Shown here: positions 1-64,000 of the stretch, one piece after another
Layout of the letters: the number at the start of each line of letters is the position of its first letter
Numbering within the stretch: the first letter of the stretch is position 1
DNA from: Entophlyctis helioformis
Lineage: Eukaryota; Chytridiomycota; Chytridiomycetes; Chytridiales; Chytriomycetaceae
Direction of reading: 5' to 3'
Length of the DNA: 64,000 nt
Assembly: GCA_025526915.1 (NCBI GenBank)
Contig: JAHLKH010000089.1
Coordinates: 1-64,000 of the forward strand
Made by a program: the position numbers and the translations under genes
Notes under the pieces: generated by a model
Databases searched by the model: none
Seen by the model: the letters and a program-made list of their open reading frames with translations, nothing else
What the model was told of the DNA's origin: nothing

Positions 1-1157
1 CGCACTGTCTGCATCGCCCCTCTGCTCTGGATTGTCCTTGTCAACCAGCACAGTGCATGCACGACTGTGATCGTCAGGATCGTCGCCATCATCGTCGTTG
101 TGGTTGTTGAATGAATGGAGAGTGCTTGGTCTGTCTGTCTGGCCACTCCAGTTGCTGGTCAGTGGATCGCATCCAAGATGCCATCGCACCAAGTGCAATG
201 TGGCCAGACACGCCTGCCAGCACTCGCTCCTCCTCACCAATCTCGGCTGGATCAGTGTCGTCGAGTGTGCTGCTCGTCGAGTGTGCTGCCACTGCCGAGT
301 TTGGCATCCAAGTCGGCATGCCAATCCAGCTATCCAGCAAGCAGTTTCCTGCAGCCAACTCCCAAGGATCGATCCATTGAGCACGTCTCAGTGGCTGCTC
401 ATCTGCTGCTGCTGCATTCCATGTCGCAGTGAGAATGCACCAGGCAGCTCGGTCCTGCGATGCCAATGCTCTCGCTGTCCTCTTGAACAACAACCAGATC
501 GCCCTGTTCACGGCCGTCTTGCCGACGTCTCTTGCTGTATGGAGCCATCAGACATGCACGCAGTCAGTGCCAAGACCACACAGACACGGCCGTCAGACTG
601 CTGTGCCGTCGTCGTCGATGGGCAATGGAGCATGCCTGGACAGACAGCGAGTCAACGCACCTGCTTGCCTGTCTGCAGCCTGCCTTCTGTCCGCCCGGCT
701 TGTTGGGCATGCCTCTCAGACGGCCACGACCACGCTTTTCTGGGACGGCCCGCTCGACGGCCTGCTGCATGGCATCTGGTACGGTCCGCCTCGTCGTCCC
801 CCCGAAGGACTCGACCAAGGAGAGCTGGACCATATCCGTGCAGATGGGTGAAAGGGTGGCGCGCTGTCTGCTAGGCCGTGTTGAAGGTGTGGTGGAAGTG
901 GTGGTGCTGTCGCCTGCGTCGTTGTCGTTGGGCTCGTTGTTGCTTGTGTGCAGTTGGGCGGCAAGTGCAGCAGCGTCTGGATCTGGCATGGCGCGTTGCT
1001 GCTGTGCTCGCATCGCGCAGTGTCAGCACTTCTCAAGGGCTCTCTAGATCGACCAATCACAGCGATTCCACCAGGAGTTGACCAATCACAGCGATTCCAC
1101 CAGGATTGACCAATCAGGAATATTCCACCAGGGGTAATGGTATGAGAACCGGGCCGA
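1..1157 (-). mobile_element. 5' part of a Fanzor-family element (copy C), cut by the window edge
   Basis: Read on the minus strand, the first about 190 bases (1157 down to roughly 960) match the 5' end of the deleted Fanzor copy at 26627. Both have the same left boundary at CCCGGTTCTCATACC, the same three CCAAT repeats and the same protein start (MPDPDAAALAAQLHT here, MPDPDGAALAAQLHT there). Beyond that point this copy continues into an open frame to 564. It encodes a Thr/Ser-rich stretch, then a basic AT-hook-like patch (KRGRGRLRG). A further open segment follows at 511-89. Splice sites between segments are not certain, and the RuvC region would lie outside the window. The link to Fanzor is indirect: it rests only on the shared 5' end, because copy B joins this 5' end to a clear Fanzor 3' half. 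Confidence 0.5.
1051..1132 (-). repeat. Three tandem 25-29 bp repeats, each with a CCAAT box
   Basis: Units start at 1051, 1080 and 1108. Each begins GACCAATCA and ends CCACCAGG. They lie in the 5' leader of element copy C, about 30-110 bp upstream of its first codons. The same array is present in the opposite orientation at 26649-26729 in copy B. ATTGG reads towards the element's coding region, so a promoter role through NF-Y is plausible (inference). Confidence 0.8.
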
Positions 1158-1528
1158 ATTTCTATACTCTTTGCTGCGTTGTTTGGTACCAACCCTTGAA
1201 GTGAAGGCATTGATAGGCGATCCCACTACGACGCTCGGAAGGCGACTGGCTCCTGATTCTCCCGTGTGGGCGGCATCTACACGCCATCAACGTCAACCTG
1301 CTCGACCCAGCCCATCCGTTTGGCGACGGTTCATGCTGCATCATGTGCGGCGAGGATCTCTGGGAAACACGCTGGGCATTGCATAGGTTGCGCTTGATTG
1401 CACAGAGGAGTGGAGTGTGGCTATTCGCACAGCGCATTGGCAGCTGCAAGCCGCTGCTGTTGGCGAGGCGTGTTATGCCAGCACCTGGAACACAACGTCG
1501 CGTCGCGACTTACACAATCTTCACAAAA
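1158..1528. other. Intergenic stretch, presumed promoter of the FHA-RING gene
   Basis: Lies between the boundary of the Fanzor-family element and the ATG at 1529. Open frames here are short and show no recognisable protein. No TATA box or repeat stands out. Confidence 0.4.
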
Positions 1529-3200
1529 ATGGCGTCTGTTGTGTCAGACCATCTCGTGCTTCGTTTGCTGCCTGCGGGGCCAACACCAAACTGCGAGCAT
1601 GTCGAGCGGGTGCTGTATGAGCGCGTGTCTCTCAAGCTCGGACGGCAGGTCAAGTCACCAATGGAAAAAGCTGCCGCTGCCGCTGCCGCCGCATCCGCAT
1701 CCGCAACTACTACTACTACTACTGCTGCTACTGCGTTGACATTGGGCGGCAGACCGTCAACATCAAATGCCCAGCAGTCGCAACCGGCTTCTCCAGTCTC
1801 TCCCCTTGACCAGGCACGCGCCTTCTTCCTTGGTTCAGTTGCTGCCCAGCTAAAAGAACCCGCAACGTCTCCAACCTCGCCGACAACTGCCATTGGCGCC
1901 TCTCCAGCTGCAGCCTCGTCCACAGTTGCTGCAGGCTCTGATGACGCGACATCACCGCTGGCCAAGTCGCGTCCTGCTTTGCCTGAAAAACACGCCGAGC
2001 CCGTGTGGTTCAAAAGCAAGGTCGTCAGTCGCACACATGCAGAGATTTGGCTAAAGGACGGCCAGGTACAGCCATCTAGTCTATGCGACCAACTGTCGCC
2101 CCACCACTTACCGACAGTATCTGCTGCCCAATACCTTCGGTGCTGCTCGCTGCCTTTGTTCAGGTCTATCTCAAGGATATTGGCAGCTCTTCTGGCACGT
2201 TTCTCAACAAAATGCGGCTGAGTCCAGCAGGGAAACTCAGCAGACCGTACCCTATCCGCCAAGGGGATGTCATCCAGCTCGGTGTTGACTATCAAGGCAG
2301 AAGCGAAGGTATCCATCTGGTGCATCCCGTTTGTACTGGCATTGCTTGCTGACACTACTTTCTATTTGACTGACGCCGCCGACCGCCGCCATTCAAGACA
2401 TTTACAAGGCCGTTGAAATGAAGGTTGAGATTGAGCATCCGCAGACCATGACCACGATCAACAAGCGGCACAAGGCATCGCTGAGATTCCGTGCTGCGCT
2501 TCGGGCACTGCTTACGGCGACCAACCCATATTCTACAAGCCATGCAAGCACCGCGGCCGTCGCGAGTGCGAGTGCTACTGCTCTTTCAAAAACAGCGTCG
2601 AGCACCGCTTTGGGATCCGCAGGCGGCGATGATTCGCACAAGCATCATGGCGGCTCGGTCGACTGCTGCATCTGCCTCTCGTCTATCGGCCCCTTCCAAG
2701 CGCTCTTTATCGCACCGTGCTCGCACTGCTTCCATTACAAATGCATTCGCCACGTGCTCAAGGAATCGCTCATGTTTCCGTGCCCCGTGTGCCGCCAAGT
2801 CGCCAATCTGGATGCAAGCGTCTCGATGGAGAGCCTGTTTGACATTGACGACAATGCCGTTCCGTACAGCAGCCTCGGCCGTCCCAAATCAGCCGCTGTG
2901 GACAATGACGATGATGATGATGAAGAGGACGATGGCGAGGATGACGACGAAAATGCCGAGGCAGATGTGGAGCTCGATGATGATGCCGAGGAGCAAGGCG
3001 ATCAGAGAAGCAGTATGGATGCCCATACTGGTGATGCTGGCAGGAATGCAAGCAGCATAGATCGTAGCATGCTGTGCAGAGCAAACCAAAATCAAGGCGA
3101 CCATCTCTCGCAGGATAACCCGCATTTGTCTGGCATGATGGATGTCGACCACCAAGACGATGCATCGGATGGCATGTCTGTGTCTCAAACGCAAAAGTAG
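1529..3200 (+). CDS. FHA-RING E3 ubiquitin ligase, Dma1/Dma2/CHFR-like
   Basis: Three exons: 1529-2065, 2164-2308 and 2398-3200 (phases agree). A Ser/Ala/Pro-rich insert splits the start of the FHA domain. The FHA core follows, with VVSRTHAEIW and, after intron 1, KDIGSSSGTFLN, which are the phosphothreonine-binding signatures. A RING finger follows (CCICLSSIGPFQ..., C-x-H, CPVCR) at about residues 300-350. The C-terminus is a long Asp/Glu-rich tail. In yeasts Dma1/Dma2 bind phosphorylated partners through FHA and ubiquitinate them to control spindle position and septation timing. A role in mitotic checkpoints here is inferred from the family. The start is the first ATG that keeps the FHA frame; upstream in-frame codons exist but do not look coding. 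The FHA plus RING order makes the family assignment firm; orthology to Dma1 specifically is likely but not proven. Confidence 0.85.
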
Positions 3201-3402
3201 ACTTGACCAGCTGGCCATGGTATCCGTCACTTGCAGCCAATCACATTGAAGCTTCCTTTACGCAATGGCTTTTAAATTAATACAGTGCTATTCAACAGGA
3301 CTGGGATGTTCAGCGAGTTCAGCAGACAAGAGAACGTGGCTTGAAACTGTCTGCAACTGGTGCTGTTCATAATGACAACAAACGAGCAGCCTCTCACGGA
3401 TG

Positions 3403-3496
3403 GCTCCTGTAGCGTAGTGGTTTATCGCCTCGTACTTATATGAATCTCTGTTCATATGGAATGCGAAGGTCCCGAGTTCGATCCTCGGCAGGAGCA
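3403..3496 (+). tRNA. tRNA-Ile(UAU) with an intron
   Basis: The acceptor stem GCTCCTG pairs with CAGGAGC. The T arm reads CCGAGTTCGATCCTCGG. The anticodon stem TCGTA pairs with TGCGA once an intron of about 20 nt directly after the anticodon loop base 37 is removed, leaving a CTTATAA loop with anticodon UAU. Eukaryotic tRNA-Ile(UAU) is one of the tRNAs that characteristically carries an intron, which fits. A T-rich stretch follows, as expected for Pol III termination. A LINE copy begins about 80-100 bp downstream. Confidence 0.88.
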
Positions 3497-3576
3497 TCCA
3501 TTTTGCCATTTTTGCTCGATTATCGGATGGACCGGCTCAAGTGATCAGCGTCGACACTTTTGGGTCTCAGTTGTGG

Positions 3577-3593
3577 ATCCCGCTAAAGGCCCG
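3577..3593 (+). repeat. 17-bp direct repeat, candidate target-site duplication (left copy)
   Basis: ATCCCGCTAAAGGCCCG here matches 16 of 17 bases at 5703-5719 (T for C at position 15). The two copies bracket the LINE reverse-transcriptase region, as expected for a target-site duplication. However, the part shared with the second LINE copy ends earlier (about 5553), so the assignment is tentative. Confidence 0.4.
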
Positions 3594-5599
3594 CTCGCTG
3601 CTCGCCTCAACGATCTCGTTGAAGCCAACGACCTGCTGGTGCATGAACAAGCAGGCTTCCGCCGCCGAGAGGAGTGCCCCGCGCAGATCTGTGCACTCAT
3701 TGACATCATCCAGCGTCGCCGTGCGGTGGGCCTGCCCACCTATGCCGCCTTTGTTGACCTGCGCAAGGCGTTTGACACTGTGCCCTTCGAGGCCCTGCTC
3801 TGGAAGCTGGAACGGCTGCAGATCCCTCCGCGCATGCTTGCTTACCTGCGTGCTCTCTACACCAACCCCACAGCCCGTGCTCGCGCGGGCTCGTCGCTCT
3901 CAGAGTCCTTCCCGGTCGAGCGCGGCGTCCGCCAAGGCTGCCCTCTCAGCCCGATCCTGTTCAACCTCTTCATCAACGACATCCTCGACGGCGTCCCCGA
4001 GATCCACATCCCAGGCGTCGACCAGGCTGGCAACGGCCGAAACAAGAAGATCCGCGGCTTGCTCTTTGCAGACGACCTTGTCCTGCTGTGCGAGTCACCC
4101 GCTGCTCTCACCGCTGCCCTCACCTCGGTCGTCGACTGGGCCAAGAGATGGGAGATGTCCTTTGGCGTGTCCAAGTGCGCCATCCTCCGCTTTGCCTTTG
4201 ATGATGATCGCCCTGATGACCCTCTTGACCCCGATGACCCTCCCGACCCCGATGCCCCTCGCCCTCGCCCTCCCCGTGCCCGTGGCCGTGGCCGTCCCCT
4301 CCCTGCCCATCCTGCCCCTCCAGCCCCGCTCTTCACCATTGACGGCATCCAGGTGCCGATCAAGCACGAGTACGTCTACCTCGGCGTCACCATCGACGAC
4401 AAGCTCACGTTCAAGCCGTGGATCAACGCCAAGGCCAAGTCGCTCCGCAACGCGGTCGCCTCGCTGCATCCGGTCATCACCAACACCAAGCTGCCCATCC
4501 ACGTCCGGCTGCGTGTCTTCAAGGCATCGGCCCTCGGCGTCGCCGGCTACGGCCTCGAGGCTGTCGGCTCCAAGCGCACGCTCCTCAACCCGCTGCAAAC
4601 CATCATCAACAACGGCGTCCGTCTGATCTGCAAGGCTCCTCGCTCGGTTCCCGTCGCCCCGCTGCTCATCGAAACAAGCGTCTTCAGTGTCGATGCCCGC
4701 GCCGTCGATGCTCGTCTCCGTCTGTCCCGCAAGGCCCGCTCGCTCCGCACCCCGCTCGCCCTCCTCTCCCAGCACCACAACACCGAATTCACCGCCCGTC
4801 GCCATTACTGGACTCGTGTTTCTCGCCTCCTGTTCAACCGTCTCAACCTCTCCGCCTTTGCTCCTCCTGTTGCCCGTAACGACCCCCTCCCCACCTTCTC
4901 CATCCTCGACCGCACCAACCTCCGTATTGCCCGTACCAGCCTGCTCTCCCCCAAGTCCGATCTCGCCACCGCCTTCTTCGCCCGCCAGTTCACAGACATC
5001 AGCTTCGCCAACTCCCCTTGCTTCGGCTACGACCTTGCCGATGGCGTCCGCACTCTGCTGCTTGCCCGGATCGACGGCCTTGGACGCTCAAGTTCGCCCT
5101 CCGCCTCAACCTCCTCGCCGCCAACCACCCCTTCACCGACGGCTGCTGCATCCTCTGCAACCAGAGCCTGAACGGCACCCACGAGTGGGCTCACTTTGTC
5201 GTCAGCTGCACCGGCCTCGCCATCCAACGCGACGACGCCAACCTCGCCCCATTCATTGCCCAGATCTCGGAAGCCATCGAACACAAGCTCCCCGAATCCA
5301 ACGATCCCGCCGCTCTCGCCGCGCTCGGCTATGACGACGATCTTCTGGCTACGTTTAGGACCATCCGAGTATCTACAAGAATCGACCAAGTGTACATAAC
5401 GCTCCTCGGCGGAGGAGTTCTATCCGGTGTTGCGGACATCACAGAGTCTTGGCTCTGTGGTGACCAGCAACAAGTCAATGCACCTGGAGACGTGCGTCCA
5501 CTCGCCTCGCGAATGTGCGCATTTCTTCAGGCTGCCCATGGTGTGTTCCAGCGTACTTTATGGATACATCACCATGGACGTGTCGGACCAGGGGGATGA
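3594..5599 (+). pseudogene. Non-LTR (LINE-type) reverse transcriptase, 5'-truncated and frameshifted
   Basis: The open frame enters inside the reverse transcriptase (RLNDLVEANDLL, EQAGFRRREECPAQI) and continues through motifs A (FVDLRKAFDTV), B (RQGCPLSPILFNLFINDIL) and C (LLFADDLVLLCES) and the thumb. A C-terminal CCHC-like knuckle follows (CILCNQSLNGTHEWAHFVVSC). No ORF1 or endonuclease domain is present, so the copy is 5'-truncated. One base is missing after 5080 relative to the copy at 18687. The frame jumps there, and the C-terminal 170 residues are read in the frame ending at 5599. An Asp/Pro/Arg-rich low-complexity insert lies between motif C and the thumb. The copy sits directly downstream of tRNA-Ile. 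It cannot make a complete LINE protein. Confidence 0.88.
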
Positions 5600-5702
5600 C
5601 ATAACTGAGGGATCTACGCACGGCCTAAAGCTCGAAAGGGTATGGCATCTAGTGTCTTGGGGACTGGGAATCTTCTTGGAATGAACTTTGGCATCACCTA
5701 AA

Positions 5703-5719
5703 ATCCCGCTAAAGGCTCG
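5703..5719 (+). repeat. 17-bp direct repeat, candidate target-site duplication (right copy)
   Basis: Partner of 3577-3593. It lies between the end of the LINE copy and the 3' end of the WDR59 gene. Confidence 0.4.
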
Positions 5720-5728
5720 GCACCGTTT

Positions 5729-8700
5729 TTATTCCTTGAGCCGGCATTCGCACCCGCATCCAGTCGCACAGTCTGTTTGCGTTGCAAACCAGCTTCGCAA
5801 GTGGGCGGGGTGGCCGCCGTGTTTGCAATCAGGACAGACGAGAATCATGCCCTTGACAATCGTTCGGCAGAGCACACAGCGAATCCCAGGGACGCCAGCC
5901 CCGCATCCAAGACACGTGTGCGGTGGGTGGCGCTGGTGATGCTGGCGCACGCCTGGCTTGGTCTCTTGTCCGCACTTGTCGCACGCCAGACGCGTATCAG
6001 CCGATGCCTCGACGGCCAGAGCATTGAATGGCTGCACAAACTTGAGAAACTTGAACAGCTCATTGCGCTGCTCCAGCAATCCCCACGCAAACAGCATCTC
6101 TCCGTACTGCCAGAGGTAGCTGTTGTATACGTCTCTGCATGCTGGATCGAGCAGCTCGGCCTGCGGCGTAGCTTCTGTGTCCATGCCAAGACAGGCACCT
6201 CCACCAAACTCGTCCTCGTCGTCCGGTGCGCCGTATTCCCGGATCACGAGCACTGCTTGCCCTCCACCAGGCATGGCCATGCCGGCCCCATCAACATCGG
6301 CAATAGCTGCGACAGCAGCCGATGACGAATGTGTATCAGGTGCCATGCCTGAAGACCTTGAAAGTGCAGACATATGCCCAATACCGGCGCTCATCTTGTC
6401 GACCGGTGACATCACCATTGGAAGACTGCCAATCTGCTGGTGCTGCTGCTCGTAGGCTCCTCCACTGCTTGCTGCTTGAAACATACCAGACGGAAGAAAG
6501 AGGGATCCCAGCGACGGTCGTTTAGGTATCCCGCCTGCATCTGTGGACGCCGTCCGCACAAGTCGACTTCCCGCGTCTCGTCGCCTCGCAGGGATCCGCA
6601 TGCTCTTTGCAACCATGCCGCCTGCACCAAAACTCTGCCCTGATATCACACCAGCCGTGCCAGATCGGACAAAACCATCGGAAACAAGCGATCCGCCCGA
6701 AAAGGAAGCCGAGACCGAGTCTGTTGCCCCAAACGATAGGGCCGAGGTGGCCGACACGCCAGAAAGCCACTGTGCGCCACGTGCAAATCCTCGGCCGAAA
6801 TGCCCAGCATGGACAAAGTCACGCGTTGGGAGTGAAGCCGCTCCACCCGGTGCAAGCATGCTGCCTATGCCGTTGCTCAAACTGGGAGTCCCCAAATGAC
6901 CTGCCTGTGTCGCCATGGAAGCAAGGTTGGGGCCCGAAAACGCTGAACGAGAGACGGCTGCATCTGTCTTTGTTCCTCGCATCCATCCGGTCAGACTGGC
7001 AGACGACTGGTTTTGGGAAAGGCTCTGCAGCACAGAGTGTTCCGGAGACGCCAGGCTGTTGTCGCCCAGTACGCTGGAATGGTACGTGTTCGCCTGGTCG
7101 GCAGACGCGCTTCCAGCTGCCAGATGAAGAGGTTGGCGACGGTGTTGAGACCAAAGATGATCCTGCAAGTTGTTCATGCCCATTTTCTAGCCACGGTGGT
7201 GTCAGCGTCATCGTCAATCAACACAGCCGTGCAACGGTGAGCGGACAACCCCACTGTCACCTTGTCAGATACCTGGATTGAAAAAACGCAAACCAACATT
7301 GCAAGCATCTGAACATTGCCAAGACGCTCAAGGTGGCGCATCCTGGCGAGGCCGGGCGGCACTACAGTCAGTATCACTGGTACGTCTTGTGTCATTTGAG
7401 CCAACGACAACGCGTCAAACAGCTTACTGTGAATGCACCATCCTCTGCCCAAACGGATGATGTTGCCAGCGCATGGGGACAAACCGCGGTGGTTGGAACA
7501 AAGGCTGATCAAAGTGTTCGTATCCTTCTTTTGTTGCCGCATTCATCGGCGCGTCTTGATCCAAAATCAACTCTGCCAGCTTCCACAGATGCGCATGGTC
7601 GGCGAAGCCCGCCGAAAGCGCGCACTGCGAGTTAAGGCGGCACACTTGGGCAGAGTTCTCCCCGCGGATTCTGCCAAACCACAGATTGGCATTGTCAGCA
7701 CCAAGAAATCGGCAACGGCTCCCAAGATTCAGCGTGTTCAGCAAGCCAATAGATTTGCCAGATCAAACCTTACTTGTATGCACGTGCAAGCTCCATCGAC
7801 ATTGGCAAAAACATGGACATGTCTCTCATGTATACAACTGTGCCGTACTGGGACGCTGCCTGTCCAGGTTCCTCCGCAAAAGACTGGTGCCCGCTTATCT
7901 GCTGCAGGGCTGGTGTTGCTGTGACTGGCGTTGTCGAGCGTCGGATGGCAGGCGACCAAGGCTGCAACGGGAGGCTGCCCAACCCCTTTGCAGAAGCATG
8001 GCCACTATCCACTGACGATCCCCCAAACTCGCTTGCGTCCGACATGCTCATTCGAGCTACATCCATCTCAATATCGGACTGTGCATGTCGCCGAGTTCCA
8101 GAGTCCGAGACGGACCGTCCACGACCTGTCTTTAGAGGCCGAGGCGATCCTGGGTGCTGCTGGTTGCTTCGGCTCCGCTGCAAGCGTGCTTCGTCAGTTC
8201 CCTCGACAAACGTGATGCCAATGCCTTCGTTGTTACTTGAGCTGGCCTGAATGTGCCGCAAACTTGACCACTTTCCAGCAGAGCTGATCCATCTTGGATG
8301 CGTGATCGAAGTCAGAGACGGAGACATGCTGGCCAAAGACGGTGTGTGCTCCGTGGCCACAGCAGGCTGCCAAAACACATCTCGATTGCCATCATTCGCA
8401 TCACTAATCGAATCCAGAGACTCTTGTGATTGGCGGCCTGAAAGTTGCAATGGCAAGATGACCGTCGTCGTTGATGTCGCCATGTCGCCGCTCGCCTTGG
8501 CTTCGGACGCGTTGGACACTAGCGAGGCTATCGAGTTTCGCCGCCTGTGTTGCTGCAGAAAAATCCCCCCGCGGCCAAGATGCGTTGTCCAGCTGCTCTC
8601 CACAGATGATGCACCCTGCAAAACAGGACGTGCCGACGCCGCATGGCCATTGCCGGGTACATATCCAATCCACTGGCTGCGGTCTGCGTGGCGATCAAAA

Positions 8701-11700
8701 ATGCGGCCGTCGCCTTCAGGACCGCTGTGGTCTTGGATGCCGTACATGCTGTGCTCAACAGGGGTTCCAGAACGATTTCGACCTGTTGGGTGTCCGTGCC
8801 CATCTTGCGTCTGCATGTTGCTTGCAAACAAACGGTGCTGATCCTTGCTACCTGGGCCGTTGGAGTCTGAGCTGAATCCACCATCCTCCATACCCAGCCT
8901 GAGTTCCGGACCCGGCACTGGCTGCTGATCTTTGAGAGGGGACACAGTTGCTGATGCAGAGGCTGACGAGACTGGAATGGGCGAGTTGAAGCGTTGCAGC
9001 TGGGCCAGAAAGTTGGGCGACGAGAACATGACCGGCTGGAGAGACGGGATTGGCTTGGAAAGCAAACGGTTGGCAATGAATAGCAGTTTCGTTGCATTTT
9101 AGTCGCTGAGCTCAGATACACTGCAATACACCCAGCCTAGTGCTTGCAATGTCATTTCCCACCTTTGGCCGCCAGTAAAGACTTGGCGCTGCTGGCTCGT
9201 CGCCCATGGGATCGTCGTCAAGCCAAAAGTCCATTTTCAGGCGTGACCGGCCAGATCCTGCCTTCCCAGCGAGAGGAGCCCCAAGCCCATGGCCGAGGGA
9301 AGGCACTTCAGGTTGCTCGCCAGACGCGCTTGGAATCGAGGCAGCTCCTGTCCCGGCCGACTTGCTAATGTCCTGTGCACTTGACCCCAGCACACCGGCC
9401 GTAATCCTTTTTGGATAACGAGCCAGCACAAATGCTCGGTAGTTTTCGTACAGCGGATACGTTTTTGGCTGCGTTGAAAAGTGTTGCGACTGGAGCACTG
9501 GCTGTTGGTTTCGCTTTGACAACGTGTGTGCCGTGAACTTGGTGGTTGACGGATGTGGCAGTGGCGAGAAAAAGTACACCAGCTTGCCAGACATGGAGAA
9601 TGCCGCCCCACACAGACGCGGAAACGGCACGTTGCTGTTGTCCCGCCCACCGGCCATCTCGCGAACCAATCGCCGGTCGCCAATGGGTCTGACGCGACGC
9701 CCCATGAGCGAGGTGTCTGCATCACTTGAGCTCGTTTCCGAATAGGTGTCGTCGCCATCATGTCCAAGGCCGCCAAAGTCCCGCAACCCACCAGCCATGT
9801 CCCGCTGGCCACTGACATCGCGATCACGGTCTCCAACCAACGAGTTGATTGATACGCCTGTTGATGCACCAGAGAGACTCCCGTGGTGTGGCTGCTCATT
9901 GCTGATCCCGCGCAAGGTCGGAATTGGGATTGTTGCTACCGGTTCGCCAAGCAGGTATCGCACACAGGCCTCCACACATGGGAGAGACTTTGCGACAAAG
10001 GCAGCAGAAATCTGACCCAGTTTGACAGTCAGGAACGTCCGGTTTGCCATGGACATCATGCCAGTCTTTTGAATCTCAAACTGCGGTGCCACGGACGCGG
10101 GATACTTGCTTGGAAACGTCATGTCTACGCGCATAAACACCGACGCGCCAGATGCCCCAAGCGAATCTGCGGTGCTTTGCAGGCTGATGGAGCACATTCG
10201 TTTGGCCAGGTTGCGCTGGTGGATAGGTGCCAAACACAAGAGTGTAAGCAGTGGCCGCCGTATCCGTTTGGCTTGTTAGCGCCTAACACGCAAATTAGTT
10301 TGAACACTGGTCGGTCCGGCAAACATACCTTGTCAAAGTGCACCGACGGAAACATGCCCTCAACCTGTGATATCTCTTGGTCAAGGGTCAATGGAAGACC
10401 AGGATCGACATTTGAGTGACTGCTCGGGGTTGATGCGGCTTGGTGCTGCTGGTTGAAGCTGTCTTGCCGACGATGCATGCCTGGCAGTCTTTCTGGCTGC
10501 AACAACAGACTGGCGGCTTCTTTTGTTGCAGCAGGCTTTTCCAGCTCAATCATCGCACCGGATGGATGTGCTACAAAAGGCACAGGATTCAAATTAGCGA
10601 CCGTCACGTCCAATCGGCGCAAACAGCCACTGTCGCGTTGCTTACCAATCACGGCAACGCTGCTTTCGTCTGTCTCCACAACGTCTCGATCCGCCAGTGC
10701 CATGCCTCGAACAGGTGCCTCATTGCCAAAGCCGCTCGATGGTTGGTGGCTACCTTTGCCCTTTCCCAGGGCATTGCTTGCTGCGGTGCTGCTGTCCGGA
10801 CTGCAATCACTTCCAGAAGTCGATGCTTGCTGATCCTGCGTGTGGTCGGCAGCGCCTTGCCGATCTGCTCCAGGCAATGCCTCACTTTGACGTCGCGACG
10901 CTGGCTGTGACGGCAGTGTGGTGTTGCTCGTAGCAAGAGAAACAGATGAAGGCGCACCCTCCGCCCCTGACGGCACCACACTGGCATCCTCCTCATCGGT
11001 GCGATGACCAACGGCCTACAAGGATCGCAGGTATGGCTTCTTAACACAGTGCACGCACGAATAGTCATGGCAATTCATAGCACATACTCTGGTAATGTCG
11101 GATGGAACTGGCCAAAGTCGCATAGTGTGATCCTTGGACCACGTCACGAGCTGATAATGCCCACCTAAGCGAGTATTCATGTAAATGCCGTGTGCAGGTG
11201 CATGAACATCCTGCCCATGCTACCTTGACTGCGCCAAACAAACTCGACGGGCACGTCAGAGTGGCCTGAAAAGAGTACACTGGCAAGCTTCGATCGTCAC
11301 AGCTCCAAAGATGCAGATTGGTATCCTTGCGTTGAGGCATCGTTACAACGCCGTATCCGAATGGCTGGATTCGAGCATAGTACATTGTCAGCATGATGAG
11401 AAAGGACACGAGACCCGCATGACTCACGGTAAAGCGCGCTCGCCAAAGAGGCGAGGGGGCCGCAATTGTCGACTGGCACATTCTTGGCTGTGAGATGTTC
11501 CAAAACTGTGGAATATCAAAGCCGTCAGCAAAGCGTCGCTGGCAATGAGCCCTGCTCGCCATGGACACGGTCTGGTATGAGCAGTGAGAAGCACCTTTAC
11601 AATGTCCTGGCTACACGTGATGATTTCGTTTTCGTCTCTGCGGCTCCAGTCTATGCCATAAATCTTTGACATGTGCGCCGTTATGAGAGTCAGCGGTGAA

Positions 11701-12794
11701 GATCCTTTCTGTCATGGTTCGCATTGTAATGAGCCCGTTAGTAAGGAACACACTGGCCACGTTGTCTCTGGCGACTGATCCATCAGTGAATGCACATGCT
11801 GTGGACTCACGCGAACATCCCATATGCGCACATCCATGTCATGCGAGGATGCAAGAATCCACTCGTTGATGCGATTGTACTTGACTTGAGTCGCACCAAC
11901 TAAAGAGGTGGCAGCAGAATGTAAGCCGGACGGCCCGACAACTCCACGAAACCAGGCACGGGAGGCATCTCGAGCGTAACTACCTGTCCACGAGGAGAAG
12001 CTGTTGGAGGGTTTGCTCTGGCTTGTTCGCAGATCCCAGAGGTGAATGTATGCGTCGTACGAGCATGTCGCGATCGACTCGGGATGAAAAGGACTCCAAT
12101 GGATATCCGACACTGCTCGCACGTGTTTACTGAGCGTGTACTCGATTGAGTTGTGCGACGATGACGACGCTGGTGGTGCACCACCGGCCTGACCGCCGGT
12201 TGGAGCCGACGAGCTGCGGGTGATGTTCCAGATGAGGGCTTTTTGGTTTGACTTGGGCATCGATTGGCCAGTTAGCGAAACGTGGCCAGCCAAGCAAGGC
12301 CTGTGCGAGTGAAATGCTTACCGTGGTGGCAATCCAGTTTGATCTGGACGCATGCGGATTCCACTGCACGTCAGCAACGTCCCACTTTGTGAGATGATGT
12401 AGCATCGTCGGTGGGTCGAATGGCCTGTCGAGGTTGACAATGTACAGCCCGCGCTTGCTTCAAGTGTGCGCATTGTCAGCATCAGCGCCAACAACGGCTG
12501 GTGGGAGGGCAGGCAACGCAGAGGCACATACGCAGCGAGTACCACGTCACGGCCGCCTGGAGAGATGCTGAGGCTCGTGACGGGATGGTCGAGCCGCACG
12601 ACAAGCGACTGTTGAACTGTGCTGCTGCTGCTGCTGGATGGCGGTCGTCCTGACTGGTTGGACGAGCCGGAGTGTGTTGACAGAGAGCGCTGGTGAATGC
12701 TGGCCAGAACGGGAAGCGTTGGTGTTTGTGGTGGTGCGGCATTCAGGGTGCTGCTGCCGCTGCTGCCGGCTGGCAGACCGGCTTGGCCACTCAT
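5729..12794 (-). CDS. WDR59/Mtc5-type subunit of GATOR2 (SEACAT) complex
   Basis: One large multi-exon gene. The N-terminal exons (about 12794-11065) encode WD40 repeats with WDR59-like text: LYIVNLDRPFD, KWDVADVQWNPH, ISDIHWSPFHPESIATCSYD (with V for I at the first position), VRIWDVR. A long Ser/Pro-rich linker follows, with an RWD domain at about 10150-9960 (FPSKYPASVAPQFEIQ...). The C-terminal zinc finger/RING-like module at about 5950-5732 has CDKCGQETK, CLGCGAGVPGIRCVLC and HGGHPAHLRSW, ending CATGCGCECRL. The order WD40-RWD-zinc module is that of WDR59 (yeast Mtc5/Sea3), a vacuole/lysosome-associated regulator of TORC1 in amino-acid signalling. The chosen ATG overlaps the stop codon of the upstream NF-YA gene. 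A second in-frame ATG lies at 12812. Exon borders were not all resolved, so the span is firmer than the internal structure. Confidence 0.85.
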
Positions 12795-13568
12795 TTGGTG
12801 TGTGCAAGACAAACGTAAGGTTTATTGTTGGCTATGGCATGAGACACGTCCGTATCTGCATTGGGGCCATCTGTTGGGAGCGTTCCGTCCGCTTCAAGGG
12901 CAGCTATCTCGGCCGCCGACAGGAACCGGCCGCCAGGCCCGCGGGGCCGTTTGGACGCATGGCGATGGCGAGACTCGTGCAGGTAGCCCTGCAGATGGTG
13001 TGCAGGCAGTGAGCAACGAGAGGCGGCCAGCAGCCTGCACAGAGATCCACAAGCGCGATGCCACACACCTTCTCCTTGCTCTTGGCTGCATGAAACGACT
13101 CCCATCGTGCTCGTGCTTCCCGACGCTTCAGTATCCGATGGAACTGCTTGGCATTCACATACAGCGGTTCGTCGTTTGATGCAGCCGAAGCGTGGTGCAG
13201 GGTAGAGGCCATTGATGAGGATGCCGCCGCTGCCGCCGCCGCTGCTGCTGCTGCCGCTGCCGCTGCCGCCGCCGCGGCCATGGCAGATGCGCCAGGAAGC
13301 CCATCTGAACTCAGCGCCAGCGAACTGTCAATGACTGGTGGCGTTGACGACTGGAGGGCAGGAGATGCTGTGCCAGACACCGGCACAGGTGCATGGGTGC
13401 GTCCTTGTGTTGGCAAGCCTGTCAGCTGGGTGGGGCGAGTGTGAGTCAGCATGCTGGTGAGCAACGGGCAGTTGGACCAGAACATACGCTGAATGGGTAG
13501 GTCGCTGCCATAGCATATCCGGGCAGCTGTTGCTGCCGTTGACGCTGCTCCTCGGGCGGTTGGTCCAT
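12791..13568 (-). CDS. NF-YA / HAP2, CCAAT-binding transcription factor subunit
   Basis: Carries the two conserved NF-YA helices: EPLYVNAKQFHRILKRREAR (interaction with NF-YB/YC) and, after an intron, GYLHESRHRHASKRPRGPGG (contact with the CCAAT box). With donor GTGTGT after KSKEK and acceptor CTGCAG before GYLHES, the linker between the helices has the usual length. A poly-alanine tract (about 20 Ala, 13225-13280) precedes the domain. The N-terminus MDQPPEEQRQRQQQ is placed at 13568 because it gives an open exon with a good donor; an upstream start is possible. The protein is nuclear and works as a trimer. Its own divergent promoter with RPB2 contains a CCAAT box. The stop codon overlaps the WDR59 ATG (ATGA). 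Confidence 0.9.
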
Positions 13569-13676
13569 GTTGTGGTGGGAGTGAGCACGCTGCCCGGCCG
13601 GCGTGGCATACAATGACCCAAGAGTCAGCATGAACGGCCAGTGGACGGCACACATCTGAGAGCATGCCACCTACCC
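13569..13676 (-). promoter_or_regulatory. Shared leader module upstream of NF-YA ATG
   Basis: On the minus strand it starts GGTAGGTGGC, has GATGTGTGCCGTCCAC, TTCATGCTGACTCT and CCACGCCGGCC, and ends at the ATG. The same order of blocks precedes the ATGs of eIF2 gamma, GID2 and ORC6. It could be a promoter element or a 5'UTR intron (GTAGGT donor, CTGAC branch-like motif). Confidence 0.55.
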
Positions 13677-13742
13677 GTGTGTGTCTTGGTTGGTCGCCGG
13701 GACATGCGATGTAGATGAAATTCAGTTTGAAGTTGAACGAGA

Positions 13743-13780
13743 GTCACGTGAAGAGGCACGTGACTTGATGGCAGGCCAAT
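13743..13780. promoter_or_regulatory. Paired CACGTG boxes plus CCAAT box in the NF-YA/RPB2 divergent promoter
   Basis: CACGTG lies at 13745-13750 and 13757-13762 (12 bp apart). CCAAT at 13776-13780 is 13 bp beyond the second box, towards RPB2. The same arrangement occurs at 40541-40575. CACGTG is the classical bHLH (Cbf1/USF-type) site. Confidence 0.7.
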
Positions 13781-13839
13781 CAGAGCCCGCCCATCAACGC
13801 TCAGCCAAAGTCGGCCAAACAGCTTCACTCGAGATCGCA

Positions 13840-16800
13840 ATGGACGAGCTTGGTGCGTTTTGGCTTGGCTTGGCTGGCAGGCTTGGCAAGCTGGCTGGCT
13901 GGCAGGCTGGCTGGCTGGCTGGGCTGTTCAGCAGGCTTGAGGGGTGCGGCGTTGGTGCAGCAGGGCATACGCGAGCAGCCCGCGGCTGTTGCGCCTTGCA
14001 GGCGGGCTGCGCTCTGCGTGGAGACACAGACACGCCGCCTGTCAAAGTGTGCTAACACCACACCCCTGGTTGCTGCCCGTGATCACATTCGTCTTGGCTG
14101 CGGCACTCGCCTCGGCCGTGAACACATCGTCGGCCTTCAGACTTGGAAAACGACGACATCACGCAGGAAGACTGCTGGCAGGTCATCACCTCGTTCTTCG
14201 AGGAGAAGGGCCTTGTGCGCCAGCAGCTCGATTCCTTTGATGAGTTCATCCAGAACACCATGCAGGAGATTGTCGACGAGAATGCGCAGCTGGTTCTGCA
14301 GACGGCATCGCAGCACTCTGGCAACGAGGGCGACGTTACGGTATGGCGATCTTGCAGCGCAATGCGCCTTGAAACACTGGTGTCCCACTGTCGTCACTTG
14401 ACTCACTCTGTGCCATGCATCCTACAGAAACAATACATTATTCAGTTTGGCCAGATCTACCTCAGCAAACCGACCAACACCGAGTCGGACGGAAGCACAC
14501 AGTCCATGTTTCCGCACGAGGCCCGCCTGCGCAACCTGACGTGAGTCGACCGCCGCCTCCGCCGCCAGGTGCACGTTGTGCTAGTCGGAATATTCGAAAA
14601 CTAACAGAGTTGCTGTGATTGTCTGTTGTCCTACCTGGCAGGTACGCGGCACCATTGTATGTCGATATGAAAAAGGAGATCCGCGTTGCCGACCCACGGC
14701 ACCCATCCAACGTCGGCGTCACCAACCCAAACGATCTGGTGTGGGAGACGGAAGTTGCCGACTCTGGCTTCACAAAGGTGTTCATTGGAAGAGTGCCCAT
14801 CATGCTGCGCTCCACCTTCTGCATCCTTTCGGATCTTTCGCAGCGTGATCTTGTTCAAGTCGGCGAGTGCCCGTACGATCAGGGCGGCTACTTTGTCATC
14901 AACGGCTCCGAAAAGGTGCTCATTGCCCAGGAACGCATGGCAACCAACCACGTCTATGTGTTCTCGCGCTCGCAGCCGTCGTCGTACTCGTTCAGCTGCG
15001 AGATTCGCAGCCAGAGCGAGCGTGGATCCAAGGTCGCCTCGACGCTGTTTATCAAGCGCATGGCCCTCAAGAGCGAAGAACGCGGCGGATCAGGCCAGCC
15101 TATTCGCACCTCTCTGCCCTACATCAAGACCGACATTCCTATCGTCGTCGTTTTTCGTGCCTTGGGAATTGTCACCGATCGCGACATCCTGCAGCACATC
15201 TGCTACGACTTTAACGACTACCAGATGCTCGAGATGCTCAAGCCGTGCATCGAAGAAGCCTTTGTTATCCAGGACCGCGACGTTGCGCTTGATTTCATTG
15301 GAAAGCGTGGCACGACGGTGGGTGTTACTCGAGAACGCCGCATCAGGTCAGTGCTAGTGTGGATGATTGCGCTTCCTCTTTGACTTTTGCTACGCGTGCT
15401 AACATTCACCTCCTTGCACGGTCTGTTGGGCTGGTAGATATGCAGCAGACATTCTGCAAAAGGAGATGCTGCCGCACGTGGGCACCAAGCCACACACAGA
15501 AACGCGCAAGGCGTACTTCTTTGGCTACATGATTCACCGGCTGCTACTGGCGGCCCTTGATCGTCGCGAGACTGACGACCGTGACCACTTTGGCAAGAAG
15601 CGTCTTGATCTTGCCGGGCCGCTGTTGGGCGGACTATTCCGGATGCTCTTCCGCAAGCTCACCAAGGATGTCAGCCGATACTTGCAAAAGACGATCGAAA
15701 CGGGCCGCGAATTCAATCTGTCGCTGGCTGTCAAGTCGAGCACCATCACCAACGGCCTCAAGTACTCCCTTGCAACCGGCAACTGGGGCGATCAAAAGAA
15801 GTTTATGGAGGCACGTGCAGGAGTCAGTCAGGTGTTGAACCGCTACACGTTTGCATCAACGCTGTCGCACTTGCGACGTCTCAACACGCCCATTGGACGC
15901 GATGGTACGTTGCGCAGATATGCACGTGAGACTGCTCGCTTCGGCTGGCTGACATCCTCTCCTGTCTTGGGCTGCCATTTCCTGTGTGCCCTATCGCTCG
16001 ACTCCTTGCTGCACGCCAGGCAAGCTCGCCAAGCCGCGCCAGCTGCACAACACGCATTGGGGCATGGTCTGTCCGGCTGAAACGCCAGAGGGACAGGCTT
16101 GTGGTCTTGTCAAGAACCTGTCGCTCATGTCGTATGTCACCGTCGGATCTTCGTCTCGTCCCATCATGGAGTTTTTGGACGAGTGGATGATGGAGTCGCT
16201 CGAGGAAGTTCCCGCGCAGAACATTCCAGAGGCAACCAAGATCTTCCTGAATGGCGTGTGGGTCGGCGTCCACCGCGACCCCGACCAGCTTGTCAAGACA
16301 CTGCGCAAGCTGCGCCGCTGCGTTGACATTTCACCCGAGGTTTCCGTCGTCCGCGATGTTCGAGACAAGGAGTTGCGGCTATACACCGATGCTGGCCGCA
16401 TCTGTCGCTCGCTCTTTGTCGTTACTCCCGAGCAGCGTCTTGTGTTGACCAAGGAACACATTATGCAGATGAGTGGGGATCAGGAAGAGGTATGCATGGA
16501 TTGTGTGCACGTCTTGTCGATTGCACTTTGAACGCTCAGACTAACCTCGGAGCACGCAGCCAATCCGCTGGGCCGACCTTCTCTCCCTTGGTGTGATCGA
16601 GTACATTGACACTGAGGAAGAAGAGACTGTCATGATTTGCATGACGCCCGACGATCTTGCCGAGGCACGCATGGCGGCAGAGGGCCACGTTGCACAGCGG
16701 CAAGACGTGGGCACAGCCCGTCTCAAGTCTTCGTCAGTGTACACGCGAAACTACACACACTGCGAGATCCACCCCAGCATGATCCTGGGCATCTGTGCGA

Positions 16801-18426
16801 GCATCATCCCCTTCCCGGACCACAACCAATCGCCTCGTAACGTCTACCAGTCGGCCATGGGCAAGCAGGCCATGGGCATCTTCCTTACCAACTTCCAAAT
16901 GCGCATGGACACCATGGCCAACATCCTGTTCTATCCGCAAAAGCCGCTGGCCACCACGCGTGCCATGGAGTATATGCACTTCCGAGACCTTCCCGCTGGA
17001 ATCAACGCCGTGGTCGCCATTGCCTGCTATTCGGGATACAACCAGGAAGACTCGGTTATCATGAACCAGAGCTCCATTGATCGCGGCTTGTTCCGCAGCC
17101 TCTACTACCGTGTCTACATGGACCAAGAGAAGAAGGTCGGCATGATCTCCACGGAGACGCTTGAGAAGCCTACTCGAGACACGACGCTCCGCCTCAAGCA
17201 CGGCACGTACGATAAGCTCGAGGATGACGGACTTGTAGCCCCTGGTGTCCGCGTCAGTGGAGAAGACATTATCATTGGTAAGTCTGATGTTGCCAAGTTG
17301 TCGCGAGGGCATTGTGAATCCATGCATGTCTCCATTGTGCTGACATGTCTGGTTTGGGACAGGAAAAACGGTGCCTTTGCCAGATGACACTGCCGAATTG
17401 GGGCAGCGCACCACATCACACACCAAGCGTGATGCCTCGACGCCTCTCAAGAGCACCGAGAATGGTATCATTGACCAAGTCGTGGTCACCCAAAACCAGG
17501 ACGGATTCAAGTTTGTCAAAATCCGTGTTCGATCCATCCGTGTGCCCCAGATGGGTGACAAGTTTGCTGTGAGTTCTGATGCCACTGTTGCCACTTTGAG
17601 CCGAGTGTACGGCTGTAGAATGTCTGACGCTGTGCTTCTTGGCCAGTCGCGTCATGGCCAAAAGGGCACAGTCGGCATCACGTACCGCACAGAGGACATG
17701 CCATTCACCGCAGAAGGCATTACGCCAGACTTGATTGTCAACCCCCACGCGATTCCTTCTCGAATGACCATTGGGCATCTTGTCGAGTGTCTTCTGTCCA
17801 AGGTTTGCACCTCGTTCCTTGCCCCATGTGCTTCGTCTGGCTCGCATACGCTAACCCTCCCTTGGCAGGTGTCGACCTTTACCGGCGATGAGGGCGATGC
17901 AACTCCCTTCACTGATGTGACTGTCGAGGCGATTTCGCAGGCGCTTGCAGGCTTTGGGTACCAGCGACGCGGCTTTGAGGTGCTGTACAATGGCCACACT
18001 GGCCGCAAGCTAAATGCGCAGGTGTTCACCGGCCCAACCTACTACCAGCGTCTCAAGCACATGGTCGACGACAAGATTCATAGTCGCGCACGTGGTCCAG
18101 TCCAGATCCTGACACGCCAGCCGGTTGAGGGCCGTTCGCGCGATGGTGGTTTGCGCTTTGGAGAGATGGAGCGCGACTGTATGATCTCGCACGGTGCAGC
18201 CCACTTTTTGAAGGAGCGGCTGTTTGATGCCTCGGACGCCTACCGTATTCACGTCTGCGACCTGTGCGGCCTTATGGCCGTTGCCAATCTCAAGAAGAAC
18301 TCGTTTGAATGTCGCGCGTGCCGGAACAAGACACAGATCTCCCAGGTGTACTTGCCATATGCGTGCAAGCTGCTCTTCCAGGAACTCATGGCTATGAATA
18401 TTGCTCCAAGGCTCATGGTTATTTGA
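13840..18426 (+). CDS. RPB2: RPB2, second-largest subunit of RNA polymerase II
   Basis: Start chosen at 13840. The 13-nt first exon (MDEL, donor GTGCGT) joins the exon at 14141 to read [17 protein letters not shown]. The protein then follows Rpb2 throughout: lobe/protrusion, fork, [14 protein letters not shown] of the hybrid-binding region, QMGDKFASRHGQKG across an intron, [19 protein letters not shown], and the C-terminal zinc site CDLCG...CRAC. About ten short introns (typically 60-130 nt) interrupt it; intron 1 is 288 nt and repeat-rich. It catalyses mRNA synthesis with Rpb1 in the nucleus; the QEDS/GDKFASRHGQKG elements contribute to the active centre. All motifs are intact. It shares a divergent promoter with NF-YA. 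Confidence 0.97.
13858..13922 (+). repeat. GGCT/GGCA tandem repeat in RPB2 intron 1
   Basis: Runs of GGCTTGGCTT, then GGCTGGCTGGCA-type tetranucleotides lie just inside the first intron. Similar GGCA/GCCA runs occur in introns of the Nst1-like and subtilisin genes. Confidence 0.75.
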
Positions 18427-18576
18427 GCATCAATGAAAGTTTCATGGCCATCACGTTGATTTGCTCAAATGCCCTACCTTTGCAGCAAAAGTCTTGAAAG
18501 TACACGACTGCTTGTGGTTGTGCAAATAGTGTCGGTAGAGAATATAGTAACTAAAATTTTGAATGTTAGCAAGAGG

Positions 18577-18649
18577 GGGCCTTTGGCGCAGTGGATAGCG
18601 TATCAGTTTCCGGCACTGAGGGTCGTCGGTTCGAACCCGACAAGGCTCG
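18577..18649 (+). tRNA. tRNA-Arg(CCG)
   Basis: The acceptor GGGCCTT pairs with AAGGCTC (one G-U). The anticodon stem TCAGT/ACTGA encloses loop TTCCGGC with anticodon CCG. The T arm GTCGG-TTCGAAC-CCGAC is perfect. Length is 73 nt with no intron. A TTTTTCTTTT stretch about 7 nt downstream serves as Pol III terminator. Confidence 0.92.
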
Positions 18650-18673
18650 CTCCCATTTTTCTTTTACCGAAAT

Positions 18674-18683
18674 GACAATGGTC
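18674..18683. promoter_or_regulatory. Palindromic GTCACGTGAC box
   Basis: A perfect 10-bp palindrome containing CACGTG between tRNA-Arg and the LINE fragment; the LINE homology begins just after it. No gene start is near, so function is unclear. Confidence 0.35.
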
Positions 18684-18686
18684 ACG

Positions 18687-19211
18687 TGACCTTGCCGATG
18701 GCGTCCGCACTCTGCTGCTTGCCCGGATCGACGGCCTGTGGACGCTCAAGTTCGCCCTCCGCCTCAACCTCCTCGCCGCCAACCACCCCTTCACCGACGG
18801 CTACTGCATCCTCTGCAACCAGAGCCTGAACGGCACCCACGAATGGGCTCACTTTGTCGTCAGCTGCACCGGCCTCGCCATCCAACGCGACGACGCCAAC
18901 CTCGCCCCATTCATTGCCCAGATCTCGGAAGCCATCGAACACAAGCTCCCCGATCCAACGATCCCGCCGCTCTCGCCGCGCTCGGCTATGACGACGATCT
19001 TCTGGCTACGTTTAGGACCATCCGAGTATCTACAAGAATCGACCAAGTGTACATAACGCTCCTCGGCGGAGGAGTTCTATCCGGTGTTGCGGACATCACA
19101 GAGTCTTGGCTCTGTGGTGACCAGCAACAAGTCAATGCACCTGGAGACGTGCGTCCACTCGCCTCGCGAATGTGCGCGTTTCTTCAGGCTGCCCATGGTG
19201 TGTTCCAGCGA
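18687..19211 (+). mobile_element. Second LINE fragment, 3' end only
   Basis: Nearly identical to 5032-5555 of the first LINE copy (isolated substitutions only). It starts at GACCTTGCCGATGG and ends at GTGTTCCAGCG, so it is far more 5'-truncated. Here the frame across the site broken in copy 1 is intact (DGLWTLKFALRL). However, a base is missing near 18953 (CCCCGATCC versus CCCCGAATCC), which shifts the frame into a later stop. It begins 38 bp after tRNA-Arg. Confidence 0.9.
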
Positions 19212-19514
19212 ACTGACCCTGATTCCCCGCACACTCAATTGCCCTTGGACTCCTCCTGGTAATGCTTGGCAGATTCAAATGGCGTCTGTGTATCTGGTTA
19301 GGCAATCATGTTCACAACATCAACAAAAAAATGCAACAGTTCTCACCATAGTAGTCAAGAATCGAGTCAAGTCAACACTTTGGCCAAACTGCTCTCTTCC
19401 AAACATGCTATTAAAGAGGCTGAGCGAGCCTGCAATCGGTTCGATGCCAGAATACACTTCTCGGAATCCTCCTGCCACAATCACATAACGCTTCGTTGCA
19501 AACACAGTCGAGTG
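19212..19514. other. Spacer with no recognisable gene
   Basis: AT-richer than the flanks. Only short open frames without family resemblance are present. It holds the 3' flank of the NTPase-nuclease gene. Confidence 0.4.
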
Positions 19515-22078
19515 TCAATCACCATGTCTGCCAAAGCTACAACATGCACAACTCACATTACTGCTATCCTTGGGTACTTGCACAACCAGACGATCTTTTC
19601 TCTCGCAGAGGCTCATGGCAATCACTAGATGCGGCGGCGGATTATTGTCCTTGTCCGTCTGAAGTGTAAACCCAGCATGGCGCAGAGTGATCTTGTCAAT
19701 GTCACGATCAGACAACTTCTGTGCTTGATTTTTGACTTGGATCATCAACACTGTGTATGTTTGGCCGAGCAAGACAGGAATAACCAGGTCCGTAGCAATT
19801 TGCCCATCCCGACAACGGATTGCTGCACAACGGTTAAATGCCCAGTGTAGAAGATCGACACTGCTGTGCTCTTCGGTGAAGGCGAAGTGGTTGAAGAAAA
19901 TGACACCGTTCAGCAAATCCGTTGGAAAAGCATCACGCCAAGCATTTTCTGGCATAATTGAATCCAGAACCTTGTAAGCCATCACTCTGGTCCACAAGGA
20001 CTGCATCAAGCATCCAAGGCGGTCAATCTTACCACTTCCAGATTGATCAGTTGCAGTATTCAGTGCAGAGCCACTGAAAATGGATGACAAAAAGCGCGAG
20101 ACCGTCAGAGGCATCGTCAAGGAGCAGTGAGGCGATGCATGCCAGGTCGCTTGGGATGCAGCTGCAAGAAGAACAATTCTCGCAACGAGCTCGCCGCGGT
20201 CGCCTGCCCCCATAAAGCCATTGGATATGTCGACTGAGAGCTGCAAGAGCATGAAGTACCACCGTGTTGTATCCAGCCGATCCTTCTTGAACGAGACAGT
20301 GTTGCTGCTGGCAAACTTGAGTGTGCAATGAGCAGCCTCAGCAAGCACAGCATCGGACGGATACATGATCGTCATTGCCTCGCGATCGTTCGAAATGCTG
20401 GTGCACAGGGCCATGAACTGCTCCGTCATAATCGCCGTGTCCTTCACATTTCGCGCTTTGATGTGTGGACAAACCAGAGTGCTGAACGCCGCGCGATAAG
20501 CAGGCTCCGTGTTCTGGTTGTTGGAGGCGTTGCTCTGCATTTGGAACACTGAGAAAACATCGGTGTCGGCACAGAGTTTCGACATTGCAATGCGGACCAT
20601 AGAATGGACCTCGCCGGCATTTGTAATGCTCAGCCAAAGAGGACGGCCGATGTGACGCAGTGCCTGCCAGAGGGAGGTTTCAAGCGCTTGGTTGTCGAAT
20701 AGTTGCTCGAGACTGTTGTAGGTTTTTTCCTTGAGTGCCGTGGTGATGATGCACGAGACCAACTCGAAAGAGTCCTTAGCAGTGCAAATGTCGAACGAGC
20801 GCAGGTTCCAGAAGGGAAGGAGGAGCTGCTTTGCGTCGATAGCACGAAGTGAGTTGGCCTTGGTGGGCGTAGCGGCAGGTGCAAACTTGTCGATGGATCC
20901 ATTTGTATCAAGAAGCAGGCCCATTATACCATTGGATTCGCATCGGGCAATACAGCCAAAGAGCTCGCGGAACCGATCAAAATGCGTATGGCCATCGATC
21001 GACTTGTCATCAGGGTAGTCGGAAAGACGCGATGCCTCATCCATTGCAAAAACAAGGCCGGTGGGGCATTCTGGCTGCTTGCCTGCAAGCGCCGACTTCA
21101 ACTTTTCCATCTCGACCTTGAAAAGTTCGCAGGCAGTCTCACGGCGATTCGGCCTAGCCTCGTCTTCAGACAAGCCAAAAGACAAGTAACATGTCAGCAA
21201 AGCGATTTCAACGGAGTAAAACAAGATGCGATTCATGTGCTATTCACCTGATATGTCATCTGTTGACACCCTCGGAGAATCGGAAGGAAACTTGCTGACA
21301 AACGTCCTCATGCTACCCGACTCCATCGTGTTCACGATTTCCGACCAGAAGGATGACTGCAGCTTGCGATCGAGCTGCATACTGATCCACTCTGCTGGTG
21401 TCAACAGAGGCTGTTTCTCAAGCGTCTTGACAAGGTGGCGCATGCAGGCGATGATCAGCCGGAGCAGCCACTTGGTGATTAGCAGACTATCAGTAGGGAT
21501 CTTCTTGACAATATCGCTCTGAAGAGGGTAGCCGTTCTCCGATGGTCCACGAAGACAGATGAACATGACAAAGCGGTGTTTGCCAGCCTCAATAAGCAGC
21601 CGTGTCTTGCCCATGCCACTTGCTTGAATGACACTGCCGATCGGCGCAATCAAGTCATACGATTTGGACCACTCCGAAGTGACCCAGTCGATATACTTGA
21701 CAAGATCTTCGACGACCGAGTGTGGGTCCATGAAGGGTGCAACGAAGCCGTCGACAACCGACTGCGAAACAACCAGCTTTGGCAACGACGCATCGCCTGT
21801 ATCGGCATTGGAGGACGACTCCACTGGCACATTGGCATGTGTTGTGGCGGATTCCTGGGCCTCAAGTTCAGCGAGACCATTCATGAAGAACTGGCGGCGT
21901 TCGGCTTCACTAAACTGTGCCTGAAGAACCCGCAAATGGCAACAGTTAGGTGGGAACATGGGAGAACAGACAACCAGTGCTGACATACCAACATTTCTTT
22001 AGCAGCTGCTATCTTTGACGATTTCATCGTCACCGACGGCGACGACTCTGCGTCTGGAGTTGCTGATGATGCTTGCAT
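19515..22078 (-). CDS. P-loop NTPase with putative restriction-like nuclease domain, Crinkler (CR) type
   Basis: Three exons, 22078-21989, 21920-21248 and 21163-19515, with GT-AG borders and compatible phases, give 803 residues. A Walker A motif ASGMGKTR lies at about residue 130; a FAMDEAS segment after intron 2 is a plausible Walker B. Near residue 710 the text DLVIPVLL...VLMIQVKN resembles the core of a PD-(D/E)xK nuclease, with Gln in place of the usual acidic residue before VK. This NTPase-plus-nuclease layout is that of the CR/Crinkler effector class described in oomycetes and chytrids. No LxLFLAK-type Crinkler N-terminus and no signal peptide is seen. An alternative in-frame start exists at 22291. 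Family membership is inferred from layout; a DNA-damaging or host-directed role is not shown. Confidence 0.6.
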
Positions 22079-22453
22079 GAATGACGGTTCAGACGAGGGC
22101 TGTGTGTTCTGCTTGCACTGGTGTGTTCCACCTGCCTGTGTTCTATGCCAACGCTGCGTTGCGACTGCTCTGCTCTCTTTTTGTCCGAATTGTTTGGTTG
22201 ATTGAGTGAAGATGAATGAATTTGTCCCAAATTGGGCATTGCGGCCAAACACGTGACCAGACTCGATGGCCAACGCCGTATGATGCAACATTACTCCAAA
22301 GCCAAAGTCCCAACAAGAAAGTGATCCTCACACCACGAGTCGCCAGCCGTTAGATGCTGGACTTTCAAATCCAACCCAATCAGGAATGAACTACAGCTGT
22401 GTTGGACAGTCGGGTGGCATATTCATATGTATTTCATGGCCAGCATTGCTTCT

Positions 22454-25400
22454 TCAACGACGCTCGCGCATTCGGAACCGGATCAACAGTGCAACAACAG
22501 CCAAGAGCAAAAAGAGAATGCCAATGCTGACGGTAAAGTCGCGCCAGAAGCTGTTAATGTCGATGCCGAACTTGCCCAAGACGACAGATGCAGGAACCAC
22601 AATATCAACTCCGCTGATCTGATCGACAAAGCGAAGGCCATCCGCATCGTTGACAACAATAGCCTCGAATGCATACTTGAAGAATGAGAGGTACTGCAGC
22701 CATTTAACGGGAGCCGGTATCAGAACTTGGTTGACGAGCAGGCCAGCGAAAAGCATCTGGAAGAGCAGCGAGATTGACGCAACCAGCACAGCAGTGCCAT
22801 ATTCGGGGATTGCACAACCGATCGCAAAACAGAACAAGCCGCAGTTGGCTGCAAAGAGAACCATTACGCAGGCGTAGCGAAGGAAGTAGTCGACTCCAGA
22901 TGTAAAGCCGATCATGAAGAACGGAATGGCCGTCAGGATGAAGCCTGGAATGATTCTCAAGGGGATAACATCAAAGAGCACCTGCAGGATGGCAATTTAG
23001 CTTCATCGTAGAGGCGTTAGATTGCACTGCTGGTAGAATTACCTTTGAGATGAAGAGAGGACCAGCCGAGTAGAAGCCAGTGGCACGCTCTCTCATGTTG
23101 AGAAGACGTTCTTGAGAAAAGGCCGAGATGGCGCTGAGCGACGAAAAACCCATAAGGCTCAGCAAAAAGAAAATAGAACCAAGACGGTTCTGGATGCCAC
23201 CAAGTGACGAATCAGCCTTCCAATAGAGGCCGCCCATGAACAACCCGAGAATGGTCGAGATCGCAAGGTGCGCGATGAACAGGCCAGGCTGGCGCCAGAA
23301 ATGGCGCCAAGAGCGATCCACAAGAACCGAAAGCTGTGTAAGGAAGCTGGCACAGTATTTTGGCTCCGAAAGCGTCTCATCCGAGGGCAATGGCAGTGTA
23401 TCCGACGACATGATCACCGTCTCTGTGCTGAGTTGGGTGTGCTGCTCTGTGAGGCGAGTCGTGCTCTTGACTGGCGCATCAACGGACGAACGATTACGGA
23501 GGTGCATCTGATCGTCCTGTTGAGCCAATTGGGCAACAACGTTTGCGCCATCCACACCTGCGTTGTCCTTGCCATGACTGGCAATGTCAAGCAAATGATC
23601 GGCAATGTTGTACCCGTCTGGACAGGGCAGGCCTTGAGCTGCAAAGAAGCGCGATGCAGACTTGGCGGAGCCAAAGTACGTCGTGGACCCCTTGGAAAGA
23701 AGCAAAATCTGATCAAAAAGGCCATACACATCGGATCGGGGCTGATGGATGCTGAAGATGATTGTCCGACCCGACTTGTGCGCAAGCTCGGCGAGAGTCT
23801 CCATCACCTGGCGGGCATTGTAAGAGTCAAGGCCGCTGGTCGGCTCATCAAGAAACAGTACGGCCGGATCTGTGACAAGCTCCACGCCGATGCTCAGTCG
23901 TCTCTTCTCGCCGCCTGAAATTCCGCGCTCAAACGAGTTTCCAACACGAGAGTCTGCAATGTGGGCAAGGCCAAGATCCTTCAAGATGGCGTCCACGCGT
24001 CGTCGTCGCTCTGCAGCTGGGAACGACTCTGGAAGACGCAGAGCAGCCGAGAACTCGAGAACTTCGCGAACGGTCATTGTCGGAAGATGCACATCGTCTT
24101 GGTCAACGAATCCTGAGATCCGAGCAAGCGCAGAGTGGGAACGGCCATCGCTCGTGCTGATCGAGCCCTTGATTTTTCCAGACTTGGACTTCCCGGCCAA
24201 TATGTCCAGAAAAGTCGATTTGCCAGCACCTTTGAGCAATAACAGTCAGCTACAGTCGATTGCGGCAACCCATCGACGTCCAATATCGGTTGGATGAACA
24301 ATCTTGGATGGATAATGTCGATTCGCTAGCAGGTTGCGCTTACCACTTGGTCCCATGATGGCAAGCATCGTGCCAACCTTTGCTTCGCCAGAAACATCGC
24401 GCAGAATGACCTTCCCTCCAATTGTGTAGGAAACATTGTTGAACAGGATCGAGACGCCTGGTCGGTTCAAGGGTACGCGCTGGAGCTGACGACGGCGTTG
24501 CTGAGTGCAGCCGATGATCAACAGCACGACAGCGGCAAGCGCTGCAACCGCAACAAGGCTTATGCCAACGATTCCATACGTGTCCAAGGTTTTCAAGTTC
24601 TGCGAACGAGACTGTTAATGAATTGTCACAAACAGGAGCAAGCAAGTGTCTTACTTCGGACCCGCCGGTTTTTTGTGGAGCAAGCATCTCATCAACACAC
24701 TCTCCAAAGCTGCACGATTCCAGCGCAACTCCAGAGGGCAGAATGCCCGTCAAGAAATCAACTTCAGGTGTGCGTCAGAAGCCATCCAGATAGCCACTTG
24801 CCAATCCACACGGCAAGCAACGTACACGCCATGTTACACTGCTGTGTAGATTCGTTACACGCCAGGTCGAGGCCGCCCTTTGCAGAGTTGATTGCGCCAG
24901 TGAGGTCAATGAGACCGCCGCCGCCGCAGAATGAGGTGCCGGCATTGCACTTGCAATTCAGCTCGGAGCACTTCCAGTTGGTTTGATCGTCTGAAGAGCA
25001 AGCATCAGCGCTGCTGTTAGTCTATCATGCTAGAGCTATCGCTTCCAGGTATAAAATGGCGGTGCACAAACCTTTCCATGTCTGTGCACAGCTTGAGATT
25101 TTGCAGACAAACTGGGGTGCTCCTTGGTACCAAACCGTTCCGAGTGCGGTGCCAGCAAGACGGTTGCGATGCATGGTAAACTGAGTGAAAGCTGGAAACA
25201 GCCTCGAGAGCGTTGGATCTGTTGCAGTGCCGGCTGTCAGTGTTTGAGTACACATTCCGACGGGCAACACATACTCTTGACGGTGCAGCTGGTGTGGTGG
25301 GCGGACGCCCATGGCTTGGTCTGGTTGTTGCAAACGTATGTTGTACCGATCGGTCGGCCGGGAACTCCAGCACACACATCGTTCCGTGTGCAGACGTTGC

Positions 25401-25867
25401 AGTTCGTTCCAGTGAACCCATCGGCGCACGTGCAGTTTGTGTTTGGCTGGCGGATGGGGCGGATGTCTGGCGGCATAAGGATCGAGCCGCATGCTGTGCA
25501 AGCGAGTGGACGGGCGTTGAGTGACTGTCGGTTGGTGCATCCACAGCCTTTGGTGAAACTCACTGGCTTTGGAGCAGTCGACGTCGCCGAAGCCGTCTTG
25601 GCAGAAGCAAGCGTTGCTCTTGCAGTCGCCTGGTTGGAGCACCCCTAAAACACAAGCTCCCACTCAGCAACGATCACCAGGTTGCAGAGTAAACAAACCG
25701 CAACAACAACAACAACAACAACAACGAACCCTTGCTGTGCAGTCGAAGCACACGGGACAGGTGCCGTTTGTGCCCTGCGCACTGACGCTCGTTGATGCTG
25801 GCAGCAGCGCCAGAAGCAACAGGAGCAACGACGCCGCTGTGACCATGGCGGCGAGCTGGCGCCTCAT
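22454..25867 (-). CDS. ABCG-family transporter with EGF-like repeats, Adp1-like
   Basis: The first exon is a signal peptide (MRRQLAAMVTAASLLLLLLA). Cys-rich EGF-like segments follow (CKSNACFCQDGFGDVDCSK, CTCADGFTGTNCNVC) and the stretch GTSFCGGGGLIDLTGAI. A single TM (SLVAVAALAAVVLLIIG) leads to the ABC domain: Walker A GPSG/AGKSTFLDILAGK split by an intron, signature GISGGEKRRLSIG, Walker B AVLFLDEPTSGLD, H-loop SIHQPRSD. A C-terminal bundle of TM helices ends at RFRMRERR. This order matches yeast Adp1, a half-size ABCG protein with an extracellular/lumenal EGF module. The substrate is not known. Motifs appear intact; exon borders around the first EGF segments were not all fixed. Confidence 0.85.
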
Positions 25868-25937
25868 TGCACAACGTAAAAATGTTTATGAGATTTTGGG
25901 TAACTGGATCTGACGGGTAGGGTGTTGGGATCTACTA

Positions 25938-26585
25938 CTATTGGGATGGCTGAGGGGGTTGCTGCTGGACTGGCTCAGCAACGTCCATGGCAAACAGGAC
26001 GTCGACGTCTGCTCCAGGATCGTGCGTCCATCCGTGCGAGACGTCGATGGACGGAGGAAACGTACTTGCAAAGGGTGTCGGAAAAGAGAGACTGTCGAGA
26101 TCACCGTAGTTTGGCCCTTCCTCGTCCCCCAGGCTACCAGCGCCGATGCCCAAGCCCATCTCCAAGCCCATTCCCAAGTCCATGTCCATGCCCATGTCCA
26201 TGCCCATGCCCATGTCTATCCCACAGTTGGCTCCTTGTATGGCGACATTCCCGACATTGACATCAAAGTCGCCCGTGCCAAGAGGAGGATTGCCAATATC
26301 TGCTACTGCGCTCATGCCACGGCTTCCAGTCACTTCCGCCCAAGGCCGGTGGACGTCCTGGACATGCTGTAGTTGTTGCAGTTGCTCTTGATGTTGTTGC
26401 AGGCCGTGCGGACGCCGATACGGAGACTGTGCAGCTTCGAGCGACAGCAGCAGTCGCTGCAGAACCTCCTCTTCTTGCCGCAACGAGCCTTTCTGTGCGG
26501 CGACTATGCTCTTGAGTGAGCGCAGCGTCTGCAGCTGCTGTCCGAGCTGAGTCATCAACACCTGCTGCTGCTTCTTGGCGTTCAT
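25938..26585 (-). CDS. Unrecognised protein: N-terminal coiled coil, Met/Gly repeat, Gln-rich
   Basis: 215 residues from ATG 26585. The N-terminus is a predicted coiled coil rich in Gln/Leu (VLMTQLGQQLQTLRSL, EEEVLQRLLLSLEAAQ). A Gln-rich stretch follows, then a Met-Gly-Asp repeat (MGMGMDMGMDMDLGMGLEMG) and an acidic C-terminus ending in Gln/Pro. No family was recognised. The open frame continues upstream of the ATG for 16 codons and then enters the left boundary of the Fanzor copy at 26627. The gene may therefore have been truncated by that insertion, or the ATG may be the natural start. A transcription-activator-like composition is visible, but no DNA-binding domain. Confidence 0.5.
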   Translation of the reverse strand: MNAKKQQQVLMTQLGQQLQTLRSLKSIVAAQKGSLRQEEEVLQRLLLSLEAAQSPYRRPHGLQQHQEQLQQLQHVQDVHRPWAEVTGSRGMSAVADIGNPPLGTGDFDVNVGNVAIQGANCGIDMGMGMDMGMDMDLGMGLEMGLGIGAGSLGDEEGPNYGDLDSLSFPTPFASTFPPSIDVSHGWTHDPGADVDVLFAMDVAEPVQQQPPQPSQ

Positions 26586-26626
26586 GTCGTATGCCTTGTC
26601 GCTTGGTTGACTTTGCGAGAATCTCG

Positions 26627-27456
26627 CCCGGTTCTCATACCATTACCCCTGGTGGAATATTCCTGATTGGTCAATCCTGGTGGAATCGCTCTGATTGGTC
26701 AACTCCTGGTGGAATCGCTGTGATTGGTCGATCTTGGGAGCCCTTGCGACGTGCACAGCAACAACGCACCATGCCAGACCCGGACGGTGCTGCACTTGCC
26801 GCCCAACTGCACACAGAGATCTGCGCTGTCATGCGTACTGCACGCCATTCCTGAATGCACGGGTACGTTTTCTCTGTTTCTGGATGCCCATTGACATGGC
26901 CGCCAAGCTGCTTGATCGCCTGCTGATTGCACTGCATGGCATGGCATGGCATTCCACAGAAGGTCAAGGCCAAGCGGTTCACCAAGCGCAGCAACAGCAT
27001 GTCTATTCGCGGAAACGCTCTTGAGGGCATCATGAAGCTGGCAGGATCGACCACTGGCAAGCGCCCATCTGCTGCGTCTCAAGGCCCCTGTCGACCGAAC
27101 AAAGCCGGCAAAGGACACATTCCCGTTGTGTGGGCATTTGGCATTGACTTTACAGGCCAAGGTGGCCGGCACGCTGTGTTTGAGAGGTTTCTCATCAGGC
27201 ATCTGCGGTCGTCTGGATATGCCTATGTGCGTCTGATGCCACACTGTCCACCCATCCATCCATCTGTGCACCAACTGACACACGATCATGCACACACACA
27301 CACACACACACACACCACACACAGAGATCTACCGCTGCAACAAGAACCTGACCAGCCAGATGTGCCCGCAGTGCAAGCAGCGGATCCCAGACAAGAACCG
27401 CACCAACCTGCGACGCTACCGTGACTTGCTCGGGGCCTTCAACATCGAATCGAACC
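26627..27456 (+). pseudogene. Deleted, decayed Fanzor copy (copy B)
   Basis: The 5' 190 bp match copy C (triple CCAAT array, MPDPDGAALAAQLHT at 26771). After LHT the sequence jumps directly to the region equivalent to codon 260 of the intact Fanzor gene (DLRCHAYCTPFLNAR), out of frame. The N-terminal half and the RuvC-I Asp are thus missing. From there it matches copy A closely: KVKAKRFTKRSNS, VVWAFGIDFTGQGGRHAVFE, an intron with a CA repeat, then IYRCNKNLTSQMCPQC. A 30-nt deletion removes ECTDCETVYH with the second zinc CxxC. Homology ends at about 27456 after RDLLGAFNIES. It cannot encode an active nuclease. It lies just upstream of the RPO41 ATG and may contribute to its promoter. Confidence 0.85.
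26649..26729 (+). repeat. CCAAT (ATTGG) tandem repeat array in copy B
   Basis: Three units of CCTGGTGGAAT...GATTGGTC in the leader of the deleted Fanzor copy; the reverse complement of the array at 1051-1132. Confidence 0.8.
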
Positions 27457-27490
27457 ATTTTTTTTTTGTTCATTTGTCGTCCAACTTCAA

Positions 27491-30400
27491 ATGGCTCCTC
27501 AGCTCCGTTCGCTTCGTCGGACTCCTGCACCGTCATGGAGGCTGGCGATGCAGCTGCATGCCCTCACAGCGCATGTGCATACAACGGCCTTGGTGCCTTC
27601 AGACATCAAGTCTGCATCTCTGCTTGTGCAGTCCGCTTCCAGTCTCCCGATCACCCACCGATCGACGGCCATTTCAAGCTCAGTTCAATGCCAAGGGCAG
27701 CTGCACCTGCGCTCCTTCTCATCGGCGGCTGCCATCCAGCAACAGCAGCTCCAGGTCCGCATACAGCCGGCGCCGCAGCCGCTTGCGTCTGGTCCAGAGC
27801 CGGAAGCCGCCTCACTTCCCAAGCACAGCAGTGCTCCGCCGCATTCACCCGGGTCGGTCTTCCTTTCCCTTGCCGATTGCCCGTCGTCTGACGAGCACAG
27901 ACTGACGAGCACAGACTGACATTGACGCTGGTGGCAAACGACAGCGACCACCGGAAGCCGCCCCTCTCTGAGCAGCAAGTCGCCATCCCAGAGCTCTTTC
28001 CTCGTCTGACCATGATTGATCTCCCTCGCCTCAAGATGGCTGCGGCCAAGCCATCCCTGTCTCAGCTTGAGACCCTGACGACTGCACGGGCATTGAGCAG
28101 AGCCAAGGTCGAAGAGCGCATCGCCCTGGTCTATGCGTCGCTGCAGATTGGCGACCTGGAGCGGGCCGAGACGATCTTCAACCGGTGCTGGAGAACCAAC
28201 CCTGTCGAAGTCAAGAATGCCATGAACACGGACTTTGTCAACGACTTTATCGACGCACACTTTGCCAGGCAGCGTATTGCTACCAACCCCGACGGATCCT
28301 TGGCAACGTCGTTGCTGGCTCGTGGCGAAAGCCAGCCGCCAACCCAGTCGTTCAACAACCCGCTCCACGCGCACGTTGGCCACGAGCAGCGAGCCTTTGA
28401 CTGGCTACGCCGCCTGGGCGAATTCAGCCTGTCGCCAAACGACCACACTTTTGCCATCCTCGTCAAGTACCATCTGCACGTTGGTGCAACCGAGCGCGTC
28501 AAGGAGCTCATCGCCGAGTTTGAGCAGCAGGGGTTCTCGGTGGCGCAGCTGCTTGACAATCCTCGGTTCCTTGACCGCGAGGATCGGCGTCCGCTTGAAG
28601 CGTTGCTGCGCAGCATCAACAAGATCTCGGCTCCCTCAGCGCATGCAGCGGCCCAAACCATGATTGATGATTTGCTGCTCTCTGCTCTGGACGACGTAAA
28701 GTCGCAGGCGAGCGCGTCGTCTGGCCATCACGCACAGGAGGCCGACTTGCGAGCCGAGTCTGGATCATCGGGTCTGCTGCCAAAAGACACCGTCTCGGAT
28801 AGCGCCGGCCTCAGCAATCTGCAGTCACCGTCCAACGCGCAGCCGCATACAACCAGCGTCGATCCGCGCGGACCGCCAACTGCCTCACCAGAATCAGCGC
28901 CGAGTTCCCAGTCCCACCACGACGCACAGCTCGAGGCGATCAGACGTGAGCGCACCCAGACCCTCGTTTCAACGGGTGCTACCGGCGTCAAGATCCTTCG
29001 AAACACGCTTGCCACCATGAACCAGGTCGGCGGCATGGAAAAGTACAACCAGCAGCTCTGGCTCGAGGAACGGTCATATGCTGCGGCACTCGAGCAACAC
29101 GAAGAGTCTCTCAAGTCTCTCCCGCCCAATCTCCGCCGCCTTGCCCAGCTGCCAACCGAACTCATGCGCAAATGGCACCGCGATCTTCGTCCCTTAATCC
29201 AACAGGAGCTCGACTCTCTCAAAAAGGAAACAGTCGACCCCGAAAAGAACCTTTACGGCCCATTTCTGCAGCTGCTGACCGCCGAGCAACTGTCGCGCAT
29301 CACCATCTCCGAGTTTCTAAAGTCTCCCACCAACTACCAGCATCAGGACAGAGACTTGTCACGCACTGGCTGCACCAAAGCAATTCGGATTGCGATGAAC
29401 ATTGCCAACACCGTTGAGCACGAGCACAACATCCAGCAGCTCAAGTCCAAGCCCAACCAGCGTCTGGTAAGTTTACCCGACTTTGTCCATCTCGAGTCCG
29501 CATTGTTTCTCATCACAATCAACTCATCTGTCTCGGCTTGTACGCAGCTGAAAATGGAGCACGGCATCCATCACCTGCATACGACGGGCAAGCTCTTCAA
29601 CCTTACAGTACGCAAAGTGGCCAGCGAAATGACAAAGAAGGAGACAAAGCTCAACTCGAGATGGAAACCCGACTGGGGCGAGATTGTCAAGGTCAAGATC
29701 GGCACCGTGCTCGCTGAGCTCTTTATTCGTGTTGCCACAATCTCGGTGCAGGTGCCAGATCCCGACAATCCTGGCAAAACCAAGCCCGTCGACGTCCCTG
29801 CATTCGAGCACCGCCTCGAGTCCCGCAATAACAAGCTGCTTGGCGTCTTTGCGGCCCATCACGCCCTCTTGGATCTGCTTTCGAACGGGCCGATCCATGT
29901 GTCGCCCATCTACCTTCCCATGCTGGTCAAGCCTCGGCCGTGGCTAACTGCTTCGTCTGGCGGCTACCTTCAACACCGCTCTGACCTCGTTCGCATCCAT
30001 TCCAACCACGAGCACTCTGACTATCTCAAGGCTGCCGACGAAGCCAATCATCTGTCGCTTGTTCTGCGAGCCCTGGATGTGCTTGGCTCGACCCCCTGGA
30101 CCATCAACCAACCCGTCTACCGCGTCGCTGCCTCACTTTGGAACTCGGGAGTTGATGCACCATGCATGCCCAAGCTCGATCGGCCACCTGAAATCCCCAA
30201 GCCCGCCGACCACGACACAAACCCTGCCGCAAAACGACGCTACTTTATCGAGACCCAGAAACGCCAGCGCGCCATGGGCAACAATTATTCCCAACGCTGC
30301 GATGTGAACTACAAACTCGAGATAGCAAAAAGTGTAGGTGCCCGCTTGCCGTTTGACACGTTGGCTTCAAGCATTCTGGTTCGCCATTTGCCGAGGTTGA

Positions 30401-32638
30401 ATCTCACCAACATGTGCACTCGCATAACAGTTCCTTGGAGAGACCATCTACTTCCCACACAATGTCGACTTTCGAGGACGCGCCTATCCCATGCCTCCGC
30501 ACCTGAACCACATTGGCAACGATTTGTGTCGTGGCTTGATGTCGTTCAAGGAAAAAAGGCCACTGGGCGAGCGGGGCTTGCGGTGGCTCAAGATCCAGGT
30601 TGCCAATCTTGCTGGGTTTGACAAGTGCGTTTTGTGCTTGCTGCGTCCCGATTTGGATTCCTGCTTCACCTTTCTGACAGCTCTTGCGCGTGCCTTCTTT
30701 GACCAGAGCTTCGCTTGACGAGCGCGAGGCTTTTGCAGAAAAGCATCGAGCAGACGTGATTGACTCTGCCGAGAACCCTCTCAAAGTACTACCATCGCCT
30801 CGACCTTGGATCTCCTCGAGATTCGTTTGACTAACGAGCTTCTCTTGTTTTCAGGGAAACATGTGGTGGATCAAGGGTGACAGTCCCTGGCAGCTGCTTG
30901 CCACGTGCATAGAGCTGAACGAGGCATTCAAGTGCGAGGATCCGGCCAAATTCATGTCGTCCTTACCGATCCACCAAGACGGTAGTTGCAACGGCCTGCA
31001 GCACTATGCTGCTTTGGGTGGCGACGTCGCTGGTGCACGTGTCGTAAACCTTGTGCCTGCAGAGCGTCCTCAGGATGTCTACATGGGTGTTGCCAAGCAA
31101 GTGCAGCTTCTTGTGGATGCCGATGCCAAACTTGGCGTCACCGAAGCCGTCCTGATGAAAAACCGGATCAATCGCAAGCTTGTCAAGCAGACCGTCATGA
31201 CCAATACCTATGGCGTGACGTTCATTGGTGCGCGGGCTCAGGTCAAGAACAGACTCAAGGAGGCCCGTGCTTCAGAGGATCCGCTTACCGCATTGACCGA
31301 CGACCAGATTGTGGCGTGCTCGCTGTACATTACAAAGAAGATTTTCGACTCGATGGGCACCATCTTCGAAGGTATGTGCAATCATGTGCAGGCATGTGTA
31401 AGCATGTGCCCCACGAGTGTCCAGTTCATTGTATTCAAACGTGACTCTCAACGTCCCACTGCCATCTGTATCCACCCTATTTACACGATATTGCTTGCCA
31501 TCCCAATACGGCTGAACAGGTGCACGGTCCATCCAGATCTGGCTTAACCAAAGCGCTCGCACGGTCGCCAAGAGCATCCCCGAGGAAGACATCTCGCCCG
31601 AACAGCTCAAGGACTCTGCACAACTGGCCAAGATGGGACTACTCCCCAGCTCTCAGTCGGTTCTGTCCATGGAGCACGAGGAGTCGCTCAGGGATGTCGA
31701 AGGACCGGCGCCATCGGCATCGTCGGCATCTGCAGTTGCATCGTCTCTGTCGCAAACTCCAGACGCCTTGCACTCGGCGTCATTGCTCGAAAGCGCGGCT
31801 GAGTCTGATGCCACATTTGCGGCACAGAGCGGATTGACTGAGGCGCAGGATGCCCACGATGGGGAAGACTTTTTGTCGCTGGACGAGGAATGGAACCGTG
31901 GCCTTGCAGAGAAGGCACCCATTCGCATCAAGTCGTCAAAGAACGGCATTCCAGCCAAAATGACGAGTGTGATCTGGACGACGCCACTCGGCTTGCCTGT
32001 GGTCCAACCGTACCGCAACAGTGTCTCGAACGATGTACGTGTGCATCCATCTGCTTGAAAAATGCCCCGCGGCTCTGCTCTTTTTGTTTGCGCGCTTTGA
32101 CTGATCTTTTGACCAATTCTCTGGCAATCAGGTCAAGACCAATCTCCAGACATTCACTGTCGTTGATCTGAACGAGCCTGCACCCGTCAACCCTCAAAAG
32201 CAGTCAACGGCTTTTCCGCCCAACTTTGTGCATTCACTCGACGCATCGCACATGATGCTCTCCGCCATTGCCTGCCAGGCTCGCAACATTGAGTTTGCTG
32301 CTGTGCACGACTCGTACTGGACACACGCATCCACGGTGGACGAGATGAACTCGATCTTGCGCGAGGCGTTTGTGCGTCTTCACTCGGAGAACATCATGGA
32401 GCGTCTGCGGAACGAACTGCTTGCGCGGTACCAAACACACAAGCTGATGGTTCGCGTGCCCATCAAGGAGAAACAGCATGTCGAGCAATGGAACAAGTAT
32501 CTCGTGTCAGAGGGCCGCGCTCCTGTCAAGCGGTCAACAACCGTCATTGCGTGGGTCGATCTTGCTCTCAGCGACCTGCCAGTGCGTGGCGAGTTTGATG
32601 TCCGCCAAGTCATCAACAGCCAGTACTTTTTCCATTAA
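27491..32638 (+). CDS. Mitochondrial RNA polymerase (Rpo41/POLRMT), frame broken near the N-terminus in this sequence
   Basis: The single-subunit phage-type polymerase is clear: [20 protein letters not shown], motif [19 protein letters not shown], motif B region [15 protein letters not shown], motif [10 protein letters not shown]-terminus ending YFFH. The N-terminal extension from ATG 27491 is Arg/Ser/Ala-rich with no acidic start, as expected of a mitochondrial presequence. A perfect 14-bp tandem duplication (27891-27918) shifts the frame after about 135 codons. With one copy the presequence frame would join the PPR-like and polymerase frame. Introns occur inside the polymerase domain (for example after EIAKS, FDK, AENPLK). 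An insert of roughly 110 Ser/Ala/Asp-rich residues lies between ARTVAKSI and [11 protein letters not shown]. It transcribes mtDNA in the matrix. Confidence 0.92.
27891..27918 (+). repeat. Perfect 14-bp tandem duplication inside RPO41
   Basis: ACGAGCACAGACTG is repeated at 27891-27904 and 27905-27918. Because 14 is not a multiple of 3, it separates the presequence frame (stop at 27917-27919) from the main frame. Confidence 0.9.
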
Positions 32639-32698
32639 ATGGCTATATCGTTTTGAGCATTTTTGGAATACAATTCGGCTTTGCCTTCAACATTCAGC

Positions 32699-35600
32699 AT
32701 GTCAGCACCCTTGGACCACGCCAGCCACAACAACTTGGGAGCAACAGCAGGCGCTCGCAAGAAGAAGGTGCGCTTCTGCCCTTTCCTCATCTTGCACACC
32801 TTCTCTATCCAGCCGGTCAGCCAGTCAGCTTGCCAGCCGGCTAGCCTCGCCCAGCCGTTCAAGTGTTGCCTGCTCGCTCGACAGCACCTTGTCTGGTGCA
32901 TGCCAGCAAAGCAGCGGCAGCAATGGGTTGGAGACGCATAGGGCAGCCGGTGATGCTGCATCTGGTCTGCTCCAGCCATGGCTGCTCAGCTGCCTGCTGC
33001 TGGTCTGGCACCTGAACTTGCGCTGGGCATCGGCAACAACACGAGTGCTTTGTGCAGAGCGCCGAAACGGCCAGATGCTGGACCAGCCTGGCTGCCCGGC
33101 TGCTTGCACTCTCGGCCATGGATATTGGAGGCAGCCATCGTCCTTGCCTGCTGACGGCTTGGTACCAAACGGCAACCGGCAAGCAGCAAGGCCAGCCAGC
33201 CGGCCTGTTGCATCCGCCCGCTGGCAGCCCGTCGAACAGCGCATCTGCCAACAGGCTCATGCTCAACTCCATCCGTCCATCTGCGCTCTCAAACCCACCC
33301 CCAAACAGTTCACCATGCAGCCAACTGACACCTTTGCACTTGGTTGTCTTTCCCACAGAGCAAGCCACCGGGTAACCATGCCCCGCAGCTACACGCTCAT
33401 GCAGGCCACAGCAATGCAAATGGTGAGAGCCCAGTGACGTCCGGCTTCTCCTGCCAATGTATTGGCTTGTTGATCTCACGCAGCAGCATGCATCCGACCG
33501 GTGGTGCTCCAATAGGTCTCAACGGCACTCAGCCAGCAGCAACTGCACCGGCCGTAATGCCTCCGATGCCATTCTCAGAGGCTGTCCATGGCTCGCTCGA
33601 TATGCGAAACAAGCGCAAGAAGACCAATCTGGTCCACCAAAACCATCTTGCCGGGAGCATGAAAGATGATGACATTTGGTACACGGGCGATGCGGCAGAG
33701 CGGATGCGACTTCGCGACTTTTGGCTGCAGCTGAGTGACGATGATCGCAGCGCACTCGTCAAACTCGAAAAGGAGGCCGTCTTGAAGAAGGTCAAGGAGC
33801 AGCAGAAGCAAACCTGTTCATGCCACGTGTGTGGTCGTAGGAGGTATACCCGATGCGACTCGCCCTTCGCCGCCGTGCGGCATCCATGTTATACCTGGCC
33901 GCACTTTTAGCTTGTGCGCGTATATTGACAACAGCTGATGCTGAATGCGTCTGGCAGGATGGTCCTTGGCGAAGAGCTTGAAATGCTCTATGACGCGTAT
34001 TACGAAGAGTTGCAGCAATTTGCCAACGAGCATGGCACGCCAGGCACCCCAAAGCAGCATCCTCATCACGCCAGTTATCGGGCCCAAGACATGGACGACA
34101 TTGATGACGATGATGACGACGACAACGACGTCATGGACGATGACGAACAAAGTGACGACAGCGGCATCCTTGAGTTTGGCACCAGCCTCACCGTTAAAGG
34201 TGTGTCCGACGCCGGTGCATCGCTGACTGCATTTTACGCCTGCTCGTTGTTGCTTTTCATGCCGGTTCTCACTCCTTTCCTTGCACGTGATAGGAGGAAT
34301 TCTGACAGTCGCAGACGACTTTCTCAAGAACGACGGCCAGAAGTTTCTAAACCTCATGGAGCAGCTGTCTCAACGGCGTATGCGATCTATTGCGGACGAT
34401 GACCAGGATTACCCTCCCGCTGGTCCTGCCACTGATGCAGGATACGGCGAGTTCGACGATGTCGACGACGAGGACGACGAGGACGACTATGATGATGAAG
34501 AGGACGACGAGGAGGATGTAAGTCCACCGTTGCGCCATTCTGTTCTCTAGTCGGTTTACTCAGTGCATTAATGGCCATGGATGGATCGTCATGCCGTTGT
34601 AGGAAAACATGACCGACCAGCAACGCATGGAGGAGGGACGCCGTATGTTTCAGATTTTTGCTGCCAAGATGTTTGAGCAACGTGTCCTGGCTGCATATCG
34701 AGAAAAGGTAAGACGTGGGTGTATGTTGGAGATTCTGCTTGGCTAATCTCCCGTCCGCCATTGTCTTGCTTCAACTCTAATGCATACCTTGACTGACTGA
34801 CGTTTGTTTGTCTGTTCAATTGATGGCAGGTTGCACAAGAGCGCCAGAAGCGGTTCTTGGAGGAGCTCGAGGAAGAGGATCGCCAGCGCGAGATCCGCGA
34901 CAAGGCCAAACAGCAGACCAAGGAGAAGAAGAAGGCTCAGAAGAAGTGAGTTCCTCCATGGGGATCGTTGACGATTCATGTGCCGACCCGAGCAGTGTAT
35001 GTCTGCATAGCGTTGCTCATGTACATGCATACGCTTTGCTCTACTCTGTTTTGAATTGCTGCACAGGGCTCAACAACAAAAGCGAGAGGAAGAAAGGGCA
35101 GAGTTGGAACGACTCAAACGCGAGCAAGAGGACAAGCTGAAACGTGAAAAGGAGGAGAGACGCCGGTAAATGCCGACTTTTGCCCGCTGCTTCTTTTACC
35201 TGTGCACACACTGCTGCTGGTCCACCTTTACTGATTGTCAGCGGACTTGCCTTGCATTATCGCGTATTTTGTTTCGGCTGGCAGCATTCAGCGTCAGGCT
35301 GAGCAAGCCAAGCGCGAAGAGGCGCTGCGGATCCAACGTGAGGCCGAGGAAAAGGCACGAAGGGAGGCTGAAGAAAAGGCTCGCAAGGAGGCCCAAGAGA
35401 AGGCTCGCAGGGAGGCTGAGGAGCGCATCCGACGCGAGGCTGCGGAGAAGGCTCAGCGGGAGTTGGAGCAAATAGCGCAACGGGCAGAGGAGCAAAGGAA
35501 ACTGCAAGAGCAAAAGGAACAAGAGGAGCAGCAGCGGAAGCAGCGCCAACGCGAAGATCGCGAGCGAGCCAAGAGAGAAAAGGACGAACGGCGCAACAAA

Positions 35601-38007
35601 GCACGCAAAGAGCAAGCTGCTTCCAAAGCCCTGGTGGCCTCGCCGGTGACTGCTTCTTTGTCGCACCCGTCGCCTGCATCGCCCAGAGCTGGATCTGCAG
35701 CATCCGGACAATCAAACAGCAACGCCACATCTGCCGCACCAGCGCCACAGCCACGAACTTTAGCAGTCAAGGTACCGCAGCAAGCTTTGCCCCAGCATCA
35801 CCAGTCTCCAGCCCAGCAGCACCCTGCCTCTGCATCATCCACCTCAACACTCCAGCCGCAGCCAGCTACTCCTCACGACGCGGGCCCTTCTCTCGCACCT
35901 CTGGCGTCCATGTTGCATGATCGCGTTTCTGCAGACTCTCAGCCACCGCCGCCTACCGCTGCGACAGTTGTTACTGCAGCATTGCCAGAAGACCAGCATG
36001 CTTCCATGCGAGTTCAAGATGGCTCGTCTTCGTTGCCTTTGCACCTAATGTGGAATGGACGGCCAGTTGTGTCGCCCACCTCAACTCTCGAGTCGCAAGC
36101 GCAGCCATTGTTCCAAAGTATGATCACGCTGTATTCCTCTCTTGGCAGCGCCGCTCTGACTGACGGTACTCTTTGCTTACATTCCTTGCTTTCTAGATAT
36201 GGTGTTTGGCCCGTCTGGCGCACCATATGTATCCCAGGCTGCACTGCCTCTTCAACCGCGCTTCGATCCCATCTCTGCAAGCCATAGCCTTCGAGGCCAC
36301 TTTGAGCCAACAGCCAATTCTGCAGCGGCTGCAAATGCTGCAACCGTGGCAGACGATCCCCTTCTCTCTCCAGGGTCTTTGAGTATGGCTGCTGCCACCG
36401 CACCAACTGCTCATCTTGGCACGCATCCATCTGTACAACATCATCCGCTGTCGATTGGCCACTCATGGGTGTCAAGCCAGAGCCCAGGGCATCGCAGCAT
36501 TACTCCTCGTGGCCAGGCTGGTGTTGGGCAGGGACTTGCGGACATTCCGCGCGAAGACAGCTTTGCGAGCAACCTTGGCTCTGGGCCAGGAGCGTTTCGT
36601 GATGTGTTGGATTTGGATCTTGTCTTCAACCTGGAGCAGTTGTCGCTCGGCAAGCAAACGGGTCGCCCACACCCCATCCAGCGGCCCCCTGGTATGACCA
36701 GCCAAGCGCTTGCTGGTGGTTCTCAAGGTTTCAGATCCACATCTGGGGCACATCCCACCAGCAACGCCACATCTCCGAGCAATGGACTTGCCAGCAACAT
36801 CACTGTGACTGATCGCCAGCAGGGCAATGGCGTTGAATACGACAAGGACCTTGGATGGGGATCTCATGCAGCCGCGTCTTTGCCGACATCCGACACGCTA
36901 GGGTTGGGCCTCGGGCTTGGTGTCAAGACAGCCTTCACTCCCAACACGACGGATTGGCCCATCTTTGAGCATACCCGTGGCCAACATGCGTTTTCGGCTG
37001 CGTATGACGACACTGAGCTGTTCAATGCGGAGGAGCGACTCAACAACATCTGGCACCCACCCCCATCAAGGACGCAGCCACTAGCTGGCGTTTCGTCGTC
37101 TTTGCCGTCTTCCAGCTTGGTTGCACCTCCCGGGTTTCGGACAGACGCGCATGGCCATGCTGGTCTAGGTGCTGCCGGTACATCAAATCTGTTAAGCAGC
37201 ATCGGGCTTGGCTCATCGAGTGGTCGTGCGGGTGCAGCTGCATCTGGGATCGAGTCTGCACTGTCGCTGTCACTCGCCAGCGCCGACACTCTCGGTGATG
37301 TAATGTTTGGTGGCCAATCGAGTGGATTCGAGGCAAGTCAAAGCAATGCCGCCCGACATGGCTTGAACTCCAACATATGGAGCCCCGCTTCTGTCGTGAT
37401 TCCAACGGATGGTATGTTGTTTTATCGCGTAATTCTCTCTTTTCATATGTTTGGGAATGCCAGGGGACTAACGGCTATTCCTGCTGCCTTGCGCTTGACA
37501 GATCTTGGTATGCTCGGAGCACATGCACACGGCCATTTGCATGGCGCCAGCTCTCATATCTCCAAAGCCATCAACCACGGACGACCGCCTTTGCCCTATC
37601 ATCATCATCAGCAGCAGCAACACACATATGGGTTTGAGACATCCCAACAACCCTTTGGCTCTATTGCTGGCCAGCCGATGAGTCGATTGGAGCTGAATGG
37701 CCAGTCTGGCATGCTTGGAAGCTCGTTTCAGCCAAGCCAGCAGCCGCCGTCGCAGCAACAGCAGCAACAGCAGCAACAGCAGCAACAGCAGCAACAGCAG
37801 CAACAGCAACAGCAGCAACACACATATGGGCCACCGACTGCGAGCCCCTTGAACGCACCAGCTCCCGGCCTTGGTCCTTTGTCGCAAGCGCCTGCATTTA
37901 CTTACATCGCCGAGCATCACCAATTACAAAAGCAGCAGCAGCAGCAACAGCAGCAGATCCTTTGGGACAAGACTCGGCCCGAGTCTTGGATGACTGGCAG
38001 ATTTTGA
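32699..38007 (+). CDS. Nst1-like stress-response protein
   Basis: Start at 32699 gives a 69-nt exon ([14 protein letters not shown]...ARKKK) with donor GTGCGC. The next convincing exon begins at about 33484, after an intron of roughly 715 bp, so the N-terminal exon is less certain. The rest follows Nst1: [90 protein letters not shown] long Lys/Glu/Arg/Gln coiled coil follows at about 34830-35620. The C-terminal half is Ser/Pro/Gly-rich with a long poly-Gln tract near 37753. Nst1 in yeast influences salt tolerance and binds splicing/mRNA-decay factors. The C-terminal portion aligns to nothing I recognise. Confidence 0.8.
37753..37819 (+). repeat. CAG/CAA repeat coding poly-Gln
   Basis: About 22 consecutive Gln codons with a 9-bp CAGCAACAG period, in the C-terminal region of the Nst1-like protein. 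A second short run lies at about 37932-37956. Confidence 0.9.
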
Positions 38008-38246
38008 TGTTCGTTCTTGAGGTGTGTTGCGACCAAATCATCAATGAGCCATTGTTTCAAAGCAAACGCAGTTGAGTAGGCGACTCTGTTGGGTTTGCCA
38101 GCCATTCCATCAGCGCCTGTGGAGATGCAGCATGCCGTCGTCCATGTCGGCTCGATGATTCTACAACGTTCACTTGTTCTAAAGGGCAACACTTGCTTAA
38201 TTTCCCACCATATCAGTATGCAAGACATCAACATCGCCATCATCGA

Positions 38247-40357
38247 CTAGTGACGGACAACATCGGGCTCCAGACTGACGCCGCGCTTGATCTTGCCCCA
38301 GCCAATCAGACGCCAGTGCTTGTCAATACGGCGACTGAGAGCCACCTTCTCGTCGACTTCCGTGCAGGCAGGAGCCGTCAGGATGACCTTGGCAAGGTCG
38401 GCCTTGACGCTGATGACACGGCCTCCCGTGGATGTGGAGCCAATGTTGAACATGAGCACCTCGTTCTTGGTAAGCTTTTGCACCTTGGTCTGCTTCTTGT
38501 CGTCCGTCTTGACGCCAAGCAGCTGTCTGAGCAAAAAGTAGTTGATTTCGATCTCTGTAAAGATGGAGGGAAGAGTGCCGACAGAGCCGAGCACCTGGCC
38601 AAGCAGGCGATCCGAGCGGCAAATGGTGGGATCAATGCGCGTTCCGACACCTGTGCGAAAAGCCCGACAAGGCATGCATGTCAGCAAACAATACGTTAGG
38701 GTCTACAACGAGAGAGACACAGCATGCCATGGCAGAGACATAAAAAATGCGGATGTGCAGGCACGTACCAATGAGACCGCCGGGAACAGCAAACTTGAGA
38801 TCGTTGGCTTCGGCAAAGAGCGAGATGATGCGCGAGAAGATAGGACGGCACTTGGTGCGGCCCTCACTGTCCTTGGAGACAACACCCGGGCGAACCTCGA
38901 TCTCGTCGCCCACCTTGAGGACGCCGCAAAGAATGGAGCCACCAGCAACTCCGCCCTTGAGGTTGGCCACCTCTGCACCAGGCTTGTTGACGTCAAAGGA
39001 GCGAATGACGATGAGACGGGGGTCCGCAGTAAAGTCGCGAACAGGAATCGGGATCTTCTTGACAATGTACTCGTTGATGGCGTCAATATTGTACTTGAGC
39101 TGTGCAGAGATGGGGATGATGGGTGCACCATCGGCAACGGTGCCCTTGATGAACTTGCGAATGCTCTCGTACTGCTGCTCGGCGGCCGACTCCTTGATCA
39201 AATCCACCTTGTTTTGAAGAATGATGATGTGGCGAAGCTTCATGATCTCAATGGCAGCCAGATGCTCCGATGTTTGCGGCTGGGGGCAGGACTCGTTTCC
39301 GGCAATCAGCAGCAGAGCAGCGTCCATGACAGCTGCACCGTTAAGCATCGTGGCCATGAGAATATCGTGGCCCGGGCAGTCGACAAACGACACATGGCTG
39401 GTCAAGACAGATGGGCAACGGTACACAGCCAGAACGATTAGATGATGATCGCTGGTCAAGATGCAGCTGCCCGGCGCCAAGATGCAGGCACGCAGATGAA
39501 CAGCAAGGAGATCCACTCCCATTCAACTCTGCGCAAAACTGTCATTCCATCGAACAGAGGCACTTACCGCAGAAGCCTCATTCTGCCCTTGCAGCCAACG
39601 CGCTCGCAGGCAAAGCCTTCCTCCTTGTCGCTCTTGTAAGAGCGGTAGCAGCCGGGACGAGGGCACTCGTCGTTGTCACACTTGAAAATCTGTAGACAGC
39701 GCCGTGACGGGTGAGTCAGCAGACTAACGGCACGCACAGCGACCACCCGAAAGCAAGCACAAGCGAGCGTGCAGGTGCTGGCTTGCCTTGGCATTGGCAT
39801 AGCCGAGCTTGATGGTGATGTTACGCTCGAGCTCGTTCTTGAAGCGGACAGTCTGAACGCCAGAAATGGCCTTGACAACAGTGGACTTGCCGTGGGCGAC
39901 ATGGCCAATGGTTCCTAAGGTCCCAGGCAGCAGCAACAGCAACAGTGAACACGCCAGTCAGCAGGCTATTCAGCCAGTGGGCCATTCAACAAGCCAGACA
40001 AAGGCAGACGGTGGTGCCCGCCGTCATGGGCGTCATGGTCGTCATGGGCGTCGTGGGCGTCATGGCGGCCTTGGCCCTTGGGCTGATTCTTGCTGATCAA
40101 CGCATGCGCGGCCGCCCTGGCAGAGCAGCACATGCGGCCACAGAAAGAGAACGAACAGGAGGCAGAACAGGGCAAGAGAGGAAGGAAGAGAGGAAGGAAG
40201 AGCGGGAGGAAGAGAGGGAGTGCACCGCAGGCAGGGGCGGCATGGCAGCAGGGGTTGGACAGCAGTCGCACCACTCACCAATGTTGATGGTCGCCTGTCT
40301 GGAAATGACCTCTGGCGACAGAGGGTGCAGCGTTGCAGGGTCAATCTCTGTGGACAT
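38247..40357 (-). CDS. eIF2 gamma subunit (Gcd11), translation initiation GTPase
   Basis: Starts [19 protein letters not shown] at 40357. GTPase motifs: G1 [10 protein letters not shown]3 DCPGHD, G4 NKVD, G5 SAQLK. The eIF2 gamma-specific zinc knuckle [12 protein letters not shown]...CERVGC lies between G1 and G3. Domains II and III follow, with [20 protein letters not shown] and [16 protein letters not shown] near the end. In eIF2 it binds GTP and initiator Met-tRNA and delivers it to the 40S subunit. Five introns are visible; the first (about 39920-40279) is long and contains GGAA-type purine repeats and GTCATGGGC repeats. All motifs are intact. It is divergent from the cyclin gene. Confidence 0.96.
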
Positions 40358-40466
40358 TGTCTTTGGCCGGCGTGCCGTAGTGTTAGCGGTTCGAGTCAGC
40401 AGCCCGCATGGACAGCCAGTGCACGAGTGGGCGACGCACATCAGCGAGCAAGCCACGGCACCTACC
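40358..40466 (-). promoter_or_regulatory. Shared leader module upstream of eIF2 gamma ATG
   Basis: On the minus strand it reads GGTAGGTGCC, GATGTGCGTCGCCCAC, GTCCATGCGGGCTGCTGACTC, GGCACGCCGGCC, then the ATG. The blocks and order are the same as at NF-YA, GID2 and ORC6. Confidence 0.6.
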
Positions 40467-40538
40467 TCGTCTGCGCAGTGGCCCGTTTGGTGGTCGATCG
40501 GGAGGGGTAAAGCGGATGTCAGGCTGGATGTCAGGCGG

Positions 40539-40575
40539 GTCACGTGAAGTACACGTGACTGGCAGTCGGGCCAAT
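40539..40575. promoter_or_regulatory. Paired CACGTG boxes plus CCAAT box in the eIF2 gamma/cyclin divergent promoter
   Basis: CACGTG lies at 40541-40546 and 40552-40557 (11 bp apart). CCAAT at 40571-40575 is 13 bp beyond the second box, towards the cyclin gene. Base-for-base it is close to the module at 13743-13780. Confidence 0.7.
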
Positions 40576-40615
40576 CAGCGGCGCAACCGCCCCCCTCCTC
40601 TTTGACTGGATCGCC

Positions 40616-42854
40616 ATGCAACAGCAGCAGCAGCAGCGGCAGCAGCAGCAGCAGCCGCCAGGGTCGCCGTCGCTCTCGCCAATGGACAATGGCGACTGGC
40701 TGTACAGCGAGAGCGCCTTTCTGACGACGCCCTCTGCGCTGCAGGGTGTACCACCAGAGAACGAGGCCGGAGTTCGGCTGAGGGCATGTCGCTTTATTGA
40801 GCGCTGTGCCCGCAAGCTGCGAGTGTAAGCTGGACTGCGCTGGACTGGACTGGACTAGACTGGACTGGACTGCGGTGCTGGACGGCGGTGCTGGACGGCC
40901 AAAGACCGGCCCTCAAAGCAGCAACCGCAGTGCATGCCTCGCAGCCAGCCGACTGTGCCGCTCTTTTATCCGTGGACTGCCTGCCTGTTGGACAGGCTTC
41001 ACGGAACGCTGTGGCGGCAGACACTGACCCTGTCGATGCTGCATGCGGATGCCGGACGGGCGATGTGGACCCAACAGGCCTCATGACCTCATGGCAACCT
41101 CAAAGGTGTTGCTGCAGCGGTTCTACATGCGATCGTCCGTCAAGGACTGCGAGTATCACGATGTCGCCTCGTCGCTCCTGTTTCTCAGCTGCAAGCTGGG
41201 CGAGGGCCGCACGTTCAAGCGCATCGAAGAGGTGGTGTCGGTGTGTGGCAGCGACGCAAAAAAGTCGCCTGTAGATGTCTCGGAGGGCTCAAAGGTACGC
41301 ATGCACAGCAGCCCATCTTGGATCTGGTCGCCAAAGATCTGGTGGCTGATCAGCCGTTTGGCGGGGTGTGGCTTGCGCCGTGTTTGGGGGACCATCAACA
41401 GGAGTTCTTGCGCTGGAAAGACACCATCATGCACTACGAAGAACACGCCCTCCACCAGCTCTGTTACGATCTTTCTCCTGGACTTCCGCACCATCTTGCG
41501 CTTGGGATCGTTCGCGATCATCAAGGTACCCATTCATGTTCTGTGCATGCTCCTATGCCAGATTTGCATGTGTGGCACCGCCATTTCCTTCTGCTGCACG
41601 GCTGTTTCTTTCAGATTTCTGAGAGCCGATTCTTCTGACAATGCCTTTGGATACGCAGGCTCCCTCTCGATGCAAAAGCTGGCCTTTTTCTACTGCGAGG
41701 AGGCGTAAGTATGCATCACCCTGGCTGGGTTCCAATCCATCCGAGATATTTGCGAGACACCAGGGCTAACACTGCGCCTGGCTTTGAAATGTCACGGCTA
41801 CCATGTGTGCACCCATCAGCCTTTGCACAACCCTCGTCCTTCGCTTCCCGGCCCTCCAGATTGCCCAGGCGGCAGTGCATGCCGCATGTCTCACTCTCGG
41901 GGAGACTATTCACACATTGTCTGGACAAGAATGGTGGGCGGCTGGCGATCTAGACTTGCGCAGACTAAAAGGTTCGCCATGCGCTGCTGCGATGATGCCC
42001 TGGAATACCGACACCATGTACTGACACGTGTTTCTGTCATTTATGCCCCAGCGATAGCATATGAAATGTCGCTGGCCGCTGACGAGGCACAGCTCCGCCG
42101 CCTTGTGCGCATCCGCATGTCAAGGTTCAAGGACCGCGAATTCCGAGGGCAGCGGCGGCGTCCAAAGCACTCTGGCGCATCTTCGTCGCGGGCAAAGGCC
42201 ACATCCACTGCTTTGAGTGTTGCAGCCACCAGCTCAAGCGCCGTAAGTCATCGCCATGACTGCGACGACCAGCGCTGGTCTTTTTAGCCAACAGCCGGAT
42301 TCATCTGCCATTTGTCATGCCTTTGCTTCTTCTTTCCTCGCCTGTGTGCGCTCGATTGCTACGGCTCTCCTATGGCTTGCGAACCGTGCGTTGGATCCCT
42401 TCTCCAGTCACCAAGAGGCGTGCCAGGCCATGTGACCCCTCTCGCAAGCATGGCAGAGGCAAGCCCAGGCTGGTCGCCCTCCAAGCATCACATCTCCATA
42501 TCTCCTCCATTCGTCCCACCTGGCGCATCTGATCACCGGCGCGCCACGCATGTGCCCGACGTAATGCCCATCATGATGATGAATGCGAGGCCGATCCCTT
42601 TTGGCGGAGGTTTCCCAAAGCATCACATTCCTCCGCCGCCTCCACCACCCCATCCGTTCATGGTGCCGCCCTTTCCCGCACAGCCGTTTCCGCGTCCCTT
42701 TCTTCACCCTCACCAGCTTCACGGCCAGCCTGGCATGGGCATTGGTCCCGCGCGTCCTGTCATGAACGGGCCGCCGCCTCCACGTTTTCATCCCTACGCA
42801 TTCCATGCTCGGCCGCAGCCGCCAAGCGGCCCTCACCACCACAACCAACATTGA
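40616..42854 (+). CDS. Transcription-type cyclin (cyclin K/T/Pch1-like)
   Basis: The start at 40616 opens with a poly-Gln run, then the cyclin box. FLTTPSALQGVPPENEAG is the typical TPS...G entry of C/K/T/L cyclins. After intron 1 (donor GTAAGC, acceptor CCAACAG) it continues PHDLMATSKVLLQRFYMRSS and HDVASSLLFLSCKLGEGRTF. The second cyclin fold has FLRWKDTIMHYEEHALHQL and LSMQKLAFFYCEEA. The C-terminus is Pro/His/Met-rich (HHIPPPPPPPHPFMVPP, ends HHHNQH), like the His-rich tails of P-TEFb cyclins. It would activate a CTD kinase (CDK9/12-like) in the nucleus. Whether it is K, T or L type cannot be decided by eye. Confidence 0.8.
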
Positions 42855-43164
42855 TTCCACTTATGGGCCTGCGCACATGGCCAGTGTCTGTTGTTTCCTG
42901 GACCTTTTATCCCCGCCACCACTATTCGCCTCAACATCGCGTTTCCGTCGAACCCGACACGGACAGCCTTCTCCTTCACTGTACACATACTCCCGCGTCC
43001 CGCCACCCCTTCTTACGGCCGAGTCTGTCTAGTCTTTGGTGCCCAAGATACCATGGCATTCATCACAAGCTGGCAATTGAATGAATGGGCGGGCCATGTG
43101 CTTCAATCTCCTGTCGGATCACTGATAATGTGAAAGGGTCGAGAGTGCCGCAATCCAGCCCGCG
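42855..43164. other. Convergent 3' spacer
   Basis: Lies between the stop of the cyclin gene and the stop of the ankyrin-RasGEF gene. C/T-rich early part; no gene, tRNA or repeat seen. Confidence 0.5.
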
Positions 43165-46100
43165 TCAGTTGTCGTCGCTGTCTGTTTCCTCTTCTCTTGG
43201 TTCGATGATCAGCGATCGGTCATAAAGCTCGTCTTCGGTCATCAGCGGCATCTCTTCCCATCCAGTCGGCGCTCCTCGCTTGTCTCCCAATCGACGCACA
43301 AACTCTTGAATGGCCGGCACTGGCGTCAATGCAAATGGCACTTGCTCAAAGCGCTGGATCTCTCGGATCAGGTTGTACACCTTGCGTCGCTTTTCAAAGT
43401 TGATAAAATGCGAGTCAGGCAGAAAGTCTGGGTTTCCGAGCTCGATGAACGTCAGGTCGGTGAGGTAGACACCTGGCTCATTCGCATTTGTCAATCAAAT
43501 GGTTGAGCCATGGATGAGTTGGAGATCTTGCCCCATACGACGCGCTTGCGAGCGAGTCAGTTGGCAGCCATACCTAGAAATGGAATGGCAGGAGGGGCCA
43601 TCTCCTTGAGTACTTTGCGATAGTTGGCGTATTGAAACCTTGGGCTGACTATGTCTGCAAGCTCCTTGTACGCGTCGCTGATTTTGGGATGTTTATCCTC
43701 AAGGATCTGCAGCATGACAGTTAACAGGACAGTCGTTTGTCTGGCTTATTGCGTTTGAATTGGCAGACACGGGCTGTCATCCAGCAACGTACCTTCCATG
43801 TCTTGTGCAGTCGGCTGATTGGCGACATGGTAAACGCGCCAATTATGGTTGTTACTCCTGTGAGGTTGTTGAGCTCTCTGCAGTGCTGTCGGTGCATGCA
43901 AAAAGGGCGATCAGTGGAGCACATGCTCATCACGTACATCTCGCATGAATGCACGTACCATGGCCACTTGGACAAAGTACTTTACAATGTTCATGCGCAT
44001 TTTGAGATTGTCTTGCGATGCGATGTTGGTCGCAATCCAAAACGAGAGCTTACTTCCATTGTCAGCCACACTTGGCAGGTGCAATAGGGGGAGCGCCGCA
44101 CCGGCACGCAACGGGGCTCCATTCGCGCAAGCACCGCATCCACATGCGTTGGCCGGTATCCAGTTACCTGGTTCGTGTGCTGGATGAGCTTGGAAATGTC
44201 TGTATTCCCAGAATTTGGATCGTGGCGCTTTGGGTTGGCTCCCTTGATGGCTTGTGCTTCTTTGCGGCGATGGCCGTCCCAGATCTGATCAAGACACTCG
44301 TATGGCTTGACGCGCGCGAAGAGCTCAAACTCCACCAGCGTCAGCTGGCGCGCCATTTCTTGAGGATCAATATCCATGAACGCTTTCAGGTCTGTTGTCA
44401 AGGCAACAAGCAGGTCAACTCCAGCAAAAGCACGTGTTGGGAGGATGGGTTTGGGGCACTGCTTCTCGCGCTCGGCGCCAAGTTGGGGGATCATCCGTGC
44501 TCTTGGCTCTTCCAACAGCTGCCAAGCGCAAATGCAATCCATTCCAGCGTTTCAGCATCCACATTGGCGTGCAGGGCCAGCAGCACAACGCACTTGGTGT
44601 ACCTTTGCATCCAACGCCTGCAACATCGTGACCGACAGTTGCTCAAAGTCAAAAGCCACTTTCTTCTCAACAAAGTCCCGGTATCGCAGAATGTACTGCT
44701 CGTAGTCGACAAAGTCCTCTTCAAAGTGGTTTTGGATCCAATGCAGCAGCACGTGACACACTCTGATCGGGGACAATCAATAACAATCGCATTCTTGTGT
44801 GAGTGCAATCAGGAGTGCAAGCCGGCCGTGGCGTTTTCAAACGCGTTCTTTCACGCCAGCGCTTACCGAAGTCGAACTTGGACAACTTTCTTGTCTAGGT
44901 ACACATCAAACATTCGCTGGTTCAGACCATACGGCGGCGCAATGTCGTATCGCTTAAAGAGCTGGTCCATCAGTTCGGTTGTGGTGGTGAATGAGTGGTG
45001 TGTCATGATCATGGCGGCCATAAAGTCCTCGTCTGTAGAGATGCCACGAGTAGGGTTGCTATGCTTGTCAGTGCGGCCGAATGCATGGGTTTCAGGGATC
45101 AAACCCAAATTCCTAACCATTGACCATGTGGTGTGTTGAAGCCTCGAGCAGCTTATTAAGGCGGCCGCCCTTGATCACGCGCTTTCCGTTGATCTCTTCC
45201 GCCACCAGTCCCTCTGGCGAGTCTTCGAGAAAACTCAGCTCTTCCTTGGTCAGCTGCGTGGCTGGCTTCTTTCCGATAGGATTCTGGTCACCCAGCAGCT
45301 GTCCCTCCCACATCTGGAAGAGCTGTTTGACGCGCTCATTCTGCAAGCACTCCTTGCGCCAGTTGTCTTGCTTTCGCCGCTCTTCCAAGAATGTGTGCCG
45401 CACTTTGGTTGCCGTTTCCTTTGCAAGAATGACCACCTTTTTCACAGAAAGCACACACGGGATGGTCGCCTGAAGCATCTCGGACGCCGAGTTGGGCGGC
45501 GGCCACGAGGCCGACGCAATCTTGCCCTTGGCCATGACCTGGCGTGCAGCTGTCTTTACGTCTTCAAATGCCGTCCGAAGAATCGGCTTGAGGGGGTACG
45601 GATACTCGACCATGGGCAGCTTCACTCCTGATGCCTCAAGCCGTGTCACATCCTCTTGGTCGAGCACAACGTCGTCGGGAATGTCCTTGAGAAGCTCAAA
45701 GGACTGGATTTCCTCCATCAAAGTGTCAGCGCGTGCATGCACCGTGGATGTCGCCTTGATGAACTCTTCCTTGAGGTGCTGATCGTGCACATTTTTGAGC
45801 TCGGCGACCGAGACGACGAATTGCTTGAGCAACGAGTCCAGCGTCTTGAAAAAGTCTGCATCTGCAGCCTTTTCTTCTGGCGTCAGCACGTCCTGCGATG
45901 GCTGGCGGGCACCCAGGTCGTACCGCTTTGACATTTCCTCGATAAGTTTGAGATCATTTTGCCGCTTGTACTCGGAATAGCTCAATGCACCCTTGAACAC
46001 CGTGCCCGCTTCCAACTTGGAGTCCGAATGCGATGCCGACGAAGAGCTTGAGGCTGATGGCAATTCATCGCCGGCATCCTCGCTTTCCTCAAACGCGTGA

Positions 46101-48874
46101 AACTGCAGTCACGACACATGCACGGTTAGCATATCAGCAAAGTATCACCGTCGGTTGGCACAAAGAAGAAAGGAGGACAATATCGCCGCAGGCCTGCAGA
46201 GTCAACGTACGCTAACTTCCAAGTTTTTGTCCAGAACAGGGTAGTGTCCAAGAGTGTTTGCCAACATCACCAACTCCCGACAGGATGCAGCAAGAGATAT
46301 GGCTTCTCCCGTCATGTCCGCTACAGCAGCGGGTGGCGGCCAAACACCAATCGCCATACGCGTTGACAGCATTAGCTGCTTTGGAAACTCGGTACCGATC
46401 GTGCGCGAAAGCTCTTTGATTCTGGCACGCACGGGCGTCTTGGAAAACATGGACAGATCGCCAGTTGTGCCTGACGCGAGAGATGCAGACTTGGCTGCCA
46501 TTGCAACACCGCTACCTGAAGCAGCCGCTACAGCGGCAGCGGCGGCCGCAGCAGCCACGCTTGCCGTTGTGACTGGCGCTTTGCCTGCTGTACATGTTGT
46601 CTTGTCGATCATTTCAATAGCACGAATGATCTCGGACGCGCAGTGAATGGCTTTGGCTGATATTGCAATGTAGTGGTGCTTGATGTTCTTGTTTGCTGCC
46701 ATGACCAGCTGCACGACGCACTGGAACACTGCTATCCAAAGCCCATCAAGCTCGGTGCCACGATCAGGCATGTGCTCGGCAAGCGCCATGACCATATCCG
46801 AGTTGTTTCCAATGATTTTCTGTACGCTCCAATGCCGGTTGGCCGTCATACAGTCGTTAGCCTCGCAACCAAGCTTGCGCATCCCTCATTGGGCCGCAAG
46901 TTCAGCAGCTTACATCGAGATTGAGCCCTTGCCGAAAAGTCATGTTGCGCCTTCGTTGCATGTTCATGCGGCTCATTTGCGTTGTTTGCGACCGGATCAT
47001 GGACGGGTCGCCGCCCATGACGCCAAGACCCGAGTTGCCGACGGCAACAGCGCCAGCTCTCCGTTGCAGCATCTCGCTGATTTCTGTTGCAATTTCAGAA
47101 TCTTCGGGTGAAAAGTACATGACCTTGTCCTGCAGACTTGCGCGCCGTGTCTGTTGTGCACCAGCCGGTGGTATGCCTCCAGGGGCTGCTATTCCGGCTT
47201 GGTGTAGGGCCATTGAGGACGTGCTTACATGATCGCGTCGGAGTGCATTGTATGCATCGGTGCCCGTGTGGCTCAGCCAGACATTCTGCTCGACAGTGAC
47301 TTTCTTGAGGTGGATGATGCCCTTGCTCAGCCAAGAGTCAACATCAGGATCAACAATCGCTCCGTTTTGCAAGAGCAGCTTGACCAAGTTCTTGCGTCGT
47401 GTCCAGGCTGCAATCATGAGCGCAGATCGGCCTTTTCCAGTGCCGGCTCTCGCATTGACATTTGCGCCTTTGGCCAAGAGGTACTCGACAGCCTCGACAT
47501 GCCCGTAATGTGTTGCTGCAATGAGAGGTGTGATGGACGGCCGCGACTGCCAATTCAAGTCGTTCCGAGACCCTGATGCGGATAGCGAGGACGAATCCTG
47601 CGGCTCTTGGCGATTTCCCTCGATGCTGGCGCCTGCCTCATCAACCAGGAACTTGACCACGTTCATGCGACCAGCGACAATGGCCCAGATGAGAGCTGTG
47701 TAGCCGTGATGGTCGGTTGCATCCAACGAGGCGTTGCGTCGCACGAGCTCGGTCACAAGACCAAGATGCCCCTTGTATGCTGCCTTCATCAAGCATGTCC
47801 ACCCGGCTTCGTCAAAGGCGTCGATGGTTTCTGGGGTGAGAGCGTGCAGCAGCGGGTCCTTGAAACCAAGAAACGCCGCATTGTACACTGGAAATACTTT
47901 GGACTGGATCGAGTCTTTGAACGCTTCCCGCCGGATCAGGTCGTCATCTGTGATTGCAGAGGCGGCCGTGCTGCCAAACAGCGTGACGCCGCCCGACGAG
48001 CCCAAGACTGGGAGAGTAACGTTTCCGACAAAGTCGGCGTCTGTGCCGCCTCCAGCACCATTGCTTCCAACACTGTTGCTGACAGACGTCACGGCCACAG
48101 CCGCGTTCGTCGTGTTCCCGCCATCTCTGGATGTTGGCAGGGAGGATGATGCCGCCGTTGCTGCAAGCGACGGATCTTTTGCGTGGCCGCGCCGGTCTCG
48201 TCGACGGTCCGAGCCGCCGGGCCCTCCAGCACCACCTCCAGCGCCGCCTCCGCCACCAACTGCTGCGCTGCTGGAGCCAGACGCGCCAGATCCGGCGGAG
48301 CCATTGTACAGAACCCTTTCTTCCTTGAGGGGGATGATTGCACCGTGCATAACGAGTGCTTTAGCGATCTTGACAAACCCCATGCGCTTGGCAATCGACA
48401 GTGGCATCACGCCGCTCTTGTTTGCGACGTTTGGATCGGCACCTTTCTGGAGCAGAAGGCAGGTCATGACCAAGTCGTTTTGTGCCACCGTCAAGTGCAG
48501 CGGCGTGTTGAGGTTGACGTCCATTGGCGAGTTGATTGACTGAAAGATGCTGTGGGCGTTGCTCATGCAAAACTGGTGAACCGCAGTCACATTGCCTTCC
48601 TGATGAGACCGTGAACACGTTGGTGTTGCAGAGCCAGCTGCTGGGTCAGTTGTGCCACCAGGTCGCATACGCCTCACAAGCAAACACCCGATGGGATGGA
48701 TGTTCTGCGCATATAGTCACATACGTGGCACAGCTCGAGCATACGCTTGCCCTTGGCCTTTTCTTCGCTGTCTTGGCTACCAAGATGCGCGTGATTCGCG
48801 CCACCTTTGCCAGGATGGCTGGTCGATGCCTGCTGCTGCTTTGGGTCGCCGAGGAGAGCCCCTCTGGCGGGCAT
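43165..48874 (-). CDS. Ankyrin-repeat RasGEF fusion protein
   Basis: The first exon MPARGALLGDPKQQQ... (48874) splices after MLELCH (donor GTATGT) to EGNVTAVHQFCMSN. Ankyrin repeats follow: NTPLHLTVAQNDLVMTCLLL, GWTCLMKAAYKGHLGLVTEL, GYTALIWAIVAGRMNVVKFL, ITPLIAATHYGHVEAVEYLL and GRSALMIAAWTRRKNLVKLL. After LNLD an in-phase intron leads to a helical region (KIIGNNSDMVMALAEHMPDR...). A further exon (FHAFEESEDAGDEL...) leads to RasGEF_N (MIMTHHSFTTTTELMDQLFK, HVLLHWIQNHFEEDFVD) and the RasGEF catalytic domain (QEMARQLTLVEFELFARVKP, SFWIATNIASQDNLKMRMNI, ELNNLTGVTTIIGAF, YLTDLTFIELGNPDFL). It ends in an acidic tail. It would load GTP onto a Ras-type GTPase at a membrane. Phases agree at the three joins I checked, so I treat it as one gene. 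Confidence 0.78.
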
Positions 48875-49074
48875 TAGAAAGAAAAGCCCAGTCACGATGG
48901 GAGCTGTGTGAGCACTCCAGCGATTGGGCAGGCAGCAGCCGTACGCAATCCACAGATGCGCTTACCCCTCCGACTTGGTTCGGTTGCGCTGGAACCCCCA
49001 CTTCTGGCCAAACATTTCGTCTATTTGGGAAAATCAGCATCATTTGAATTGAATTTGGTTTGCCAGAACAATTT

Positions 49075-49187
49075 TGGTTGGTGTGGTGGCATGGTCGCAG
49101 ATGTGCGTCGTCCACAAGCCGTCCGTCCATGCAGGCTGCTGACTCTCTGGGACTGGCATGGCACGCTGGCCGCACAGCCAGCCTCGA
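49075..49187 (+). promoter_or_regulatory. Shared leader module upstream of GID2 ATG
   Basis: GGTTGGTGTGGTGGC, GATGTGCGTCGTCCAC, GTCCATGCAGGCTGCTGACT and GGCACGCTGGCC occur in the same order as at ORC6, eIF2 gamma and NF-YA, ending a few bases before the ATG. No CACGTG pair is seen upstream here. Confidence 0.6.
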
Positions 49188-50484
49188 ATGGACGCCATCA
49201 GCAAAGAGTTTGAGCGGCTGGCCAAGCGCCAGAGGACCCTCAAGGACGAGACCAACAGCACCCTTGACTCGCTTATCCGACGCCTGCAGGACACACGGGC
49301 GGCCATCGCTGCCGGCTCGCCGGATGCATCCAAGACAGCCAAGGAAGTCAAGGAGGCCAAGGAGCTGGCCGCCAAGCTGACCGAGGCATACAAGGACACC
49401 CAGGCGACCATATACAAGTACTCCAAGACGGTCGAGAAGCGCTTCAAGACAGACCTGGACGCCATCTGGGACCCGCTTGCTTTCGAGGGCAAGGCGGCGA
49501 CGCTCAACAAGGCCCTGGCCATTCACTTTGTCCGCGAGGGCCGGTTCGACATTGCAGAGACATTTGTCGCCGAGGCTGCGCACGTCCACATCCCCGCCGA
49601 CCTCAAGAGCCAGTTCTTTGAAATGTTCCAGATCCAGGAGGCGCTGCGGGCACGGGACATTGCGCCTGCCATCCAGTGGGCGGCCCGCCGACGGGCGGAT
49701 CTCGAAAAGCGCGGCTCCAGTCTCGAGTTCCAGCTGCACAAGCTGCAGTTTGTGCAGCATCTGATCGTCCGCGAGCCACACTCAGCGTTGATGTATGCCA
49801 AGACCAACTTTGGCCATTTTGCACGGCATCTCAAAGGTGGGTGTATAAGCCAGACACAGACAACCAGAGCGGCGCACTTTGCACAGTCGCGCACCTCCTT
49901 TAGATGTTTTGGGATACCGGCATTCGTTGCTCACTCGCTATGCCACGGCTCGTCCATGGCCGTCTTGTGATGGTTGTCAAACAAACGTGACAGAGATCCA
50001 GCAGCTCATGTGCGCCATTCTGTTTGCCGACAAGCTCTCCGTCTCTCCGTACGCCAGTCTCCTGAATCCCCATCTCTGGGTGGACATTCAGTCGAGCTTT
50101 TCTCGCGACTTTTGCCTGCTCCTGGGCCTCTCGTCTGATTCGCCGCTCTTCATCTCGGTGACGGCTGGCACTCTGGCATTGCCAACCATCATCAAGATGT
50201 CGTCCATCATGAAGGACAAGTCGGGCTTGGAATGGTCGCAGCAGGGCGAGCTACCCGTCGAGATCCCTCTTCTGGACACGTACCGATATCACTCTGTGTT
50301 TGCATGCCCCGTGTCCAAGGAACAGGGCTCGGACGAGAACCCGCCCATGATGATGCTCTGCGGCCACATTGTCTGCAAGGAGAGCTTGGCGCGACTGAGC
50401 AAGGGCAACGCGAACGCTCGGTTCAAGTGCCCCTACTGCCCAACAGAAAGCACTGCTTCGCAGGCCTCTCGCGTCCACTTTTAG
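49188..50484 (+). CDS. Gid2/Rmd5-type RING subunit of the GID/CTLH ubiquitin ligase
   Basis: Two exons (49188 to about 49835, and about 49991 to 50484) join ...NFGHFARHLK to EIQQLMCAILFADKL. The order is N-terminal coiled coil, LisH (ATLNKALAIHFVREGRFDIA), CTLH/CRA helices (EMFQIQEALRARDIAPAIQW), and a C-terminal degenerate RING of Gid2 type (FACPVSKEQ...MLCGHIVC...CPYC). With Gid9/MAEA it forms the catalytic core that ubiquitinates gluconeogenic enzymes in yeast. The ATG at 49188 (MDAISKEFERL) is preferred because it follows the leader module; an in-frame ATG also exists at 49158. Conserved residues appear intact. Confidence 0.92.
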
Positions 50485-50918
50485 CCCATCAACAAGCAGC
50501 AAATGCATCCTCAACAGTCATCTGCTTCACCAATGCCACAGTGGAGTCCATGACGTGCAGAACCACATCATTTTTGCACAGCGGAAACACCAAAGCGATT
50601 TCGGGCCTTCCAGTAAGCAGCGACGCCTCTCAGCTGGAGCGTTCGAATAAAGTGGCATTGCAAACATGATCGCCAAGCATCCGCCAAGCTGCAGCGACTC
50701 GCTTTCATGGCAACCCCACTTTGTCAAACGGATCTTCATTTGTGTGGCACGAGTCTGCAACAGACAAGGGTGCGGGTGCAAGGCATCATGGACAGAAAGA
50801 GAAAGGAGGGATACTTGAAGGGAAGAGAAAAGAATGAGCAGGAAAAGGACGTAATAGGTTGTGGTGGTGGTGGTGGTGGAGACGCCCCATTCACAACGGG
50901 GTAGGCGATAACGCGCTA
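50485..50918. other. Convergent 3' spacer
   Basis: Lies between GID2 and the subtilisin gene. It contains a short GGT repeat at about 50858-50880. No convincing gene or RNA. Confidence 0.5.
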
Positions 50919-52806
50919 TTACGAGCGAAGAACAGACCAAAGGCAGTCGACGCAGCAGCTTGTGCAGTCGGGATCAAACAGGCACTGCGGGATCGGGCAC
51001 TCGCCGTCACTCGGTGGCTCGGGCTCAGGCTCAGGCTGGGGCTTGGGGTCTCTGGGCTCGTTATCTGGGAAACCACCGCCAACAACGTTGTTGTAGAGGA
51101 GCGCGTTGGGAGCACCGCGAAGGCTGCCTGTGATACGGTCCTTGGATGCAACTTGCTTGATGTAGTCGTGAACCTCCTTGACCGTGGAGAACTCGCCCTC
51201 GGCAAGGGCAAGGGCAACCACACCGGCAACGTGAGGGGAGGCCATGGACGTGCCAGAGATGGTGTTGATCTTGCCGTTGTTCCAGGTGGAGGTAATGTCG
51301 ACGCCTGGCGCGATGACGTCAACGCACTTGCCACGCTCAGAGAAGCTGGCGAGATTGTCGTCCTTGTCCGAAGCAGCAACGGTGATGGCCTCTGGAACGC
51401 GGGCAGGAGAGAGGCTGCAGGCATCACGGCCAGAGTTGCCGGCGGCAACAGCGAACACGAGACCGGCATCGGTGGCAGCCTTGACAGCGCGATCAAGAGC
51501 GGTCGAGGCACCGCCGCCGAGCGACATGTTGGCGACAGACTTGCGCAGGCTGCCCTTGGGGTTCTTGGCGGCCGCGTCCTTGGCAGCCCAGTCGATGCCG
51601 GCAATGACGTCCGAGGTCGTGCCTGAGCCCTGGTTGTCAAGGACCTTGACGGCAACCAGCGACACGTTCTTGGCGACACCGTACGTCTTTGAGCCAATGG
51701 TGCCAGCAACGTGCGTGCCGTGGCCATTGCCATCGCTTGTGCCGTCCTTGGTAAACGACTTGCCGACGCGAGCACGGCCCTCAAAGTCCAAGTGCTTGAC
51801 ATGCACACCCGTGTCGATGATGTACGCAGTCACACCAGCTGTAGACATTGGTGACAGGCAGGCAGGCAGGCAGGCAGGCGACACGATGTCAGCTATTTGC
51901 GCTCATGAATCTGCATATGTAAACACGAAACGAGTTGAGCGACATACTGCCAGCGCTGTCGGGGTAGGTGTATGTCTTGACAGTGGCAGCAGGGTGGTCG
52001 CGCGAGCTGATCCGCTGGAGATTGGGAGGATAGGCAGAGACATTAGGGCAGAGAGGCCGCGTCAGTGACCGGAGCGGGCGAGGAGAGCAGAAGCAAAGAA
52101 AACTCACAGTCAGGCCCCACGAGGGCGACTTGGCCTGCGAGCCAAAGATGGTCATAACCTTGTCCTCTTCAATGTGGGCAATGTCCGAGTGTTGCTGTGA
52201 GGATGAGCAGGCAGGCAGGCAGGCGGGATCCCACGCGACAGGTAGATCAGATCGGCGAACCAGTATCGGCAGTCCAGCATCGGCATCGACAGCAGAGCGG
52301 GCGGAGAATGGAATGGTCAGTTGACAGGCACCAAGGAGCGGAGGAACACAAACGCGCGCGCTTGGTTGGCTGAAAGCACAACCGCGCCGTGACGTGCCGC
52401 CGACTCGCGCAGGCAACACGACAGGCAACACGACAGGCAACACGGCAGACGGAGAGGATGCTCGCCAAGGCATTCACGTCCAGGTGTGCATGCATGGGCT
52501 GGCAGGCTGCCGGACGGAGCTGGGGAGGCAACCAGTTACCTTGAGGAGCTCGACAATGAAGGACGGGATGCGCACGCTGTAGCCGCGGAAGCCGTCGAGA
52601 TGGTACTTGTGCATGAAGCCAAAGAGGCCGTCGACAAGGCCCAGGGCCGAGAGAGCCTCGTTCTCGGCCAGGGTTCTGGCGTCGGCGTCGGCGTTGCCCT
52701 GCACGTTGAACAGCGGGACGGACGGGATGTACGGCTTGAGGAGCTCGCCGAGCCACTCAAAGTGGCGCTCGACTGTGTGCGTTCAGAGTGTAGTTGTGGG
52801 TGTTGA

Positions 52807-52847
<41 letters not shown>

Positions 52848-53285
52848 GGTTGAATGCATGCGTGCAGACAGGCAGACAGGCAGACATGCGTGCAGGCACG
52901 CAGGCAGATAGACAGACAGACAGGCAGGCACACAGGCAGGCATGCGTGGGGCGATAAAGCTTCACAGGAACTGGCTTTTGCCAGGGCTCCTGCGTGTCTG
53001 TGTGTCCGTGTGTGTGTGTGTAGGCATGCAGGCATGTGTGCGAGCGCATTCGAGCCGCACAGGCCAGACAGAGAGAGGGAGGGACAGACGGGGGGCAGAC
53101 AGACACAGGGCGGGGGCAGACGTACCGGCATCCTCAAAGATGTGGTCCTTGAAGACGACAATGTACTGGTTGGGGATGATGGTGCCTGCGACTCTGTGCA
53201 GCGCAGGGGAGGCCGTGGCCAGGGGCAGGCTGGCGACAAGCGCAACAAGGCCCAGCAGAGCGGATTTTGGTGACGGCAGACGCAT
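50919..53285 (-). CDS. Secreted subtilisin-like serine protease (S8, proteinase K type)
   Basis: Starts with a signal peptide ([20 protein letters not shown]). An inhibitor I9 propeptide follows over several exons ([37 protein letters not shown]), then the mature domain. Catalytic residues are Asp in TAYIIDTGV, His in [13 protein letters not shown] and Ser in [12 protein letters not shown]; the oxyanion Asn is in AAGNSG. The C-terminus has a [12 protein letters not shown] linker and a Cys-rich tail ([19 protein letters not shown]), unusual for plain proteinase K. It degrades extracellular protein; such proteases are expanded in chytrids that infect or digest protein-rich substrates. Introns are packed with GCCA/GGCA repeats. 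A TATA box lies 43-51 bp upstream of the ATG. Confidence 0.92.
52803..52960 (-). repeat. GCCA/GGCA and CAGA-type tandem repeats in a subtilisin intron
   Basis: GTCAGCCAGCCAGCCAGCC runs at about 52806-52847, then degenerate CAGGCAGACAGGCAGAC to about 52945. Related short runs lie at 51858-51880 and 52205-52222 in neighbouring introns of the same gene. Confidence 0.85.
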
Positions 53286-53327
53286 GAGATAAGCTTTGGG
53301 GGCAAAGGACGTGCGCGGGCGAACACC

Positions 53328-53336
53328 CTTTTTATA
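53328..53336 (-). promoter_or_regulatory. TATA box of the subtilisin gene
   Basis: TATAAAAAG on the minus strand, 43-51 bp upstream of the ATG, in a GC-rich context. I noticed no comparable TATA element at the other gene starts. Confidence 0.65.
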
Positions 53337-53580
53337 CCGGCGGCGGCGCGGCGGAGAGACTTTCGGGCACGGCGGAGGCACCACGCCGACGACCACGTGG
53401 CAGAGGCAACGGCTTCATTCAGCAAGTGGCATCGGGCGGGCGGGGGGAATGTGTTGGGTTGGGGAATGAGACGGGCTGCGCTGTGTTGCGCTGTGCTGCG
53501 CTGTGCTGCGTTGCAGATGCGTCCGTGTGGTGGTTGCCGGCCAGGATTCGAGTGGAAGGAAGGGGCCAGCAGGCATGCGT

Positions 53581-55160
53581 TTACGATCTGCCATCATGCC
53601 ATCCAACGGCACACAGCAAACAGTGAGCATCGAGCCGTTGCAGCAGGCAGCAGGCACGGCGTGCACAAAAAGGCACAGGGCACTCACCTGTACCACATCT
53701 TGACGACACGCTCGCGGCGCATCTTCTTCTGCAGCTGAAGCATGCCGTACAGGAGCGCCTCTGCACAATAGTTTGCAGGAGAAGGTGTCAGGATACCAAC
53801 ACATGCGCATGCGCTCGGTGCACGTCTATCATGGCATTGCGACACGAACCGGCAGTGGGTGGGCAGCCTGGAACGTAAATGTCGACGGGAACAACGCGAT
53901 CACAGCCGCGCACAACAGAGTAGCTGTAGTGGTAGTAGCCACCACCGTTGGCACCTATGGCACGCCATCAGTCATTAGGCGCGACTCGAGTGTCAGTGCC
54001 AACCCGATGGTACAGGCGGCAGATGCCGCACACAATCAGGAAACAACCACTTACAGCTGCCCATGGAGACGACCCAACGTGGGCTGGGCATCTGATCGTA
54101 CCTGTTGGCAGAGCAGACATGTCCAGAAGGATTGCCAGAGGATCCGCAAGTCAGCACCCACAGCAACAGATTCGCCAAATGGACATCAGATGCCTGGCAT
54201 GCCACGTACACTTTTCTGAGGGCAGGCGCCATCTTGTTGGTGAGCGTGCCGGCCACAATCATCACGTCCGACTGGCGCGGAGAGGCACGGAACACGATAC
54301 CAATGCGATCCTGGTCGTAGCGGGCCGCAGCCATGTGCATCATCTCGACGGCACAGCAAGCCAGACCGAACGTCATGGGCCAGATGGACGACGTGCGGTT
54401 CCAGTTGACCAGACCATCCAGCGTTGTGAGCACGACCTCTGTTCAAGGGCATTTGCCCATGATCATGCCATCCAATGCGGACAGAGCCAGTTCAACAGCC
54501 GCTGTGAGTGGAGCCACGAGAGCAAAGCGATCGGCAGCCATGGAGGAGTGCCACGCCATGCCATGCCACGCCATGCCATGCCATGCCATTCGTATGCAAA
54601 AACACCGCAGATCGGTTGTCGCAGGGACAGACTCGCACCAAAGAAAGCATGCGCAAGTCCAAGGCATGTCCAAGCAGGCTTGCTCAGGTCGGCTCAAGCC
54701 AATCGTGCAAAGTGTTGTGTGCATGCGGCGAGTGGCAGGCAGCAGGTGGCAGCAGCAGGTGGCAGGCGGCAGGCGGCGGCGCAGGTGAAGCATGCGAGCG
54801 AGGGCGGCTCACCAGCAGCATTGTTGAGGGTCTTGGGAAGGCCGTAGGGGTTGGCCGGCATGGGAGGGGCGTCTCTCTGGTCAAAGGAGCCAATCTCCTT
54901 GTCGTTGGCAATCAGACGCACGATCGAGCGGGTCGGCACTGTGGGGACAGCGACGGCCTTGGGCGTGACCCGGAGCGGCTGGAGAGCGGCTGTGTGGTGT
55001 GAGAGTGCCGTTGCCGTTGCCGTTGTTGGGTGGTTGTCGGTTGGGCCAGCGGCCGTTCGCATGTGCTGGTCAGCCAGGCTGGTCAGGCCACCCCCCTCAC
55101 ACGCACGGCACACCACTTGCCAGTTCGTGCTGCGTTGCGAATAAGGCCCAGCGTCGACAT
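53581..55160 (-). CDS. NADH:ubiquinone oxidoreductase 20 kDa subunit (PSST/NDUFS7)
   Basis: The first exon [16 protein letters not shown] is a basic presequence. The next gives [13 protein letters not shown]...[13 protein letters not shown]. The conserved body reads [62 protein letters not shown] (Cys codon split by an intron), [37 protein letters not shown]. The cysteines for the N2 iron-sulphur cluster (CC, GSC, PGC) are present. N2 is the last cluster before ubiquinone in complex I of the mitochondrial inner membrane. The last exon is placed at ATCGTAA (stop 53581-53583) because an acceptor CAG there keeps the frame; that small exon is less certain. At least five introns; one holds a CCATG repeat. 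Confidence 0.9.
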
Positions 55161-55533
55161 GCGAAATGTTTCTGAGGGGTAGGCAATTTCGATGGATTTT
55201 CATCTGATTATGACGCTTGGCTCGCGCGGCCGGATGCATCTGACGGGTGGGCAATAGGGCGAGGGAATGCCAGCAAACCGCCGGCAAATGGCCCGACATT
55301 CAAACAATTGCCAAGCGTTTTGGAATTGGATTCGACCCGAGAGGCGTCGAATGCAAGCCAGCACATCACACGATGGAAGGTTCGAGTCAGCAACGAGCAT
55401 GCGACGACAGGCGGGCGTGGCACACCAACGAGATGCTTACCTTGCACCATTGATTGAACAATGATGTGATAAGTGACCCGTTAGGTCGATCGGGAGGTGC
55501 CCCGATTCAAAGTGTTGGTGGTTGTGCTGGAAG
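55161..55533. other. Spacer: PSST promoter and 3' flank of the Fanzor gene
   Basis: No protein gene. The half nearest 55533 is the 3' flank of Fanzor, where the guide (omega/f) RNA is expected in this family. No terminal inverted repeat was recognised. Confidence 0.45.
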
Positions 55534-57438
55534 TCAGAGCACGTGGAGTGGCACTTGACTTGCTGGCACGCTGTCGACAGGCTGACCGGCTGGCGTGTGC
55601 GTCAAGTAGAGTGGCCGTTGTCCATAGAGCAGATGCCCCAGTGCAACCATTCCGATGTTGGTGGCTCCAAGCACGTCGCGGTGGTAGACGGTCTCGCAGT
55701 CTGTGCACTCGTAGCGTCGCAGGTTGGTGCGGTTCTTGTCTGGGATCCGCTGCTTGCACTGCGGACACATCTGGCTGGTCAGGTTCTCGTTGCAGCGGTA
55801 GATCTGTGTGTGTGTGTGTGTGTGCATGATCGTGTTGTCAGTTGGTGCACAGATGGATGGATGGATGGATGGACAGCGTGGCATATCCAGACGCACATAG
55901 GCATATCCAGATGACCGCAGATGCCTGATGAGAAACTTCTCAAACACAGCATGCCGGCCACCTTGGCCTGTAAAGTCGATGCCAAATGCCCACACAACGG
56001 GAATGTCCTTCTCTGTTGGCTTGTCACAGCGGCCTTGAGATGCAGCAGATGCGCGATATCTAGTGGTCGATCCTGCCAGCTTCATGATGCCCTCAAGAGC
56101 GTTTCCGCGATCAGACGTGCTGTTGCTGCGCATGGTGAACCGCTTGGCCTTGACCTTCTGTGGAATGCCATGCCATGCCATGCCGTCCAGTGCAATCAGC
56201 AGGCGATCAAGCAGAATGGCAGCCATGTCAATGGGCATCCAGAAACAGGGAAAACGTACCCGTGCATTCAGGAATGGCGTGCAGTACGCATGGCAGCGCA
56301 GATCCCAAAAGGCTCTCTCGCCTGCTGAGACGCCTGGATTGGCATGCTTTGCTGTCTTGAATGCAATGGCCTCGTGGACGTCAGCAGCCTTGGCATATCG
56401 ATTGTTGAGCCTGGCACAAGAGGCAGGCGCTGTGAGTTGATCTGGTCAAGAGTGTGTGTGGCAGAGTCATTGCATGCATACCACCGCTGAAGGCTGTGCT
56501 CAGCTCGTGCCATGCCAGAGGAGAGCACATAGTTGGCCTCGAGCGTGTATGTCTCCTCCTTGACATTGACCAGCATGCTGGACGCGCCATACAGGTACCG
56601 CTGGCCCCAGTCAAAGCTGACAACGCGAACAGTCTCATAGTCCTTGTCGGCGAGCAGCTTGTTGGCATCAGCAACATTGGGCAGTCGCTGGGATGCATTA
56701 AAGTTGCGCTGAGCCTGCCATGCCATGACATGAGTGAGGAATGTGCAATGCATGTGCACCAAAGTGCGAGGTTGGCATGCAAGTGACTTACAGGATTGGT
56801 CGCTTTTGGCTTGGTGGCTGATGGGTCGGCTGGATCGGCGGCTGTGGATGGCATGCCAGTTGGTGTGGACAACAAGTGCGCGTCTGGATTGGCACAGCAA
56901 CTCACATGTGACATCCATGTGGTCAGGCTCAATAAATTGACCATTCAAGGCATTAAGGATGCCAACAGCAGCATCAGCAAGACTGGGCTGCTGGGCTGAA
57001 GACGCCGCGTTGGGACCTGCAGATCAAGGTGGCAGTCAGAATCAATGTGTGCACCATCGCATTCAAGCACGCCACATACTGCGAGGCGACTCTGGACGGT
57101 CTGTGCGGCAGTCCAGTGCCAGCTGATAGACCGTGTATCCGTCGGTCATGATGCTGCCTTGTCTGATCACTTGCTTTGAAGCCACCAGAGGCTGAGAATC
57201 AACCGCGGCCTCATCACCCTCGGCCTGTGTTGGATGGCGTCGATTCTTGGGGCGGAGGCCGGGCAGGAGGATGTCAAGGATGGCCAGCTCCTTGCTGGAC
57301 GCAGAAGGCCGACAGCTGCAACAGGCAGTCGCACGACAGTTCTTCGTGACACTACCAACACGCAACCAACTGCTGCCCCTTGGACAGGCTCAGCAGTCCA
57401 CAAGCCAGCATCAAAGCGACCACGACTTGAGAAGGCAT
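55534..57438 (-). CDS. Fanzor: eukaryotic TnpB-like RNA-guided nuclease, apparently intact
   Basis: Hand-spliced exons are 57438-57362, 57315-57080, 57016-56906, 56841-56792, 56714-56482, 56410-56260, 56157-55897 and 55803-55534. All introns are GT-AG with matching phases. The total is 1389 nt (462 codons plus stop) with no internal stop. Features: GSIMTDGYTVYQLALD at about residue 80, resembling the TDG motif of Fanzors; RuvC-I FDWGQRYLYGAS (D193); a basic segment NARKVKAKRF; VVWAFGIDFTGQGG; NENLTSQMCPQC with E379; zinc finger C386, C389, C406 and C409; RuvC-III HRDVLGATNI (D416). Length and spacing resemble TnpB of about 400 residues. Such proteins cut DNA under guidance of an RNA from their own 3' end and help maintain their element. 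The 56158-56259 intron is 102 nt and also open, so 496 residues is an alternative. The first exon is the least certain. Confidence 0.85.
55804..55896 (-). repeat. CA and ATCC microsatellites within a Fanzor intron
   Basis: The intron between SGYAY and IYRCNE contains ATCC repeats (55855-55873) and a CA run (55804-55824) ending in the acceptor. The equivalent intron in copy B (about 27225-27325) has the same two repeats with different lengths. Confidence 0.8.
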
Positions 57439-57757
57439 CGGCTGCAGACCGCTCAGAGTGACTGGGAATTCCGGACAAGAATATGAAATTGGATTCAAAA
57501 AGATTGGAAATTGGATGCCAAATTGAACAAAATTCGAGGCAAACCAGCCGGCCAATCAGGTGCCGGCGCAAGGTTTTCTATGGGAACGAAATCAATTACC
57601 CCACCTCCTGCCAGATGCGTGTGCAGCAACGGCGTGCAATGCCATGCCAGAAGCAGACCCTGGTGCGCTTGACGCACTCGCCAGGCACCTGCAATCCAGC
57701 CACGCAAGCGCACCTTGACGGCATCCGAGCATCGCGGCACTGCATAATGGCTCAAGT
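57439..57757. other. Spacer between the Fanzor 5' end and ORC6 regulatory sites
   Basis: A/T-rich stretch with repeated ATTGGA words at 57485-57520 and one CCAATCA at about 57553. Weak similarity to the MPDPD start of copies B and C occurs on the plus strand at 57644 but is too slight to call. Confidence 0.4.
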
Positions 57758-57775
57758 CACGTGGCATCTCACGTG
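57758..57775. promoter_or_regulatory. Paired CACGTG boxes upstream of ORC6
   Basis: CACGTG lies at 57758-57763 and 57770-57775, 12 bp apart, as in the NF-YA/RPB2 promoter (12) and the eIF2 gamma/cyclin promoter (11). No CCAAT at the 13-bp position here. Confidence 0.65.
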
Positions 57776-57862
57776 ACCAGAGTTGCATCCAGCCATTCCG
57801 GCATCGATTCTTGGTCGACATCCGCCCTCGACCTGCCGACCGACCTTGGCACTCCCACTCTT

Positions 57863-57960
57863 GTAGGTTGGTGGCACGCTTGCCGATGTGCATCGCCGAC
57901 TGGTCGTCCATGCAGGCTGCTGACTCTTGGGCCATGGCACAATACACTGGCCAGTGACAG
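57863..57960 (+). promoter_or_regulatory. Shared leader module upstream of ORC6 ATG
   Basis: GTAGGTTGGTGGCACG, GATGTGCATCGCCGAC, GTCCATGCAGGCTGCTGACT and GGCACAATACACTGGCCAG end 6 bp before the ATG at 57961. It is closest to the copy before GID2. Confidence 0.6.
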
Positions 57961-59445
57961 ATGGATTTGCTTGCTCAGCAGCTGCTCAAGCACCAGACCG
58001 TGCCTGCACCGACCCTGCAGCGGGCTGCCGAGCTGCTCCGGCTGGCCACATCGCGCAGCCTGCAACGCAGCATCGCCGCAAAGTGCAGGCAGGCAGGCCC
58101 CGATGCGCTGGCCGTGATATGCCTGGACTTGGCCTGCAGCGAGTGCGTTCATCTCATGCTGCAAGAGTGGCCGTCTGTCTCCCTGCCGTGTTCGGACAGC
58201 TGCTGACACTGACGGATTCTTGCACCTGCCGGCATGGGCAACAGGACACACATCCCCTTTACCACTGTCGCACTTGCTGCCGGCCGCATCGGCACCACGC
58301 CAGCCAGCTATGCTAGTCTGCTCGCCCTTATCACAACTCGGCTTGCGCCGGCAGCATCTGCATCTGCATCAGCATCTCCATCTGTCCGAACGTCGGACTT
58401 GCCAACACTGCCGCCAACATCGCCAATGCCGACGCGGGCATCTGCTTTGAGATCCACAGACACTGCACTGTCGGCCAGACCACTCGCACAAAGCAGACAG
58501 CCCCCGGTGCAACTCAGGCAGCTCGCTGTCCAGTTTGGCTGCATGAAGCTTCTTCCGCTGATCGCAAGACTCGTCGATGCATTCCAAGCAGCCTGGAATG
58601 CAGATCCAAACCGCAGCAAGACTGAGCATATGGACTGGGGCTCAAACCAAGTCTACTTTGCTGCCTTCTTTTGCCTCTGCGATGCCACACGGGTAAGGAG
58701 CAGACGCTTTATTGACAGAGTATCATGCACATATGGATGCGTGCATGCAGCCACAACATGGCCAACTAAACACTACATCGATGGCAGGCTCGCATTCCGC
58801 GATCGCACCGCGAGGCTGCTGGAGGCTTGACGCCGTTGGTGCTCAAGTACAGCCAGTGCCTCCAGGAATACTGCGCAGATGACATTGACTTGATTGCCAA
58901 GAGCATTGCTGGCCAAGCGGGCACGTCAACCGTGACACCACGGCGCAAACGACAGCTTGAGAACCAGCCAGAGGGCGGTAATCCCCAAGCTGCTGGCCTG
59001 CAGCCATCGCAGGACGGCCATCACTCGCCGCTTTCACAATCATCAGTGCCGAGCAAGAAATCAAGGGCGTTGCCGGATATTGCAGCAGCACCGGTTCCAT
59101 TGCCTGCAGAATCTCCTGTCTCGGCAGTGTTGAAAGCCGTCGGCGCATCAAGCCATGCTGCGAGTCCGTTTGTCCACGTCCACGGCCCGGCTACAATGGA
59201 TGGGAGGCAGGCAGTCCGCAAAGCAGTCCAGCGGCCAACTGGCATCAATATCCTGGTTAGTCGGCACATGGAATGCATCAACTTGCTGTTGCATGACCAC
59301 ACAAACCCTCCATGCATGCTTACTGGTCGTTCTTGCTCGATCGCGTCTTCAGGCTAAAACGGCAGACACTCGCTTCGCTGCCAACTCCAAAGATTACGAG
59401 GTGTGGCGCGATCGTGTGCTGGCGTCATTACCGGCAGTTGGGTGA
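57961..59445 (+). CDS. ORC6, origin recognition complex subunit 6
   Basis: The first exon (MDLLAQQLLKHQTVPAPTLQ, then ALAVICLDLACSE) matches the N-terminal cyclin-like fold of Orc6. The second has LRQLAVQFGCMKLLPLIARL, corresponding to the conserved RDLAVQF segment of the second fold, then NQVYFAAFFCLCDATR. After another intron comes LVLKYSQCLQEYCADDIDL, then a Ser/Pro-rich linker with a basic patch (TPRRKRQ). The C-terminal exon ends DYEVWRDRVLASLPAVG, probably the Orc-binding C-terminal helix. It acts in the nucleus in MCM loading at replication origins. A Ser/Ala/Thr-rich insert separates the two folds. Exon borders at the Leu-rich linker remain approximate. Confidence 0.8.
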
Positions 59446-59566
59446 CAACAGCAATATAAAACGCGCATGGATGTTCCATCTTGCAATCGTAAGCACTCCC
59501 ATTGTACGCGTCACTTTAATAGCCCTTGTTGTGTCAACAGATCAGGAGACAGGCTTCATGGAGCCA

Positions 59567-62500
59567 TTACACAGACGCAAAGAGTGCGGCCAGCTTGGCC
59601 TTGAGCCCGAGAAGCTTGTCAACAGCAGCCTTGGTCACTGCCGCGTCTGCCTTGTTGGCCTTGAGCGTGCGCACTTGAGCGCCTTGCTCGGCAATCTCGG
59701 CCTCCAACGCGATCATCTCGGGTGTCTTGGCAGCACCGTCAGGCAGTGCCGCTGGAGCAGGAGGGGCCGCAGCCTTGCTCGACTTTTTGCCCGCCTTTCC
59801 GCCCTTGCCATCGGCAGTCTTGCCAGGCGCCACCGCGGCGCTGTTGGTCGTGTCCTGCTTGCCAGAGTACTTCTCGCGCAGCTCAATCTCACGCGCCTCC
59901 TCGATCTTCTTGAACAGGTACTCGGCGGCGCCAATCTGGTGTCCTGCGCCAATGTCGGTTGCAGTCCACTTGTCTGTAATGCGACGCTGCGGCAGGTTGA
60001 GCTGGCGCATGATGCTTGCCGACGTGGCGGGCATGTACGGGTAGACGATCGACGAGAGAAGGTACACGAGGTTGGCCGCGGTGGCTACCACATTGTCGCA
60101 GCGAGAGCGGGCATTGGCAAACAGACTGTTGTCGATGCGGTTTTCCTGGAGATACTGGTTGCCGCGTGCTGAAATGTCCATAAACAGACGCAGGCCCTGG
60201 CGGATTTTGACGCCTTCCAGAGTCTCGACAAACTGAGCCAACAGAGCGCCAACATCAGCGACAAGCTTTTGCTCGGGCTCCTCGGTAACCGTGTACACAG
60301 GAATCACGCCGTCGTACTTGGCATGGATGAACTTGATGACGCGGTTGACAAAGTTGCCAAGGTTGGCCAGGAGCTCGTTGTTGTTGGCGGCAATGAACGA
60401 CGCCCACGAAAACTGCGAGTCGCTGGTTTCGGGACGGATCGACAGCAGGTAGTAGCGCCAGACATCCGCAGGGATGCCAGAGTCTACCACGTTGTTGCCA
60501 AAGACGCCAACACCGCGAGACTTGGAGAACTTGCCAGACTCGTACTGGAGGTACTCTGACAGATGGGAAATGGATTAGATGGAGTGGCCGAGAAGACTGC
60601 CGCTCTTTGGCAACTGCTGTCTCCTCTCTGCTCGGCAGACTTACCGGTGGTGCTCAGATGGTGCAAAAGGGTCCATGGGTCGCCTGTGCCAAGAAGCGTC
60701 GATGGGAAGATCACCGTGTGGAATGGCACATTGTCCTTGCCCATGAACTGGTACAGCTGCACATCCTTGGGGTTGCGCCACCACTGCTTCCATTCAGGCG
60801 TGTACGTGGCCGTAATCGACAGGTATCTGTGGTCATGCGTGTCAACATGAGTGAGGGCAGTGTGGAGAGACAGAGTTGATCTGCATGACAGAACACAGAA
60901 CGCACCCAATCGGAGCGTCAAACCAGACGTAGAAAACCTTGTTTTCGTAGCCCTTGCGTGGCACAGGCGTTCCCCACTTGAGATCGCGCGTAATGCAACG
61001 AGGCTTGAGACCCTCCTTGAGCCAGCTGTTGGTGATTGTCTGGCTGTTGGCGGACCAGCTTCCTGTTGGTAGAATTGACATTGTTCGGCAATCGGAAGAG
61101 CAGAAACGAATGAATGAGCATAAACATACACACCTTCCTTGGTGCCATGCTATGCCATGCCATGCCATGTAACCGTACCTTCCATGCTTGTCTTTTTGAA
61201 CCACTCCTCCAGCTTGGGCTGCTGGCCAGTGAGGTTCAAGAAAAGATGGCGAGAGTCGCGCACGCTGGGCGATGCACCGTCAAGTTTGCAGCGAGGGTTC
61301 TTGAGTTCAATCGCGTTCAGCAACTTGCCACATCCATCGCACTGGTCGCCACGTGCATCCTATACGTGGGTGCACACGCAACGCGCCATTAGCGGGTCAG
61401 AATGGATCGGGAGGTTGGATGCCGGCAAACACACGGCCACTGCGCATTGTGCTACATACATCAAAACCACAGAGAGGGCAAGTGCCTTCAACAAACCGAT
61501 CAGCAAGGAACCTGAGGAACAGCAGGCAGGATTATGTGGATTGTCAGTATCCGAACCGCCGGCATAAGCTGCGAGATGCTTGGCAGCCTGCTTACGACTT
61601 GTGGGTATCGCAGTAGAGCTGTGTCACAGTGTCTTCAATGACATGGCCATTCTTCTCCAGCTTGAGGTAGATATCCTGCGCGATCTCGGTTTGCTGCGGT
61701 GTGGTGGTGCGGCCAAACTTGTCAAAATCGATGCCGAACCACTTGTAGCTCTCGTCGTGGAACTTGTAGTACTTGTCGCAGAGGTCCTTGCATGACATCT
61801 TCTCCTCAATGGCCTTGGTCTCTGTGGCAGTGCCGTACTCGTCCGTGCCAGCAATGTAAAGCACGTTGTAGCCTCTCAGACGCGCGTATCTGGCATGGTC
61901 TTTCGGTGAGCATTCGGTTGTCGTTGATAAAAGCGCAACTGTAAAGATACACCCTGCGAGAAACGGATCAACGCACCTTGCAAACACATCGGCACTAAGA
62001 ACAGAGCCAATGATGTTTCCGAGATGAGGAATGTTGTTGACATAGGGCAGTGCGCTGGTCACAAGTACATTGCGCATGTTCTTCTTGGGCAGCCTGTCAA
62101 TAGGCAAGTGGCGAATATCCAAAGCAAGAGATTGAGCATATAGCCACGATTCGTAGATGAACCGAAACTCTGGGTCTTGACTTACACTGTCCGGGTGTGA
62201 TGGTCAAGAGCGATGGTGACCTTGCTGTCGACCTTTGGCGGCGGAAGGCTTGCGGCAGGGGCAGGGGCAGACACCGATGCCTCCGGCCCGGCATTGGACG
62301 CGCTCGATCCAGCAGCCTGAGGAGAGATCGTAGCCCATGCATCGCCCAGACAGGTTGACATGGACAGGGCAAGGCGGCATGCATTGTCAGGGTCCGGATG
62401 CACCAAACGACAGCAATTGTTTTTGAATGCCTTGGCAAGATCCAGGGAATTGTACCTTCCAAGCCGCGACGGCAGCAGCGTACTTTGGGTACTTGAGTGC

Positions 62501-63433
62501 AGTCTCAAACCAGCGAGTGAGAGAAGGCTGCTTCTCGGCAACCTTCTTGCGGAGAGCGTCGTTTGAGAGCAGAGAGTAAAAGGCGGCAAAGACGATGATG
62601 GACGCCGAGCTGGTGTCCTACAAAGACGGTAACGAACCATAAACAGCAAGACCGCGTCAGCCACTGGATAGCTACGGATCTGAATGAACGCCAAGAGAGC
62701 GCCTTTCTGACCTTGAAGCCGACGGCATTTTCCAAAAGGTTGTTGGCGTGGACAAGGGCAGAGGACAGAGGATCCGAGGCAACGTCTGCCGAGCCGTTAA
62801 TGGTCGCAAGGACGCTCCGCTCAAACTCGCTGATCGTGCCGACCTTGGCACGAATCCACGAGTCGGCAGACTGGTGCTTCAAGACGATGTACCTGTCCAA
62901 AGCCAGATGCATGTGCATGGGTCAGATCGACGCGGCCACACGACAGGAGCAGAGAGCGAGCGTGGCTCATCCGACTCGGCCAACTCACCCAACCGCCGTG
63001 TTGGCGTCAGCGAGAATGAGACCAGAAGGAGTGACAAGGCGGACGCTCGACTGGAAAGGCGTGGCTTTGGCTGTGGTTGTATGGCGGCCGGATGGTTGGG
63101 GCAGGGCAGTGGGAGGTTTGGTGCACCAGCCGGGCACAGCGTCAGCCAAGACGGACGGACGGGTGCAACGCAGCGGACAGCGTGGAAAACAAGGGTCGAG
63201 ATCAGGAGCCGCCCGAGCAGCTGCTCGGCCAGCGACAGCAGCCAGGCCGGGCGGGCAGGCAGGCTTGGCCGCGGGAGGCAGCCAGCGGCAGGCGGGCACA
63301 ACTCACGCAGGGCATCGGCACCCGATGCGACGGTGTACGGCAGGCCGGCGACTTCGAGCGCCACCATCAGCTTGAGGGCAGCAGGGCTGGCGAGCGCAGC
63401 GGCATCGCCGGCAACGAGAAATCTGGCGGACAT
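59567..63433 (-). CDS. Cytosolic methionyl-tRNA synthetase with GST-like and WHEP domains
   Basis: The N-terminus ([20 protein letters not shown]...) and following exons form a GST-like domain ([39 protein letters not shown]). The catalytic core has [13 protein letters not shown] (HIGH motif), [13 protein letters not shown], the zinc insert CPLCG...[31 protein letters not shown] and [12 protein letters not shown] (KMSKS). The anticodon-binding domain includes [15 protein letters not shown]. After a Lys/Ala-rich linker the C-terminus has a WHEP-type helical hairpin ([20 protein letters not shown]). It charges tRNA-Met in the cytosol. Baker's-yeast Mes1 has the GST part but no WHEP; the animal enzyme has both. 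About ten introns. The ATG lies 24 bp from the ATG of the divergent next gene. Confidence 0.94.
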
Positions 63434-63457
63434 TGTTGCGGTTTGCGGCAAGGCGAG

Positions 63458-64000
63458 ATGCGTCTGCTGCTGATCTTGAGCGCATGCATGAGTCTTGCCG
63501 ACGGTCTTGCGGGCGAGCAGCAGCAACAGCAGCAACAGCAGCAACAGCAGCAACAGCAGGACAGGACAGCAGGGACAGCAGAACGGCGTCGCTTCGGCCG
63601 CATCTGCTCCGTTTGAAAGCGAGGTGCTCGGCGACGCCAACTTTACGCTCTTGTACAACGGCACCTGGGTGCTTCAGGCGTACGTGCTGGTTGCAGTGTC
63701 GGCCAGTGTCGGCCAGTGTCGGCCAGAGTCGGTGTCAAAGCTGACTCTGCAAATGCCACAGATACCAGGGCGTCGGATGCCCCTTCTCAGACAAGCTGCA
63801 GACCATATGGCCCGCGATCGTCCAAGAGGGACACGTTGCCAACGACACGATCCGGTTTGCAAGCCTGGACGCTCAGCAGCACAGGGCAGCCACTACCGTG
63901 CTCGAAGTCAAGGTCTTTCCAACCATTAAGCTGTAAGTATTGCCACGCTCAGACACACATGGGCATGGGCATGCCTTTGGCGAGAGCCGGACATGTGCTG
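63458..64000 (+). CDS. Thioredoxin-fold (PDI-like) secretory protein, 5' part only
   Basis: The ATG at 63458 opens a signal-peptide-like sequence (MRLLLILSACMSLADGLAG) followed by a Gln run (63518-63560). A second open segment one frame away reads FESEVLGDANFTLLYNGTWV LQA, then, after an intron, YQGVGCPFSDKLQTIWPAIV ... IRFASLDAQQ ... VFPTIKL. This is the beta-alpha-beta pattern of a thioredoxin/PDI domain (short-lived donor Cys, IDPTIK-like VFPTIK). Only one Cys is seen where CxxC is usual (GVGCPF). The frame change between the signal peptide and the domain needs either an unseen short intron in the CAG repeat or a repeat-length change. The gene continues beyond the right edge. Confidence 0.5.

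Follow-up and report, generated by a model that had tools for sequence, protein, structure and literature searches.

What kind of Fanzor gene lies in this stretch of the Entophlyctis helioformis genome, and could it give rise to a working nuclease? Fanzors are RNA-guided nucleases of eukaryotes. The initial annotation of the window (the whole stretch of 64,000 nucleotides analysed here) had described an intact gene of eight exons and 462 residues, present as a single locus between PSST and ORC6 and proposed as the candidate source of activity. The reading reached here, with a probability of roughly 85%, is that positions 55242-57607 are one copy, non-autonomous and with an internal deletion, of a Fanzor transposon of high copy number. 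The longer relatives of this copy measure 7-10 kb, have terminal inverted repeats (TIRs) and carry a FEN1/XPG-like gene together with a Fanzor whose RuvC half is homogenised.

The protein was examined for the motifs that had been claimed. TDG, the RuvC-I aspartate, CxxC...CxxC and the RuvC-III aspartate were all present on spliceable minus-strand exons at 55603-57290, which carry the RuvC D/E/D residues. The profile search that had been suggested gave a match to PF07282 (Pfam; C4 zinc ribbon) at E 1.9e-9 and 38 bits, relative to a cut-off of 26.3. The neighbouring genes were confirmed with Pfam as PSST (PF01058) and ORC6 (PF21913).

The genome assembly (29.57 Mb, 482 contigs) was searched in six frames using a 247-residue query from the C-terminal half. 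At least 206 matches were obtained (best 150 of 522 candidates scored). The listed matches were reduced by hand, with extra exon matches omitted, to at least 141 Fanzor loci, and merging those within 3 kb of each other left the count at 141. The same protein segment therefore does not occupy a single locus as had been stated, and its recurrence means that the Fanzor motifs are not due to chance. For comparison, 20 copies were retrieved, each with 5-7 kb of sequence, and the window copy made the 21st.

Catalytic D/E/D residues (FDWG or IDWG, ENLTSQMC and YHRDVLG) were found in 20 of the 21 copies, including that of the window; the fragment L035 is without these parts. TDG, a Fanzor1 WED-domain motif according to the accessible text of PMC10711439, was read in 19 of the 21, with MDG in L028 and AGG in L035. 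The Fanzor1/TnpB motif D-X(125,275)-[TS]-[TS]-X-X-C4-X(5,50)-RD, as given in the available part of PMC3627910, was found as FDWG .. LTSQMCPQC..CTDC..HRD, with approximately 200-230 residues between by hand count, the 34-codon intron being taken out or left in. This 102-nt intron is spliced out in the public gene models of two relatives (P0001 and P0002). DWG was present in all 20 copies covering RuvC-I, and the DPG form, described as a signature of the Fanzor1 clade in the same part of PMC10711439, was not found in them. DPG was not treated as defining Fanzor1, because SpuFz1 itself is described with D383 and N385 in RuvC-I (PMC10432273, accessible text).

Four matching proteins were recovered among the best 7995 candidates scored from a collection of 5.8 billion sequences, all named Entophlyctis helioformis. 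Public gene models cover the Fanzor part incompletely. No paper on Fanzor in this species was found in the open-licence literature. These sequence comparisons support the identification as Fanzor and the fungal nature of the host; the Fanzor is of an already known kind.

Two kinds of transposon ends, type A and type B, were recognised in the family, the longer copies (7-10 kb) having TIRs. Type-B elements start with GGCCCGGTTCTCATACCATTACC and end in an imperfect inverted repeat of that start. The type-B end pattern was found at 127 + 129 = 256 genome sites with up to three mismatches and at none in a reversed control; 100 of the sites listed matched without mismatch. If each element has two ends, the 256 sites correspond to approximately 128 element equivalents. 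Target-site duplications (TSDs) of 8 bp were assessed in 10 end pairs hand-picked from 100 listed sites, and were exact in six, had one mismatch in two and were absent from two.

The type-A right end (read from outside, GAGGGGTGGGCAATAG..) was found at 77 genome sites and the other, left end (..GGGTAATTGATTTCG) at 54, in both cases with up to three mismatches and with no site in the reversed control. In 10 hand-picked type-A pairs, TSDs of 9-10 bp were exact in three (C38, C177 and C178) and, counted by eye, partial in three (7/9 on C15 and at one pair on C13, 8/10 on C95); none was recognisable in the other four. With TIRs and TSDs, the Fanzor family belongs to the eukaryotic transposable elements. 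The type-A right end consists of that of type B with a further 48 bp, so the same Fanzor end is found within two kinds of transposon end.

Several copies were related through their flanks. L028 and L037 also matched past their 3' ends, and the copies on C10 and C166 (L063 and L033) shared a right flank; these appear to be duplicated segments rather than independent insertions. Two type-B copies (L032 and L040; left flanks L044 and L042) had an identical 45-bp left flank and different right flanks, which looks like the exchange of one end between copies.

The window copy was then placed within this family (Table 1). Its homology with other copies ceased at or near the two element ends, and homology to the longer copies broke at the internal junction. 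On contig C50, the equivalents of the two joined pieces lie at 5364-5622 and 13118-15134, with approximately 7.5 kb between them. About 310 bp upstream of the junction correspond to the element 5' end as on contig C1, and 260 bp to that on C50. Because of this junction and the type-A patterns at both ends, the window copy is read as a probable deletion derivative of 2366 bp. It keeps the RuvC/zinc-ribbon half, the conserved 3' end and the two ends. Absent are the nuclease partner and the Fanzor's N-terminal half, where a Fanzor1 would have its WED/REC part; no trace of the long N-terminal ORF was found with 587- and 491-residue queries in the approximately 3.2 kb searched upstream of the junction. 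No convincing TSD was seen beside the copy when the flanking sequence was read by eye. A 5' truncation of LINE or Helitron type was considered and dropped, the 5' end having been located and an internal deletion being present.

Table 1. Positions in the window of the predicted Fanzor transposon copy, its parts and further element remains
Feature	Position	Strand	Basis or remark
Predicted internally deleted type-A Fanzor transposon, 2366 bp, two ends kept	55242..57607	-	End patterns and limits of homology
Type-A 3' (right) end	55242..55271	-	Pattern, 1 mismatch
Candidate omega-RNA region	55290..55524	-	Common to types A and B up to ..GGGCC
Zinc-ribbon and RuvC-III exon	55603..55806	-	Glu (CNENLTSQMC) codon 55788-55786; Asp (HRDVLG) codon 55677-55675
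Fanzor exon, KVKAKRF.. to beyond ..SSGYAYVRL	55873..56157	-	
102-nt intron GTACGT..CACAG in the RuvC half, between FLNAR and KVKAKRF	56158..56259	-	Gene models and alignment
Fanzor exon ..FWDLRCHAYCTPFLNAR	56260..56412	-	Downstream border from gene models P0001/P0002
RuvC-I exon, FDWG	56481..56714	-	Asp codon 56612-56610; borders by eye
Surviving TDG (WED-type) exon	57081..57290	-	SIMTDGYTVYQLAL in the window
Predicted internal deletion junction, 57295/57296	57295..57296	.	About 7.5 kb missing relative to the contig C50 copy
Putative remnant C-terminus (..EKASAADRSE stop) of the third type-A ORF	57296..57461	+	First exon of the initial annotation is antisense to it
Type-A 5' (left) end	57578..57607	-	Pattern at 57578-57601, 0 mismatches; final 6 bases by eye
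Second copy, badly deleted	26626..27419	+	Type-B left end 26626-26754 joined to RuvC-half piece 26818-27419
Type-B left end	1000..1155	-	Pattern at 1133-1155, 0 mismatches

The surviving exons read open with all catalytic residues present, the total length is near that of TnpB, and the public gene model of a relative (P0003) likewise starts no earlier than inside the exon that bears TDG. These properties would be expected of a compact and intact Fanzor, comparable to TnpB in size and functional without the long N-terminal half, but we regard such a gene as most improbable at this locus. What lies upstream of the junction is DNA from the element's 5' end, and the ATG near 57438 with which the annotated N-terminal exon opened is antisense to the C-terminus of another element ORF. 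A long ORF preceding the TDG exon was matched, at least in part, in 19 of the 21 sequences (the two sources of the queries included), the exceptions being the fragment L035 and the window copy. In SpuFz1, moreover, REC residues 96-268 precede later WED and RuvC residues (PMC10432273, accessible text). The TnpB-like length arises because element-end DNA is joined to the surviving C-terminal half of the Fanzor.

The gene is accordingly neither intact nor complete as annotated, the N-terminal ORF having been lost with the internal deletion, and the exact model of eight exons and 462 residues was not reproduced. As a source of activity, a copy without that ORF, and one of a very large family, is a poor candidate. 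The deleted element probably makes no working nuclease; as a non-autonomous 'ghost', it may at most supply guide RNA in trans. In this it resembles the Fanzor 'ghost loci' (RNA without protein) that are mentioned by Saito et al. in the accessible text of PMC10432273. Runs of GCCAT/ATGCC pentamers were noticed in DNA flanking the element (54545-54592) and, in 20 aligned copies, where the 102-nt Fanzor intron ends (56158-56190).

Four copies (L029, L040, L023 and L026, with their extensions) were read further upstream than the others and gave the gene order of longer elements. In each, a FEN1/XPG-like ORF is followed on the same strand by a very large Fanzor-type gene, which ends near the element's right end. 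From this order and strand we infer that the N-terminal half is spliced to the RuvC half. The N-terminal half gave no recognised fold, and its structure model was poor. The greater length of a 13.9-kb copy on C12 seems to be due, at least in part, to approximately 2.5 kb that split its Fanzor N-terminal half in the ORF list.

A third set of type-A ORFs was noted on the minus strand upstream of the FEN1-like gene (L023+L050+L056; C50 approximately 72958-75041). Its product has an NLS-like C-terminus rich in lysine and arginine, and had no Pfam match over cut-off; it could be an unfamiliar transposase or an accessory protein. No Pfam match over cut-off indicated a transposase in the pieces of the element tried. 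MULE (PF10551) gave no match in the genome, the control search matching in 3 of 14 genomes. The hAT search (PF05699) was uninformative, with no match in any genome searched. Pieces of KDZ transposase (PF18758) were found on three contigs (C334:6404-7253, C271:9823-10062 and C396:222-449), and neither type-A nor type-B ends were present in the 10 and 9 kb around the C334 and C271 pieces. AcademX elements are XPG-bearing transposons.

The second gene and the Fanzor share a strand, with the Fanzor downstream. Its predicted proteins start with MGITG (L050), MGVVG (L042, P0006 and P0007) or MGIPR (L051). VD, HVDG, EADVC, D-x-D and NDY were invariant in three of them, two being 56% and 38% identical to the first. 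The motifs VD, xDG, EAD, DxD and xDY are what we take to be the metal-binding pattern of FEN1/EXO1/XPG. Three public models of the protein exist, all of them hypothetical proteins of Entophlyctis helioformis, and the ORF is broken in copy L040 (extension L042). No Pfam or NCBIfam family matched over cut-off, and sequence searches of the PDB gave no match. An AlphaFold2 model built from four sequences was poor (mean pLDDT 41). When this poor model was searched against the PDB with Foldseek, the top 14 of 172 matches were all FEN-type 5' nucleases (human EXO1, six; plastid exonuclease 1, four; T5 FEN, two; FEN1; XRN1); none reached E 0.001, and the best had a probability of 1.00 and E 0.06. A FEN1/XPG-like nuclease is therefore likely, but not proved, as the product of the second gene.

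Linkage of the two genes was assessed over the genome, in which at least 104 FEN1-like loci remained after reduction by hand. A listed Fanzor lay within 12 kb of 57 of the 104 listed loci; it was downstream on the same strand in 57/57 and upstream in none. At 47 of those 57, the distance from the exon that happened to be listed was 4.6-5.9 kb. The other 47 of the 104 had no Fanzor within 12 kb among the matches listed. No paper joining Fanzor and XPG was found in the open-licence literature.

Variation within the Fanzor-type gene was compared between its two halves. Approximately 267 nt of the N-terminal exon, the best-conserved part of it, were common to 19 copies and separated these into seven types. 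An earlier split had given nine; L031 merged with L036 (97%) and L026 with L023 (91%) on the shared exon. Between types (146 pairs), mean identity was 66.1% (58.7-76.8) for this part of the N-terminal exon versus 90.9% (87.2-94.9) for the RuvC half with introns and 93.1% for the 102-nt intron. Within types (25 pairs), the corresponding values were 96.3%, 94.6% and 94.1%. In a wider N-region of 1370 nt, taken over the nine types, a mean of 377 nt was alignable between types, partly since some copies are shortened there.

A conserved RuvC half beside divergent N-terminal halves would also be expected if purifying selection acted on the nuclease domain only. In Fanzors, conservation is stronger in the RuvC and zinc-ribbon part, and N-terminal halves were marked as variable by Bao and Jurka (available part of PMC3627910). 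This explanation is nevertheless considered very unlikely, as the intron was as conserved between types as the entire RuvC half, in contrast to the N-terminal exon, and protein-level selection alone is therefore insufficient. The site patterns also speak against it. In an alignment of the RuvC half (20 sequences, 168 sites), half of the informative site pairs were incompatible with one tree. Incompatibility of neighbouring sites was 0.415, compared with 0.505 for permuted sites, and 0 of 1000 permutations were as low; neighbours being less incompatible than permuted sites points to recombination or gene conversion in the RuvC half. A mosaic was also visible by eye, with the variants CTDC/CIPC/CTAC and VNVKEETY/VDLRDFSY in shifting combinations. 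The RuvC half and the 3' end are homogenised across copies that have very different N-terminal halves and two transposon ends.

The 3' end was examined in the last 235 nt before ..GGGCC. Over 20 copies, mean column identity was 80%, with near-invariant blocks. The block ..GAATCGGGG..CCCGATCGACC.. fell in different frames or past the stop in the copies whose ORFs were followed, which favours a nucleic-acid role for the 3' end. The 235 nt of the window, folded as a single sequence, gave a z of -2.03, with 6 of 200 shuffles as good. Covariation support was negligible (covariation term 0.05, a double change being present in 3 of 50 pairs). The 3' end is compatible with an omega-RNA scaffold, for which it is a candidate.

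It is possible, if doubtful, that the whole family is dead, the remains of an old Fanzor burst in which all copies are decaying and none has a current function. Stop codons in the compared exon of many copies, deletions in the window copies and in L031, L034 and L035, the broken FEN1-like ORF of L042 and the partial public gene models all suit such a history, whereas exact 8-bp TSDs at 6/10 type-B pairs, the 100 listed type-B end sites free of mismatches, catalytic residues kept in every copy that covers them (20/21) and a mean identity of 94-96% within N-terminal types do not.

The high-copy Fanzor transposon proposed here was compared with known systems, as these are described in the available parts of the sources cited. 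SPu-1 of Spizellomyces punctatus (SpuFz1, Fanzor1) measures approximately 2.1 kb and has a single 633-aa ORF, a putative TA TSD and 17 full-length copies (PMC3627910, PMC10432273). The Entophlyctis element is like it in the Fanzor1-type RuvC and zinc ribbon, the TIRs, the chytrid host, the multiple copies and the lack of a transposase found between the repeats. It is unlike SPu-1 in its size (7-10 kb), its 8- or 9-10-bp TSDs, a much larger N-terminal part, the FEN1-like partner and the presence of at least 141 loci, many of them not full-length. CMe-1A of Cyanidioschyzon merolae, with approximately 150 Fanzor1 copies of about 3 kb (PMC3627910), is similar in its high copy number in a single small genome. 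Unlike the Entophlyctis elements, which have TIRs and TSDs, CMe-1A is without TIRs and its TSD is given as not determined; a FEN1-like gene is not mentioned for it in the available part of PMC3627910.

In MCi-2 of Mucor circinelloides, the 5' parts differ and the Fanzor-coding 3' parts are nearly identical (PMC3627910, available part). The Entophlyctis family is likewise 3'-shared and 5'-variable, but there the contrast divides the Fanzor-type gene itself, whose N-terminal half is of seven types among 19 copies. PGv-1 is a Mariner element carrying a transposase, a GIY-YIG endonuclease and a Fanzor1 (same source), and so also combines Fanzor with a second nuclease in one element; in contrast to the Entophlyctis element, that nuclease is GIY-YIG rather than FEN1-like and a Mariner transposase is present. 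What is new here is the FEN1-like partner together with the homogenised nuclease half, on a known kind of Fanzor.

The following mechanism is proposed tentatively. The ends of the element would be mobilised by a transposase acting in trans. Fanzor would take its RNA from the conserved 3' end, with the DNA of the right flank as guide, and the guided enzyme would cut re-created target sites. Repair from the sister copy would favour retention and spread of the element, and the FEN1-like enzyme would trim flaps or ends at those breaks. A bolder reading, which we consider unlikely, is a two-nuclease RNA-guided selfish element, in which Fanzor and the FEN1-like protein would together turn guided breaks at copies into recombination substrates. 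One RuvC/guide-RNA half would be homogenised in this way over hundreds of copies, while N-terminal halves (predicted to read target and scaffold), and even transposon ends, would be swapped on.

For laboratory work, correction of the annotation averts the expression of a truncated protein. For the biology of the family, some hundreds of element ends, of two kinds, are found in a single genome of 30 Mb, along with no fewer than seven types of N-terminal half and a FEN1-like gene in linkage. As a natural experiment, this genome may allow copies to be compared for their guide use, their N-terminal specificity and copying driven by repair.
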